From IMG/VR virus record IMGVR_UViG_3300023223_001476, positions 1 to 44,378 of that record: 44,378 nucleotides of DNA; one strand, given 5' to 3'. Below the pieces are notes generated by a model. That model was given only the letters and a program-made list of their open reading frames with translations, ran no database searches and had not been told where the DNA came from. Shown one piece after another: positions 1 through 44,378 of the stretch. Each line of letters opens with the position of its first letter. The stretch's first letter is position 1. The position numbers and the translations under genes are program-made. This DNA is from a virus.

Positions 1-1065
1 TTAGATTTGGGAGACGATAAAACACTTCTTTCACGATCTGAAAAAAGACTCTTAAAATTTAAAGAGGGGAAGCCTAATCCCACTTATGGCGCATTGGATC
101 AAACGCGGCGAGAAGTCGGAGAAGCATTGTCTAAGCAACAGGGGGAATTCAAAAATGACACTGAATCCGTTCTCAATGAAGTCTATGGAGTTCTCAGCGA
201 CGATCAACAGGGCGTAGCGGATTCTTTCAGGGTTGGCGCTCAATACCAGGTCGGCAGAAATTATGTATCCAAAAGGAAGGAATTGGAGAAAGAAGCGCTG
301 GCATTATTCGGGCGTGAACTTGCAGGATCAATATTGCCTAAGTTAGCGACAGCGGCGACGAAACTTACCAAAGGTGACGTTTCCCTTTTCAGAAAATTGA
401 TGGACGCTATCCCCGCAAATAAAAGACAAGAAGCGGCGGCGACAATGCTGAATGAATTCTTTTCGTCCGGGGCAAGAAAGAAACGCGCTATAGGAGGCGG
501 GTTTGTAAGCGCCTTTGAATCTCTCAAAAGAAACCCAGGAGCAAAGAAAGAAATCTTTAAACATTTACCGCCAGGATCGGAAGCTAAATTTGACGATATC
601 GGGCGCGTTGCCACAGGAATTTTCAAGTCAAAAGCTTTGGAAAATAAATCCAAAACCGCTAGAGATATTCTTTTAGCGATAGATGACGGCGGCTTGTATA
701 GAAAATTAAAGGAAGGCACAACAAAAGCCGTAGCCGCTGAAGCGGTGGGAACCACATTTGGCTTTCCTGGCGTGGTTACAGGCGCTCGTTTATTGGTCGG
801 TGATTTGTTTAAAAAAGGAAGGAAAGTTGTTTCAGATATCGGCGACGAATTGTTTACGTCCGCAGCCTTTAAAAAAGCCATTGAAGACGCTGGATCAGGC
901 AAAGATGTATTAGGGACCGGAATAACAAAATCATCTGTTTTCAAAAAATGGTTGAAAGCGCAACCGCCAGATATAAAAACCGAAATTGCGGCAATAGGAT
1001 TCATCCCGTTTATAACGGCGCCCGATGATCCTAGACTATCGCTTGACCTTCAGGAGATTCAATAA
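1..1065 (+). CDS. C-terminal part of a large ejection (internal virion) protein, 5' end cut by the window edge
   Basis: The frame is open from base 1 with no convincing start; the first TTG at 7 has no ribosome site. I therefore read it as the last ~354 codons of a longer gene. The product is Lys/Glu/Ala-rich and mostly helical, with a Gly/Val-rich hydrophobic stretch around residues 245-265, as in ejection proteins that enter the host envelope with the DNA. It ends 1 base before the tailspike-like gene, matching the place of gp16 just before gp9 in P22-type genomes. The N-terminal part probably begins at 44257, at the other end of the window. The family call rests on position and composition, not on a catalytic motif. 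Confidence 0.6.
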   Translation, partial: LDLGDDKTLLSRSEKRLLKFKEGKPNPTYGALDQTRREVGEALSKQQGEFKNDTESVLNEVYGVLSDDQQGVADSFRVGAQYQVGRNYVSKRKELEKEALALFGRELAGSILPKLATAATKLTKGDVSLFRKLMDAIPANKRQEAAATMLNEFFSSGARKKRAIGGGFVSAFESLKRNPGAKKEIFKHLPPGSEAKFDDIGRVATGIFKSKALENKSKTARDILLAIDDGGLYRKLKEGTTKAVAAEAVGTTFGFPGVVTGARLLVGDLFKKGRKVVSDIGDELFTSAAFKKAIEDAGSGKDVLGTGITKSSVFKKWLKAQPPDIKTEIAAIGFIPFITAPDDPRLSLDLQEIQ

Positions 1066-2448
1066 ATGTCAGCATTCTTAGATGAAAATACTCAATTTGT
1101 AGATGATGGAGGGAAGCCTCTTGCAGGCGGGAAAGCTTATTTCGGAGTTGTCGGGTCGGACCCTATTCTTTTCCCAATCCAGATATTCTCTGATAGAGCC
1201 TTGAAGATAGAGCTTAACAATCCTCAAACATTAGATGCGGATGGTCGAACTGAAAATAAAATTTGGATTTCCACGGTATATTCTCTTTTGGTTCAGGATG
1301 TGTTGGGCGTTCAGCATATACAACAATTAGACCAAGGAACTTTACTTTCATCAGAATTTATAACGCTTACTGTTACTGGAGGCGCAAACGATCTGATAGC
1401 CGATGGAGTATCGCCAATAGAATTACTCTCAGATAAAGGTATTTATGTTCTCCAAACCATAAATCCCAATAGTGGCCCAATGACATTGGAAGTTGGAATG
1501 GTGACAGCAAAAGATATAAAACTAAATCTGGATCAGGATATTCAGGAAATAAAAGTTAAAGCGGATCAGACAATGTTGCTTGCCTTTAATGAATCTCTTG
1601 ATATTTTCGAGTGGATTAATCCTAGTGATAAAATAATTTATCTGACAAGAGCAGTGGATGTTACAGCGGTTCCCACCACGCCTATATGGATAACTGACGG
1701 AAATTTTATTCATGTTGTAGGCGCAGATATCATAGTCTCTTTTGGCGACTCTCAACAAGCTGGAGCTATAAGAAAAATTATATGGGATGCAGGCTCAACC
1801 ATAACAGATAACGCGGCAATAATTGTTCCAGGTGGAGCTAATCTCATAACCGGAGCGGGTGATTCATGCGAAGTGATTGCCGATTCAATCAATCCTACTA
1901 TATCTCGAATCACTCAATATCAAAGAGGGGCTGTCGTTCCATTTGACGGCCAGGTTGAAATTCCTTGGACTTTTGTAACAGTTGATTTAAATAATGAAAC
2001 CGTACCAGTGACATTACTTTCAGGGTTGAGCAATATAAACTCAATAGACATTACCGTTAAAAATTGGAATCATGATATTGAGGAAGACCGTCTATCGCCT
2101 ATCTTTCAACTGGTAACGACTAGTACGATAACGGGAGGTTATGATTCAAGAATTACAAGTTACAAATTTGATCCTGAAGCCTTTATTGATGTAAACAACT
2201 CTTCAGGATTTAATATTGCGGACCAAGCTCAAGTTGACGGCGGGGATCAATTAGCTTTTGAGGTTTCACTAAAACATTTTGGGAATAATGTTTGGAATTG
2301 CACATCGATAGGACGAGAAAACAGTTTTAACTATTGGGGGAGTGGACAGATATCTCTCGGAGCGCCTTTGACAGGTCTCGTAATGGAAATGATCGGCAGT
2401 GGTGGAAAAGGCATTGATGGCGGGTCGGTAAATATGAGATATCGATAA
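1066..2448 (+). CDS. Tailspike-like protein with P22-type head-binding N-terminus
   Basis: Residues 1-100 look like the P22 tailspike head-binding domain: a start 'SAFLDENTQFVDDGGKPL', a 'GKAYFG' strand, and a 'TLDADGR...' turn followed by 'YSLLVQDVLGV'. In P22-like phages this domain docks the spike on the tail hub. The remaining ~360 residues are beta-rich, Asn/Ile-rich and without a motif I recognise, and the length is shorter than P22 gp9 (667 aa). There is no obvious catalytic triad, so a receptor-binding role is inferred from position. The start is the ATG directly after the upstream stop, with AGGAG 10 bases before it. Confidence 0.75.
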   Translation: MSAFLDENTQFVDDGGKPLAGGKAYFGVVGSDPILFPIQIFSDRALKIELNNPQTLDADGRTENKIWISTVYSLLVQDVLGVQHIQQLDQGTLLSSEFITLTVTGGANDLIADGVSPIELLSDKGIYVLQTINPNSGPMTLEVGMVTAKDIKLNLDQDIQEIKVKADQTMLLAFNESLDIFEWINPSDKIIYLTRAVDVTAVPTTPIWITDGNFIHVVGADIIVSFGDSQQAGAIRKIIWDAGSTITDNAAIIVPGGANLITGAGDSCEVIADSINPTISRITQYQRGAVVPFDGQVEIPWTFVTVDLNNETVPVTLLSGLSNINSIDITVKNWNHDIEEDRLSPIFQLVTTSTITGGYDSRITSYKFDPEAFIDVNNSSGFNIADQAQVDGGDQLAFEVSLKHFGNNVWNCTSIGRENSFNYWGSGQISLGAPLTGLVMEMIGSGGKGIDGGSVNMRYR

Positions 2449-2457
2449 AAAGTCAAT

Positions 2458-4692
2458 ATGCTAAACAAATTGACAAGAATTCAAGCTGGCGAATCTCTTC
2501 CATTCACGTTTGACCGTAGCGGTGCCTCCCTGAAAGACTGGACTTGCCAAATATTTGTCAAGCAGAAGCCTGATGATATTCGCGCCGTTGACAGGCAAAT
2601 CCTTTCTACAAATAATTTTAACTTTAAGGGGGTTCTAACAAGCGCGGAAACCCTAAATTTGGAAGACGGTGTTTGGCAATTAGTAGGGCTTTTGCAAAAT
2701 ATCAAGACTGATGAACAAGAAGAAATACCTATAAGATTTAGCGTCACAAAATCATTTAAAATTACCCCCAGTGTTTCCACTCCTATTTTTTCTCCGCCAG
2801 CCGGAACTTTTGAAAATACAGTTGTTGTCACTATAGCTTCGGCGACCCCAGAAGCGATCATCCATTTCACTACTGACGGCTCAGACCCGACAATTTTATC
2901 TGATATATTTAAAACTCCAATCATATTGACCCCATCAGGATCGCCGCATTCTCTAAAAGCGTTCGCCGTTAAGTCAGGTTTAATCGATAGCGCCATATCT
3001 TCCGCTATCTATAATGTTCAGGACAAGGTTGAATCCGTCACTTTCTTGCCCATTGCGGGAATTATTTCAGAAACTCAAACAATTACTCTTTCTACGCCCA
3101 CTTCCGGCGCAATCATTCATTTCACCGATAACGGTGATCCTGTCGATAAGAATTCTGAAATTTTTTTGGTTCCTTTTACGCTTCCGTTAGGGAATCAAAT
3201 AGTGAAAGCGTTTGCCGTTAAACCGAATTTTATTGATAGCGATAAAACTCAAGCAAATTATACCGTAGAGGATATGGTTGAACCCGTCACCTATTCGCCG
3301 CCAGAAGGAACAATTTTCGACATAGATACTATAGCTCTTTCGACAACCACTTCCGGCGCAACCATTCATTTCACAAAAAACGGTGATCCTGTCGATGATG
3401 AATCTGAAATTTTTGTGCTTCCTTTTACGCTTCCGTTAGGGAATCAGGTTGTTAAAGCGTTCGCGTTAAAAACAGGTTTTTTTGAAAGCGTTAAAAATGA
3501 AGCGAATTACAATGTTATTCAACAGACGGTCCAGCCTGTTACCTTTTCGCCTCCTGCCGGAACCATAAGAGAAACAGATTTGATAACTCTTTTGACAGGT
3601 ACATCAGGAGCGACTATTCGTTTCACCGACGATGGGAGTCCTCCCGATGGGAATTCTGATCCTTTTATTCTTCCTTTTACTTTACCTCTTGGAAATCAGA
3701 TAGTGAGAGCGTTTGCCGAGAAAGACGGATTTATACCTAGTGTCGAAACCCAGGCAAATTATGCCGTAGAGGATGTGGTGGCGCCAGTAACATTTTTGCC
3801 CGTAGATGAAAATATATTGGATGATACGCCAATATCCCTGGCAACAACTACATCAGGAGCCACCATCCGTTTCACAACAAACGGCGAAACTCCCGATGAG
3901 AATTCTCAAGAGTTTATACTTCCTTTTACGCTTACGGAAGGAGTCCGAACTGTAAAGGCAATTGGGCTTAAAGATAATTTCTTTACTAGCACAGAGACTC
4001 AAAAAACTTATACGGTTACGACGGCATTTTCCCCCTTGGATATTTCAAACATCGTTTTTTGGGTGGATGCAAATGATGAGAACAGTGTTGACGAATCCGT
4101 TGGTGGTGTTTCTGAGTGGAGAGATCAAAGCAGTAATAATAATCATATAATACAGGGAGTAAGTTCAAGACGACCTTCTTATAATGATTCAGTAACCCCG
4201 CATTTTATATTGTTTAACGGTACTACCGACTTAATGGGTCTTAATAGCGCATCCCAACGCGGTCAACCAAATACATTTTTTATGGTCGCTAGAGCCGTTG
4301 ATAATTCAGGGACACAAGTTATATTTGACAGTGCAGGCACCTCCAGAGCGCAAGTATTCTCTGATTCAGGCGGGGTTTGGACTATGGGCGCTGACGTGCC
4401 AGTAAGTACAGGAAAATCTTCAAATACAAACAAGAATATTTTAACGCCGATTTTCGATAAATTTAATAGTAGATTTTATGTCAATGGCGGCTCTTCTAAT
4501 ATATTTAATGTAGGAACTGATGTAACGTTTGGGTTTCTATTGGCAACGGCTACAGAAATCGAAAATTTTGCAAATTATGAATTCTACGATATTTTATTTT
4601 ACAGTAGACTATTGACGCTTCAAGAATTGAATGATTTGGGGGAATTTTTTGCCGATAAGCATTCCTTAACTTGGACCACGATCACAGTTTAA
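2458..4692 (+). CDS. Modular adhesin: BppU-like N-domain, five chitobiase/Fn3-like repeats, LamG-like C-domain
   Basis: Three parts are visible. Residues ~1-103 are a small beta domain clearly paralogous to the whole protein at 31339-31647; it resembles baseplate-upper-protein N-domains. Residues ~106-525 hold five repeats of ~83 residues with a shared pattern: 'PVTFSPPAGT', 'TSGATIHFT.DG', 'PFTLPLGNQ.VKAFA'. These resemble chitobiase C-terminal/Fn3-like carbohydrate-associated modules. Residues ~526-744 form a concanavalin/LamG-type domain with 'WRDQSSNNNH' and an end 'FFADKHSLTW', paralogous to 30304-31074. It is likely a surface-binding tail appendage. It lies 9 bases after the spike gene and is followed by a strong terminator. 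Confidence 0.8.
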   Translation: MLNKLTRIQAGESLPFTFDRSGASLKDWTCQIFVKQKPDDIRAVDRQILSTNNFNFKGVLTSAETLNLEDGVWQLVGLLQNIKTDEQEEIPIRFSVTKSFKITPSVSTPIFSPPAGTFENTVVVTIASATPEAIIHFTTDGSDPTILSDIFKTPIILTPSGSPHSLKAFAVKSGLIDSAISSAIYNVQDKVESVTFLPIAGIISETQTITLSTPTSGAIIHFTDNGDPVDKNSEIFLVPFTLPLGNQIVKAFAVKPNFIDSDKTQANYTVEDMVEPVTYSPPEGTIFDIDTIALSTTTSGATIHFTKNGDPVDDESEIFVLPFTLPLGNQVVKAFALKTGFFESVKNEANYNVIQQTVQPVTFSPPAGTIRETDLITLLTGTSGATIRFTDDGSPPDGNSDPFILPFTLPLGNQIVRAFAEKDGFIPSVETQANYAVEDVVAPVTFLPVDENILDDTPISLATTTSGATIRFTTNGETPDENSQEFILPFTLTEGVRTVKAIGLKDNFFTSTETQKTYTVTTAFSPLDISNIVFWVDANDENSVDESVGGVSEWRDQSSNNNHIIQGVSSRRPSYNDSVTPHFILFNGTTDLMGLNSASQRGQPNTFFMVARAVDNSGTQVIFDSAGTSRAQVFSDSGGVWTMGADVPVSTGKSSNTNKNILTPIFDKFNSRFYVNGGSSNIFNVGTDVTFGFLLATATEIENFANYEFYDILFYSRLLTLQELNDLGEFFADKHSLTWTTITV

Positions 4693-4721
4693 AGGGCCAC
4701 ATTTAAAATTAGTTTTTCTTT

Positions 4722-4745
4722 GCCCCTTTATGGGGCTTTTTTTTG
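4722..4745 (+). terminator. Rho-independent terminator after the tail adhesin
   Basis: The stem GCCCC-tttat-GGGGC is followed by eight T residues. It closes the rightward late transcript and separates it from the promoter at 4757. Confidence 0.9.
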
Positions 4746-4756
4746 TTTAATATATG

Positions 4757-4785
4757 TTGACATATTGTCAATAGTGCGATATTTT
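4757..4785 (+). promoter_or_regulatory. Sigma70-type promoter with overlapping operator TTGACATATTGTCAA
   Basis: A perfect -35 TTGACA (4757-4762), a 17-bp spacer and a -10 TATTTT (4780-4785) precede the gene at 4848. The perfect dyad TTGAC-atatt-GTCAA (4757-4771) starts at the -35 box, the usual layout of a repressed phage promoter. The 35 bp from 4754 match the promoter at 14236 in 30 positions, so the two are probably controlled by the same repressor. Confidence 0.8.
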
Positions 4786-4847
4786 ATGTCGCCGTTGACA
4801 GATACTGCAATTTAGGGCAAAAATGACTCTTAAAGGAGGTATAATTA

Positions 4848-5213
4848 ATGATTTCGATTGAAGAATTAAAAAGGTTAATTGAGAAGGAAAGGGCGCAACT
4901 TTACCGAATGGAATTGGCAGAAGATTATGATCTAAATATCCTTTCAGAAGGAAAATATTACAGATACATAAATAATGAAACGTATGACCCCTGGTACACA
5001 TTTATAAAAGTTTTGACTATCAAAAGAGAGTCCGCAAGATACGCCAGAGTGATATCATTTGAGAAAACTATAAATGATGAATGTATATATTCTGGCGAAT
5101 ATAAACGAAGGATAAATCTATTGGGGGAAGAGATATCTCAAGAGGAATTTATAGATGAATTTTCCAAATTCAATGTCACTGTCAGGCATTTTGCCATAAG
5201 CGTGAAATTATGA
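4848..5213 (+). CDS. Hypothetical protein, first gene of a repressor-controlled cassette
   Basis: This is a 121-residue charged soluble protein, helical for ~30 residues and then beta-rich with many Tyr and Arg. No signal peptide, membrane segment or known motif is seen. It has an excellent ribosome site, AAAGGAGG, 9 bases before the ATG, and sits ~57 bases after the promoter/operator at 4757. That placement directly behind a promoter shared with the early region suggests an early or host-takeover role, but function is unknown. Confidence 0.8.
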   Translation: MISIEELKRLIEKERAQLYRMELAEDYDLNILSEGKYYRYINNETYDPWYTFIKVLTIKRESARYARVISFEKTINDECIYSGEYKRRINLLGEEISQEEFIDEFSKFNVTVRHFAISVKL

Positions 5214-5225
5214 TGGAGGGATTAA

Positions 5226-5342
5226 ATGGACATTTTTAGCGGTATATCATATATGGAAGCGTTGCAAATGGAAGTTGTCAAAACCATAGTAATTGTAGGT
5301 TTGCTTCTGTTCATTATTATTCGATGGATTTTTAAAAAATAA
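5226..5342 (+). CDS. Small single-pass membrane peptide
   Basis: This is a 38-residue ORF starting MDIFSGISYM, with one strongly hydrophobic helix (residues ~18-33, 'KTIVIVGLLLFIIIRW') and a basic C-terminal tail, FKK. A TGGAGG site precedes the ATG. Its stop TAA is directly followed by the ATG of the next gene, so the two are co-translated. It could be a holin-like or exclusion peptide; nothing in the sequence decides this. Confidence 0.65.
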   Translation: MDIFSGISYMEALQMEVVKTIVIVGLLLFIIIRWIFKK

Positions 5343-5534
5343 ATGCAAATATTAAGCGAAATATTATTCCAGGAAATTTTTATGCATGAAGCGTTTCGAT
5401 ATGGGGTCGGCGCTGCTTGTCTTGTTTATCTTGTTTTAAAATTGATTATTTCAATAATGCGCAGAAGAGGAAACCCAATAACCTCTGATATTGAGAGTGG
5501 CGAACCGGATAAATTTGAAAGGCCAGAAAAATGA
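5343..5534 (+). CDS. Small membrane protein
   Basis: This is a 63-residue protein with one hydrophobic helix at about residues 20-39 ('YGVGAACLVYLVLKLIISIM'), followed by RRRG and a charged, probably cytoplasmic tail. By the positive-inside rule the N-terminus faces the periplasm. It starts at the base after the upstream stop. A restart at Met14 (MHEAF) is possible. Pairing with the preceding membrane peptide suggests the two act together, for example in superinfection exclusion or lysis timing, which is inference. Confidence 0.65.
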   Translation: MQILSEILFQEIFMHEAFRYGVGAACLVYLVLKLIISIMRRRGNPITSDIESGEPDKFERPEK

Positions 5535-5565
5535 AAAAGCCCTGAGAGGACCTCAAGACTTTTTC
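5534..5565. terminator. Probable terminator hairpin, usable in both directions
   Basis: AAAAAG and CTTTTT arms enclose an inner TGAG/CTCA stem. It ends the rightward membrane-protein pair; the A-tract on the left would also serve leftward transcripts. Confidence 0.5.
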
Positions 5566-5637
5566 GCCAAAGACATAAAAACGAGATATTTAGATTACCC
5601 CCTTTAAAATTATTTGTCAAACAAAAAGGAGAGACAA

Positions 5638-5895
5638 ATGAGAAGGATTAGATTAAGAAAGTTTACGGCAAAGGGAATTGAAGCTTGTCTAGGAACGAGG
5701 TTAAGGAAATGGCGGAAACTTAATAAACTAAAGGGCTATCAACTAGCGGACCATATTGGACTCTCTCAAGCTTCCTTATCGGACATCGAAAATAATCATA
5801 CGCATCCTTCAGCAAATACGGTTGCCTTATTGATAAAGAAAACGAATATAAATCCTATTTGGTTGTTGCTCAACGAAGGAGATATGGAAAGGTAA
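5638..5895 (+). CDS. XRE-family helix-turn-helix regulator
   Basis: This is an 85-residue protein. Residues ~15-75 form a lambda-repressor-type HTH: 'LGTRLRKWRKLNKLKGYQLA' followed by 'IGLSQASLSDIENN'. A basic N-terminal arm (MRRIRLRKF) probably adds minor-groove contacts. There is no C-terminal oligomerisation or peptidase domain. I chose the ATG at 5638 because AAAAGGAGAG lies just before it; an upstream TTG in frame has no such site. It is one of three XRE proteins in the window, with those at 13812 and 21531. Confidence 0.9.
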   Translation: MRRIRLRKFTAKGIEACLGTRLRKWRKLNKLKGYQLADHIGLSQASLSDIENNHTHPSANTVALLIKKTNINPIWLLLNEGDMER

Positions 5896-5900
5896 AATTC

Positions 5901-5984
5901 TCAGTTCGTATATCGTAATAGGGCAAAAACAATAGCGATAATTATTACAAAGGCGATCAAACATAAAGTCGTTTCTTCGCTCAT
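5901..5984 (-). CDS. Tiny membrane peptide (27 aa)
   Basis: MSEETTLCLIAFVIIIAIVF leads into ALLRYTN, giving a single hydrophobic helix. The ATG is 3 bases after the stop of the upstream leftward gene, so translational coupling is likely; there is no independent strong ribosome site. Similar tiny membrane peptides occur at 8237 and 8919. The call rests on hydrophobicity and close packing only. Confidence 0.45.
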   Translation of the reverse strand: MSEETTLCLIAFVIIIAIVFALLRYTN

Positions 5985-5987
5985 AAT

Positions 5988-6203
5988 TTATATTTCTATC
6001 AAGTCTGAGGCTTTCAATTTCTTTTCCTCTTTTACTTTTACCAGGTTTTTTTTATTGGCGCGTTTGGTCTGATAAAATTGGTTAACATTTGGTTCAAGTC
6101 TTTTAGCGTGAACAATTCTTATTAATTCTCCCTTTGCATTGAAAATTTTAACCCTGTTCAGGCCGCTTAAATCAGTTCCTACATGCTTAATTTCTTCTCC
6201 CAT
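5988..6203 (-). CDS. Hypothetical small basic protein
   Basis: This is a 71-residue product starting MGEEIKHVGTDLSGLNRVKI. It has a short beta-like half ('RVKIFNAKGELIRIVHAKRL') and a Lys-rich second half. The ribosome site GAGGG lies before the ATG. It follows the tRNA-Arg gene in the leftward direction and may be co-transcribed with the tiny membrane peptide at 5901. No family is recognised. Confidence 0.7.
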   Translation of the reverse strand: MGEEIKHVGTDLSGLNRVKIFNAKGELIRIVHAKRLEPNVNQFYQTKRANKKNLVKVKEEKKLKASDLIEI

Positions 6204-6224
6204 GATATACCCTCATTTAAATTA

Positions 6225-6298
6225 TGCGCCTGGTAGGATTTGAACCTACTGCCTATAGATTAGAAGTCTATCGCTCTATCCAGGTGAGCTACAGGCGC
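6225..6298 (-). tRNA. tRNA-Arg (anticodon UCU)
   Basis: Read leftward, a complete cloverleaf folds: acceptor GCGCCTG/CAGGCGC, D-stem GCTC/GAGC, anticodon stem ATAGA/TCTAT with loop CTTCTAA (anticodon UCU, codon AGA), and T-stem GTAGG/CCTAC with loop TTCAAAT. The discriminator is A and CCA is not encoded. Phage tRNA-Arg(UCU) commonly supports translation of AGA-rich phage genes in hosts that use it rarely; that role is inferred here. Confidence 0.95.
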
Positions 6299-6299
6299 G

Positions 6300-7079
6300 T
6301 TATACATCATATAGATGTTCGTGGATCAATATCCCATAAAAACCTACGCCAATGCGCATAAAGCCTTTTTGTTCCGTTCCCGCCAGAGCCATTTTATTGC
6401 CGAAATTTTTTCTTTCATCGTCAGGTATATTGCAAGCTGTCATAAGTTCGGTAATCGACATTTTGCGCCGAGACTCCCATATTTGTTTATATGCCTTATT
6501 TAAATTTCCGCCAATTTTAAAAGGGTTTGCAGGAGGGTCATTTACTTCAGGCTCATTTGCTTCAGATTTATTTATTTTTTTGATTTTTGTTTTTTGTTCC
6601 TTTAAGTTTTTTGGATGCAATTTATATAAATGTTTAAATTGAATCAGACCATAAACGGCTCGTTGGGGATTACCATTAATATCAAAATCAATTCTGAAAT
6701 AACAATTCTTCTTACGAGAAGCGCCCGAAAGGTTTACTCCCAAAATTCGAGCAGAATCGCCCTTAAAATTCATTATATCGGCAATCTCGCTAATCGAATA
6801 AGGTCGTTTTTCACAAGTAAATAACCTGTTTGTTACATCACAAAGCATGCCGCCTGTTTGGTAGGGGTTATGCATTCCTTCCAGGGAATTGTTATTATCT
6901 GGCTCAACACTCTCGTTTTTTTCTTCAGTTGGTTTATCCAAAGAACCGAATAGAATTAGAGTTTTGGCGTTTTCGTAAGTGGCAATTTCAACCGCCAATT
7001 CTCTTAATTTTATTTCATATTCCAATCTTACGCTTTGCAACTCCCCTATTTTTTGATCGATAGCTTCAAATGATTCCAT
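6300..7079 (-). CDS. Protein with N-terminal coiled coil and duplicated winged-helix-like domain
   Basis: This is a 259-residue protein. Residues 1-50 form a coiled coil. Two related ~65-residue domains follow (~76-145 and ~190-255), each starting 'GG.L' and running through a helix, 'YSISEIADIMNF' or 'MSITELMTACNI', then a turn and a beta hairpin ending 'VYGLI' or 'FYGILI'. That is a winged-helix-like layout. The linker is Lys/Pro/Glu-rich. A DNA- or RNA-binding regulator is the best guess. The ATG has AGGAGA ahead of it, and the leader carries three copies of the structured RNA element (7109-7388). The gene ends just before the tRNA. Confidence 0.75.
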   Translation of the reverse strand: MESFEAIDQKIGELQSVRLEYEIKLRELAVEIATYENAKTLILFGSLDKPTEEKNESVEPDNNNSLEGMHNPYQTGGMLCDVTNRLFTCEKRPYSISEIADIMNFKGDSARILGVNLSGASRKKNCYFRIDFDINGNPQRAVYGLIQFKHLYKLHPKNLKEQKTKIKKINKSEANEPEVNDPPANPFKIGGNLNKAYKQIWESRRKMSITELMTACNIPDDERKNFGNKMALAGTEQKGFMRIGVGFYGILIHEHLYDV

Positions 7080-7108
7080 TATAAATTTCTCCTAAAATTA
7101 AAAAAGTA

Positions 7109-7198
7109 AACAGCCCCCAATCGGTATAGCCCTGAGGGGGAAAGGCCGATTAGGTTTTAGATATGGACCCGTCCTGGGCGAAGCCCACAAATAGCTGC
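7109..7198 (-). ncRNA. Structured RNA element, copy A (three-way junction, AUU / UCUAAAAC)
   Basis: Read leftward: P1 CAGC/GCUG; joining AUU; P2 UGUGG/CCAUA with an inner GCCC/GGGU; invariant UCUAAAACC; P3 AAUCGG/CCGAUU; then P1'. A CCCCC inside the P3 loop can pair with the GGGGG just 3' of P3, which would make a pseudoknot or an alternative terminator-like stem before a U-rich run. It ends about 20 bases before the ribosome site of the gene starting at 7079, as expected of a cis-regulatory leader. Confidence 0.6.
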
Positions 7199-7207
7199 AA
7201 AAAAATA

Positions 7208-7288
7208 GCGGACCCTAGAATAATGTCTCTTAGCATTATTAAAGTTTTAGACTCTCTGAGGCTCCAGTCCTCAAAGAGAATGGCCCTT
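7208..7288 (-). ncRNA. Structured RNA element, copy B (three-way junction, AUU / UCUAAAAC)
   Basis: Read leftward: P1 GGGCC/GGUCC; AUU; a 10-bp P2 starting CUCUUUGAGG; UCUAAAAC; P3 AAUAAUG/CAUUAUU with loop CUAAGAGA; P1'. This is the cleanest copy, with all three helices fully paired apart from G-U wobbles. The helix sequences differ completely from the other copies while the junction strands are identical. Confidence 0.65.
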
Positions 7289-7326
7289 GTTATAACAACC
7301 CCCACTCGAAGTAAAGGAATTTCCAG

Positions 7327-7388
7327 AAAACCGACGAATGGGTTTTAGACGGAACCGATCCTACCAAAGGGGATTCCGAATGGTTGCA
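7327..7388 (-). ncRNA. Structured RNA element, copy C (three-way junction, AUU / UCUAAAAC)
   Basis: Read leftward: GCAACC then AUU; P2 CGGAAUC/GGUUCCG; UCUAAAACC; P3 AAAACC/GGUUUU with loop CAUUCGUC (using the end of the conserved strand). CAACC could close with GGUUG near 7300, giving a longer P1 spacing than in the other copies. It shares GCAACCAUU with copy D. Confidence 0.55.
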
Positions 7389-7396
7389 CACTGATT

Positions 7397-7651
7397 TTAT
7401 TTTTGGGGTCTGTATATAAAACCATTTTTGTCCAGGTTGATACTGTCAAAAAGACCGGACTCAAATAATTTGTTCATAAACAAAGTTGCGACCTCAAGCT
7501 GCATAACCATGATTAAGCAAGCCTCTGAAGGGAGATCGTCTTTTGGGATATGGGTTTTTATCTCTTCTATTTTATCGTTTAATCTTTTGATTTCATCCCC
7601 AAGATTTTTTAACGTAGAAGTTATATCAAGGGGTGTTTTGGGGTCTGGCAT
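7397..7651 (-). CDS. Hypothetical helical protein, last gene of the envelope cluster
   Basis: The product is 84 residues from the ATG with GGAGA nine bases upstream (MPDPKTPLDI); an in-frame ATG 48 bases upstream gives 100 residues but has a poor ribosome site. A coiled-coil segment ('LKNLGDEIKRLNDKIEEI') is followed by a region compatible with helix packing ('ACLIMVMQLEVATLFMNKLF'). No signal peptide is seen. It lies 59 bases downstream of the lipoprotein gene. Function is unknown. Confidence 0.65.
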   Translation of the reverse strand: MPDPKTPLDITSTLKNLGDEIKRLNDKIEEIKTHIPKDDLPSEACLIMVMQLEVATLFMNKLFESGLFDSINLDKNGFIYRPQK

Positions 7652-7710
7652 TGTTTTTATCTCCATAATAAAATGATTTATTTTTTGATCATTGGTCATG
7701 TTAATGTTTT

Positions 7711-8154
7711 TTAAAACCTCACTATTTCAGTTGCAATCGGAGTGTATTGATTTTGATCCTGCAATTGAAAACTGTTGTCTGGCGTGAATTGATTGCAGGG
7801 ATTATAATTCTGTTGATAGCCAACAGGCATGTATTGATTTTGCGAATTATTAAACGGATTATTAATTGATGTTTTTGTTATTACCTGAGTTGCTATCAAA
7901 CCTGCGCCTAAAACAGTATCGAAAACTTTGCTCCAAACCTGAGTATTCTTTTGAGAGGTTACCTGGCTTGCCGTTTGATCGTGAACATAGTTAGCGCAAA
8001 GCCTATGATCCTGGTGGTTTCCGTTTGGATCATTCTTTTCACATTGCGAAAAAAAGTATGAATCATTTGCCGCTCTCATTTGTGGCGAATAGCCTGCGCA
8101 ACCTGTAAACAAAAATGAAAAAATCAACGCTATAAAAATGGAATTCCTTTGCAT
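7711..8154 (-). CDS. Predicted lipoprotein
   Basis: This is a 147-residue product with a classical lipoprotein signal: MQRN, a hydrophobic core, and lipobox FTGC with Cys19. The mature part is Asn/Gln-rich ('NPFNNSQNQYMPVGYQQNYN') with one hydrophobic stretch near the middle. I chose the ATG at 8154 because GGAGGG lies 9 bases before it; the longer frame from 8172 would bury the signal. It is part of the leftward envelope cluster but is preceded by a terminator at 8187-8228, so it may have its own promoter or depend on readthrough. Confidence 0.8.
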   Translation of the reverse strand: MQRNSIFIALIFSFLFTGCAGYSPQMRAANDSYFFSQCEKNDPNGNHQDHRLCANYVHDQTASQVTSQKNTQVWSKVFDTVLGAGLIATQVITKTSINNPFNNSQNQYMPVGYQQNYNPCNQFTPDNSFQLQDQNQYTPIATEIVRF

Positions 8155-8186
8155 TTGTATACCCTCCAGCATTGGTTAAAAAAAAA

Positions 8187-8228
8187 GGGTCTCCATAAAC
8201 CGTGAAACTTTAGGCTGATGGAAACCCT
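8187..8228 (-). terminator. Rho-independent terminator inside the envelope cluster
   Basis: Read leftward, GGGT-t-TCCAT pairs with ATGGA-g-ACCC around a ~21-base loop, followed by a run of nine or more U. It lies between the tiny membrane gene at 8237 and the lipoprotein gene. Confidence 0.75.
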
Positions 8229-8236
8229 CATTATTT

Positions 8237-8344
8237 TTAGGGCAATAAGCTACCTGTGCCCCAAATGAATGCGATCCCGGAACCAGTTATCACGCCAGCT
8301 AAGAGATAAAACATATTCCGCATTCGCCTAGTTGCTGCGTTCAT
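8237..8344 (-). CDS. Tiny membrane peptide (35 aa)
   Basis: MNAATRRMRNMFYLLAGVIT leads into GSGIAFIWGTGSLLP. A basic N-terminus followed by one hydrophobic helix suggests an inner-membrane peptide with N-in orientation. The ribosome site GGGAGG lies six bases before the ATG. Upstream, at about 8355-8400, a composite hairpin (CAGGC/GCCTG outside TGATTC/GAATCA) occupies the gap to the next gene. Confidence 0.65.
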   Translation of the reverse strand: MNAATRRMRNMFYLLAGVITGSGIAFIWGTGSLLP

Positions 8345-8415
8345 TAAACCTCCCTTCTAAAACGTTAGCAGGCTGATTCTTTCATAGAATCATTAATGGC
8401 CTGAGTGAAAATTCA

Positions 8416-8835
8416 CTATCTTGTTCTTGGTCGTAAATCTCTTTGTTCGCCGACCAAAAATATAGATTGCGCAAGATTATAATAATCATTGGAAAGCGCA
8501 TCGACGGTAGATTTATTTAAAGTAAGAGTAGACAAACCGCGAGTAGGCAGATCAGCCGCAATTATTGCCATAACAATTTCGTGTATGTTTGCTTTTTCTG
8601 CATAAGTAACTTCATCCGCAACGCCTGGGCCACTACCCTTTTTAACTTCCTTAACAAAAAGACCGCCTTTTGATGTGCCGAATCTCCTTACCGCAAACCC
8701 GACAGTAGAGCCTGGTTTAAGCAGCGCTGCCGAAACTTCAGGAACGGGATTGAAATATTTCATATAAGGAATTCCTACATAACTTGAAATCGATAACATA
8801 AATACCGCTAATAAAATTGCTGTTCTCTTTTTCAT
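8416..8835 (-). CDS. Envelope-anchored or secreted hypothetical protein
   Basis: This is a 139-residue protein. The N-terminus, MKKRTAILLAVFMLSISSYV, is a signal peptide or uncleaved anchor without a clear AXA site. The rest is soluble, with a 'KPGSTVGFAVRRFG' segment, a Gly/Lys-rich loop and a helical C-terminal half. GGAGGAAAG precedes the ATG. It is placed within the beta-barrel operon, so a periplasmic partner of the barrels is plausible but unproven. Confidence 0.75.
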   Translation of the reverse strand: MKKRTAILLAVFMLSISSYVGIPYMKYFNPVPEVSAALLKPGSTVGFAVRRFGTSKGGLFVKEVKKGSGPGVADEVTYAEKANIHEIVMAIIAADLPTRGLSTLTLNKSTVDALSNDYYNLAQSIFLVGEQRDLRPRTR

Positions 8836-8864
8836 ACAGCTTTCCTCCGGTAAAAAATTAAAAT

Positions 8865-8926
8865 GGGCATCCTCAGAATTGAGGTCTCAGTAAACCACCT
8901 GGCGCAATAACCCTTGCGCTAATCCC
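8865..8926 (-). ncRNA. Possible structured intergenic RNA (three hairpin helices)
   Basis: Read leftward, GGGAU can pair with AUgCCC, enclosing perfect hairpins GCGCAA/UUGCGC and CCUCA/UGAGG joined by CAGGUGGUUUACUGAGA. It overlaps the end of the tiny gene at 8919 and precedes the gene at 8835. The junction does not contain UCUAAAAC, so I keep it apart from the five-copy family. Confidence 0.35.
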
Positions 8927-9008
8927 TGGTCGAAAGTGAAAATAAATTTAAGATTAGGGCGGCTGCGCAACAGCCGATCATTATCAATAAGCAAGTTGTT
9001 TGATCCAT
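8919..9008 (-). CDS. Tiny membrane peptide (29 aa)
   Basis: MDQTTCLLIMIGCCAAALIL leads into NLFSLSTRD, giving a single hydrophobic helix with three Cys. The ATG lies 3 bases after the stop of the barrel gene at 9012, with GGAGA inside that gene's end as ribosome site. Close packing and hydrophobicity are the only evidence. Confidence 0.5.
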   Translation of the reverse strand: MDQTTCLLIMIGCCAAALILNLFSLSTRD

Positions 9009-9011
9009 AAG

Positions 9012-9734
9012 CTAAAATCTCCAGCCAAAATTGAAAGTAAAAGATAAAATGTCAACGTCTGGAGCGGGATTATAGCGGTAAGCATCTACGATTGTGTCAT
9101 AATGAAGACCACCCCTAGAACCTCTTACGCATGACGCATTAGGGTCTACGCAATAGTTGATTTTACTTATTTTCACTTCTCCATCCCCACTAGACCGCAT
9201 GACGTTTGGACTCCATTCAATCTCTGGCCTTATGAAAAAATTCTCCGTAAGGTCAAAGTTCAAACCCATTCCTAAAAGAAAAGTGAAAGCATCTTTATCT
9301 GTAAAATAATCTATATCCTCTCCCTTCAGGTTGGAATAAAGCATTCCCGTTTTAAGAAATATTTTAATTTTCTCATTGATGGGAACTATGCCTAAAAATG
9401 AAAGCGAAATTCCTTTTGATTTAAAGTTAAATTGCTCTCTATAAACATAAGAGTCTTCAAACAATTCTTCCCCAAAAAGCACACTCCCGAAACGATGAAG
9501 ACCGATTTCAATAGCAATGTTTTTGTGAAACTGATAACCTCCAAAAATTTTTCCCGATACTTGTTTGTTATCGATTTCAAATTTATCGAAATCTTTGAAG
9601 TCTGCATTGCCGTTAAATATAGAGGCGCCTAATCCGCCTCCCATATAAAAATGGTCTTTAAAAGAGCCGCTATTAGCATAGACCGTGATAGGTGAAAAAA
9701 TAAAAATCGCTAAAATTATGATGCTTTTTTTCAT
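9012..9734 (-). CDS. Outer-membrane beta-barrel, small type (copy A)
   Basis: This is a 240-residue protein. Signal peptide residues 1-20 end in VYA-N. About eight alternating amphipathic strands follow, beginning 'FYMGGGLGASIF' and 'GKIFGGYQFHKNIAIEIGLH', in the style of OmpA-type 8-stranded barrels. It ends in GWRF; a C-terminal Phe is the usual recognition signal for the BAM machinery. It is paralogous to the protein at 11482-12240 (shared 'GK.F.GY.FHK..A.E...HRFG' pattern and WRF end). Ribosome site GAGGGG. It follows the large barrel at 9759 by 24 bases, as in the paralogous pair. It could alter phage adsorption or the host surface. Confidence 0.88.
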   Translation of the reverse strand: MKKSIIILAIFIFSPITVYANSGSFKDHFYMGGGLGASIFNGNADFKDFDKFEIDNKQVSGKIFGGYQFHKNIAIEIGLHRFGSVLFGEELFEDSYVYREQFNFKSKGISLSFLGIVPINEKIKIFLKTGMLYSNLKGEDIDYFTDKDAFTFLLGMGLNFDLTENFFIRPEIEWSPNVMRSSGDGEVKISKINYCVDPNASCVRGSRGGLHYDTIVDAYRYNPAPDVDILSFTFNFGWRF

Positions 9735-9758
9735 AATATTTTCCCCTCAATTAAAATA

Positions 9759-11048
9759 TTAAAATGAAAACGTTGTCCTTAAAAACGGACCATGCGAAAT
9801 GAAGTCTTCTGATTCATGGTCTATAGAACCGTCCAGATTTCTTTCGGCACATTTGCCATAAGAAGCTTGCTCAGTGTCAGCAGATTTACTGCTTCCGCAG
9901 GTTGTCCTAACGCCATAATGCATATCATATCGATAACCCGCGAGAAAACTTAAAGTGGTACTGTCGGAAAGCTCAATGTCGTAACGCAGGCCAGCTTCCA
10001 GTTCCACGTTATGGATGGTTTCGTCTTTGTCCTTGACCTTATAACCGCCCTGTTCAATTTCCAGAACAATAGGTTCGCCTTCAATATATTCTGTTGCATC
10101 TATTTGAGCGGTTACCACGTTGCCACTACTATCTGTTACCTCATCCGTCTGTTCGCGAGACCATCCATTTGCAGCTATTTGTCTGCGGGTCGATGTGCTT
10201 TCATAATCATCCGTTATATTTTTTTTGCCGAAAAGAATAGCCCAATTTACGCCTCCGACAAATGTAATATTTTTTGAAAGTGGCACTCCAACAGATAACC
10301 CTATACGCGGCCCTAAGGCTTCTATATCCATATCCAGTTGTCGGCTATTACTATGTGAAGGACCTTCAAATCTTTGTTGATCAGTTGCATCAACAACATT
10401 GTCAGGATTACGACAATTTCTTACAGTTGGCTCATGTCCATCCCAATCCCCATATGCGCAATCTCTTGCGCCAGTTGTTTTTACATTCAGTGATTGATTA
10501 TATTTAGCGTAACGAACCCCAGCGCTCAAACGAATGGAAATTAATTCAACTTTAAATAGCGCTCCAGCTTCCAAATCGATATGCTCAAAATCAAATTGAC
10601 CTTTTGCAAGCCCTTCAACATGTTCCGTTCCATAAGCAAAAGGGGTAAACATATTTTCATTTTGGTCAGAACCGGCATAACTATTCGATCCCGTACTGAG
10701 TGGAAAAGTATTTTTGAATTTATCTTCTAACCTATAATCAGTAGAAAAACTCGTATAATAAGCGCCCAAATCAAAACCCCTCCATTTGAAGCCAGCGCCA
10801 GTTTTGAAATAATGAGTATCCTTCAAATGAAGGTAAACAGGGGCAGCAGTAATAGGAGTGACAACAGCTTGTGTGGTTGTTTGTTCGGGATACTCAATCC
10901 CAGGATAAGTTTCAGCGACAGGCGTTTCGTTTTTTTGTAAAGCTCCGCGACTTTCCCAACTGCCAAAAAATGAAAAATCACTTTCAGCTTCAGCAAAAAG
11001 ATTTTGTGGGAACATTAAAATAATTGCGAACAATAATATTTTTTTCAT
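9759..11048 (-). CDS. Outer-membrane beta-barrel, large type (copy A)
   Basis: This is a 429-residue protein. The signal peptide MKKILLFAIILMFPQNLFA is cleaved at FA-E. The mature protein has long polar loops rich in Thr, Asp and Glu between amphipathic strands such as 'YFKTGAGFKWRGFDLGAYYT' and 'TLSFLAGYRYDMHYG'. It ends 'HGPFLRTTFSF' with terminal Phe. The C-terminal 'HGPFLRTT' also ends the protein at 12260-13249, so the two are paralogues; this copy has ~100 more residues, mostly in loops and in an N-terminal Pro/Thr-rich insert. A pore or surface protein is likely; substrate unknown. Confidence 0.85.
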   Translation of the reverse strand: MKKILLFAIILMFPQNLFAEAESDFSFFGSWESRGALQKNETPVAETYPGIEYPEQTTTQAVVTPITAAPVYLHLKDTHYFKTGAGFKWRGFDLGAYYTSFSTDYRLEDKFKNTFPLSTGSNSYAGSDQNENMFTPFAYGTEHVEGLAKGQFDFEHIDLEAGALFKVELISIRLSAGVRYAKYNQSLNVKTTGARDCAYGDWDGHEPTVRNCRNPDNVVDATDQQRFEGPSHSNSRQLDMDIEALGPRIGLSVGVPLSKNITFVGGVNWAILFGKKNITDDYESTSTRRQIAANGWSREQTDEVTDSSGNVVTAQIDATEYIEGEPIVLEIEQGGYKVKDKDETIHNVELEAGLRYDIELSDSTTLSFLAGYRYDMHYGVRTTCGSSKSADTEQASYGKCAERNLDGSIDHESEDFISHGPFLRTTFSF

Positions 11049-11078
11049 GATGTACCTTTCTTTAGGTTAAAAAATCAG

Positions 11079-11480
11079 TTAGGGGGTAACGCGTGATTTA
11101 AAATGAGTTATTTGTGGGACCCAACCCCCTACTGTGCGATCTCTCCTTAATTGGACTAAACATTCAAATTTTTTTACTTTCATAATTGGATCATTAATAT
11201 CATTAAAATCAATAAGGCCCGTAATAAAAAAACCTTTGTTGTTACCGCGACGGTCAAAGAATGATCTTCTAGAATTATGAAGCCTTATGCATAAATGATC
11301 ATCCCTGATATTTACTGAATCAATCCCTATAGTTTTGGCAAAGCGTGTTTTACACATTTGGATGCTATGAGCCAACGGCAATCCGCTTCTGCTAAACTGC
11401 TGCTCCCAACTCCATTGAGCGTGAACAGATTGCGCTGAAAACATAATAAATATGATTGCTACAAAAGTTATTTTTTTCAA
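11079..11480 (-). CDS. Secreted (periplasmic) hypothetical protein
   Basis: This is a 133-residue protein starting at TTG, with GGAGA nine bases upstream. Signal peptide MKKITFVAIIFIMFSAQSVH is cleaved at HA-Q. The mature protein has three Cys and is basic, with segments 'WSWEQQFSRSGLPLAHSI' and 'KVKKFECLVQLRRD'. It sits between the two large+small barrel pairs. No family is recognised; it may be a chaperone or ligand for the barrels. Confidence 0.75.
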   Translation of the reverse strand: MKKITFVAIIFIMFSAQSVHAQWSWEQQFSRSGLPLAHSIQMCKTRFAKTIGIDSVNIRDDHLCIRLHNSRRSFFDRRGNNKGFFITGLIDFNDINDPIMKVKKFECLVQLRRDRTVGGWVPQITHFKSRVTP

Positions 11481-11481
11481 G

Positions 11482-12240
11482 TTAAAATCTCCAAATAAGG
11501 CTTGCGGTAAAGGAAACTAAATTAACGTCAGTGTCAAAGCCGTTATATGTAAAATCGCCAAATTCTCTATTAAGACGTTTTAATTTTCTTGTCAATTTAG
11601 CTTCGTTACTTTGAATAATGTCAAATGCGCATTCAGCTTCTACTCTCAAAATTAAATTTTCTGAAAGTGTCATTTCAGCGCCCGTACCAAGTAATAATGA
11701 GAACCCTTCATCATTAAATAGATCAACTTTATCAAATGGCAGCCCACCCATAATTAAAAAAGGGTGATTTTTAAGCTTGAAAACGCTGTATAACAGCCCG
11801 ACCTTAGTAAAGACTTCAATGTTTTTTGAGGCGCGTAGATAACCCAGGATAGAAAGGCTTGACCCGTAAGATTGAAACTTAAATTGATGATCAATAATTT
11901 CTATGGGCGGTAAGCCAGCAGCGATTTCTAAACTGCGAAGTTTATTGTGTTTAACTGCCCCAAATCTATGGAAAGAAGCTTCTAACGCAAAAAACTTATG
12001 GAAGCGATAGCCTGCAAAAACCTTTCCCGCTAAATCCTTTCCGTCAAAAGTATATTGATGCCAATAAAGCTCACCGCCCCAACCTGAGGAAGGATTAGTT
12101 CTACCATCGAAATGAGTAAACCCTATCCCCGCTCCGACATAAAAATAATCATATTTATCTTCAGTGGTATCAGCGGGATCGGCAAAAGCGGGAATTGTAA
12201 AAGCAAATATAATCATAAAAACAAAAAAGATTTTTTTCAT
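11482..12240 (-). CDS. Outer-membrane beta-barrel, small type (copy B)
   Basis: This is a 252-residue paralogue of the protein at 9012-9734. The signal peptide ends FA-D at about residue 20. Strands such as 'YFYVGAGIGFTHF', 'GKVFAGYRFHKFFALEASFH' and 'SLLLGTGAEMTLSENLIL' follow, and it ends LIWRF with terminal Phe. An OmpA-like 8-stranded barrel without a peptidoglycan-binding domain is the best fit. It follows the large barrel at 12260 by 19 bases, so the large+small order is repeated. Confidence 0.88.
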   Translation of the reverse strand: MKKIFFVFMIIFAFTIPAFADPADTTEDKYDYFYVGAGIGFTHFDGRTNPSSGWGGELYWHQYTFDGKDLAGKVFAGYRFHKFFALEASFHRFGAVKHNKLRSLEIAAGLPPIEIIDHQFKFQSYGSSLSILGYLRASKNIEVFTKVGLLYSVFKLKNHPFLIMGGLPFDKVDLFNDEGFSLLLGTGAEMTLSENLILRVEAECAFDIIQSNEAKLTRKLKRLNREFGDFTYNGFDTDVNLVSFTASLIWRF

Positions 12241-12259
12241 TTTATTCTCGTTCCTTAAA

Positions 12260-13249
12260 TCAGAAGTTTAAGGTCGTTCTTAAAAAGGGACCATGCATCA
12301 AAACGTTCTCTCTTTCTTCCCCATATTTAAGCCTGGCTCTTACTCTATCGTATGAATGGGTATAGGACGCGGTAAATAACTCTCCATAATAACCGTCAAA
12401 TCGATAGCCCCCGATGGTTTCCAGGGTTATTGAATCCGATATTTTGTGGGTAAATTTTATACCGCCTTCCATATCTAATGAAGTTGAAATGCGGGTATCC
12501 TTAAACTCTCGATCATTTCGATAATATTGGACTCGTATTCTGCCGTCCGACAGATGATTGGTTGTTAAAAAGGCATGAAGAAAATTTGGTTTAGAGATCA
12601 GAAGCGCTCCATTTACTGCGCCAATGAATTTCAAATCATAATTTTCTATTGGCAGTGGAACTTCTATTGAAACCCCAAACCTTGGCCCCGTAGCCGAATT
12701 TTTCAGGTCTATGAATCTATGGATATCAAAATTCCAAAGCTCACACCTTCTTGCTGAGCAATCATTCTTTCTAAAATTATCGAAGCGCATTTTATGAGTG
12801 GTATGGCGAACCCCTCCCATTAAACGCAAATCCATCCGTTGTAATTTAAATGTATAACCAAGTTCAAAATCAAAAGTCTTAATGCCTAGAGTTGCCTTTG
12901 CATAACCCAAAGAAATAGGACGGATTTTATAATCTCCGTAACCAGGAGCATGAATCCCAATAGGTATAGTATTTGCCATCGATCTATTATCAGATTGTTT
13001 TACATTCATGATATGCGTGTAGTGAAAACCTATATCAAAACTCTCCATGAATTTCATTCCTGCGCCGACTCTTAAAGAAGCCCTATCTTTAAAATGCATA
13101 AAAATAGGTTTTTCATTGATATCTTCCGCTAACGCTATTTTAGTGTCATGCATGAAAGCGCGTTTTGTTTCACCTGTAATGAAAAAGGTTTGCGCGAAAA
13201 CTACTTGCGGTATCAACAAACATAAAATCAAAATAATAAATTTATTCAT
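12260..13249 (-). CDS. Outer-membrane beta-barrel, large type (copy B)
   Basis: This is a 329-residue protein from the ATG at 13249, which has GAGGG upstream and places a clean signal peptide first (MNKFIILILCLLIPQVVFA-Q). The longer frame from 13303 has no such logic and overlaps the next gene. Amphipathic strands alternate with basic loops; it ends 'HGPFLRTTLNF' with terminal Phe, like the paralogue at 9759-11048. Loops are shorter and more basic than in that copy, suggesting divergence of the surface-exposed parts. Confidence 0.85.
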   Translation of the reverse strand: MNKFIILILCLLIPQVVFAQTFFITGETKRAFMHDTKIALAEDINEKPIFMHFKDRASLRVGAGMKFMESFDIGFHYTHIMNVKQSDNRSMANTIPIGIHAPGYGDYKIRPISLGYAKATLGIKTFDFELGYTFKLQRMDLRLMGGVRHTTHKMRFDNFRKNDCSARRCELWNFDIHRFIDLKNSATGPRFGVSIEVPLPIENYDLKFIGAVNGALLISKPNFLHAFLTTNHLSDGRIRVQYYRNDREFKDTRISTSLDMEGGIKFTHKISDSITLETIGGYRFDGYYGELFTASYTHSYDRVRARLKYGEERENVLMHGPFLRTTLNF

Positions 13250-13268
13250 AGTAATAATTCCCTCAGGG

Positions 13269-13481
13269 TTATGAATTAATATTTTTACTTTTAACTGCAA
13301 CAAAACAATCGGGCCGATTCGTAAATATAGCTATTGGCGGCCCTCCCTCTTGATTTTCCCACCACTTGTCGGCAGCTTCCAAAACTTTTGTCGTTAGGGA
13401 TCGCGGACATTTTTTTTCGCCGTCTCCAAACTCCCCGCAGGTTTTTTCTTGGCAAAATGTCATATCTCTATAACACAACAT
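13269..13481 (-). CDS. Small Cys-rich protein, first gene of the envelope operon
   Basis: This is a 70-residue product with five Cys: 'MLCYRDMTFCQEKTCGEF' holds three in a pattern that may bind a metal, with others at 'KKCPRSLT' and 'RPDCFVAV'. A perfect AGGAGG precedes the ATG. Small phage proteins of this build (early CxxxxxxC...C cluster followed by an amphipathic helix and a 'GPPIAIF' strand) are common, but their role is unknown to me. It is the first gene after the RNA leader at 13538-13683. Confidence 0.8.
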   Translation of the reverse strand: MLCYRDMTFCQEKTCGEFGDGEKKCPRSLTTKVLEAADKWWENQEGGPPIAIFTNRPDCFVAVKSKNINS

Positions 13482-13537
13482 GGCTTAACCTCCTATATAA
13501 AATCCCCCCACAACCCCCGATGAGGGCGAAAAAGCAG

Positions 13538-13603
13538 TAAAAACCCCCACAGGGTTTTAGACGCGAGAACGACCAGGACTCGCGAATGGTTGCTGGAGGT
13601 TTT
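13538..13603 (-). ncRNA. Structured RNA element, copy D (AUU / UCUAAAAC)
   Basis: Read leftward: AAAACCUCC can pair with GGGGGUUUU as P1; then GCAACCAUU; P2 CGCGAG/CUCGCG; UCUAAAACCC. The same GGGGGUUUUU can instead pair with CCC through a UGUG loop to form a terminator-like hairpin with a U-tract. The two pairings exclude each other, as in transcription-attenuating leaders. It is the second of two copies in the envelope operon leader. Confidence 0.55.
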
Positions 13604-13608
13604 ATTAA

Positions 13609-13683
13609 GGGACCCCTGACCAATCCTAACCAGGTTTTAGACGCGCTGTAGCTCACAACTGATTGTGTTGCGCGAATGATCCC
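13609..13683 (-). ncRNA. Structured RNA element, copy E (three-way junction, AUU / UCUAAAAC)
   Basis: Read leftward: P1 GGGAUC/GGUCCC; AUU; P2 CGCGC/GCGCG with an inner CACAA/UUGUG hairpin; UCUAAAA; P3 CCUG/CAGG; P1'. The 5' strand of P1 begins about six bases after the -10 box of the promoter at 13689-13716, so the transcript should start at or within a few bases of the element. Confidence 0.65.
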
Positions 13684-13688
13684 ATCTA

Positions 13689-13716
13689 TTTATACTATTT
13701 TTTTAAGAACTCTCAA
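13689..13716 (-). promoter_or_regulatory. Leftward promoter of the envelope operon
   Basis: Read leftward: -35 TTGAGA (13716-13711), 16-bp spacer, -10 TATAAA (13694-13689). Further upstream a second possible -35 TTGACT lies in the dyad at 13765-13780. The region 13717-13811 holds only A+T-rich DNA and that dyad. Confidence 0.6.
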
Positions 13717-13764
13717 TCTTGCCAAACTTTTTTTCGATAAAATATTTCCTTCATTTGTAAGTAA

Positions 13765-13780
13765 GTCAAGTTTTGTTGAC
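13765..13780. promoter_or_regulatory. Dyad GTCAA-N6-TTGAC, possible operator
   Basis: A perfect inverted repeat of the same 5-bp half-sites as the rightward operators, but in outward order and with 6-bp spacing. It lies between the repressor gene and the envelope promoter. Confidence 0.35.
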
Positions 13781-13811
13781 CTGGGTTTTTGTCGAAAATT
13801 TTTCCCCCTCT

Positions 13812-14222
13812 TTAGCCGTTTTTTCGCAGTAATTCTCCATTGGTCAAACTCAAATCCTTCTTGAGTCGAAGATTTTCATCCTTCAGCGCTTCAATCAAAG
13901 AATTTTTGGTCAACAGGTTATCCTTTAATTGATCGACAAAATCCAGTCTGTCTCTGATCCGTTCTCTTAATTCAAGAATCATTTCATTTGGACTGATTTT
14001 TAATGTCTTTATATTTTTGTCAGATTCTCCCATTAACCAACCGGAAGAGACTTCAAGGATTATAGCGAGTTTTTTGAGGGTGATAATCGTCGGGCTTCTG
14101 CGGCCCTTTTCATAGGTACATATGATGGTAGGTTTCAGATTTGCCAATTCTCCCAGGTTAGCTTGTGAAAGTTTTTTGGCAATTCTTGCTTTTTTGAGTC
14201 TTTCTGGAAAGTTATTTTTCAT
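13812..14222 (-). CDS. Repressor-like XRE protein with C-terminal coiled coil
   Basis: This is a 136-residue protein. Residues ~6-65 are a standard XRE HTH: 'RLKKARIAKKLSQANLGELA' then 'YEKGRRSPTIITLKKLAIIL', followed by 'SSGWLMGE'. Residues ~80-132 are a Leu-rich coiled coil that could dimerise. There is no S24/LexA-type peptidase, so induction by RecA self-cleavage is not expected. It is divergent from the rightward promoter at 14239 and upstream of the envelope operon, the position of a lysogeny repressor; this is the best candidate to bind the TTGAC dyads. Confidence 0.85.
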   Translation of the reverse strand: MKNNFPERLKKARIAKKLSQANLGELANLKPTIICTYEKGRRSPTIITLKKLAIILEVSSGWLMGESDKNIKTLKISPNEMILELRERIRDRLDFVDQLKDNLLTKNSLIEALKDENLRLKKDLSLTNGELLRKNG

Positions 14223-14238
14223 ATTTGTTTATTTAATG

Positions 14239-14267
14239 TTGACATAAAGTTAATATTGAGATATTTT
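14239..14267 (+). promoter_or_regulatory. Early rightward promoter with operator-like dyad
   Basis: TTGACA (14239-14244), 17-bp spacer, TATTTT (14262-14267). The dyad TTGAC-ataaa-GTTAA has one mismatch from the other operators. It lies 17 bases from the divergent repressor start and drives the genes from 14535. Confidence 0.75.
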
Positions 14268-14302
14268 ATGGCTCTTAAAATCCAATCATAAAATTTTTAA
14301 GA

Positions 14303-14408
14303 CCACTGACGACAAATGTATTCCCGAATAAAAATAATGGAAAAACAAAACGGCTCTTTCCCGATTCGTTTTTGTTCTACCGTTGTTCACCTCCTTTGTC
14401 GTCAGTGG
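14303..14408 (+). ncRNA. Long inverted repeat or structured leader with anti-Shine-Dalgarno sequence
   Basis: Perfect 14-bp arms CCACTGACGACAAA (14303-14316) and TTTGTCGTCAGTGG (14395-14408) enclose an inner stem ACAAAACG/CGTTTT(T)GT. In the rightward transcript the right side carries UCACCUCCUU (14387-14396), identical to the core of the 16S rRNA 3' end. It lies in the leader of the early transcript, ~30 bases after the expected start. Read leftward the same bases are a strong ribosome site, but no start codon follows at a usable distance. Confidence 0.55.
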
Positions 14409-14445
14409 CACAAGAAGAAGCGGCGGTAGTTTTTTTAAATGAAGA

Positions 14446-14465
14446 GCGGGGGTTGCAGCCCCCGC
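14446..14465. repeat. Strong G+C-rich hairpin in the early leader
   Basis: GCGGGGG and CCCCCGC arms with a 6-base loop. No U-tract follows on the rightward strand, so it is not a classical terminator; it may be a transcript-stabilising or pausing structure. Confidence 0.5.
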
Positions 14466-14534
14466 CCTCCAGCGTCAAAAGACCCAGGAAGTAGGGTCAT
14501 TGGAATATTCAAATTTATTTCACGGAGTTTTTTT

Positions 14535-14738
14535 ATGTCTGAAGAAACAGAGTCAAACGTCAAAACAGGTAAAACAAGAATGAATATTTCCATCAGTAAA
14601 GACTGTAAGGCTCGCATAACTTCCATTGCCGATAAAAGCCATAGAAGCGCAAGCCAACAGGCTGAACACATTTTGGAAATTTGGTACAAAAACAACATCA
14701 GTAATAAAGATACCGCTCTCCTTTCTGAGCAAACGTAA
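14535..14738 (+). CDS. Ribbon-helix-helix (Arc-like) DNA-binding protein
   Basis: This is a 67-residue protein. After a 15-residue polar arm comes a strand 'RMNISISKD' and two helices, 'CKARITSIADKSHRS' and 'SASQQAEHILEIWYKN', typical of Arc/CopG-type RHH dimers. I chose the ATG at 14535, preceded by CGGAG. It is the first gene of the early rightward transcript; such proteins often regulate early genes. The neighbour downstream is the annealase. Confidence 0.8.
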   Translation: MSEETESNVKTGKTRMNISISKDCKARITSIADKSHRSASQQAEHILEIWYKNNISNKDTALLSEQT

Positions 14739-14819
14739 TAAATATTGGTAAAGAACCTTATTACAACTCTCTTTACAACGCAACAAGATATTGCAAATAT
14801 TATCCTAAAGGGAAGCAGA

Positions 14820-15599
14820 ATGTCAACAAAAAATGAACATATTGACCAAATTCAAAGTTTGAATCTGCATCAGAGAATGCTTGCCATTACCAGGGATTGC
14901 CAGAAAACAAAGGCAGATTCTAAGGTAATGGCTGGAAAACTCAATTATCTCTACACTTCACATAACGCAGTGACAGAATTGATTCAACCATTACTGGTCA
15001 AACATGGCGTGGATTCTATGCCCTGTATGAGGAAAGTTGAAAGGGCGCAAATTTCTGAAAGGGGGTATGACGGAAAAGAAATTACAAAAAATAGGATCAC
15101 GGTATTTTTTGATATTTTATTTTTCAACGTTGACGATCCTGAAGACCAGGAAGCGGTCCCTTGGTTTTCGGATGCAATGGGAAATTCAGACAAGATTTTA
15201 GGAATTGCGGTATCGGCTGGTATCCGACAATGCTATCAAAAACGTTTCAAAATCAGAACGGGCGATCCAGATTTGGAAGAGTCTGACAATGAAGACCCAC
15301 AGGATAAAAGGAAAAATAAAAGGTCTAAAAAGCCTGCAAAAGAAGCGGAGGAAAAACGGAAAAATTCAGAGGGGAAACCATTTGACGCGCAAACCCATAA
15401 TCGCAAATTATTATCGCCTGGCAGGGTTACGATATTCAATGCCCTGGTCCAAAAATATGATTGGCATTCCCTGGAATTGATTGAACAAATTTTTTCTATT
15501 TATGGAGTCGATACGACTGAAGAACTTTTTGACAGTGACTGGCTCACGATAAAAAACAAATTGGAGAAAGGCCCACAAATGACGGATATCCCATTTTAA
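14820..15599 (+). CDS. erf: ERF-like single-strand annealing protein
   Basis: This is a 259-residue product. The N-terminal ~150 residues match the ERF pattern: helix, 'LNYLYTSHNAVTELIQPLL', a beta hairpin region with 'FFDILFFNVDDPED', then 'DKILGIAVSAGIRQCYQKRF', resembling the 'A.TYA.RY' signature region. A Lys/Glu-rich linker leads to a C-terminal helix domain and an acidic-hydrophobic end MTDIPF, like SSB-interacting tails. ERF proteins anneal single strands in phage recombination and genome circularisation. Start at 14820 is supported by AAAGGGAAG; an upstream TTG frame is not. Confidence 0.7.
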   Translation: MSTKNEHIDQIQSLNLHQRMLAITRDCQKTKADSKVMAGKLNYLYTSHNAVTELIQPLLVKHGVDSMPCMRKVERAQISERGYDGKEITKNRITVFFDILFFNVDDPEDQEAVPWFSDAMGNSDKILGIAVSAGIRQCYQKRFKIRTGDPDLEESDNEDPQDKRKNKRSKKPAKEAEEKRKNSEGKPFDAQTHNRKLLSPGRVTIFNALVQKYDWHSLELIEQIFSIYGVDTTEELFDSDWLTIKNKLEKGPQMTDIPF

Positions 15600-15679
15600 A
15601 TTTTACACGCCATGTCAAGATAGAAACCCAGTATTAAAAAGCGTTTTAATTTGGGGTATCCGTTTAAAATATTATTATC

Positions 15680-15949
15680 ATGACTGAAAAAAGGATGAGA
15701 AATTCCAGGGATTTATATGTCAAAAGATTAAGAGCGGTAGGGGATGTAATACTTAGCGAATCCTATCGACTTGACGGCGCATCTTTTGACGATGCTGACG
15801 ATCTTAAAAGACTCCAGACTATCGCCAGGAATACTGAGAATACAGCGGCAGAAATGGGCGACCTGATGGAAGATATTTGGGTCCTGGCTCAAGATTTGGA
15901 ACAATACATCCAAGAACAGGAAGAAGAGGAAAACTTTGACAGATTTTAA
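15680..15949 (+). CDS. Hypothetical helical protein
   Basis: This is an 89-residue, strongly charged, all-helical product with an acidic end 'QEQEEEENFDRF'. The ribosome site is weak. It overlaps the next gene by 14 bases. It shares the helical, acidic character of the following 105-residue protein, and both lie between the annealase and the integrase. No family is recognised. Confidence 0.7.
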   Translation: MTEKRMRNSRDLYVKRLRAVGDVILSESYRLDGASFDDADDLKRLQTIARNTENTAAEMGDLMEDIWVLAQDLEQYIQEQEEEENFDRF

Positions 15950-16253
15950 TAAAATGCGGGATGAACTTTATGAAAAATTAAACAAACTTGGTCTCTGTTA
16001 TTTGAACCTTGCGAATCTATTGAAGCAGAGAAATCTGGAGTCTCTAAATAAAGAAGATTTGGAATATATTACCCTGCTTTCATTTCGCCTGGAAGATGAA
16101 GTGAGTTGTGGAGATAGGGCAATAGACCTTTGCCAGGATATAGCGGAAGAGATGAAACCCATAGCCAACGCTCCTACCGACCCCGACCATATACCTACAC
16201 TCAATGAGCTAGATGCTTTACGACTACACAAGACTGGACAAGATGGGGAATAA
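15936..16253 (+). CDS. Hypothetical helical protein
   Basis: This is a 105-residue helical, acidic product. I use the TTG at 15936 because AGAGGA lies eight bases upstream inside the previous gene; the first ATG (15954) has no ribosome site. Three Cys occur in 'GLCYLNL', 'VSCGD' and 'DLCQD'. Function is unknown. It ends about 40 bases before the integrase start. Confidence 0.65.
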   Translation: MTDFNKMRDELYEKLNKLGLCYLNLANLLKQRNLESLNKEDLEYITLLSFRLEDEVSCGDRAIDLCQDIAEEMKPIANAPTDPDHIPTLNELDALRLHKTGQDGE

Positions 16254-16296
16254 TATGGTAAAATCCTCCTATGTATATGTTAGGGAGGAAAAGAAA

Positions 16297-17325
16297 ATGA
16301 TGAAACTCGTTCGTAATAAATGGTACGCCCATTTTGATTACCAGGGCAAATATTACTGCGATCCCCTCAACGCCTATAAACATGAAAAATGGAAAGCAAT
16401 TAGAGCGGTAGGAGCGCTGCGGGATCGTCTCGAAAATAATACCTATATTCATTCTAACGCCACTTTGGACCAGGCTAAGAATTTATATTTATTGAGCATC
16501 AAAGACAGAGACAAAAAATATATTCTTCAGCAAACCGGGATGCTCAAAAATCATCTTCTGCCATTTTTTGGCGATCTTAAAATATTGGAAATTGACGATA
16601 AAAAGATTTTTCAATATAAAGATTTACGGGAAGAAAAAGGGGCGCCCAAAAACACCCTGATAAAAGAAATGCTGACATTGATGAAAATCGTTCAATGCCT
16701 TCAGAAAAATTTCCAGTTGCCAAAGCTTGAATATAAAAATAAAGGCAAAACAATTGTCAATAAACTCAGGATGGAAGACATCGTAAAAATATCCACTTTT
16801 GTAAAACAACAATCCACAACAGTAAGAAGAGGAAGAGGGCCGTTCGGCGAACAATATTTCCAGATGTTTTGGATATATGTTTATACCGGAATGGATACTG
16901 GAGACGTTTTAAAACTCACTCCGAAAAATATAGACTTCAAAGAAAAAATGATTCGCGTTGAATTAGGTCGCGGCAAAACTGGAGTGGAATTTGCAGTTCC
17001 AATTTGCCCTGCGCTTATGAAAATATTGCGCGGGTTACCGCGAAGTTTTGACAAAGACAAACCTTACTTTGAAGGCATCACAAATTCGCAAATCAATAAA
17101 GCGATTCAGCAAGCTTTCCGATGCGCTGGTTATAAATCGGGCGGTACGAAAATGTTTCGCCATTTTGTCGTGAGTCAATTGGCAAATGCAGGAACGCCAG
17201 AAGCCATTACTCAAAAAATTGTCGGGCATGTGCAAGGATCGAATTTGACCCGAAAAGTCTATACCCATATACACGACGAAACCGCAAAGAAACATTATGA
17301 GAAAGCTTTCGGAGGCGCAAAATAA
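16297..17325 (+). CDS. int: Tyrosine recombinase (phage integrase) with altered catalytic residues
   Basis: This is a 342-residue protein from the ATG at 16297, which has AGGGAGG upstream. It has an N-terminal arm-binding region, a SAM-like core-binding domain (~55-145) and a catalytic domain (~155-335). Visible catalytic positions: Lys227 in 'GRGKTGVEF', Arg288 in 'KMFRHFVV', His311 in 'KIVGHVQG' and the nucleophile Tyr322 in 'RKVYTHI'. The first conserved Arg of the 'TG.R..E' motif is Asp200 ('YTGMDTGDVL'), and the His of HxxR is Lys285. It may be a divergent active subgroup or an impaired enzyme. It indicates a temperate phage. Confidence 0.9.
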   Translation: MMKLVRNKWYAHFDYQGKYYCDPLNAYKHEKWKAIRAVGALRDRLENNTYIHSNATLDQAKNLYLLSIKDRDKKYILQQTGMLKNHLLPFFGDLKILEIDDKKIFQYKDLREEKGAPKNTLIKEMLTLMKIVQCLQKNFQLPKLEYKNKGKTIVNKLRMEDIVKISTFVKQQSTTVRRGRGPFGEQYFQMFWIYVYTGMDTGDVLKLTPKNIDFKEKMIRVELGRGKTGVEFAVPICPALMKILRGLPRSFDKDKPYFEGITNSQINKAIQQAFRCAGYKSGGTKMFRHFVVSQLANAGTPEAITQKIVGHVQGSNLTRKVYTHIHDETAKKHYEKAFGGAK

Positions 17326-17552
17326 TGACGATAAAATTTGTCCCATTAACCAAGGATGAACTTGGCGCCATAATAATTTGCATGGATGCTCTTTTAAGAG
17401 GGGCCAGGAGCGGTAGCCCATTTATTATTAATCCGAAAGACACCGAAAGAGAAGGCTACCAGCAAATGCTTGTCCATTTGGAAAGCGGTTGCGAAAAATT
17501 ACTGAACATGCTTGAAAGCGAAACCCCCATCTTTAATCCAAATAATAATTAA
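17325..17552 (+). CDS. Hypothetical small protein
   Basis: This is a 75-residue product overlapping the integrase stop (TAATG). It begins 'MTIKFVPLTKDELGAIIICM' and is mostly helical, with a loop 'GSPFIINPKD'. It is co-translated with the integrase, so it may be an accessory factor, although it has no excisionase-like HTH. Unrecognised. Confidence 0.7.
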   Translation: MTIKFVPLTKDELGAIIICMDALLRGARSGSPFIINPKDTEREGYQQMLVHLESGCEKLLNMLESETPIFNPNNN

Positions 17553-17558
17553 TAGCCA

Positions 17559-17741
17559 ATGAAAATAAAATACTGGGAAATATTGAATTATATCTTTGAT
17601 CGGGTGAGGTTTATATTTTGGCAGAGTTATGATTGTAATGAAGATTTTGAATGTGGATATTGTCGAAAGCCAGTATTCAGACGTTTATTATTTTGTTCCA
17701 CAAAATGTTTTGATAAAGATAATTCAAAGTTCACTGAATAA
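17559..17741 (+). CDS. Small zinc-finger protein
   Basis: This is a 60-residue product. An aromatic N-terminal half is followed by a CxxC...CSxxC treble-clef-type finger: 'CGYCRKPVFRRLLFCSTKCF'. Such single fingers occur in many small phage proteins and may bind nucleic acid or protein. The ribosome site is poor. Confidence 0.65.
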   Translation: MKIKYWEILNYIFDRVRFIFWQSYDCNEDFECGYCRKPVFRRLLFCSTKCFDKDNSKFTE

Positions 17742-17758
17742 AAAACTGAAAGGAAGCC

Positions 17759-18097
17759 ATGAAAAAGCCCTACACACCACAGGATAGAATCAGAGTAGTT
17801 GCAATGCTGACAAAAGGAAAGCTGGCAAAAGAAATCAGCAAAGCGACAAAAATATCAGAGCAAACAATCCGTACATGGGGGAAAGCCGCTAATGAATTGA
17901 GTAAAAAACTTGCTTCAGCAATCCCGCCTCAAGGCAGAAAAATGAATTTTCCAACGCCTGATTCTCCAGTTAGGCCCGTGGTATCCCATAACGAAGTTTT
18001 GCTAATGAGAACAGAAAACAAACTACTTACAGATAAGGTAAAAGACCTGAAGGAGGAAAAGATTGTCCTGTTGAGAATTATCAGGAGTGAGATATGA
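17759..18097 (+). CDS. Transposase-OrfA-like HTH protein with C-terminal coiled coil
   Basis: This is a 112-residue protein. Residues ~5-45 resemble the homeodomain-like HTH of IS3-type OrfA proteins ('RIRVVAMLTKGKLAKEISKA' then 'KISEQTIRTWGKA'). Residues ~80-110 form a Leu-rich coiled coil ('TENKLLTDKVKDLKEEKIVL'). There is no adjacent transposase catalytic gene or inverted repeat, so this is a phage regulator of that fold rather than an insertion sequence. AAAGGAAG precedes the ATG. Confidence 0.7.
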   Translation: MKKPYTPQDRIRVVAMLTKGKLAKEISKATKISEQTIRTWGKAANELSKKLASAIPPQGRKMNFPTPDSPVRPVVSHNEVLLMRTENKLLTDKVKDLKEEKIVLLRIIRSEI

Positions 18098-18276
18098 ATA
18101 TCGGGGCTTTTTTATTCAGATTAGGTCTGCTGATTTCTGGATTATGGGCTTGTCTTTTTTATGTAGGAATAGTCGCAAACCAAAAAGTTGGAGCTACCGA
18201 ATATTATATATTTTTTGCTGGTCTTACATCAGTTTGGGTTTGTTACTGGGTAATAATGGGTTTAGCCAAAGATTAA
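18094..18276 (+). CDS. Small membrane protein with two helices
   Basis: This is a 60-residue product with two hydrophobic helices (~5-28 and ~38-56) separated by 'NQKVGATEYY'. It overlaps the previous gene by 4 bases. A two-helix membrane protein of this size could be a holin, but no endolysin gene is next to it; the next gene encodes a periplasmic protein. Confidence 0.65.
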   Translation: MNIGAFLFRLGLLISGLWACLFYVGIVANQKVGATEYYIFFAGLTSVWVCYWVIMGLAKD

Positions 18277-18294
18277 TTAAAACAGAGAGGAAAC

Positions 18295-18699
18295 ATGAAA
18301 ACGATAATCCTAGCATTGGCAATATTGTTTATTTCCACGAATGCGCAAGCCTCCCCTATAAAGGCAGCGGCTCTATATAATATTTGCAATCAAAGGCAGA
18401 TGGTTGATGTTTGCGTTTTTTATGTTTTGGGGGTCCAGGACGGCATGAATTATCATACGAAAATGACAAACGTTTCATCAGTTTTTTGCGAAATGAAATC
18501 TAATATAGTTGTGATTATGGACGTTCCAAAAGTCATAACTGACTACGCAAAAGCCAATAGTAAAATTTTATTGGAACCTGGCGAAGTTTTGGTTTATGAG
18601 GCTCTAAAAGAATTCACCTGTAGGGATTGGTCCAAAGGTAAACCAGCGGCTACCATCACTCAGGAAGCCCCCACCGATAACCTTGTGGATAAATTTTGA
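18295..18699 (+). CDS. Periplasmic Rap1a/Tai-like protein
   Basis: This is a 134-residue product. The signal peptide MKTIILALAILFISTNAQA is cleaved at QA-S. The mature part matches the Rap1a/Tai pattern: two early Cys (NICNQRQMVDVC), 'YVLGVQDGMN', a 'VFCEM' Cys, 'KVITDYAKAN', and a final 'ALKEFTC' Cys, so two disulfides are likely. In bacteria Rap1a and Tai proteins are immunity factors against type VI amidase effectors. A phage copy may guard the peptidoglycan from such amidases or control a lysis enzyme; inferred. AGAGGAAAC precedes the ATG. Confidence 0.7.
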   Translation: MKTIILALAILFISTNAQASPIKAAALYNICNQRQMVDVCVFYVLGVQDGMNYHTKMTNVSSVFCEMKSNIVVIMDVPKVITDYAKANSKILLEPGEVLVYEALKEFTCRDWSKGKPAATITQEAPTDNLVDKF

Positions 18700-18722
18700 A
18701 CGATATCATCAGGTAATACAAG

Positions 18723-19502
18723 ATGAAAATAAAATTTTACTACTACATAATTTTAACTATCGCAGGGTTGCTCACAATTTATCAATATTTCCCGACTAAA
18801 AATACTGACTTAAAAGTGATTGTTTCGTCTGTTATGTTCCATTTGCCCTTTGATCGAAATGATATTTTGGTGGATGTAGAAGAGAAACAAATAAAAGATA
18901 TATTTATGGAATATGCTTTTTTTAGTGAATTAGTAAAATATTATTTGGAAGAAGAAGCAGAGAAAGTAGAAGAAGGCAAACTTGAAAATCCTTTAAACAA
19001 TCATTATTCTGAAAAAATTGACAAACTGATTGGTTATGTGACAAGAGATTTAAAATCCATGTTCGCAAAACTTCAAATTCGGAGAACGGAGCCTTTAAAA
19101 GATTTGGAATATATCCAATCTTTTAAGGTTTTAAAATTAAGGAATGATGGTAACAAACCCCTTAAAGATGTTCTGATTAATATAGAAAGCGCACAATATT
19201 TTATAAATTTTACAGATGGTGCGCATAAACAAATACAAAGAAGTAAAGGCGGGCAAATAAAAATCAAAGAAATTGCTCAGAATCATACAAAAACAATTTA
19301 TGTTTGGTCAAATTACAATACAACAAACAAATTAAAAATTTCGCATTCTGAAGGTATTGCAGATATAGATTTTTATGTTCCAGTATTAAATGATTTTGCA
19401 AAATTTATTGATCAAAACTATGCGTTTGTATTGTGGTTATTATTTCTCCCATTTTTTGGATATTCTGCAAGGTTTTTAATTGAAAAATATGCAAAGGAAT
19501 GA
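18723..19502 (+). CDS. Membrane protein with large extracytoplasmic domain
   Basis: This is a 259-residue product with an N-terminal hydrophobic helix (~5-21), a ~205-residue domain with a charged helical section ('LEEEAEKVEEGKLENPLNNH') and a beta-rich section, and a C-terminal helix (~237-251, 'FVLWLLFLPFFGYSARFLI'). Local A+T content is higher than in neighbours and Lys/Ile/Asn dominate, suggesting recent acquisition. It stands between the Rap1a-like and replication genes. No family is recognised; a moron is plausible. Confidence 0.7.
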   Translation: MKIKFYYYIILTIAGLLTIYQYFPTKNTDLKVIVSSVMFHLPFDRNDILVDVEEKQIKDIFMEYAFFSELVKYYLEEEAEKVEEGKLENPLNNHYSEKIDKLIGYVTRDLKSMFAKLQIRRTEPLKDLEYIQSFKVLKLRNDGNKPLKDVLINIESAQYFINFTDGAHKQIQRSKGGQIKIKEIAQNHTKTIYVWSNYNTTNKLKISHSEGIADIDFYVPVLNDFAKFIDQNYAFVLWLLFLPFFGYSARFLIEKYAKE

Positions 19503-19766
19503 AAAGAATTTTTTTTTGTTTTTTTATAGCCCTGGGAACATCTTGACAACAATCAAAATTCCATGCTCATAAACCCTTATAAAATAACGCTCTTCTATCT
19601 CGTTCCCCGTGGTAGGTGCGGAAAACGTAATGGCTCTATCCTAAGGCCCTCTTTTAGTAAACCCAAATATCATAACAAGTTAGAACAAAATACTTATAAA
19701 TTTGACGCTATATCTCCGCTCAAAATCCTGGGAACAATCTGTCAACACTAAATCTAAGGCTTAATC
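19503..19766 (+). other. Non-coding region before the replication genes, possible origin or control region
   Basis: No convincing gene is seen; a 62-codon frame at 19563 has no ribosome site and an unlikely composition. The 20-bp CCTGGGAACA(T)CTTGACAAC motif near 19531 recurs near 19728 as CCTGGGAACAATCTGTCAAC, so the region is bounded by an imperfect direct repeat. TTGACA at 19543 with TCATAA at 19567 is a weak promoter candidate. Position just upstream of the initiator fits an origin, unproven. Confidence 0.35.
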
Positions 19767-20510
19767 ATGAAATGGTTTCATCATGATTCGGATATCAGGC
19801 ACAAAGAATCGATTGCCAAATTGAAAGAGGAATTCGGCTTTGAAGGGATTGGGCGATATTGGACAATTTGCGAAATCGTTGCCGAACAAATGGATTATAC
19901 GGACAAATGTTTTGCCGAATTCCCAGAGTCAAAATGGTTGTCTGAATTGGTTATTAGACGCCCATTATTCCGCCGGTATCTTCTTGTTATCGGGCAGCTA
20001 TTTGATAACCATGTGACAGTTACCGGCTCGTTAATCCGTATTGAAATGCCTAACTTGTTGGGCAAGAAAGACAATCATTCGCGCAACTTGCAAGCAAAAA
20101 TAAAAAAACTTGCAAGTAAAGAAAAAGATAAAGAAAAAGATAAAGAAAAAGATAAAAGACTTCCAGCAGATTCAGATAAATCTGAATCTCCTGGACAAGG
20201 GAATTTTGATTATAGTCTATATTTTGAAAAAGCCTGGAACGCCTTTCCAAGGAAATTAGGCAGAAAAGCTTCCTTCCGTAGATACAAGGCCTCCATTAAA
20301 AATATCGCCGATCATGGCATATTAATGTCCGCTATGGCAAATTACTTGCGCTATGCGGAAGATATGCAATACGACTACCAACACGGAGCAACCTGGTTTA
20401 ATAATTGGCAAGATCATATTGAACCGCATGTAATTAAAAATGCGAAAGACGGGATGGAGGCGTGGGCCGCAGAACGTAAAGCAAAAAAAACAAAAGGGGA
20501 ATCGCTATGA
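19767..20510 (+). CDS. Replication initiator-like protein (Lin1244/Lin1753-type N-domain)
   Basis: This is a 247-residue protein. The N-terminal ~90 residues show the pattern of phage initiator domains ('WFHHDSDIRH', 'FGFEGIGRYWTICEIVAEQM'). A linker with repeated KEKD units (nucleotide repeat GATAAAGAAAAA at ~20126-20155) leads to a C-terminal domain ('AWNAFPRKLGRKASFRRYKA', 'YAEDMQYDYQHGATWFNNW') typical of phage replication proteins that bind the origin. It overlaps the loader gene by 4 bases. The same order, initiator then loader, is seen in lambdoid O/P pairs. Confidence 0.75.
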   Translation: MKWFHHDSDIRHKESIAKLKEEFGFEGIGRYWTICEIVAEQMDYTDKCFAEFPESKWLSELVIRRPLFRRYLLVIGQLFDNHVTVTGSLIRIEMPNLLGKKDNHSRNLQAKIKKLASKEKDKEKDKEKDKRLPADSDKSESPGQGNFDYSLYFEKAWNAFPRKLGRKASFRRYKASIKNIADHGILMSAMANYLRYAEDMQYDYQHGATWFNNWQDHIEPHVIKNAKDGMEAWAAERKAKKTKGESL

Positions 20511-21124
20511 TTTTGGAAGAACAATTTCAAAAAGAGTTTGATAAAATCGCCGCGTCTTTTGGGCGAAATTGGCAGAAAAAGCATATTGATGAATGGTACC
20601 AGGAGATACAAGAGAGGGACCCCGAAATATTCAAAAAAACTTGTTATAAATTAAGATATGGCCTGAAATTCCCGACATTTGGTATGTTTCAAGAAACATA
20701 TATGGAAATGAAAACCCAGGCAAATATCGGGAAAAAAATAGATCAAGGTTGTGACTTATGTGTGAATAGGATGGTCATATGGGAAGAGGGAGATAAAGGA
20801 TACTCCGGGCATTGCAGCATATGCTATGAGACCGATATAAAGACAATTGATCCACATTTAATCGCTGGAAATCCTAAATTAAAATTACACTTAAAAGCTC
20901 CTGCTTCTGATAGCTATGTGTCAAGCCAAGCAGTTATAGCCTTGTGTCAGTTAATTTCCGCAGATTATTCTGATTTGGAGAATATAACTCCAAATGAAAC
21001 TATTGAAGCTGCGGAGGGTTTGAACGAAATAAAAATTGTTTGGCAAAAAGAAGCAACGCGCAAACAACTGGCAGAACGTGTTGGATATGGCAAGGAAAAA
21101 GAAGCCGATTCTATCCCGTTCTAA
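20507..21124 (+). CDS. Putative helicase loader with zinc-binding module
   Basis: This is a 205-residue product. The helical N-domain ('WQKKHIDEWYQEIQERDPEI' and 'LRYGLKFPTFGMFQETYMEM') resembles the helicase-loader N-domains of the lambda P / G39P kind. A CxxC...CxxC unit ('CDLCVN' and 'CSICYE', ~75-105) probably binds zinc. It is directly after and overlapping the initiator. It ends IPF, reminiscent of SSB-type tips. The loader role is inferred mainly from context. Confidence 0.6.
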   Translation: MILEEQFQKEFDKIAASFGRNWQKKHIDEWYQEIQERDPEIFKKTCYKLRYGLKFPTFGMFQETYMEMKTQANIGKKIDQGCDLCVNRMVIWEEGDKGYSGHCSICYETDIKTIDPHLIAGNPKLKLHLKAPASDSYVSSQAVIALCQLISADYSDLENITPNETIEAAEGLNEIKIVWQKEATRKQLAERVGYGKEKEADSIPF

Positions 21125-21200
21125 TGGATGAAAAGAGGAATAATTTTTATAATTCGTATATTGCGTAAGGTAGGCCGCGACCAACTTTAACGATCAATGG

Positions 21201-21223
21201 AGGGGCTTCGGCCCTTTTTTTTT
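21201..21223 (+). terminator. Rho-independent terminator after the replication genes
   Basis: GGGGC-ttcg-GCCC hairpin with a tetraloop followed by nine T residues. It lies between the loader and the gene at 21236. Confidence 0.85.
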
Positions 21224-21235
21224 GGAGAGAGTATT

Positions 21236-21538
21236 ATGAATTCAGACGAATTTAAAAAAATGCAAAACACGCTTAAAGAAGAAGCATTGGAATTAGAGGC
21301 AAATCGGCATTTAATGCCAGAAGCGTTAAGAAAACATGTATCCTCTGTTGGGGTAGATTTGCCAGATAATCTTTCATTTGAGGATTGGGAAGAGTCATTT
21401 TTATATTTATTAAAAAATCATAGGGGGGAAAGTTGGTCGAATTGGGCATTAGGTGGCTTTATGGTTTTTGGTGAGAAAAATTACGGGAAAAAATATAAAG
21501 GTATAGAAGAAAACTTATATAGAGGAATTTATGGATAA
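21236..21538 (+). CDS. Hypothetical protein
   Basis: This is a 100-residue product from the ATG preceded by GGAGAGAG; the longer frame from 21197 would run through the terminator. It is acidic and helical with a Gly/aromatic end ('WALGGFMVFGEKNYGKKYKG'). It overlaps the following HTH gene by 8 bases. Unrecognised. Confidence 0.7.
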   Translation: MNSDEFKKMQNTLKEEALELEANRHLMPEALRKHVSSVGVDLPDNLSFEDWEESFLYLLKNHRGESWSNWALGGFMVFGEKNYGKKYKGIEENLYRGIYG

Positions 21539-21758
21539 AATCCAGAAGATAAAAAAAATGGCTTCCAATGAACGCCTTAAATATTTCCGGTTGAAAAAAG
21601 GATTAACTCAAACCCAAATGGCAAAGAAAATCGGCAAAAGTCGCGGATGGATAGCCATGCTAGAATATCGCAAAGAAAATATGTCTTTAAAAAACGCTTT
21701 TATATTAGCGGATTTTTTTAAAATCTCTTTGGACTTATTATTGCGCGGTAAAAAGTGA
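21531..21758 (+). CDS. Cro-like XRE HTH regulator
   Basis: This is a 75-residue protein, essentially a bare HTH: 'RLKYFRLKKGLTQTQMAKKI' then 'GKSRGWIAMLEYRKENMSLK' and 'ADFFKISLDLLLRGKK'. There is no extra domain, as in Cro-type regulators. It is the penultimate regulator before the tail promoter at 22341, so control of late transcription is possible. Confidence 0.88.
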   Translation: MDKIQKIKKMASNERLKYFRLKKGLTQTQMAKKIGKSRGWIAMLEYRKENMSLKNAFILADFFKISLDLLLRGKK

Positions 21759-21760
21759 AA

Positions 21761-21913
21761 ATGAATGATACTGATATAATCAGGGAAGCTAAAAGAGCCG
21801 TCAATGGCGAATGGGAATATTTTATAACTCCCTCCTTTCTGAAGATCATCAGGCGGCTGATTTTCCTGGCGGAAAAATATCTGGAAATTAAAAAACGCGG
21901 AGAAAAAAAATGA
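21761..21913 (+). CDS. Small hypothetical protein (50 aa)
   Basis: MNDTDIIREAKRAVNGEWEY and an amphipathic, Lys-ending helix follow the Cro-like gene by 2 bases. It overlaps the nuclease gene by ATGA. The coding case rests on packing: close start after the HTH stop and a 4-base overlap downstream. Confidence 0.6.
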   Translation: MNDTDIIREAKRAVNGEWEYFITPSFLKIIRRLIFLAEKYLEIKKRGEKK

Positions 21914-22326
21914 GAAATGAACGTGAACATAATGAACAAGTTATGGTTATTTCATGGTGCGATTTGAATAAGGAAAAATACCCCTGTTTGGGCAGAATTT
22001 ATGCTATCCCCAATATGGGGAAGCATCATGTTTCTTTCCGCGTTAAACAAGCCCGTGAGGGCCTGAAAAAAGGGATGCTTGACCTGTGCTTGCCATTTCC
22101 TAAGAGAGCGGAAGAGAACCTTCAGTTATATTCTGTTTGCGGTCTCTATATCGAAATGAAAATCAGGCCCAACGGGCTTTCGCCTGAACAGAAGGAATGG
22201 AAAGAATATTTAATATCTGTTGGCTATGAGGTCGTTGTTGCCTGGTCGGCAGACCAGGCCATTGAAAGTATAAAAAATCATGTCAACCCTGAAGAAAAGA
22301 ACTGGAGAGATTTTTTCGGGAAATAA
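21910..22326 (+). CDS. VRR-NUC family nuclease
   Basis: This is a 138-residue protein with all marks of a stand-alone phage VRR-NUC (PD-(D/E)XK) nuclease: an N-terminal 'EHNEQVMVISWCDLN', 'IPNMGKHH', 'GLKKGMLDLCLP' with the metal-binding Asp, 'GLYIEMKIRPNGLSPEQKEW' with the E-x-K pair, and 'VGYEVVVAWSADQAIESI'. Such enzymes cut structured DNA and are placed at the end of early operons. It is the last early gene before the promoter at 22341. Confidence 0.92.
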   Translation: MRNEREHNEQVMVISWCDLNKEKYPCLGRIYAIPNMGKHHVSFRVKQAREGLKKGMLDLCLPFPKRAEENLQLYSVCGLYIEMKIRPNGLSPEQKEWKEYLISVGYEVVVAWSADQAIESIKNHVNPEEKNWRDFFGK

Positions 22327-22340
22327 ATGTTAGTATAAAC

Positions 22341-22369
22341 TTGACAAATAGTCAATTTTATCAATAATG
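22341..22369 (+). promoter_or_regulatory. Promoter of the tail-fibre operon with operator TTGAC-N5-GTCAA
   Basis: TTGACA (22341-22346) and AATAAT/ATAATG around 22363-22369. The dyad TTGAC-aaata-GTCAA (22341-22355) starts at the -35 box exactly as at 4757. A short A+T-rich leader leads to the gene at 22412. Confidence 0.7.
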
Positions 22370-22411
22370 TAAGCTGAAAAATTATATTACATTTAATATA
22401 AGGCTTATATT

Positions 22412-23302
22412 TTGGGTCTCCACAATGAACATGCTGGCTCTGTCGATGTAACAGTCGCAAACCCCCGCGATCTTCTGTATATCAGGGGGAATGAAATTAC
22501 AGAGGGAAGCATTCGCTTTCATTTTATAGGAGACCCTGGCGAAACTTTTGGACATATTGAATTAAGAGACGAGGATGTTTGGAATGATACAGGCTTAACT
22601 TTTTCTTCAGGTTCCATTAATTTAGGAAGAGATTTAAGCGTGTCGGCAGTTGGCGAATTTCTCCAAACCTTCCTTGCGTCAGTCCCTACTATACTGGGTA
22701 CGCGCAATCTTCACGGTCATATACCCTACCATCCAGATACGGGAACAGAACCTAACCCTGGGCCTGCCGTTGTTTTTTCAGGCATGCCATTCATGCCTGT
22801 TTTGAATCCACCTATGATAATGGATGTTTTCCCGCCCTTTATCCCTGATAACGATATTACAGGAACATCAATTAGTATCATTTTTCCTGAATTATCCAAT
22901 AGGGTTATAAGAACATCCCAACATAGCGTGGGAGCAACAGGCGCAACTGCTGAAGTTGAAATTACCTTCACACAAGATGGAGTTGTGTTATCACGTTTCA
23001 GAATACCCGCTTCTCAAATGCAAGCAAATACAAGTGTGTTTTTGGAATTTACAGATGAATTTGGGTTAGCGGGAACGAACATTGTTCAAACATTTACCAG
23101 CGTCAACGATATATCTTTAAATAGAAACGTCAGTAACGAAATTCTTACCAGGCATGATGCATTCCCGCAATCCACTCAAGATATTATTTTAGAAGAATTT
23201 GTAATAGGGATTGATGAAGGCCCATCAGTCCTGGACATACTTAATCCAACAATAATTTTTACAAATGAAGCAAGTTTTGTTGTAAATAATAGGTTCCAAT
23301 AA
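22412..23302 (+). CDS. Putative tail-associated structural protein
   Basis: This is a 296-residue beta-rich product with Pro/Gly-rich middle ('NPPMIMDVFPPFIPDNDITG') and no signal peptide. The first in-frame ATG is over 100 codons in, so the TTG at 22412 with AAGG ahead is used. It overlaps the fibre gene by one base. The role is inferred from being first in the fibre operon. Confidence 0.65.
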   Translation: MGLHNEHAGSVDVTVANPRDLLYIRGNEITEGSIRFHFIGDPGETFGHIELRDEDVWNDTGLTFSSGSINLGRDLSVSAVGEFLQTFLASVPTILGTRNLHGHIPYHPDTGTEPNPGPAVVFSGMPFMPVLNPPMIMDVFPPFIPDNDITGTSISIIFPELSNRVIRTSQHSVGATGATAEVEITFTQDGVVLSRFRIPASQMQANTSVFLEFTDEFGLAGTNIVQTFTSVNDISLNRNVSNEILTRHDAFPQSTQDIILEEFVIGIDEGPSVLDILNPTIIFTNEASFVVNNRFQ

Positions 23303-26300
23303 TGTCGAATAAATTCCATCGAAATTTAACTGATTTTGATAATCATGCCGTAACAGCAAAAACTTATTCAACGATTTCTTCGAGAGATGATGATGATGAT
23401 TTTTTTGGCACTTTTTTAAATCTCAATAAAATTGTCAGGGTAGAAAATAATGGCTTCAGTGAAGTTGCTTATTATTTGCTTGAGGCGACCACGCCCGTAT
23501 GGTTAGAAATTACCAACACTTCAGTTGATACATTTATACAATTATTAGATACGCCTCCCTCCTACGTTATACCTGGTCCTCAGTCTGGAAAGGTTGTTAA
23601 AGTAATTGATGGGGTAACGCCAGATAGAGTTGAATTTTCAGATACATTAATTATTGATGAGACCAATAAAAGAGTCAAGGTAGGTTTTAATGGAACGGCC
23701 CTAGCAAAAGTTCATATTCAAAATCAAATGACTCCTGATATAGGTTTAATTATCGAGGCAATAGTAGGCCAAACGGGGAATTTGCTGGAAATTCGAGATG
23801 AAAATATTAGCCCAAATCGTGCCTTTTTTATCGGTTTCGATGGAACTTCTGTATTTGAAAATTTTAGTGATTCCACAAGTGGGTTTCAAGTTAATGATTC
23901 AAGCGGAATTGCTATCCTCAGATGTAATACGACAGATAATATTGTTTTAGTTGATGATGGTCTAACCGTTAATACTGATTCTCTAATCGTTGAACCGACA
24001 TCCCAAAGAGTCACGATAGGAAATACTGCCGCTGGTTTAACTAATCTTACAATCTTCCAAAAATTACTTACAACAAGTGGTCTTACTTTCTCAGGTCATG
24101 GCGCATTTACGGGAGACTCCACAACTGATGGAGCAACAATTTTTATTGACAATAATGCTTCAGTTGAAAAACATTTATTTTTTTCCAGGTTTTCTGATTT
24201 TGGAAATCCTTTGAAGCATGGCCTATTTTTTAGACTTGGTGTGGATGTCCCTAATATAGATGCTGGCGCAATGGATGGTGGTCTCTTATCAAATTTTAAT
24301 CTTGCAGGCTCAAGCAATAATGTAGGTGTGGGATTTTCAGCCGCAGTACAAGCAGATATAATTGCTAAATTACATGTTAAATTAATTGATAACAATGTTA
24401 TAGGTTTAAGGGTTCAAGCCGCGAATGCACAAGCAGCAAACATTGTTCAAGTTGTTGATTCCGCTCAATCACATTTATTCCTCAAAATAGAAAAAGAAGG
24501 AAGATCAGTCTTTCGTAATTCTGTGAACTCGACAACTGGCTTCCAGATTTTTAATTCTTCAGCCATAACTGTTCCCACTTTTAATGTCGATACCCTGAAT
24601 GAAAGAATAGGCATTACCACAAATATCCCTACCGCAAAACTTCACATTGATAATTTAGCGCCAGCAACCAAATGTTTAAAGATTGACGCTCCCACAGGAC
24701 AATCCGTAAATATTTTTGAAATTTTTGACGGCTTGGCTACCCCACTCTTTGAAATTGGCCCTCAAGGACAAATGATTGTAAGAATTAAATCAAGTCAGGC
24801 ACAAGCCGTTGAGTTTAAAAATTTATTAAATGTCCCAATGTTAACGATTGATTCTGCGAATAATAGGGTAGGGATACAGAGAACTAATCCTCTATTTACT
24901 TTGGACGTGGCAGGTGATGGAAAATTTTTAACAAATCTTACAGTCGATAATAATTTTACAGTCGCTATAGATGTATTCAAAGTTGTTGGGACTAATGTAG
25001 GAATTAATACAACAGGGACACCTGCGGTTCCTTTGGATGTTGTGGGCACAACAAGAATCTCTGCCAATTTAGAAGTTTTTGGTGATTTATTATTTTGTAA
25101 TCAAAGCTTAAATAAGGTCGGAATAAAAGTTGGGGTCCCTTCCCAGGAATTGCATGTAAACGGTAACATAAGGGTAACAGGAGCATATTTTGATTCAGCT
25201 AATAATTCTGGATTAGTCGGACAAGTATTAGCTAGTCTAGGTGGGGCGGCAGGAACTTTTTGGAGTAATATTGGAGCGGGGGATGTAGTGGGAACCCCGC
25301 CAAGCACAAATAATGCCGTTGCCAAATATGATGGGACAACGGGTATCAAGATACAAAATAGCGGCGTGATAATTGATGTCATGGACAATGTAACCATCCC
25401 TGGTGATGTATTGATTCAAGGTTCAGGGCAGATTCAAGGTTCAGCCTTGATTCTAGCAGGCGCGGCGGCGAATGTGGTTTTAACCGTTCAAGGGTTTGCA
25501 GCGCAATCAGCGGCGTTGATGGAATTGAAAAATAATGTTGGGGTTGTCTTTTCTCAATTTGATTCTAACGGGCGATTGTCAATTGGACTTGAGCCGCCAC
25601 TCTCAGATTTCACAATCCGACAGAGATCAGGGACCGCTAGTTTTAAGGGCATAAATATTACGGGGTTAGACCTTCAGGACGTAGGAAATAATGTTGCAGG
25701 CATTGCTATGCTGCTTGGGAAGAACACGCTTACTGGCGGTTTTCCACGGCAGGAATTATTCATTATGGATATTGCCGCAGTAGGAGACAATGGCAAACCC
25801 GCTCTCAAATTTGTATTTGGACCTAATAATGAAACCCCTAATATACAAGGAATAACTGGTAATGGGGGAACCAATATTGGGATAAATTTGGGAAGTCAAA
25901 CCGCGTTTGTTGGAGTTGGTCATTCAGTAGCAGTTACGCAAGCTGCGCTTTTGGCAAACCTACATGTAAAAGGAGGAACGGGTAATATTATCATGATACT
26001 TGAAGCGCTCTCTACTCCAACCGCTTCAATGTTACAAATAAAAGAACTCACAAATGTAATAGATGAATTTGACGAGCAAGGAAGGTTGACTGTAGGAGGA
26101 CCCAAGCTCGTAAGCCAAGACGAAAGGTCAACGCTTGATGTAAGGGGAACCGTTGCGGTTCAACGAACACCAACCGCCGTAAGTATAAGCTCACTTTTTG
26201 AAGTAATCATTGGGGTGACAGACTTAACCATTGGCAGAACTATTACAATGAGTTCACAAAGTATATCAGGAACGTCGGGGAGAATATTTATTATTAAAGA

Positions 26301-26448
26301 CGAAACAGGAAATGCAAGTAATCCCAACCCGATAACAATTGAAACTCAAGGGTTAGAAAAAATTGATGGAGTTGATTCTGTTGAGATCACTACCCCTTTT
26401 GGCGTTGTGAGACTTTATTCTGATGGAACAGATTTATTTTCTTGGTGA
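23302..26448 (+). CDS. Long tail-fibre protein
   Basis: This is a 1048-residue protein. It is built of repeated fibre units such as 'VGINTTGTPAVPLDVVGTT', 'RVGIQRTNPLFTLDVAGDG' and 'GITTNIPTAKLHIDN', the 'VGIGT..P...L.V.G' pattern common in trimeric tail fibres. The C-terminal ~90 residues ('IGRTITMSS', 'IDGVDSVEITTPFGVVRLYS', end SW) resemble fibre tips. It probably forms a long homotrimer that contacts the host surface. The largest gene in the window. Confidence 0.85.
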   Translation: MSNKFHRNLTDFDNHAVTAKTYSTISSRDDDDDFFGTFLNLNKIVRVENNGFSEVAYYLLEATTPVWLEITNTSVDTFIQLLDTPPSYVIPGPQSGKVVKVIDGVTPDRVEFSDTLIIDETNKRVKVGFNGTALAKVHIQNQMTPDIGLIIEAIVGQTGNLLEIRDENISPNRAFFIGFDGTSVFENFSDSTSGFQVNDSSGIAILRCNTTDNIVLVDDGLTVNTDSLIVEPTSQRVTIGNTAAGLTNLTIFQKLLTTSGLTFSGHGAFTGDSTTDGATIFIDNNASVEKHLFFSRFSDFGNPLKHGLFFRLGVDVPNIDAGAMDGGLLSNFNLAGSSNNVGVGFSAAVQADIIAKLHVKLIDNNVIGLRVQAANAQAANIVQVVDSAQSHLFLKIEKEGRSVFRNSVNSTTGFQIFNSSAITVPTFNVDTLNERIGITTNIPTAKLHIDNLAPATKCLKIDAPTGQSVNIFEIFDGLATPLFEIGPQGQMIVRIKSSQAQAVEFKNLLNVPMLTIDSANNRVGIQRTNPLFTLDVAGDGKFLTNLTVDNNFTVAIDVFKVVGTNVGINTTGTPAVPLDVVGTTRISANLEVFGDLLFCNQSLNKVGIKVGVPSQELHVNGNIRVTGAYFDSANNSGLVGQVLASLGGAAGTFWSNIGAGDVVGTPPSTNNAVAKYDGTTGIKIQNSGVIIDVMDNVTIPGDVLIQGSGQIQGSALILAGAAANVVLTVQGFAAQSAALMELKNNVGVVFSQFDSNGRLSIGLEPPLSDFTIRQRSGTASFKGINITGLDLQDVGNNVAGIAMLLGKNTLTGGFPRQELFIMDIAAVGDNGKPALKFVFGPNNETPNIQGITGNGGTNIGINLGSQTAFVGVGHSVAVTQAALLANLHVKGGTGNIIMILEALSTPTASMLQIKELTNVIDEFDEQGRLTVGGPKLVSQDERSTLDVRGTVAVQRTPTAVSISSLFEVIIGVTDLTIGRTITMSSQSISGTSGRIFIIKDETGNASNPNPITIETQGLEKIDGVDSVEITTPFGVVRLYSDGTDLFSW

Positions 26449-26454
26449 AAAAAT

Positions 26455-28407
26455 ATGTCAGACATTAGCACAAATATAACTTCCCGCCCTGGCTATGGGC
26501 GCAATTCATATACCAAACAAATCTATACCATTGATGATTTCCCTGCGCCTGTCAGCATGGTAATTACATTGGAAGATAATACGACCTATGAATTTAATGA
26601 GGATATTTCAACGGTCAATAGATTTGAAATCCCTTTCAATTCTAAAATTTTATTTAGGACAAAAAGATCAAATCAGGTTGTCTTCACATATACAGGAACG
26701 GGAACTTTATTTACCAATGTTCCAGCAACCCCGACGAACCAGTTTGAAATTGATGACATGATCATATTGATCACCGATATAGTTACCGCTAAACTTTTTG
26801 ATTTGTCTGGAACCCAAGCTTTTGAATCCAGCGTTTTTTTGAGGAACTTTCGCTACGATGGCGTAAGGCTCGGAACGATAAGAAACTTCGGAGTCTTTGG
26901 CATGAATTTTAGCTCTCTCACTGGTATCCACGAACAGGGGCTTGATTTAGAAAATTGCCAATTTCATAGTGTTTTTAATAATACCTTAACGGGCCTTCTC
27001 CCCCCTGCTGGTACAGGCAATGCGAACCTATTAACCATTCGAGGGCCAGCAACTACCCAATGTTTTTATGGAAATGTTTTAGCATTCCCGTTGAGCGCTG
27101 GCGAAAGAACAATTTTGATTGAGCCTGATATCAGCCCCTTTACTGAAATGGAAATTAACAGATTTTTCAGTCAACCCACGGGAAGATATTTTAGAAATAG
27201 AGATGTAGGAGAATTTACCGAAATCGCTTCAACGACAAAGGTAAATTCTGTTCTTGATGTTACCGAAAATGGCGGGGCTGCCCAATTTAATACGGCTGCT
27301 AATCATACCTACTCAACGGGCGATCAAATCATTCATACTAATTTTAACCCTACTCAGGGGGGGCCTGGATTTAATTACAATGGGAATTTTCTGGTGAATG
27401 TAATAGACGCTAATTCTTATACCGTGACAATTTTAGATTTTAATCCAGGTAGAGGTTTTCCCTTCCCTGATTTAGGTGATGACAGCGGCGATTCAAATTT
27501 TTCATATAGGGATTTTACAACTACCAACACAACAGGATTAGTCATAGGCGAGGGAGTGAAAATAACTGACACGCTCCAGAATGATGGGATTTTTATTGTT
27601 CGATTATTAAGCGCAGGCTCCAGTTTTTCTGTATCCGCGCCGTTCACAATAACGGAAGCTGGAAAATGGAATATAGGTTCATTGGATGAAAAAGATAAGC
27701 GCGTCATAATGACGAGCAATGGTTTTCAGAAGGATAGCAAAACCATTGCTATTGGTTTTATGAATGGCGAAAGCCAAAACACTGGTATTACTGATGGCAC
27801 TTATGGTCCCTTAACCTTAAGCAATTTTGAGTCTAATGTTGTCACAGAAAGATTTACATTAATAGATGCGGCGGCGGCAGTCTTTAGATATGACGGCTTA
27901 ACCCCATTTGAAGGGATTTTGACAGCAACCATTGTATGCGTACCAGTCACAGCCAATGACCAGAACTATAGATTTGCAATGTCTCTAAACGGAGCTATAC
28001 CTCTTTTCACCGGAATCTCACCCGCAGTCACAATCACTATGGTTACTGGCGTTGTAAACGCTCCCGCAGTTTTTACCCACGGTGGCGATAACCCGCCTGT
28101 CGGCTCTGTTGTTACGTTGTCAACGTTTACAGCCGCATCTGGCTACAATGTGCGCGGCGTGGTTAGTGTTTCAGGAGCTGGAACGTTCGAGATAGCAGGG
28201 GTATTATTTAGAGTGGCTGGATCGGGTTTATTTGAAGCGGCAGACGCTAATTATTTGCCTATCAGAATTAGTCAAAATCTTCGTGCCTCTGTCGCTCTTC
28301 TTTTTTCTGGGACTTTACTTCCAAATGACACAATTCAGATAATGGCGGCAGGGGATGGTACTTCAAACAATTTAACTATTTTCGATATCGTGATCGGAGT
28401 TCAATAA
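26455..28407 (+). CDS. Putative tailspike/fibre protein with beta-helix-like region
   Basis: This is a 650-residue protein. After a ~20-residue N-terminus comes a right-handed beta-helix-like stretch ('QAFESSVFLRNFRYDGVRLG', 'LDLENCQFHSVFNNTLTG'), then Gly/Thr/Asn-rich beta domains and a C-terminal domain ending 'LTIFDIVIGVQ'. The build is that of phage spike or fibre-tip proteins; no polysaccharide-lyase residues can be assigned. It is 6 bases after the long fibre gene, so the two may form one appendage. Confidence 0.65.
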   Translation: MSDISTNITSRPGYGRNSYTKQIYTIDDFPAPVSMVITLEDNTTYEFNEDISTVNRFEIPFNSKILFRTKRSNQVVFTYTGTGTLFTNVPATPTNQFEIDDMIILITDIVTAKLFDLSGTQAFESSVFLRNFRYDGVRLGTIRNFGVFGMNFSSLTGIHEQGLDLENCQFHSVFNNTLTGLLPPAGTGNANLLTIRGPATTQCFYGNVLAFPLSAGERTILIEPDISPFTEMEINRFFSQPTGRYFRNRDVGEFTEIASTTKVNSVLDVTENGGAAQFNTAANHTYSTGDQIIHTNFNPTQGGPGFNYNGNFLVNVIDANSYTVTILDFNPGRGFPFPDLGDDSGDSNFSYRDFTTTNTTGLVIGEGVKITDTLQNDGIFIVRLLSAGSSFSVSAPFTITEAGKWNIGSLDEKDKRVIMTSNGFQKDSKTIAIGFMNGESQNTGITDGTYGPLTLSNFESNVVTERFTLIDAAAAVFRYDGLTPFEGILTATIVCVPVTANDQNYRFAMSLNGAIPLFTGISPAVTITMVTGVVNAPAVFTHGGDNPPVGSVVTLSTFTAASGYNVRGVVSVSGAGTFEIAGVLFRVAGSGLFEAADANYLPIRISQNLRASVALLFSGTLLPNDTIQIMAAGDGTSNNLTIFDIVIGVQ

Positions 28408-28430
28408 CAATTTTAAAGGAGACTAAAAAA

Positions 28431-28559
28431 ATGTCTATTGAAGACGCAATAAATCTGTTGGATCAAATTTGTTCACAAGTAAGCCTGAACCGTGACACTC
28501 ACGCAAAGGTTATGGAAGCGGTAAAAGTTATACGCGATCAAAATAAAGAGAAGGAGTAA
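28431..28559 (+). CDS. Small hypothetical protein (42 aa)
   Basis: A helical product starting MSIEDAINLLDQICSQVSLN. AAAGGAGA lies nine bases before the ATG, and the stop is 3 bases before the DUF2829 gene. Short helical 'DAINLLDQICS..' peptides are common in phages. Function unknown. Confidence 0.7.
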   Translation: MSIEDAINLLDQICSQVSLNRDTHAKVMEAVKVIRDQNKEKE

Positions 28560-28562
28560 AAA

Positions 28563-28817
28563 ATGTCAAAGGATAAAGTTACGGTGGGCGGTTTTGATTG
28601 GGCGCTTGGAGAACTTCAAGAAGGAAAGCAATTGGTACGCAGGCAATGGGGCAATGATGGTCGGCAGGATAAATATATTCAGATTCAACGCCCTGACGAA
28701 AATTCAAAAATGACTTGCTCATATATTTATACCAACCCCGCTGAAGGTTTGCTCATTCCCTGGTCTGCGGGTCAGGATGACATCATGGGTGAAGATTGGG
28801 AAATTAACGCAAAATAG
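28563..28817 (+). CDS. tad2: DUF2829 / Tad2-family anti-Thoeris protein
   Basis: This is an 84-residue product matching the DUF2829 pattern along its length: 'FDWALGELQEGKQLVRRQWG', an extended loop, 'MTCSYIYTNPAEGLLIPWSA' and 'GQDDIMGEDWEI'. DUF2829 proteins include Tad2, a tetrameric sponge that binds the cyclic ADP-ribose-type signal of Thoeris defence. The conserved W..G, YIY, PW, D and EDWE positions are all present. Expression with the fibre genes would be late unless an internal promoter exists. AAGGAG precedes the ATG. Confidence 0.85.
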   Translation: MSKDKVTVGGFDWALGELQEGKQLVRRQWGNDGRQDKYIQIQRPDENSKMTCSYIYTNPAEGLLIPWSAGQDDIMGEDWEINAK

Positions 28818-28829
28818 AAAGGCTTAATT

Positions 28830-29060
28830 ATGGACACAGATTTTTCAACAGCATTGACAAATTTAAAAAATGGCGATCAGGTTCGGCGCGTTGCATGGGC
28901 GCAAGGATACCCCGATCATATAGAAATGTTTGGCCCTCTTCATGGTCCTGCTCCTACTGAAAATACAATCATGGCGCATTCGACTGGTCGCGCAATGAAC
29001 CCCTGGCAACCTACAGTGGTTGATATTTGCGCAGAAGATTGGGAAGTAATCGTACCGTGA
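28830..29060 (+). CDS. Second DUF2829 / Tad2-like protein
   Basis: This is a 76-residue product: 'FSTALTNLKNGDQVRRVAWA', a variable middle with 'GPAPTENTIMAH', and 'NPWQPTVVDICAEDWEVIVP'. The PW.PT..DI.AEDWEV end is the second common form of DUF2829. It lies 12 bases after the first copy, and the ligand-binding middle differs strongly, so the two may bind different nucleotide signals; that is inference. Confidence 0.75.
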   Translation: MDTDFSTALTNLKNGDQVRRVAWAQGYPDHIEMFGPLHGPAPTENTIMAHSTGRAMNPWQPTVVDICAEDWEVIVP

Positions 29061-29070
29061 GAATGAAATA

Positions 29071-29544
29071 ATGTCTGGACCTATACGCGGCGAAGCATAC
29101 GAATTTTTCATTCCTTTATTGGATTTGGGAACAGGAGAATTCTTGTTGACTCCCACGATTTCTCCAGGAGATTTTAGGGTTTCAAAAGATGGGGCTGATT
29201 TCGCGGATTTGGCTACCACTCCCGTTGTAATGCCTTCAGCAATGGGAAGCGTAAAGGTTGATTTGAGCGCTTTGGAAATGACAGCCGATAAAGTTGTGGT
29301 TGAGGGAATTGACGTAACTGTAAATCAAGAATGGCGCTCAGTTTTCACATTTCTTGATGTGGAGGTTCACGGTTCGGATGTTGATGTGAAGAAAATTCTG
29401 GATATTCTTGAGGGTGATCATATTGAAAGAAGCGACAGGGTAATCATTAATAGAAAAAATACTGAAGTTGCTCTCCTGGATAAAAAGATATTTGGAAGTT
29501 TATTAAAAAGCAATGTTGTCATAAGAACAACAGAGCAACCTTAA
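29071..29544 (+). CDS. Putative structural protein, beta-rich
   Basis: This is a 157-residue product. The start 'GPIRGEAYEFFIPLLDLGTG', with 'GDFRVSKDGADFADL' and 'VKVDLSALEMTADKVVV', is a pattern I associate with small virion proteins that carry an N-terminal baseplate-like domain. A helix and a final beta hairpin follow. Tail attachment is likely but not shown. Confidence 0.6.
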   Translation: MSGPIRGEAYEFFIPLLDLGTGEFLLTPTISPGDFRVSKDGADFADLATTPVVMPSAMGSVKVDLSALEMTADKVVVEGIDVTVNQEWRSVFTFLDVEVHGSDVDVKKILDILEGDHIERSDRVIINRKNTEVALLDKKIFGSLLKSNVVIRTTEQP

Positions 29545-29556
29545 CCAGAAAAGATA

Positions 29557-29766
29557 ATGTCTTTAAAATTACAAATGTTCCAGGGCAGAAACATCGTTGA
29601 TGTTCAAAACGCAGTTATGGAATGGATAAATATTGAAGAGACCACAGGCTTAACTATTAAACATTCGGAAACATCAATGGTACTTGATCCCGTGGATCGC
29701 AAAATCACTATTGTAATTTCAGTTTGGTATGAAACCGTTATTGAGGAAAAGCCATGTACCAATTAA
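29557..29766 (+). CDS. Small Cse60-like protein (copy 1)
   Basis: This is a 69-residue product with 'QMFQGRNIVDVQNAVMEWI', 'LTIKHSETSM' and 'ITIVISVWYE'. It is paralogous to the protein at 36318-36527, which shares IKHSET and the final strand. Both resemble the small Cse60-type family (a helix between two strands). Role in phages unknown. Confidence 0.7.
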   Translation: MSLKLQMFQGRNIVDVQNAVMEWINIEETTGLTIKHSETSMVLDPVDRKITIVISVWYETVIEEKPCTN

Positions 29767-29903
29767 TGTATTTACATTGGGGTTTTATTAACAGGATTTT
29801 AAACTTGGCGGGTTTTACCCTGGCGCGTGATAATACCAAGGGTTTAAGGCGCTCTTCTGGCAACAGAAGATGTTTAAAATAATTCAAAGTAAGGAGTGAC
29901 ATT

Positions 29904-30299
29904 ATGACAGCGGGAGTTGTTCAAGGAAGAGTTAGCGGTTTGGCGGCTGTACGGTGGGAAATGACCACTATGATCGCGCCGAATATAGATTGGTTTATAT
30001 CTCCTATCAAGCCGGGAGTTGAGGGGCGCAAAAGATTTGCATTGGATGATTCTTTTACGGTTGTGAAACATACTCTTCAGCTATTTATTCCTGTTACTGC
30101 AATAGTTAATATTCAATATAAATTCAATAATATAACAAAAGTATTTTTACTTAATGGAGGCGACCCATTAGTTGCTAACGCTCCATTTCAATTTGATTTA
30201 ATTCTTGTTCCTGGTTCAAGCTATAACATTCAACATCAAGATATGGACCCACAAAATGTAGCGGCAATTATTGCCGAATCTTTCAATGTAGATATTTAA
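29904..30299 (+). CDS. Putative virion-associated protein
   Basis: This is a 131-residue beta-rich product beginning MTAGVVQGRVSGLAAVRWEM and ending 'IIAESFNVDI', preceded by AAGGAG. In the 137 bases before it there is a perfect hairpin TCTTCTG/CAGAAGA but no gene. It sits just before the LamG-like protein. No family is recognised. Confidence 0.65.
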   Translation: MTAGVVQGRVSGLAAVRWEMTTMIAPNIDWFISPIKPGVEGRKRFALDDSFTVVKHTLQLFIPVTAIVNIQYKFNNITKVFLLNGGDPLVANAPFQFDLILVPGSSYNIQHQDMDPQNVAAIIAESFNVDI

Positions 30300-30303
30300 T
30301 GAG

Positions 30304-31074
30304 ATGCCGAATTTTGCTGGTTATCCCAGCGCTGTAATTTCGGGGTCGCCGGGTAAGACCGCAAGAATACAAGGTTTAGCGACTAATGGTCCGCCCCCTT
30401 TTAATCCTTTAGATATTCCTGATTTTGTAGGCTGGTGGGATTCTACGGAAGGAGTAATGCCTGGAGGGGATGGTCAGCCAGTTACACAATGGGATGATAA
30501 AAGTGGGAATGGGAATCATATAGCCCAGAGCGTTGCCTCCTTACGGCCTGTATTAGATAGTAGTGGACCCATACCTATTGTTGTTTTTGATGGAGTAGAT
30601 GATAGTTTATTTATTGCCGATTTTGACAGTGGCGAAGCGCTCCAACCCAATACATATTTTATTGTTGGGAATTTAAGGACACTTGAAGGTTTTACTTTTA
30701 GCACTATTATGGATAGTCGATCAACCCCAAGTCGCCAGTCTTTTTTTGAAACTGGAGCAAATTGGGAAATGTTTGCGGGCACCTCACCTGTAATTCAACC
30801 TGCTAATACTGGCATACATGTATTTGTGTGTATTTTTAATTCGGTAGATTCTATGTTTTATGAAGATGGCGGAATGGCTACAACTATTGATTCTGGGACA
30901 AGAAATATGATCGGTTTGACGCTTGGCGCATCTCGAACTCAGTCTAATGGCGCACCTTGGAACGCGCTTGACTTAATCATGTACAAGGTTTTGTTGGATA
31001 CTTCAGAATTAAATCAAGTGGGACAATTTTTTGCGGACAAACATGGGCTGACGTGGAATCCTATAATACCTTGA
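30304..31074 (+). CDS. LamG-like adhesin domain protein
   Basis: This is a 256-residue protein. After a ~40-residue N-terminal linker comes a concanavalin/LamG-type domain: 'DFVGWWDSTEGV', 'VTQWDDKSGNGNH', 'IPIVVFDGVDDSL', end 'VGQFFADKHGLTWNPI'. It is paralogous to the last ~220 residues of the adhesin at 2458-4692. Here the domain stands alone, so it may be displayed by another tail protein or replace the adhesin tip. Confidence 0.75.
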   Translation: MPNFAGYPSAVISGSPGKTARIQGLATNGPPPFNPLDIPDFVGWWDSTEGVMPGGDGQPVTQWDDKSGNGNHIAQSVASLRPVLDSSGPIPIVVFDGVDDSLFIADFDSGEALQPNTYFIVGNLRTLEGFTFSTIMDSRSTPSRQSFFETGANWEMFAGTSPVIQPANTGIHVFVCIFNSVDSMFYEDGGMATTIDSGTRNMIGLTLGASRTQSNGAPWNALDLIMYKVLLDTSELNQVGQFFADKHGLTWNPIIP

Positions 31075-31084
31075 GAAATTAAAT

Positions 31085-31291
31085 ATGACACTACCAATAT
31101 TTAAAGCGCCCAAACCAAGATGCCCTGCCGTTGCAGGATCAAGTACCCCTACGTTAAGACGGGGAATCGATTTAAAATTAAGTTCACGCAAGGCAAAATC
31201 TGATATGCCTTTGATCCCTGGCAGAAATGACGCGGGTAAAAAGCTCGTCGGAAGGGCTTTTCCATCATCTTCACACTTTAAGGCAAGATAA
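31085..31291 (+). CDS. Small basic hypothetical protein
   Basis: This is a 68-residue product, Pro/Arg/Lys-rich and probably disordered. The ATG lies 10 bases after the LamG-like gene with a weak GAGA site. No motif is seen. Kept because of packing and because no better frame fills the gap. Confidence 0.5.
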   Translation: MTLPIFKAPKPRCPAVAGSSTPTLRRGIDLKLSSRKAKSDMPLIPGRNDAGKKLVGRAFPSSSHFKAR

Positions 31292-31338
31292 TTCCCATTT
31301 GAACATAATATAACATATTAGGATATAAAGCAATAATT

Positions 31339-31647
31339 ATGCTCAATAAATTAGTTGTCATCCAAAAAGGCGAATCATTGCCGTTCAAATTTGATAGAGG
31401 GGGAGCGCCCATTGAGGGTTGGGTTTGTGTGATCAAGGTAAAACAAAGGCCCGACGATGTGGCGATTATTGAAAGAACAATAAGCGCTGATGACGATCAA
31501 GGGTTTACCGGTTTTCTTACCAGCACCGAAACAAATTTGCTGCAAGAGGGATTATGGTATTTGACTGGAATTTTGACTGAGGCGAAAACAGATGAATTGG
31601 AAGAAATTCCTATCCGGTTCAGGATCACTAAAACGTGGTCATCATAA
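31339..31647 (+). CDS. BppU-like domain protein, paralogue of the adhesin N-terminus
   Basis: This is a 102-residue protein with 'MLNKLVVIQKGESLPFKFDR', 'KQRPDDVAIIERTI' and 'DELEEIPIRFRITKTW'. It aligns along its whole length with residues 1-102 of the protein at 2458-4692. As a free domain it may occupy the same docking site on the tail, or cap it. The ribosome site is weak. Confidence 0.75.
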   Translation: MLNKLVVIQKGESLPFKFDRGGAPIEGWVCVIKVKQRPDDVAIIERTISADDDQGFTGFLTSTETNLLQEGLWYLTGILTEAKTDELEEIPIRFRITKTWSS

Positions 31648-31818
31648 ATGATTAATCCTCAACAACCTATGAAGAAAACTGTTTTTTCATTTACCTATTT
31701 GAAGGAAGAGAAAATTTCCAAGCAAACAAAGCCAATAATTATTCATTATCACGTTTCAAGATTGAGCGTTGGGCCTGATAACAAAATTATTGCGGTGATA
31801 ACTCAAAGCTGGAATTGA
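31648..31818 (+). CDS. Small hypothetical protein (56 aa)
   Basis: The product starts MINPQQPMKKTVFSFTYLKE at the base after the upstream stop and contains two beta-strand-like segments ('PIIIHYHVSRLSV', 'NKIIAVITQSWN'). Likely translationally coupled. Unrecognised. Confidence 0.6.
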   Translation: MINPQQPMKKTVFSFTYLKEEKISKQTKPIIIHYHVSRLSVGPDNKIIAVITQSWN

Positions 31819-31830
31819 AAGGAACCATTT

Positions 31831-31998
31831 ATGCCACTCATTAAACCAGGAAAACGCGCATCCAAGAAAAGGAAACAAAGAGCAGCTTCTGCGAATATTG
31901 CGACAGAAATTAGGAGTGGTCGCCCCAGGAAACAGGCGATAGCAATTGGTTTGAGTGTTGCAGGTTTGGGCAGAAAGAAAAGGAAGAGAAAGGCATAG
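31831..31998 (+). CDS. DUF6496-like small basic protein
   Basis: This is a 55-residue product, very basic: MPLIKPGKRASKKRKQRAAS, 'NIATEIRSGRPRKQAIAIGL' and a KKRKRKA end. The 'NIATEI..G.P.KQAIAI' core is common in small phage and plasmid proteins of the DUF6496 kind; nucleic-acid binding is likely. AAAGGAACC lies before the ATG. Confidence 0.7.
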   Translation: MPLIKPGKRASKKRKQRAASANIATEIRSGRPRKQAIAIGLSVAGLGRKKRKRKA

Positions 31999-32097
31999 AT
32001 ATTACCTCCCTCCCTCCTTAGGGATTGAGTGCGGGGGGTTAGCTTTTGGTTCGCGGCTTTCTCCCCGTATTATTTTTCAACATTAAAGGAATGTGAT

Positions 32098-32409
32098 ATG
32101 ACGCAACAAAAAAGAGTTCTTGAATCTCTTCAGCTAACAGAGTCGGGAACTGGTTATGTAATTAATTCGATGCTTTACCCTGATCTTGATCCTGAGGGAA
32201 TTATCTTTAACCCCATTGTGACCATTACCAGTGTGTTTCCCAACGGTGGTATTTCTGGTCTGGAGATCATCAAGGGCGGTTCATATACGGAATTAATTGC
32301 CAATACAGTGGACGGAGTTGGTCTTAAACTTTCCGATTCTAATCTTCCTGGGTCAATGGCGACATGTACGACTCATTTAACGCCCAAGAATCCACCTTCA
32401 GACGCTTGA
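32098..32409 (+). CDS. Hypothetical protein, possibly virion-associated
   Basis: This is a 103-residue beta-rich product starting MTQQKRVLESLQLTESGTGY, with 'NPIVTITSVFPNGGISGLEI'. The Gly-rich repeat 'ESGTGYVI' and 'GGISGLEIIKGG' suggests a fibre-like fold. The ATG at 32098 has AAAGGA upstream. In the ~100 bases before it a CGGGG/CCCCG stem followed by a T-rich run could be a weak terminator. Confidence 0.6.
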   Translation: MTQQKRVLESLQLTESGTGYVINSMLYPDLDPEGIIFNPIVTITSVFPNGGISGLEIIKGGSYTELIANTVDGVGLKLSDSNLPGSMATCTTHLTPKNPPSDA

Positions 32410-32441
32410 TATTGTAAACAGCAATGAATCAGCAATAAATT

Positions 32442-32750
32442 ATGCCATTTCAACCAGGTCAATCAGGGAATCCTGACGGAAGAAAGTTAGGTTCCAAAAA
32501 CAAACGAACTTTGAACGGGGAAGAGCTTTGCCTCTCCAGGGATTTCAACTCAATGGTATTTCTTATCGAAGTTGCGCAGGATGAATCTATTGAGATCGGC
32601 TATCGCATTAAGGCAGCGGTTGAGATAAATGGTTGCATGTTCCCCAAGCTTAAAGCCGTTGAACATACTGGCATTGACGGCGATCCTATCCACAATAAAT
32701 ACCTTGTCGAGATTGTAGACGCTCCCAAAAGGGATGAAATAAGCGAATGA
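32442..32750 (+). CDS. DUF5681-like protein, putative small terminase subunit
   Basis: This is a 102-residue product. The start 'FQPGQSGNPDGRKLGSKNKR' is the DUF5681 signature, found in short proteins next to large terminases. A helical C-terminal part follows. It overlaps the large terminase gene by 4 bases. A DNA-recognising small terminase is inferred from this position. Confidence 0.7.
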   Translation: MPFQPGQSGNPDGRKLGSKNKRTLNGEELCLSRDFNSMVFLIEVAQDESIEIGYRIKAAVEINGCMFPKLKAVEHTGIDGDPIHNKYLVEIVDAPKRDEISE

Positions 32751-34201
32751 CAGTATTGGATTACAACCAGGTTAAATGGCAATTACCACGCATGATGGAA
32801 AGGATATTAACCTCACGCGCTCGAATCGTTGTCGTTATTGGAGGCCGAAGTTCGGGTAAGTCTGAAGGGATCGGCAGGATAGTATTGATCAAGGCTGATT
32901 CTGAAGGGGCTGATGTTCTTTGTGGGCGTGAATACCAGAATTCTATTGATGATTCAGTCCACAAGCTATTAAAAGGTTTGATAGATGATCATTGCCTGGT
33001 CGGGGTTGATGTTACTGACAAGAAAATAGACTTTGATAATGGCGCTGAAATCAGATTCAAAGGCTTTGCCAGAAACTCCAGCGCTGTTAGGTCGGCCCAT
33101 TCCTTTAAATATTCCTGGATAGAAGAGGCTCAAGACCTTTCTGAAAACTCCATTGAAGAGTTGCTCCCAACCATTAGAGCGGCAGGCTCTCAATTGCTGT
33201 TCTCTGCCAATCCTATGGCTTCTAACGACCCATTCAGCAAACGTTTCATCACTCCATTCAAGAAACATATTGATCGATATGGTTTCTATGAAGATGAAAT
33301 GCATTTGATTATAAAAATGAACTGGAGGGATAACCCCTGGCATGGCGAACTTGAAACGCAAAGGCTATGGGATAAGGCCCATATGTCGAGGGCTAAATAT
33401 GATCACATTTGGGAGGGTGAATTCAATGACACTGTTGAAGATGCAATTATCCAGGCGGAATGGTTTGACGCGGCTATCGATGCGCATCTAAAGCTTGGCT
33501 TTAAACCACGCGGCGCAATCGTCCTGGCTCATGATCCTTCTGATACTGGACCTGATAACAAAGGCATTTGCCTTAGGCATGGATCGGTAATCCTTGACGT
33601 TCAAGAAAAACCGGACGGAGACGCTAATGAGGGTTGCGATTGGGCGCTTGATTATGCGATTGGACACAACATTGATCTATTCGTGTGGGATTGTGATGGT
33701 TTAGGTGTTTCATTGAAGAGACAGATAGTTGACGCGCTTGAGGGTAAGAGAATTAAATACCAAATGTTCAAAGGCTCTGAGTCTCCCTTGAACCCTGAAC
33801 AATTTTATATGCCTGATGAACGGGTTGGATGGGAAAACTCCCGAAAGAATAAAGATACCTTCCGAAACAAACGCGCTCAATATTATTGGATGCTGCGAGA
33901 CCGTTTCTATAACGCTTACCGCGCTGTAGAAAAGAAGGAATATGTCAACCCTGATGAAATGATAAGTATCTCTTCAGAGATCGATTGCCTCACTCAATTC
34001 CGCTCTGAGATTTGCCGCATTCCCAGAAAAGCCAACGGCAACGGCTTCATTCAGATAATGACAAAGCAGGAAATGAAAACCAGATTGAAAATTGAATCTC
34101 CCAACCTGGCAGACTCCGCAATGATGTGTCTCCATATGCCAGTAATTAGAGAACAGATAGACAACAGACCAATTTATATACCTGATTTAAAAAGGTTGTG
34201 A
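32747..34201 (+). CDS. terL: Terminase large subunit
   Basis: This is a 484-residue protein. The ATPase domain has Walker A 'GGRSSGKS' (residues 32-39) and Walker B 'YSWIEEAQ' (~122-129), and a coupling motif 'LLFSANP'. The RNase-H-like nuclease domain begins 'IVLAHDPSDTGPDNKG' with its metal-binding Asp. It packages DNA into the procapsid, cutting concatemers. The sequence type is close to the PBSX/Terminase_3 group. The gene is followed 1 base later by the portal. Confidence 0.95.
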   Translation: MTVLDYNQVKWQLPRMMERILTSRARIVVVIGGRSSGKSEGIGRIVLIKADSEGADVLCGREYQNSIDDSVHKLLKGLIDDHCLVGVDVTDKKIDFDNGAEIRFKGFARNSSAVRSAHSFKYSWIEEAQDLSENSIEELLPTIRAAGSQLLFSANPMASNDPFSKRFITPFKKHIDRYGFYEDEMHLIIKMNWRDNPWHGELETQRLWDKAHMSRAKYDHIWEGEFNDTVEDAIIQAEWFDAAIDAHLKLGFKPRGAIVLAHDPSDTGPDNKGICLRHGSVILDVQEKPDGDANEGCDWALDYAIGHNIDLFVWDCDGLGVSLKRQIVDALEGKRIKYQMFKGSESPLNPEQFYMPDERVGWENSRKNKDTFRNKRAQYYWMLRDRFYNAYRAVEKKEYVNPDEMISISSEIDCLTQFRSEICRIPRKANGNGFIQIMTKQEMKTRLKIESPNLADSAMMCLHMPVIREQIDNRPIYIPDLKRL

Positions 34202-34202
34202 C

Positions 34203-36308
34203 ATGCCACTATTAAATAATCAATCAGCGGTGGTTCCTTCTATAGCCATTTCTGGTAGTGATCAAGAGAAGCTTGATAATTTCATGAATGAAATAATTAT
34301 TGACGCTGAATTGACTGACGATCAACGCGACAAGGCCAATGAAGATATGCGTTTCGTTGGCGTTACCGGGGGAATGTGGGAGGGATTTCTGAATAGTCAA
34401 TTTCAAGATAGAACCAAGCTTGAGTTTGACATGATATCCAACCATCTCAACAGGTTCATCGGTCAATGGAATCTGAATAGGATCGGCGTTGATTTCAGGG
34501 CGGATGATTCTAAAACCTCTGATGAAGACGCGGATTTGCTCAATGGAATGTATCGCGCTGACTACCTGGACGGTTCAGGGAAGTTGTCTGTCGATAACGC
34601 TGTTGATGAGGTTGCCACTTGCGGGATGGGTCACTTCAAATTGGCCGCTAAGTTTGAAGATGAAGGCGATCCTGAAAATGATTTGCAAAGGATCGAATGG
34701 AGGCCAATCTATAATTCTTTCAATACCGTCTTTTGGGATAGCGCGGCGAAAAGGATAGACAAGAGGGATGCGCGAAGGGTAACGGTACTGACTCAATTCA
34801 CTCCTGATTCATTTGAAACGGCTTATCCAGGCAAAGACCCTGTAAGCGCCTACACGCCTGATACGCGGGAGTTTTTTAACTTTGAATCAGACAGGGTTCA
34901 TATTGTTTACGTTGCCACACGTTATGAAATTATTAAGAAAAAGAAATTTGTTTATAAATACATGAACAGCGTCACCAATCAGATTGAAATCTTTAATGAA
35001 GATGATCATGCCCTTGTTGAAAAGGAATTGAGAGCGGATGAACATAGGAAATTCTTAAATAAACGCAAGGTAACGACTCAGGAGGTTTGGAAATCTGTCT
35101 TTTCTGGAGCGGAAATGCTGGAGAAGAGAGAGAAAATCCCTGGCAAGTGGCTTCCCATTGTCGCGATCTATGGTTATCGATCATATGTTGACGGCGTTGA
35201 ATGGTATTACGGTTTGGTCAGGAAATTAAAGGATGCTGCGCGTCTCTTTAATATGCAAGTGAGTCAATTAGCCGAAAACTCTGCCACTGCGGGTCAAGAA
35301 GTTCCTATCTTTGATCCTGATCAAATGCCTGGACCTATTGCTGACACATGGGCGGATAAGAACAACAAACCTTACCTGTTAGCCAAAGCGTTAAGGGATC
35401 AAGACGGTCAATTGATCCATAGCGGCCCGATTGGTTATTCCCAACCTCCCAGGTTGGACGGTTCCACTGAGAAATTAATGGCGATTGTTCCCGCTTTTAT
35501 TGAATCCGTCACAGGTGGAGCGCCTCAGGAAATAATTGACCCTAAAGTGAGCGGCAAAGCGATCCGCGCGATCCAGAAGAGACAAGACCTCAATACTCAG
35601 GTGATCAACGACAACATTGCGAACTCTATTGCCTGGTCCGGTGAAATCTATCAGTCAATGGCTTCTGAAATATATAACGTCAAGAGAATGATTCGGACGG
35701 TTGGAATGGACGGAACAGATGGTCGCCAGGATTTGTTGAAAATGGTCCTGGATGAAGAGACAGGCAGAATGATTCAGTCTAACAATCTCAGGGGAAAGAA
35801 GTTCAGAGTCTATGCTGACATTGGCCCTCAATACGAAACGATGCGCGAAGAAAAGGTTGAAGACCTTAAAGGCATTATTGAAATGATGGCTACCGTTCCA
35901 GGTGGGGAATCCTATATTCCGCCAATGCTTTCTACCCTGATTGATAATATGGCTGGCCCTGGCATGAAAGCTCTGAAGAAATTGAATAGGCGCAATATGC
36001 TGATGCAGGGCCTTGTGCAACCTGAAACGGATGAAGAGAAAGAATTCATGGCGCAATTGCAGGAACCTCAAGAAGACCCACAGGCGCAGTTGATTGAATC
36101 ATTATCTAAACAAGCTGAATCAGAAGGCGAGAAGTTCCTGGCGGAAGGTCGCAATCTTGATTCTAAATCTATCGACAATGTAGCCTCCGCGCAGAAGAAG
36201 GGCGCTGAAACCAGGAAGATCATTTCTGAGACAGAGAACGCAGAAGAGAATGCGTTGTTTGAAATTCAGAAAGAGAATAGGGAACTGGCGGCTGCGTTGC
36301 CATTTTAA
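34203..36308 (+). CDS. P22-like portal protein
   Basis: This is a 701-residue protein, close to P22 gp1 (725). The N-terminal section ('VTGGMWEGFLNSQFQDR', 'RPIYNSFNTVFWDSAAKRID') and wing region fit P22-type portals, followed by stem/crown parts and a helical C-terminal barrel ending 'QKENRELAAALPF', rich in Glu and Gln. It forms the dodecameric DNA channel. It is directly downstream of the large terminase. Confidence 0.92.
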   Translation: MPLLNNQSAVVPSIAISGSDQEKLDNFMNEIIIDAELTDDQRDKANEDMRFVGVTGGMWEGFLNSQFQDRTKLEFDMISNHLNRFIGQWNLNRIGVDFRADDSKTSDEDADLLNGMYRADYLDGSGKLSVDNAVDEVATCGMGHFKLAAKFEDEGDPENDLQRIEWRPIYNSFNTVFWDSAAKRIDKRDARRVTVLTQFTPDSFETAYPGKDPVSAYTPDTREFFNFESDRVHIVYVATRYEIIKKKKFVYKYMNSVTNQIEIFNEDDHALVEKELRADEHRKFLNKRKVTTQEVWKSVFSGAEMLEKREKIPGKWLPIVAIYGYRSYVDGVEWYYGLVRKLKDAARLFNMQVSQLAENSATAGQEVPIFDPDQMPGPIADTWADKNNKPYLLAKALRDQDGQLIHSGPIGYSQPPRLDGSTEKLMAIVPAFIESVTGGAPQEIIDPKVSGKAIRAIQKRQDLNTQVINDNIANSIAWSGEIYQSMASEIYNVKRMIRTVGMDGTDGRQDLLKMVLDEETGRMIQSNNLRGKKFRVYADIGPQYETMREEKVEDLKGIIEMMATVPGGESYIPPMLSTLIDNMAGPGMKALKKLNRRNMLMQGLVQPETDEEKEFMAQLQEPQEDPQAQLIESLSKQAESEGEKFLAEGRNLDSKSIDNVASAQKKGAETRKIISETENAEENALFEIQKENRELAAALPF

Positions 36309-36317
36309 GGTAAATAT

Positions 36318-36527
36318 ATGAGCGCTTCAGTAAAGATATTCCAAAGCAACAACGCTCCAGATATTGAGAACCAAATCAATAAATGGATCAAGGAACAAAT
36401 GCCTCCAGATATGCGCATCAAGCATTCAGAGACAACCTCCTGCCGGGGAGGGGAAGCTCCGCAAGAATTCCCAATCATTACGGTCTCTTTATGGTACGGC
36501 TCAATACCTCCTGGCAAGGGGAAATAA
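36318..36527 (+). CDS. Small Cse60-like protein (copy 2)
   Basis: This is a 69-residue product with 'VKIFQSNNAPDIENQINKWI', 'RIKHSETTSC' and 'PIITVSLWYG'. It is the paralogue of 29557-29766. It follows the portal gene by 9 bases in the head operon. Such small proteins may be virion or regulatory parts; unknown. Confidence 0.7.
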   Translation: MSASVKIFQSNNAPDIENQINKWIKEQMPPDMRIKHSETTSCRGGEAPQEFPIITVSLWYGSIPPGKGK

Positions 36528-36655
36528 TGTTCCACATGGAACGCAAGAAAAAGTTGACTTTATGTCAATATTGTTTACTATATTTCACGGTTAAGCAGGA
36601 TCGCGCTAACTGTTCATTAAATTATTCAACGGAGTATTCAAATGGGTGTATTTAA
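36527..36655 (+). CDS. Small zinc-ribbon-like protein (42 aa)
   Basis: MFHMERKKKLTLCQYCLLYF continues 'TVKQDRANCSLN'. A CxxC plus a third Cys suggests metal binding. The ATG overlaps the previous stop (TAATG) with AAGGGG upstream, and the frame overlaps the next gene by 14 bases. A longer frame starting inside the previous gene has no ribosome site. Confidence 0.5.
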   Translation: MFHMERKKKLTLCQYCLLYFTVKQDRANCSLNYSTEYSNGCI

Positions 36656-36920
36656 CAGGGACTTCTTAAAAGCAAATGGAAGCGGTAAGCAAAATAAAAG
36701 TAATGGCGGTAATGGCTGGATATATAGATCAGGTGACGCAACTGATCTTATCGCGACACTTCGAGCCGCAGGCTTTTTTGTTCCATTTGCGGAAGGGTTT
36801 GAAGTTGGCGATATCATTACCCTTATTCCAGGTAATGTTAGTAATTCTTATAGTGTGGAGCAAATTACAGTCGTTAATGACACAACGGTGACGCTGGTTG
36901 CTATGACCCTTGCGCCATAA
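36642..36920 (+). CDS. Hypothetical virion-type protein
   Basis: This is a 92-residue product: a Gly/Asn/Lys-rich start, then 'GFFVPFAEGFEVGDIITLIP' and strands to the end 'TVTLVAMTLAP'. ACGGAG precedes the ATG. It is placed between portal and scaffold, where small capsid decoration proteins can occur. Confidence 0.65.
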   Translation: MGVFNRDFLKANGSGKQNKSNGGNGWIYRSGDATDLIATLRAAGFFVPFAEGFEVGDIITLIPGNVSNSYSVEQITVVNDTTVTLVAMTLAP

Positions 36921-36931
36921 AAGGAAAAATT

Positions 36932-36994
36932 ATGTCATCAGATAATGGCGAAAGAAAACCCAAGAAAAAAAAGAAAAAGAAACCGAGAAAATAA
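36932..36994 (+). CDS. Polybasic micropeptide (20 aa)
   Basis: MSSDNGERKPKKKKKKKPRK, preceded by AAAAGGAAA. Eleven of the last thirteen residues are Lys or Arg. It may neutralise packaged DNA or RNA, or be a non-functional open frame; short length limits confidence. Confidence 0.4.
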   Translation: MSSDNGERKPKKKKKKKPRK

Positions 36995-37067
36995 TTATCA
37001 GCTTATCGGAGCGTTAAACCGAGGGGCAGCTTGCCCATACTCTTAATCCCATGAAGAGGTAAATAAA

Positions 37068-38012
37068 ATGGCGGATGAACAAGCGGAAAAAGAACTGGAA
37101 GAAGAGAAACAGCCTGTAGAAGAAAAGGTTGATGTTGAATCCACGGATTCAGAAGAAACCAAAGATGAGGCCGTTGATCAACCTCAAGAGATTGAGGTTA
37201 CCAGGGAAAGATCGGGGTCGCTCCCTAAAGGTAACAGAGGCGGATTAAATAAACGTTTCAATAAGCTTAACGCTCGTAACGCTGAAACAGCTAAAGAAAG
37301 GGATTCGGCAACATCCAAACTTAATATTTCGGAGAAGAAAAACGAAATTCTCCAAATGCAAATCGATCAAATGAAATCAGGCAACAGGCTTTTTTCAAAA
37401 CCCAACCCTGATAACTATGAAGGCGGAAATTATGATTCGGCTTTCGAGAGCGATTCGGCAAAATTCAATATTAGGGAAGAGGTTGCCAAGCAAGTAGAAG
37501 AATCAACCCAGGGGATCAGGGCGCGTCAGGATGCTGATATGGCGGACTCTAATCTAAGGAGACATCAAGAGGCGCATTATAAAAATGCGTATGAACTTGA
37601 GGTAAAAGATTTTGATGAAACCGAAGATAAAGCTTTGGAAATTCTTGGACTTGAAGCGGCGAATGCGATTATCAGTAATTTTAATAAAGACTCGCATTTG
37701 CTTATGTATTTCTTTGGCAAGGAGCAGAACAAGGCGGATGCTGAACATTTTAAGGGCTTATGGGAAACGAATAAAATCCTAGCTGTTGCCGAAATTGGCG
37801 GGATTCTTTCAGAAATGAAAGTCAGTCCTAAAACGGTAACCACTTCAACTACGCCTGATGAAGAAATTGAAGGCGGCTCTCACTCTAAAATTGAATTCCT
37901 TCAGAAGAGATATGAAAAATTGGTCGAGAAGAAAACGCAAAACCCAGGCGATCAATCTATCTATCCCAAGATGATTCAATTGAAAAGGGAGATGCTTAAA
38001 GTTGGAGATTAA
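37068..38012 (+). CDS. Scaffolding protein, P22 gp8-like
   Basis: This is a 314-residue protein (P22 gp8 is 303). The acidic disordered N-terminus (EEEKQPVEEK), coiled coil ('AETAKERDSATSKLNISEKK') and basic helical C-terminus ('EFLQKRYEKLVEKKTQ', 'KMIQLKREMLKVGD') are typical; the basic C-terminal helices bind coat protein in P22. AGAGG precedes the ATG. It is followed 15 bases later by the coat gene. Confidence 0.85.
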   Translation: MADEQAEKELEEEKQPVEEKVDVESTDSEETKDEAVDQPQEIEVTRERSGSLPKGNRGGLNKRFNKLNARNAETAKERDSATSKLNISEKKNEILQMQIDQMKSGNRLFSKPNPDNYEGGNYDSAFESDSAKFNIREEVAKQVEESTQGIRARQDADMADSNLRRHQEAHYKNAYELEVKDFDETEDKALEILGLEAANAIISNFNKDSHLLMYFFGKEQNKADAEHFKGLWETNKILAVAEIGGILSEMKVSPKTVTTSTTPDEEIEGGSHSKIEFLQKRYEKLVEKKTQNPGDQSIYPKMIQLKREMLKVGD

Positions 38013-38027
38013 TAGGAGTAAGCCGAA

Positions 38028-39299
38028 ATGGCTAATCAATTTAATAGAGAAGAAGTAATTCTCTTTGAGCAAGTGTTGATGCAATTCGACACTGATAACA
38101 CAATAGCAAAACAGGCAGCGCGTTTTGTGCAGCCTGGAACAGAGATGCAGAGACAGGGCGATAGAGTTTGGAGACCCTCTCCACAAATTGCCGTAACCGT
38201 TGATGAATTGGATATCACGGGGAAAATCGGAAGCATCACTCAAATGTCGGTTCCCGCCGATTTGACCACAATCGCAAACGTTCCTTGGCAGTTGGACGCT
38301 AAAGAAATGCGAGACCCCCTTTACAGAGACCGCAAAGCAAAGGCCGCTTCTCAAGCCTTGTCTGCAAGGATCAACAGGGAAATGGCATTCAAAATCAGGG
38401 ATCAAGGATCATTAACCGTTCCTGTCCCTAATGCCTTAACTGGCTATAACGACATTTCATTAGCGGATGCGCTGATGATGGAAAATGATATTGTCGGTGA
38501 AAAAACTATGGTTTTGAATCCGCGCGATTATAACCTGATGGGAGGTCAGTTGGCGTTTCGTACACTTATGCCAAGGTCGGTAGAAGCTTTGGACAGTACG
38601 ACTATTGGCCCTATAGCCAATTTCAATACGTTCAAAACTGCATTTGGTCCGACATTGACCGCAGCAAATACAGGGACTGCTTATCAGATCGATACAGCGC
38701 AAAGATTTGTCCCGAAATCAACATTTACAGATGGGAATGCAACAGAGAATCAAGACAATCGTTTTATGATGTTAAACATTAAAACGGGCAATTTTGCTAT
38801 TAAACCTGGCGATAAATTTACCATAGGTTTATTGACAGACGCAATTGACGCCATTTCTCATATCAATAAAGAAACTACAGGGCAGAAAAAAACTTTTACT
38901 GTAGTTACTTCCACTGGCGGTACTGGAGTGCAAACGATAGTAATAGCCCCGCCAATCATTGTCGGTGACGGCACTTCTGATGCCGAAGATGATTATGCGA
39001 ATGTCTCCCAGGAAGCTCTGGACGACGCGGAAATATCCTTTCAGAATGTCAAAACAGTTCAAACAAACCCATTTTTCATTAATGATTCTATCGAAGTATT
39101 TGGTGGTCGATTGGCATTTGATGAAGATATGGCTGGCGTTGCTGTTATGCGGCAAATGACTGATACGGGCATAGAGATTATCTTTGCCAAACAGGGGAAT
39201 GTCATTACAGGGAAATCCACTTATCGATTAACCATTTTCTTTGGGGTTACAAACTTGAACCCTGAAATGAATGGAGTTTTGATAGGCGATCAAAGTTAG
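38028..39299 (+). CDS. Major coat protein, P22 gp5-like (HK97 fold)
   Basis: This is a 423-residue protein (P22 gp5 is 430). The N-terminus fits P22-type coat: 'AKQAARFVQPGTEMQRQGDR', 'WRPSPQIAVTVDELDITGKI', 'MRDPLYRDRKAKAASQALSA', followed by the inserted-domain and A-domain parts ('PTLTAANTGTAYQIDTAQRF') and an end 'FFGVTNLNPEMNGVLI'. It forms the T=7 head with the scaffold. A strong terminator follows. Confidence 0.93.
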   Translation: MANQFNREEVILFEQVLMQFDTDNTIAKQAARFVQPGTEMQRQGDRVWRPSPQIAVTVDELDITGKIGSITQMSVPADLTTIANVPWQLDAKEMRDPLYRDRKAKAASQALSARINREMAFKIRDQGSLTVPVPNALTGYNDISLADALMMENDIVGEKTMVLNPRDYNLMGGQLAFRTLMPRSVEALDSTTIGPIANFNTFKTAFGPTLTAANTGTAYQIDTAQRFVPKSTFTDGNATENQDNRFMMLNIKTGNFAIKPGDKFTIGLLTDAIDAISHINKETTGQKKTFTVVTSTGGTGVQTIVIAPPIIVGDGTSDAEDDYANVSQEALDDAEISFQNVKTVQTNPFFINDSIEVFGGRLAFDEDMAGVAVMRQMTDTGIEIIFAKQGNVITGKSTYRLTIFFGVTNLNPEMNGVLIGDQS

Positions 39300-39316
39300 A
39301 GAACTGCAATCATAAT

Positions 39317-39347
39317 GCTGCCCATCCTTCGGGGTGGGCAGTTATTT
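39317..39347 (+). terminator. Rho-independent terminator after the coat gene
   Basis: GCTGCCCATCC and GGGGTGGGCAG arms with a TTC loop, followed by TTATTTT. Partial termination would raise coat expression relative to the tail genes downstream. Confidence 0.8.
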
Positions 39348-39369
39348 TAACAATTTTATGGAGGCCGTA

Positions 39370-39558
39370 ATGGTTGGAAATCTAGGACCGACATATTTTA
39401 AAGGATATGACCCTGAAGGTAACCCCCAATGGTTTAAGGCAGGAATTCCACCTGGATATACGGGTAAAAAGCCTGAAGGTAAAAAACCCGCAAAACCACC
39501 AGGGAAAGCTCCTGCAACTCCAGTAGCCGAGCCAGTCATACCCAAAAGCTCAAAATGA
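39370..39558 (+). CDS. Small Pro/Lys-rich hypothetical protein
   Basis: This is a 62-residue product starting MVGNLGPTYFKGYDPEGNPQ, with a Pro/Ala/Lys tail. I chose the ATG at 39370 with GGAGG five bases upstream; the frame from 39334 would start within the terminator. It overlaps the gp4-like gene by 4 bases. Confidence 0.7.
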   Translation: MVGNLGPTYFKGYDPEGNPQWFKAGIPPGYTGKKPEGKKPAKPPGKAPATPVAEPVIPKSSK

Positions 39559-40001
39559 GTACAGGGACGGCAATTATTCAGGATGCAATGAAGAAGATAG
39601 GCGCTCATTCGTTGGTCGATCCTGCGACCACTGAGGGCCTTATTGACGGTTTGTCTGTCATGAACTCCATGCTGCATTTATGGCAATCTCAAGGAATCAG
39701 ATTTGAGTTTGTCCCAATTATTACGCCTGGAGAAGATTTGTTTGAGCCGATTGATACGCGCAACGCAATCGTAAATAATTTGGCTATTGAAATGTCTCCC
39801 TTGTTTGATAACGGCGACGATATTGTTAGTCCGCGATTAAAGGCGCTTGCTGATAGCGATTATGAATGGGTAAAAACTTTATATCAGACCTTCACAATTC
39901 CTAACAAGGTTGCGTCTTCTCTGTTACCGCGCGGGGCAGGGAATTCAAAAGGTATTTTCAGAAGAATATTCAACGGTGTCGATGGAACTGTAGGGAATTA
40001 A
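39555..40001 (+). CDS. P22 gp4-like tail accessory factor
   Basis: This is a 148-residue protein (P22 gp4 is 166). It is helical with 'AIIQDAMKKIGAHSL', 'LIDGLSVMNSMLHLWQSQGI' and 'IVNNLAIEMSPLFD', and ends in a basic, Gly-rich tail. This is the adaptor pattern of gp4-type head-to-tail proteins that attach to the portal and seal the head. No muramidase active-site motif can be pointed to. Followed 4 bases later by the gp10-like gene. Confidence 0.85.
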   Translation: MSTGTAIIQDAMKKIGAHSLVDPATTEGLIDGLSVMNSMLHLWQSQGIRFEFVPIITPGEDLFEPIDTRNAIVNNLAIEMSPLFDNGDDIVSPRLKALADSDYEWVKTLYQTFTIPNKVASSLLPRGAGNSKGIFRRIFNGVDGTVGN

Positions 40002-40005
40002 TATC

Positions 40006-41370
40006 ATGCCTAAGGTCGATTTCCCATTAGGTTTGTTGGGTTCCGAACAACTTCCGCGAACAAAACGAACCTTGCAAAACGTTTTCAATAACGGCAAAGG
40101 AAACGTCCTCACTCGCCCAGGCATTCTCCCCTTACAAGATACAAATAAAATTGCTAGAGGTTCTTTCCAGTGGAACGGTTTTCTTTATCAGGTGGTTTCA
40201 AATTCACTCATAAAGATAACGGATACCACAACAGGAGCTTTTGAAACAAACATATCCCCAATATTAGGGGGCGCCAATATAAGAACCGCTATTGGATTTA
40301 ATACAGCCGTCATAGTTGTTAAAGGCGGCAGGATTTACACCGTCGATAAAAATGATGTCGTTGTAGATATAACTGGCAATAACAATTTTGAATCATGTGT
40401 TGATGTCGCTCATATAAACGGGCGTTTTGTTTATATTCCCGCCAGCGGCGATCCTGCCTTTTTCTCTGACGTTGGATTTGCTGGAATAGTACAAGATGCC
40501 TCATTCTTTGACGCTGAATCTTTGCCTGATGAAAATAATGGAGTCATAAATTACCGCAATACATTATTCATTTTAGGAACGGATTCCATAGAACCTTTCC
40601 GGGATGCGGGAACTTCCCCTAATCCATTTCTCAGAATCAATGGCGCTCGCATTGATAACGGCTATATAGGCGGCTTGATTGAATACAATCAGACCTTTGT
40701 TTTTTTAGGAAGGGAAAAGGATCAAGATTTTGGTATTTATGCCTTGGCAAGCGGAAACGCTATAAAAATATCGAATGAAGTTATTGATCTTATCCTTTCT
40801 GAACATACTGAAGATCAAAGAATTGATGTGATTACCAGTCGTTTCAAATGGCGCGGATATGACTTGATCACGTTCACATTGGCTAGAGCTTCATTCGGTT
40901 TTTTTGGGGGAAATTGGTTCAAATTAAATTCATTGGTGGGAGGCAATTCTGATATTTGGGGGGGTGGTTTCATAACTCAAATAGATGGGGAATATTTTAC
41001 TGCCTTCAGGAACAATATGGGTAAATTAGAAAATATAGACACAGATTATGGAGAAAGAATAAATTATGTCATTGAAATGGGTTTGGAACAGGGCGAAGGA
41101 GACAGGTTCAGTTGCCAATCAATTGAATTACCCATATCACAAGGTTTTAACACGCAGCAAGCTTCCGTAGCCTTACAAATGAGTAAAGACGGCGTTATAT
41201 ATGGTCAACCATTCATGCGTAATTTAGGTTTGATAGGACAATACCCACAAATTTTAAAATGGAACCTCCCAGGTGGATTGGGGAGATACCGAGAATTTAT
41301 GGGCTGGCGATTTTCATCCAATGAATTATTATTTTTCAGTTCTGAACCTCCAATAGTGAAATTAAGATGA
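40006..41370 (+). CDS. P22 gp10-like packaged-DNA stabilisation / tail hub protein
   Basis: This is a 454-residue protein (P22 gp10 is 472). Start 'FPLGLLGSEQLPRTKRTLQN', 'LTRPGILPLQD', then repeated beta-propeller-like blades ('GRFVYIPASGDPAFFSDVGF', 'NGYIGGLIEYNQTFVFLGRE') and an end domain with 'GRYREFMGWRFSSNELLFFS'. It forms the hub that carries tailspikes and prevents DNA loss. It overlaps the next gene by 4 bases. Confidence 0.9.
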   Translation: MPKVDFPLGLLGSEQLPRTKRTLQNVFNNGKGNVLTRPGILPLQDTNKIARGSFQWNGFLYQVVSNSLIKITDTTTGAFETNISPILGGANIRTAIGFNTAVIVVKGGRIYTVDKNDVVVDITGNNNFESCVDVAHINGRFVYIPASGDPAFFSDVGFAGIVQDASFFDAESLPDENNGVINYRNTLFILGTDSIEPFRDAGTSPNPFLRINGARIDNGYIGGLIEYNQTFVFLGREKDQDFGIYALASGNAIKISNEVIDLILSEHTEDQRIDVITSRFKWRGYDLITFTLARASFGFFGGNWFKLNSLVGGNSDIWGGGFITQIDGEYFTAFRNNMGKLENIDTDYGERINYVIEMGLEQGEGDRFSCQSIELPISQGFNTQQASVALQMSKDGVIYGQPFMRNLGLIGQYPQILKWNLPGGLGRYREFMGWRFSSNELLFFSSEPPIVKLR

Positions 41371-41660
41371 CTCAAATCATTTCTACGCCCGATCATGGCA
41401 ACAAGTTAATCGATAAAGAAGGTTTGGCTTTGCAAAATTTTCAAATATTTATTGATGATGTTGTAAGGCAATTTAATCTCCTGGAAAAGCAAATCAATCC
41501 TGTAACCAGATTGAATTTATTTGATGTGGCAAATCTTCCAAGCCCGGTAGGCGAAACAGGAGGTTTGATTTACGTTATTGATGAGGTTGATGGGGAAGTT
41601 CCAGCATTCTCTGACGGAACGAATTGGTTAAGAGTAACAGACAGGCAAATTGTCGCGTAA
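41367..41660 (+). CDS. Small virion-type protein
   Basis: This is a 97-residue product: a helical N-terminus ('LQNFQIFIDDVVRQFNLLEK') and a C-terminal 'VGETGGLIYVIDEVDGEVPA', 'FSDGTNWLRV' module common at the end of phage structural proteins. It stands where gp26 (needle) lies in P22, but is too short for a full needle and has only a short coiled coil. Confidence 0.7.
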   Translation: MTQIISTPDHGNKLIDKEGLALQNFQIFIDDVVRQFNLLEKQINPVTRLNLFDVANLPSPVGETGGLIYVIDEVDGEVPAFSDGTNWLRVTDRQIVA

Positions 41661-42274
41661 TGAATATTCTTAATTGGCAAATCACTTCAGGTTGTGAATC
41701 TTTAGGGGGAGGGTGCGCTTCATGTCCGTCTCTTATCCATTACAAAGAAAATAATTTGGATTATTCAATCAAGGAACACAGAGAAAGATTAGCGGAGCCG
41801 TTTGTTACCCAGGAGCCAAGTTGTTTTTTGGTCTCATTGGGAAGCGATCTATTCCATAGGTCAGTGTCAGATGGTTTCATAAGAGACGCATTTGAGGTAA
41901 TGAACAAATCTTCTGAACATCATTTTGAAATAGCGACCAAGCGCCCACACAGGGTTGTCGTTATGACTCCATATTTAACCTGGTCAGATAACATTATGAT
42001 CGGAACAACCGTTGAATCTGAAGATTATATATATCGAATAGATATTTTAAAGCAAGTTCCTACTGAGAATAATTTCATTTCATTTGCTCCTTTGTTGGGA
42101 GACGTAGGAGAAGTTGATTTATCGGGAATAAAAATGGTTGGAGCTTGTGGGGAATATTGGGAATTGAAAAGGCCCTTTGATCCTGCATGGATAGAAAATA
42201 TTAGAAGGCAATGTTTGGATCAAGATATCCAATGGATTAATACACATGCAATTTACGATAAGGAGGCCGCGTAA
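41660..42274 (+). CDS. DUF5131 (phage Gp37/Gp68) family protein
   Basis: This is a 204-residue protein. Key features: 'GCESLGGGCASC' (C-x6-C-x2-C, the family's radical-SAM-like Cys cluster), 'SLGSDLFHRSVSDGFIRDAF', 'FEIATKRPHR', 'NIMIGTTVESEDYIYRIDIL', 'FISFAPLLGDVGEVDLSGI'. The usual 'GGESG' is altered to 'GACGE' near the end. A cofactor enzyme is likely; substrate unknown. It overlaps the previous stop (TAATG) and meets the next start, so it is fully embedded in the tail operon. Confidence 0.88.
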   Translation: MNILNWQITSGCESLGGGCASCPSLIHYKENNLDYSIKEHRERLAEPFVTQEPSCFLVSLGSDLFHRSVSDGFIRDAFEVMNKSSEHHFEIATKRPHRVVVMTPYLTWSDNIMIGTTVESEDYIYRIDILKQVPTENNFISFAPLLGDVGEVDLSGIKMVGACGEYWELKRPFDPAWIENIRRQCLDQDIQWINTHAIYDKEAA

Positions 42275-42873
42275 TGGTTGGCTTTGTAGTAGGAGCGGGT
42301 TTGTTGGCAAGCGCAGCCGCTGGAGCTATAGGCGCTTTAACAAGTGATACAGGAGCAGGCGGAAGAGCGGCAGCAGCGGCAGCGCAAGAAAGCAGACAAT
42401 CGGAAGAGAGAGCGCGTAAAGATTTAGGCCCATTCGTGCAAGCAGGGCAGGAGGCGCTTCCTGGCTTAATTGAAGGATCAACCGCAGGAGGGTTGGACGC
42501 TAGACTTGGCAGAATTTTTGATTCAGATATATTTGGTCGCTTGGTTGAAGAAAGAACGCGCTCCGTCCAAGGGCAATTGGCGGCAGGAGGTTTGACAAGA
42601 TCAGGAACCGCATTGCAGGAAATAGCCAACGTACCTTCAGGATTGGCGCTTCAGATTGAACAATTATTAACAGGAAGATTAGGAGGTTTAGCTGGTCAAG
42701 GTTTACAAGCTGGAGGCGTTTTAGCGGAAGTTGGTCTTTCAGGCGGTCAATTTAGAGGGGAAGCTTTATCTTCAGGAATTGCAACGGACGCGGCGGCGAG
42801 GACTTCAAAGAATCAAGCTTTATTAAATGCGGCTGCTTCAGGCATTCAATCATTTGGCAAATTCTTTCAATAG
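42274..42873 (+). CDS. P22 gp7-like DNA ejection protein
   Basis: This is a 199-residue Ala/Gly-rich helical protein. The start 'VGAGLLASAAAGAIGAL' is hydrophobic, followed by 'DLGPFVQAGQEALPGLIEGS', 'GLTRSGTALQEIANVPSGLA' and a Gln/Gly-rich end. This layout is typical of the first of three ejection proteins in podoviruses. AAGGAGG precedes the ATG. Confidence 0.85.
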   Translation: MVGFVVGAGLLASAAAGAIGALTSDTGAGGRAAAAAAQESRQSEERARKDLGPFVQAGQEALPGLIEGSTAGGLDARLGRIFDSDIFGRLVEERTRSVQGQLAAGGLTRSGTALQEIANVPSGLALQIEQLLTGRLGGLAGQGLQAGGVLAEVGLSGGQFRGEALSSGIATDAAARTSKNQALLNAAASGIQSFGKFFQ

Positions 42874-42880
42874 GTAATTT

Positions 42881-44257
42881 ATGGTCACTCTAGCAAATCT
42901 TCAAGGCTCCGATTTAGTTGTTGATCCCGTTCCGGCAATCCAGGCAATAGGCCAGGGGGTAGGGGATGTGTTAGTAAATCAAGCACAGGAACAGGTATTT
43001 TCTGAAACGACTTCCCCATCACAAAAGAGGGATGCGTTTTTAAGAATAAGCAAAATAAATCCGCAATTTGGTCAAGTTGTTTTGGGTCTCCTGGAAAAAC
43101 AGGAGTCGGTGAAGCTGCGACAAATTCAAGAAAAGACAGATGAACAAGCGCGTTTTGCGGCCTTATTGCTCCAACAAGGAAACCATGATAAGAGGGTAAA
43201 ACTTTTACAGGATAAGGCTAGTGAAGCCGTAGTAGGGGGAGAAGACCCTTCAGAGCTTTTGCGCATGGCAGACCTTGATGAAGATCAATTGAAGATTAAT
43301 ATGCAAGAAGCAATTCTCCAGGCAAGGGATTTAAAAACCATTGTTAGTCCAAACGTCCAAGATATTGACCCGACAAAATTCACTCCCGAATCCGTCCAGG
43401 CATTCAGTCAAAATCAAGATTTTAGCGCCTTGGTTCCTATAGGAGGACCAGGAGGCGAATCACGTTTTGGAAAACCGTCTATAAAAGATTTTACGTCTAA
43501 ATCAGTCGAAAAATTCCGAAAATCAGGCAATGAAGGAGATTTGGTTTTGCGGGGCGATCTACAGTCTCCCGAAGGGAAACAATTTTCCGACCAACAATTG
43601 GTTGATAATCAATCTGGCGCCGATAGCATTGAAGCTCAAGCCTTACGAGCGGCCTTTAAAGCAAGTAAGGAACCAGCAATAAGCCCTTCAGATATAACAG
43701 GAATTGAGCGAGATTTGAGAAATCAATTCGCGCAAAGGTCAGTAAAATTCGTAACCGCAAAAGCGGCATTGAAAAAAGTTTTAACTTCTGAACAAACTCC
43801 AATCGGAGATTTAGCTAAGACAGTCGCATTTATGAAAACGATTGATCCTGACTCAGCGGTTTTACAGGGTGAACAAGCGACAGCTCAAAGTGCAGGGTCG
43901 GTTCCAGATAAATTAATAAATTTATACAATAAGCTATTGGGAACAGGCGAAATGTTAACGCCCACTCAAAGAGCCAATATGGATAATCAGGCTCTTAAAA
44001 ATTTTAACGCTTTAGTTCCAGCTCAAAGACAATTGCAGAAATTTTTCACCGATACCTCCAAACGTTCAGGCGCTGATTCAAAAAATGTAGTTTTAGATTT
44101 GATTGACACAAGAGCGCAAGGGGCGCCGACTCCAGCCCCAAAAGCAGGGCCAGCGGGAGGCGCTCCTACAATCGCTGCGGGAGCCACGCCGACAACGGCA
44201 TTAGATGATTTGAACGAGTTTACGATAGGCAAATTTAAGGTAAAGGTTAAAAATTAA
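42881..44257 (+). CDS. Second ejection protein (gp20-like)
   Basis: This is a 458-residue, mostly helical, Gln/Lys-rich protein with a Pro/Ala/Gly-rich stretch near residues 415-440 and a C-terminal 'TIGKFKVKVKN'. 'AFLRISKINPQFGQVVLGLL' and 'ALLLQQGNHDKRVKLLQDKA' resemble ejected internal proteins. Position after the gp7-like gene supports gp20. It ends on the A of the next ATG. Confidence 0.8.
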   Translation: MVTLANLQGSDLVVDPVPAIQAIGQGVGDVLVNQAQEQVFSETTSPSQKRDAFLRISKINPQFGQVVLGLLEKQESVKLRQIQEKTDEQARFAALLLQQGNHDKRVKLLQDKASEAVVGGEDPSELLRMADLDEDQLKINMQEAILQARDLKTIVSPNVQDIDPTKFTPESVQAFSQNQDFSALVPIGGPGGESRFGKPSIKDFTSKSVEKFRKSGNEGDLVLRGDLQSPEGKQFSDQQLVDNQSGADSIEAQALRAAFKASKEPAISPSDITGIERDLRNQFAQRSVKFVTAKAALKKVLTSEQTPIGDLAKTVAFMKTIDPDSAVLQGEQATAQSAGSVPDKLINLYNKLLGTGEMLTPTQRANMDNQALKNFNALVPAQRQLQKFFTDTSKRSGADSKNVVLDLIDTRAQGAPTPAPKAGPAGGAPTIAAGATPTTALDDLNEFTIGKFKVKVKN

Positions 44258-44378
44258 TGCCAATTTTTGAAATAACTAATCCTGATAATGGAAAACTTTT
44301 GGTATCTCGGCATTGACTTTTGCATAGGCTTTATTTGAGACCTTTTCCAAGTCGGCAATGTTTTTCTGAATTTCAGAT
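44257..44378 (+). CDS. N-terminus of the third (gp16-like) ejection protein, broken by the window end
   Basis: MPIFEITNPDNGKLLVS is a typical N-terminus of large ejection proteins. After ~19 codons the frame stops at TGA. The last ~70-100 bases instead read well on the opposite strand (...ADLEKVSNKAYAKVNAEIPK...), without a start inside the window. The sequence therefore looks like a fold-back join near the end. The C-terminal part of the same gene is probably at 1-1065. Confidence 0.45.

Follow-up and report, generated by a model that had tools for sequence, protein, structure and literature searches.

A candidate new family of three-way-junction RNA, arrayed beside envelope moron genes of P22-like temperate phages

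Five tandem copies of a three-way junction in one phage

The window, the whole 44,378-nt stretch of DNA that was analysed (positions 1 to 44,378 of virus record IMGVR_UViG_3300023223_001476), contains five copies of a small three-way-junction RNA, all on the minus strand, in two tandem arrays: D-E at 13510-13683 and A-C at 7110-7387. Rfam 15 has no entry for the element. Our best explanation, that it represents a family of cis-acting small RNA elements not described before, is tentative and as a whole stops a little short of being probable. When the copies were isolated by cutting at the P1 ends and folded without constraint, all five gave one common MFE fold, P1-AUU-P2-UCUAAAA-P3-P1', with no linker between P3 and P1'. 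Units are 75-94 nt long and are arrayed one to three per site. The string TCTAAAAC on the minus strand marks the five window copies (13634-13641, 13554-13561, 7342-7349, 7244-7251 and 7154-7161). R1 and R3 in the list are covariance models described below.

13609-13683, minus strand: copy E, MFE fold, 63.7 bits with R1 and 42.0 bits with R3; P1 13683-13678/13614-13609, AUU 13677-13675, P2 13674-13670/13646-13642, UCUAAAA 13641-13635, P3 from C13634 to G13615
13510-13593, minus strand: copy D, MFE fold, 82.3 bits with R1; P1 13593-13588/13515-13510, AUU 13587-13585, P2 13584-13579/13567-13562, UCUAAAA 13561-13555, P3 from C13554 to G13516
7295-7387, minus strand: copy C, MFE fold, 80.3 bits with R1; P1 7387-7382/7300-7295, AUU 7381-7379, UCUAAAA 7349-7343, P3 from C7342 to G7301
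7210-7286, minus strand: copy B, MFE fold, 56.0 bits with R1; P1 7286-7282/7214-7210, AUU 7281-7279, UCUAAAA 7251-7245, P3 from C7244 to G7215 with an internal loop
7110-7198, minus strand: copy A, MFE fold, 77.0 bits with R1; P1 7198-7193/7115-7110, AUU 7192-7190, UCUAAAA 7161-7155, P3 from C7154 to G7116

The original prediction of two tandem junctions at 13538-13683, among five copies in all, was confirmed by the strand positions and the MFE folds. Its boundary was not: the element reaches 13510, and position 13538 lies inside P3 of copy D. The helix implied for P1 of copy D was likewise wrong, the true P1 being GCAACC/GGUUGU. The strand that had been taken for it is probably the AAAACCUCC spacer, which in the fold of the full leader pairs as AAAACCUCC/GGGGG-AUUUU and lengthens P1 of copy D. 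The strand UCUAAAAC, proposed as a junction strand, is present, with its last C as the first base of P3, paired to an invariant G; the single strand is UCUAAAA, and the junction strands therefore count 3, 7 and 0 nt.

The ensemble probability of the core was 0.56-0.81 for copies A-E folded alone and dropped when 20-nt flanks were included (E, 0.30; sister-phage copies F, 0.07 and H, 0.04). These folding energies are those of isolated RNA, and units may fold singly during transcription. Internal loops make P3 the weakest of the three helices in copies B and G.

Strand lengths of this kind are consistent with Lescoute and Westhof family C, three-way junctions in which two helices reportedly abut without a linker, the hammerhead and the purine and TPP aptamers being examples. 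The likeness, one zero-length linker and otherwise unequal strands, is a placement from strand lengths only, and none of those examples has AUU and UCUAAAA strands.

Conservation, covariation and the selected strand

Alignment A8 comprised the eight cores with loops trimmed, a narrow base in that the copies come from three related phages. As the original prediction had stated for copies D and E, AUU and UCUAAAAC were invariant, here in all eight; together with GGG they make up 14 positions identical in every copy. Covariation of the helices, also part of the original prediction, was clear. Both sides vary at 15 of the 19 helix pairs, standard pairs fill 91.4% of pair cells (69% in shuffles) and the covariation score was 0.793, against 0.327 +/- 0.044 in shuffles; none of 500 shuffles equalled any observed pairing or covariation value. 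When partners were slid by 1-3 bases, pairing was only 34-50%. The P2 and P3 loops vary freely in length and sequence, with no loop sequence common to all copies; a CsrA-like GGA in the P2 loop was considered and occurs in only about half of them.

Two scans addressed how unusual the arrangement is. A motif-plus-helix scan scored copies A-E at 12.6-15.8, with a top score of 10.3 in shuffled sequence and 9.8 at any other locus (1.84 Mb). A sequence-blind scan for neighbouring junction pairs with 3/7/0 strands agreeing at 9 or more of 10 bases was run on 41 loci: the window, 37 terminase-found loci of relatives, and a sister phage divided into three pieces. Its only returns were three pairs from the window and a single pair from the sister phage, each agreeing at 10 of 10 bases; no tandem junctions were found in shuffled sequence or in 236 further loci.

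Pair cells with G-U numbered 21 and those with A-C two. A structure in DNA would show no such bias, so that, on the evidence of the alignment, these counts show selection to act on the minus-strand RNA. This bears on a reading of the arrays as attC-like recombination sites that shuffle moron genes at the DNA level. Like integron attC sites, the arrays combine conserved structure with variable sequence and lie directly after stop codons, and moron genes differ between the collinear sister phages. Nevertheless, attC is one long hairpin with an R box, whereas the phage element is a three-way junction with no R box, no core GTTRRRY/RYYYAAC was seen on inspection of the copies, and tandem sites occur without genes between them. 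Given the selection of one RNA strand as well, we find this reading scarcely credible.

The identity of the invariant bases similarly leaves little room for a self-cleaving ribozyme that separates moron genes on the mRNA, to which we assign only a slim chance. A three-way junction with 14 invariant positions, placed between genes in a phage, would suit one. Most nucleolytic ribozymes use an unpaired G in catalysis, but no G is among the ten invariant unpaired bases, each of which is A, U or C. The hammerhead, which is cleaved between its stems III and I, has CUGAUGA and GAA strands, in contrast to the AUU and UCUAAAA strands of the phage element; neither the hammerhead sequence nor its strand lengths occur here, and no Rfam ribozyme matched.

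Catalogue searches and copies in sister phages

The original prediction had named an existing Rfam match, or homologues with unpaired P2 or P3, as its refutation. For the eight copies, no score from the 4227 families of Rfam 15 came up to the gathering cut-off of the family concerned, and with lax filters the best E-values were 0.13 or weaker, to implausible families. The copies thus share with Rfam families small size, structure, conserved single strands and covarying helices, and match none of them. The homologues, for their part, keep P1, P2 and P3 paired.

These homologues were found with R1, a covariance model built from the five window copies only, a search that had been proposed with the original prediction and that recovered three copies in two sister phages. 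Applied to viral contigs from the pattern scan, R1 detected tandem copies F (39.4 bits) and G (38.3 bits) in IMGVR_UViG_3300023223_001537 (L143). As F had been missed by the DNA pattern and was still scored by R1, it provides independent confirmation. A coat-protein scan led to IMGVR_UViG_3300023222_000297 and its single copy H (36.8 bits with R1). All three adopt the same MFE fold as the window copies, which brings the total to eight of eight. The three phages are P22-like, temperate and collinear, with coat proteins 71-83% and portal proteins 66-72% identical, and the sisters are metagenomic. A second model, R3, was made from trimmed cores; it gave at least 31.5 bits for the eight copies, which were its training set, and at most 17.1 bits for background matches.

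Elsewhere the searches were negative. R1 found no match in 48 terminase-reached genomes or records (47 virus records and one MAG) or, with few candidates scored per genome and without a positive control, in 41 genomes of the MAG's order; nothing was found in 399 genomes of its phylum, searched with the same two limits. Among 369 genomes of its class, again with few candidates scored per genome and without a positive control, one match of 26.8 bits was rejected, having strands GUU/UCGAAA and no P3. Other relatives carrying the Erf annealing protein had no copies, and blastn of the arrays against phage and plasmid collections gave no meaningful match. A first loose DNA pattern produced eight matches, all attributable to chance; the last one produced at least 119 stretches and served as a negative control, only the two L143 copies passing the covariance model among the matches listed.

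Arrays lie next to exchangeable envelope genes

Genes for Erf, an integrase, a repressor and a terminase, together with P22-like genes, identify the window as a temperate phage. The D-E array lies between the repressor gene and a moron operon on the minus strand, as follows.

7397-13481 (about 6 kb), minus strand: moron operon, from Pfam and ORFs
13269-13481, minus strand: 70-aa Cys-rich ORF, first gene of the envelope operon, with SD AGGAGG
12260-13303 and 9759-11048, minus strand: Legionella_OMP-like barrels, from Pfam
11482-12240 and 9012-9734, minus strand: OmpA-like barrels, from Pfam
7711-8172, minus strand: lipoprotein, from Pfam and ORFs
6300-7079, minus strand: 259-aa ORF after the A-C array, from the ORF list

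At least four outer-membrane barrel genes, of two types with each present twice, suggest lysogenic conversion of the envelope. The D-E array was thus correctly described as leading an envelope operon. The 70-aa ORF matched neither Pfam nor NCBIfam, and the 259-aa ORF matched no family at its curated cut-off. A tRNA-Arg (UCU) gene at 6225-6298 (minus strand) lies just downstream of the latter. Mimicry of its anticodon region through the shared UCUAA was considered and dropped, ARAGORN finding no tRNA in the sister phages. One of these, L277, has a weak Rfam tRNA match (7666-7727, minus strand, 31.6 bits) near its integrase gene that ARAGORN does not call and that is possibly an attachment site.

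The description of the element as a leader held for D-E only, since A-C and F-G are intergenic and H is placed after its operon's last gene. The array C-B-A begins about 10 nt beyond the stop codon of 7397-7699, and the array F-G about 12 nt beyond one. From the last P1' to the next AUG there are 28 nt in D-E (to the 70-aa ORF), 30 nt in C-B-A (to 6300-7079) and 28 nt in F-G (to a small lipoprotein gene); every array with a gene downstream, three in all, thus shows a spacing of 28-30 nt. Copy H begins about 28 nt after a stop codon and has no clear ORF downstream. Most moron genes of the sister phages are unrelated or distant, while head genes are collinear. As the moron genes differ and the RNA persists, the RNA is tied to the type of operon and not to one product.

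A proposed cis-acting element, probably bound by a protein

The function that we favour, though with some reserve and not quite as probable, is that of a cis-acting element of the prophage envelope moron operon that probably binds a protein. P1 and P3 abut without a linker and so probably stack end to end, with P2 branching off and with AUU and UCUAAAA lining the branch point. Where single strands are invariant and the helices around them are free to vary, the pattern usually marks a surface that some partner recognises. These strands would form the docking surface for a putative trans-acting factor, most likely a phage or host RNA-binding protein, and arrangement in tandem would raise occupancy or cooperativity. 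The array would then probably set the translation or stability of the next part of the prophage envelope-gene mRNA, a role made probable by the position of the last unit, 28-30 nt before the AUG and just outside the expected ribosome footprint.

The sensing of a ligand or protein, put forward in the original prediction, is on this evidence an inference. Folding models of the leaders gave mixed results. With junctions formed, modelled SD accessibility rose from 0.12 to 0.35 for A-C and from 0.11 to 0.40 for F-G, with no gain for D-E; this modest change, inconsistent between leaders, is weak model-based evidence for a translational role. No expression platform common to the leaders was found in these models, nor any excess of terminators, and a reading of the copies as terminators was dropped for lack of a consistent U-tract after them. 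The E-D spacer sequence AACCUCC (13595-13601, minus strand) complements GGAGGUU (13487-13493), the SD region of the following gene, as well as G-rich stretches within and beyond copy D, which could be a switch particular to the D-E leader.

One alternative is a ligand-binding riboswitch with a three-way-junction aptamer. Compact junctions occur in several aptamers with strand lengths like the 0, 3 and 7 nt found here, and tandem aptamers are known. However, the genes downstream differ and are non-homologous, and one copy has none. A metabolite riboswitch is disfavoured because the leaders share neither a terminator nor an SD-blocking platform, because no one gene follows them all, and because the ten invariant unpaired bases are restricted to A, U and C. 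We regard this reading as improbable.

The strongest rival to the protein-binding reading is transcription antitermination, in which the nascent array, like lambda nut or HK022 put, would load factors on RNA polymerase or modify it, allowing read-through of terminators or untranslated gaps in the moron operon. The evidence includes the following feature.

13689-13716, minus strand: promoter-like TTGAGA (13716-13711), 16 nt and TATAAA (13694-13689), from resemblance to the consensus only

This sequence, a promoter in the original prediction, was found there, 5 nt separating it from P1 of copy E downstream. Such matches occur in this A+T-rich stretch at the rate expected by chance (27 found, 25.6 expected), so that the sequence is a plausible candidate promoter. 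With it, D-E would resemble nut and put RNAs as a phage RNA placed early in a long operon (about 6 kb) and one that combines a single strand with hairpins; the remaining arrays occupy untranslated gaps between genes, and UCUAAAA beside a hairpin resembles the boxA-then-boxB layout. Against this, the boxA core GCUCUU is absent at this place in all copies, the overall fold is different, up to three tandem copies per site, some between genes, would be unusual, copy H stands at the end of its operon, and no antiterminator protein gene was identified. We consider antitermination unlikely, albeit less so than the riboswitch.

Type III toxin-antitoxin RNAs (ToxI, TenpI and CptI) also consist of tandem structured repeats upstream of a gene. 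Their repeats are near-identical, whereas the helices of the phage element differ fully between copies; Pfam and NCBIfam revealed no ToxN/AbiQ-like family in the proteins downstream of the arrays, and Rfam no type III match.

A different kind of partner is raised by the 9-nt GUCUAAAAC, which follows the hairpin directly in seven of eight copies. The same order, a hairpin and then GUCUAAAAC, closes a published Cas13d repeat at its 3' end, the repeat being printed as AACTACACCCGTGCAAAAATGCAGGGGTCTAAAAC (PMC8869480). In viral genomes, moreover, a predicted promoter often precedes solitary repeat units (PMC10651486). RNA anti-CRISPRs copy both the sequence and the structure of one particular CRISPR repeat. 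The copies might accordingly be trans-acting decoys that titrate an RNA-binding protein, perhaps as a Racr against a type VI system; the presence of several copies per phage and the lack of a gene downstream of H would fit. But the stem, P2, is free to vary in sequence, unlike a mimic of one repeat, and is closed into a three-way junction whose P1, P3 and GGG are conserved although absent from the Cas13 repeat. No convincing defence-related family was found near the arrays. The chance of a decoy seems to us slimmer still than that of a ribozyme. Separately, the sister phage L277 encodes at 2143-2616 (minus strand) a 157-aa moron protein whose RNxFAH motif is of the kind typical for HEPN domains; it matched nothing in Pfam or NCBIfam.

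A bolder extension of the protein-binding reading, which we think doubtful, is that the array module between envelope-modifying genes of temperate phages is an undescribed class of RNA through which a dedicated phage or host protein reads a modular code for lysogenic-conversion genes, whichever is plugged in; taken furthest, the module would serve as a decoy for a defence protein of Cas13/HEPN type. RNA-level control that keeps prophage moron genes on without harm to the host is poorly understood. The retention of this module through extensive compensatory change, while neighbouring genes are swapped, suggests a device of general use in controlling genes of this kind. A small module with an exact consensus, it is testable in vitro, and a protein partner would represent a new RNA-binding specificity.

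Other repeats in the window

Two further repeats were observed on the plus strand. Four tandem copies, partial to full, of a unit of about 249 nt (83 codons) occupy 2956-3941 within ORF 2458-4692, whose match to a virion protein is weak. At 20117-20156, exact tandem 12-nt units of TAAAGAAAAAGA lie within a coding region.
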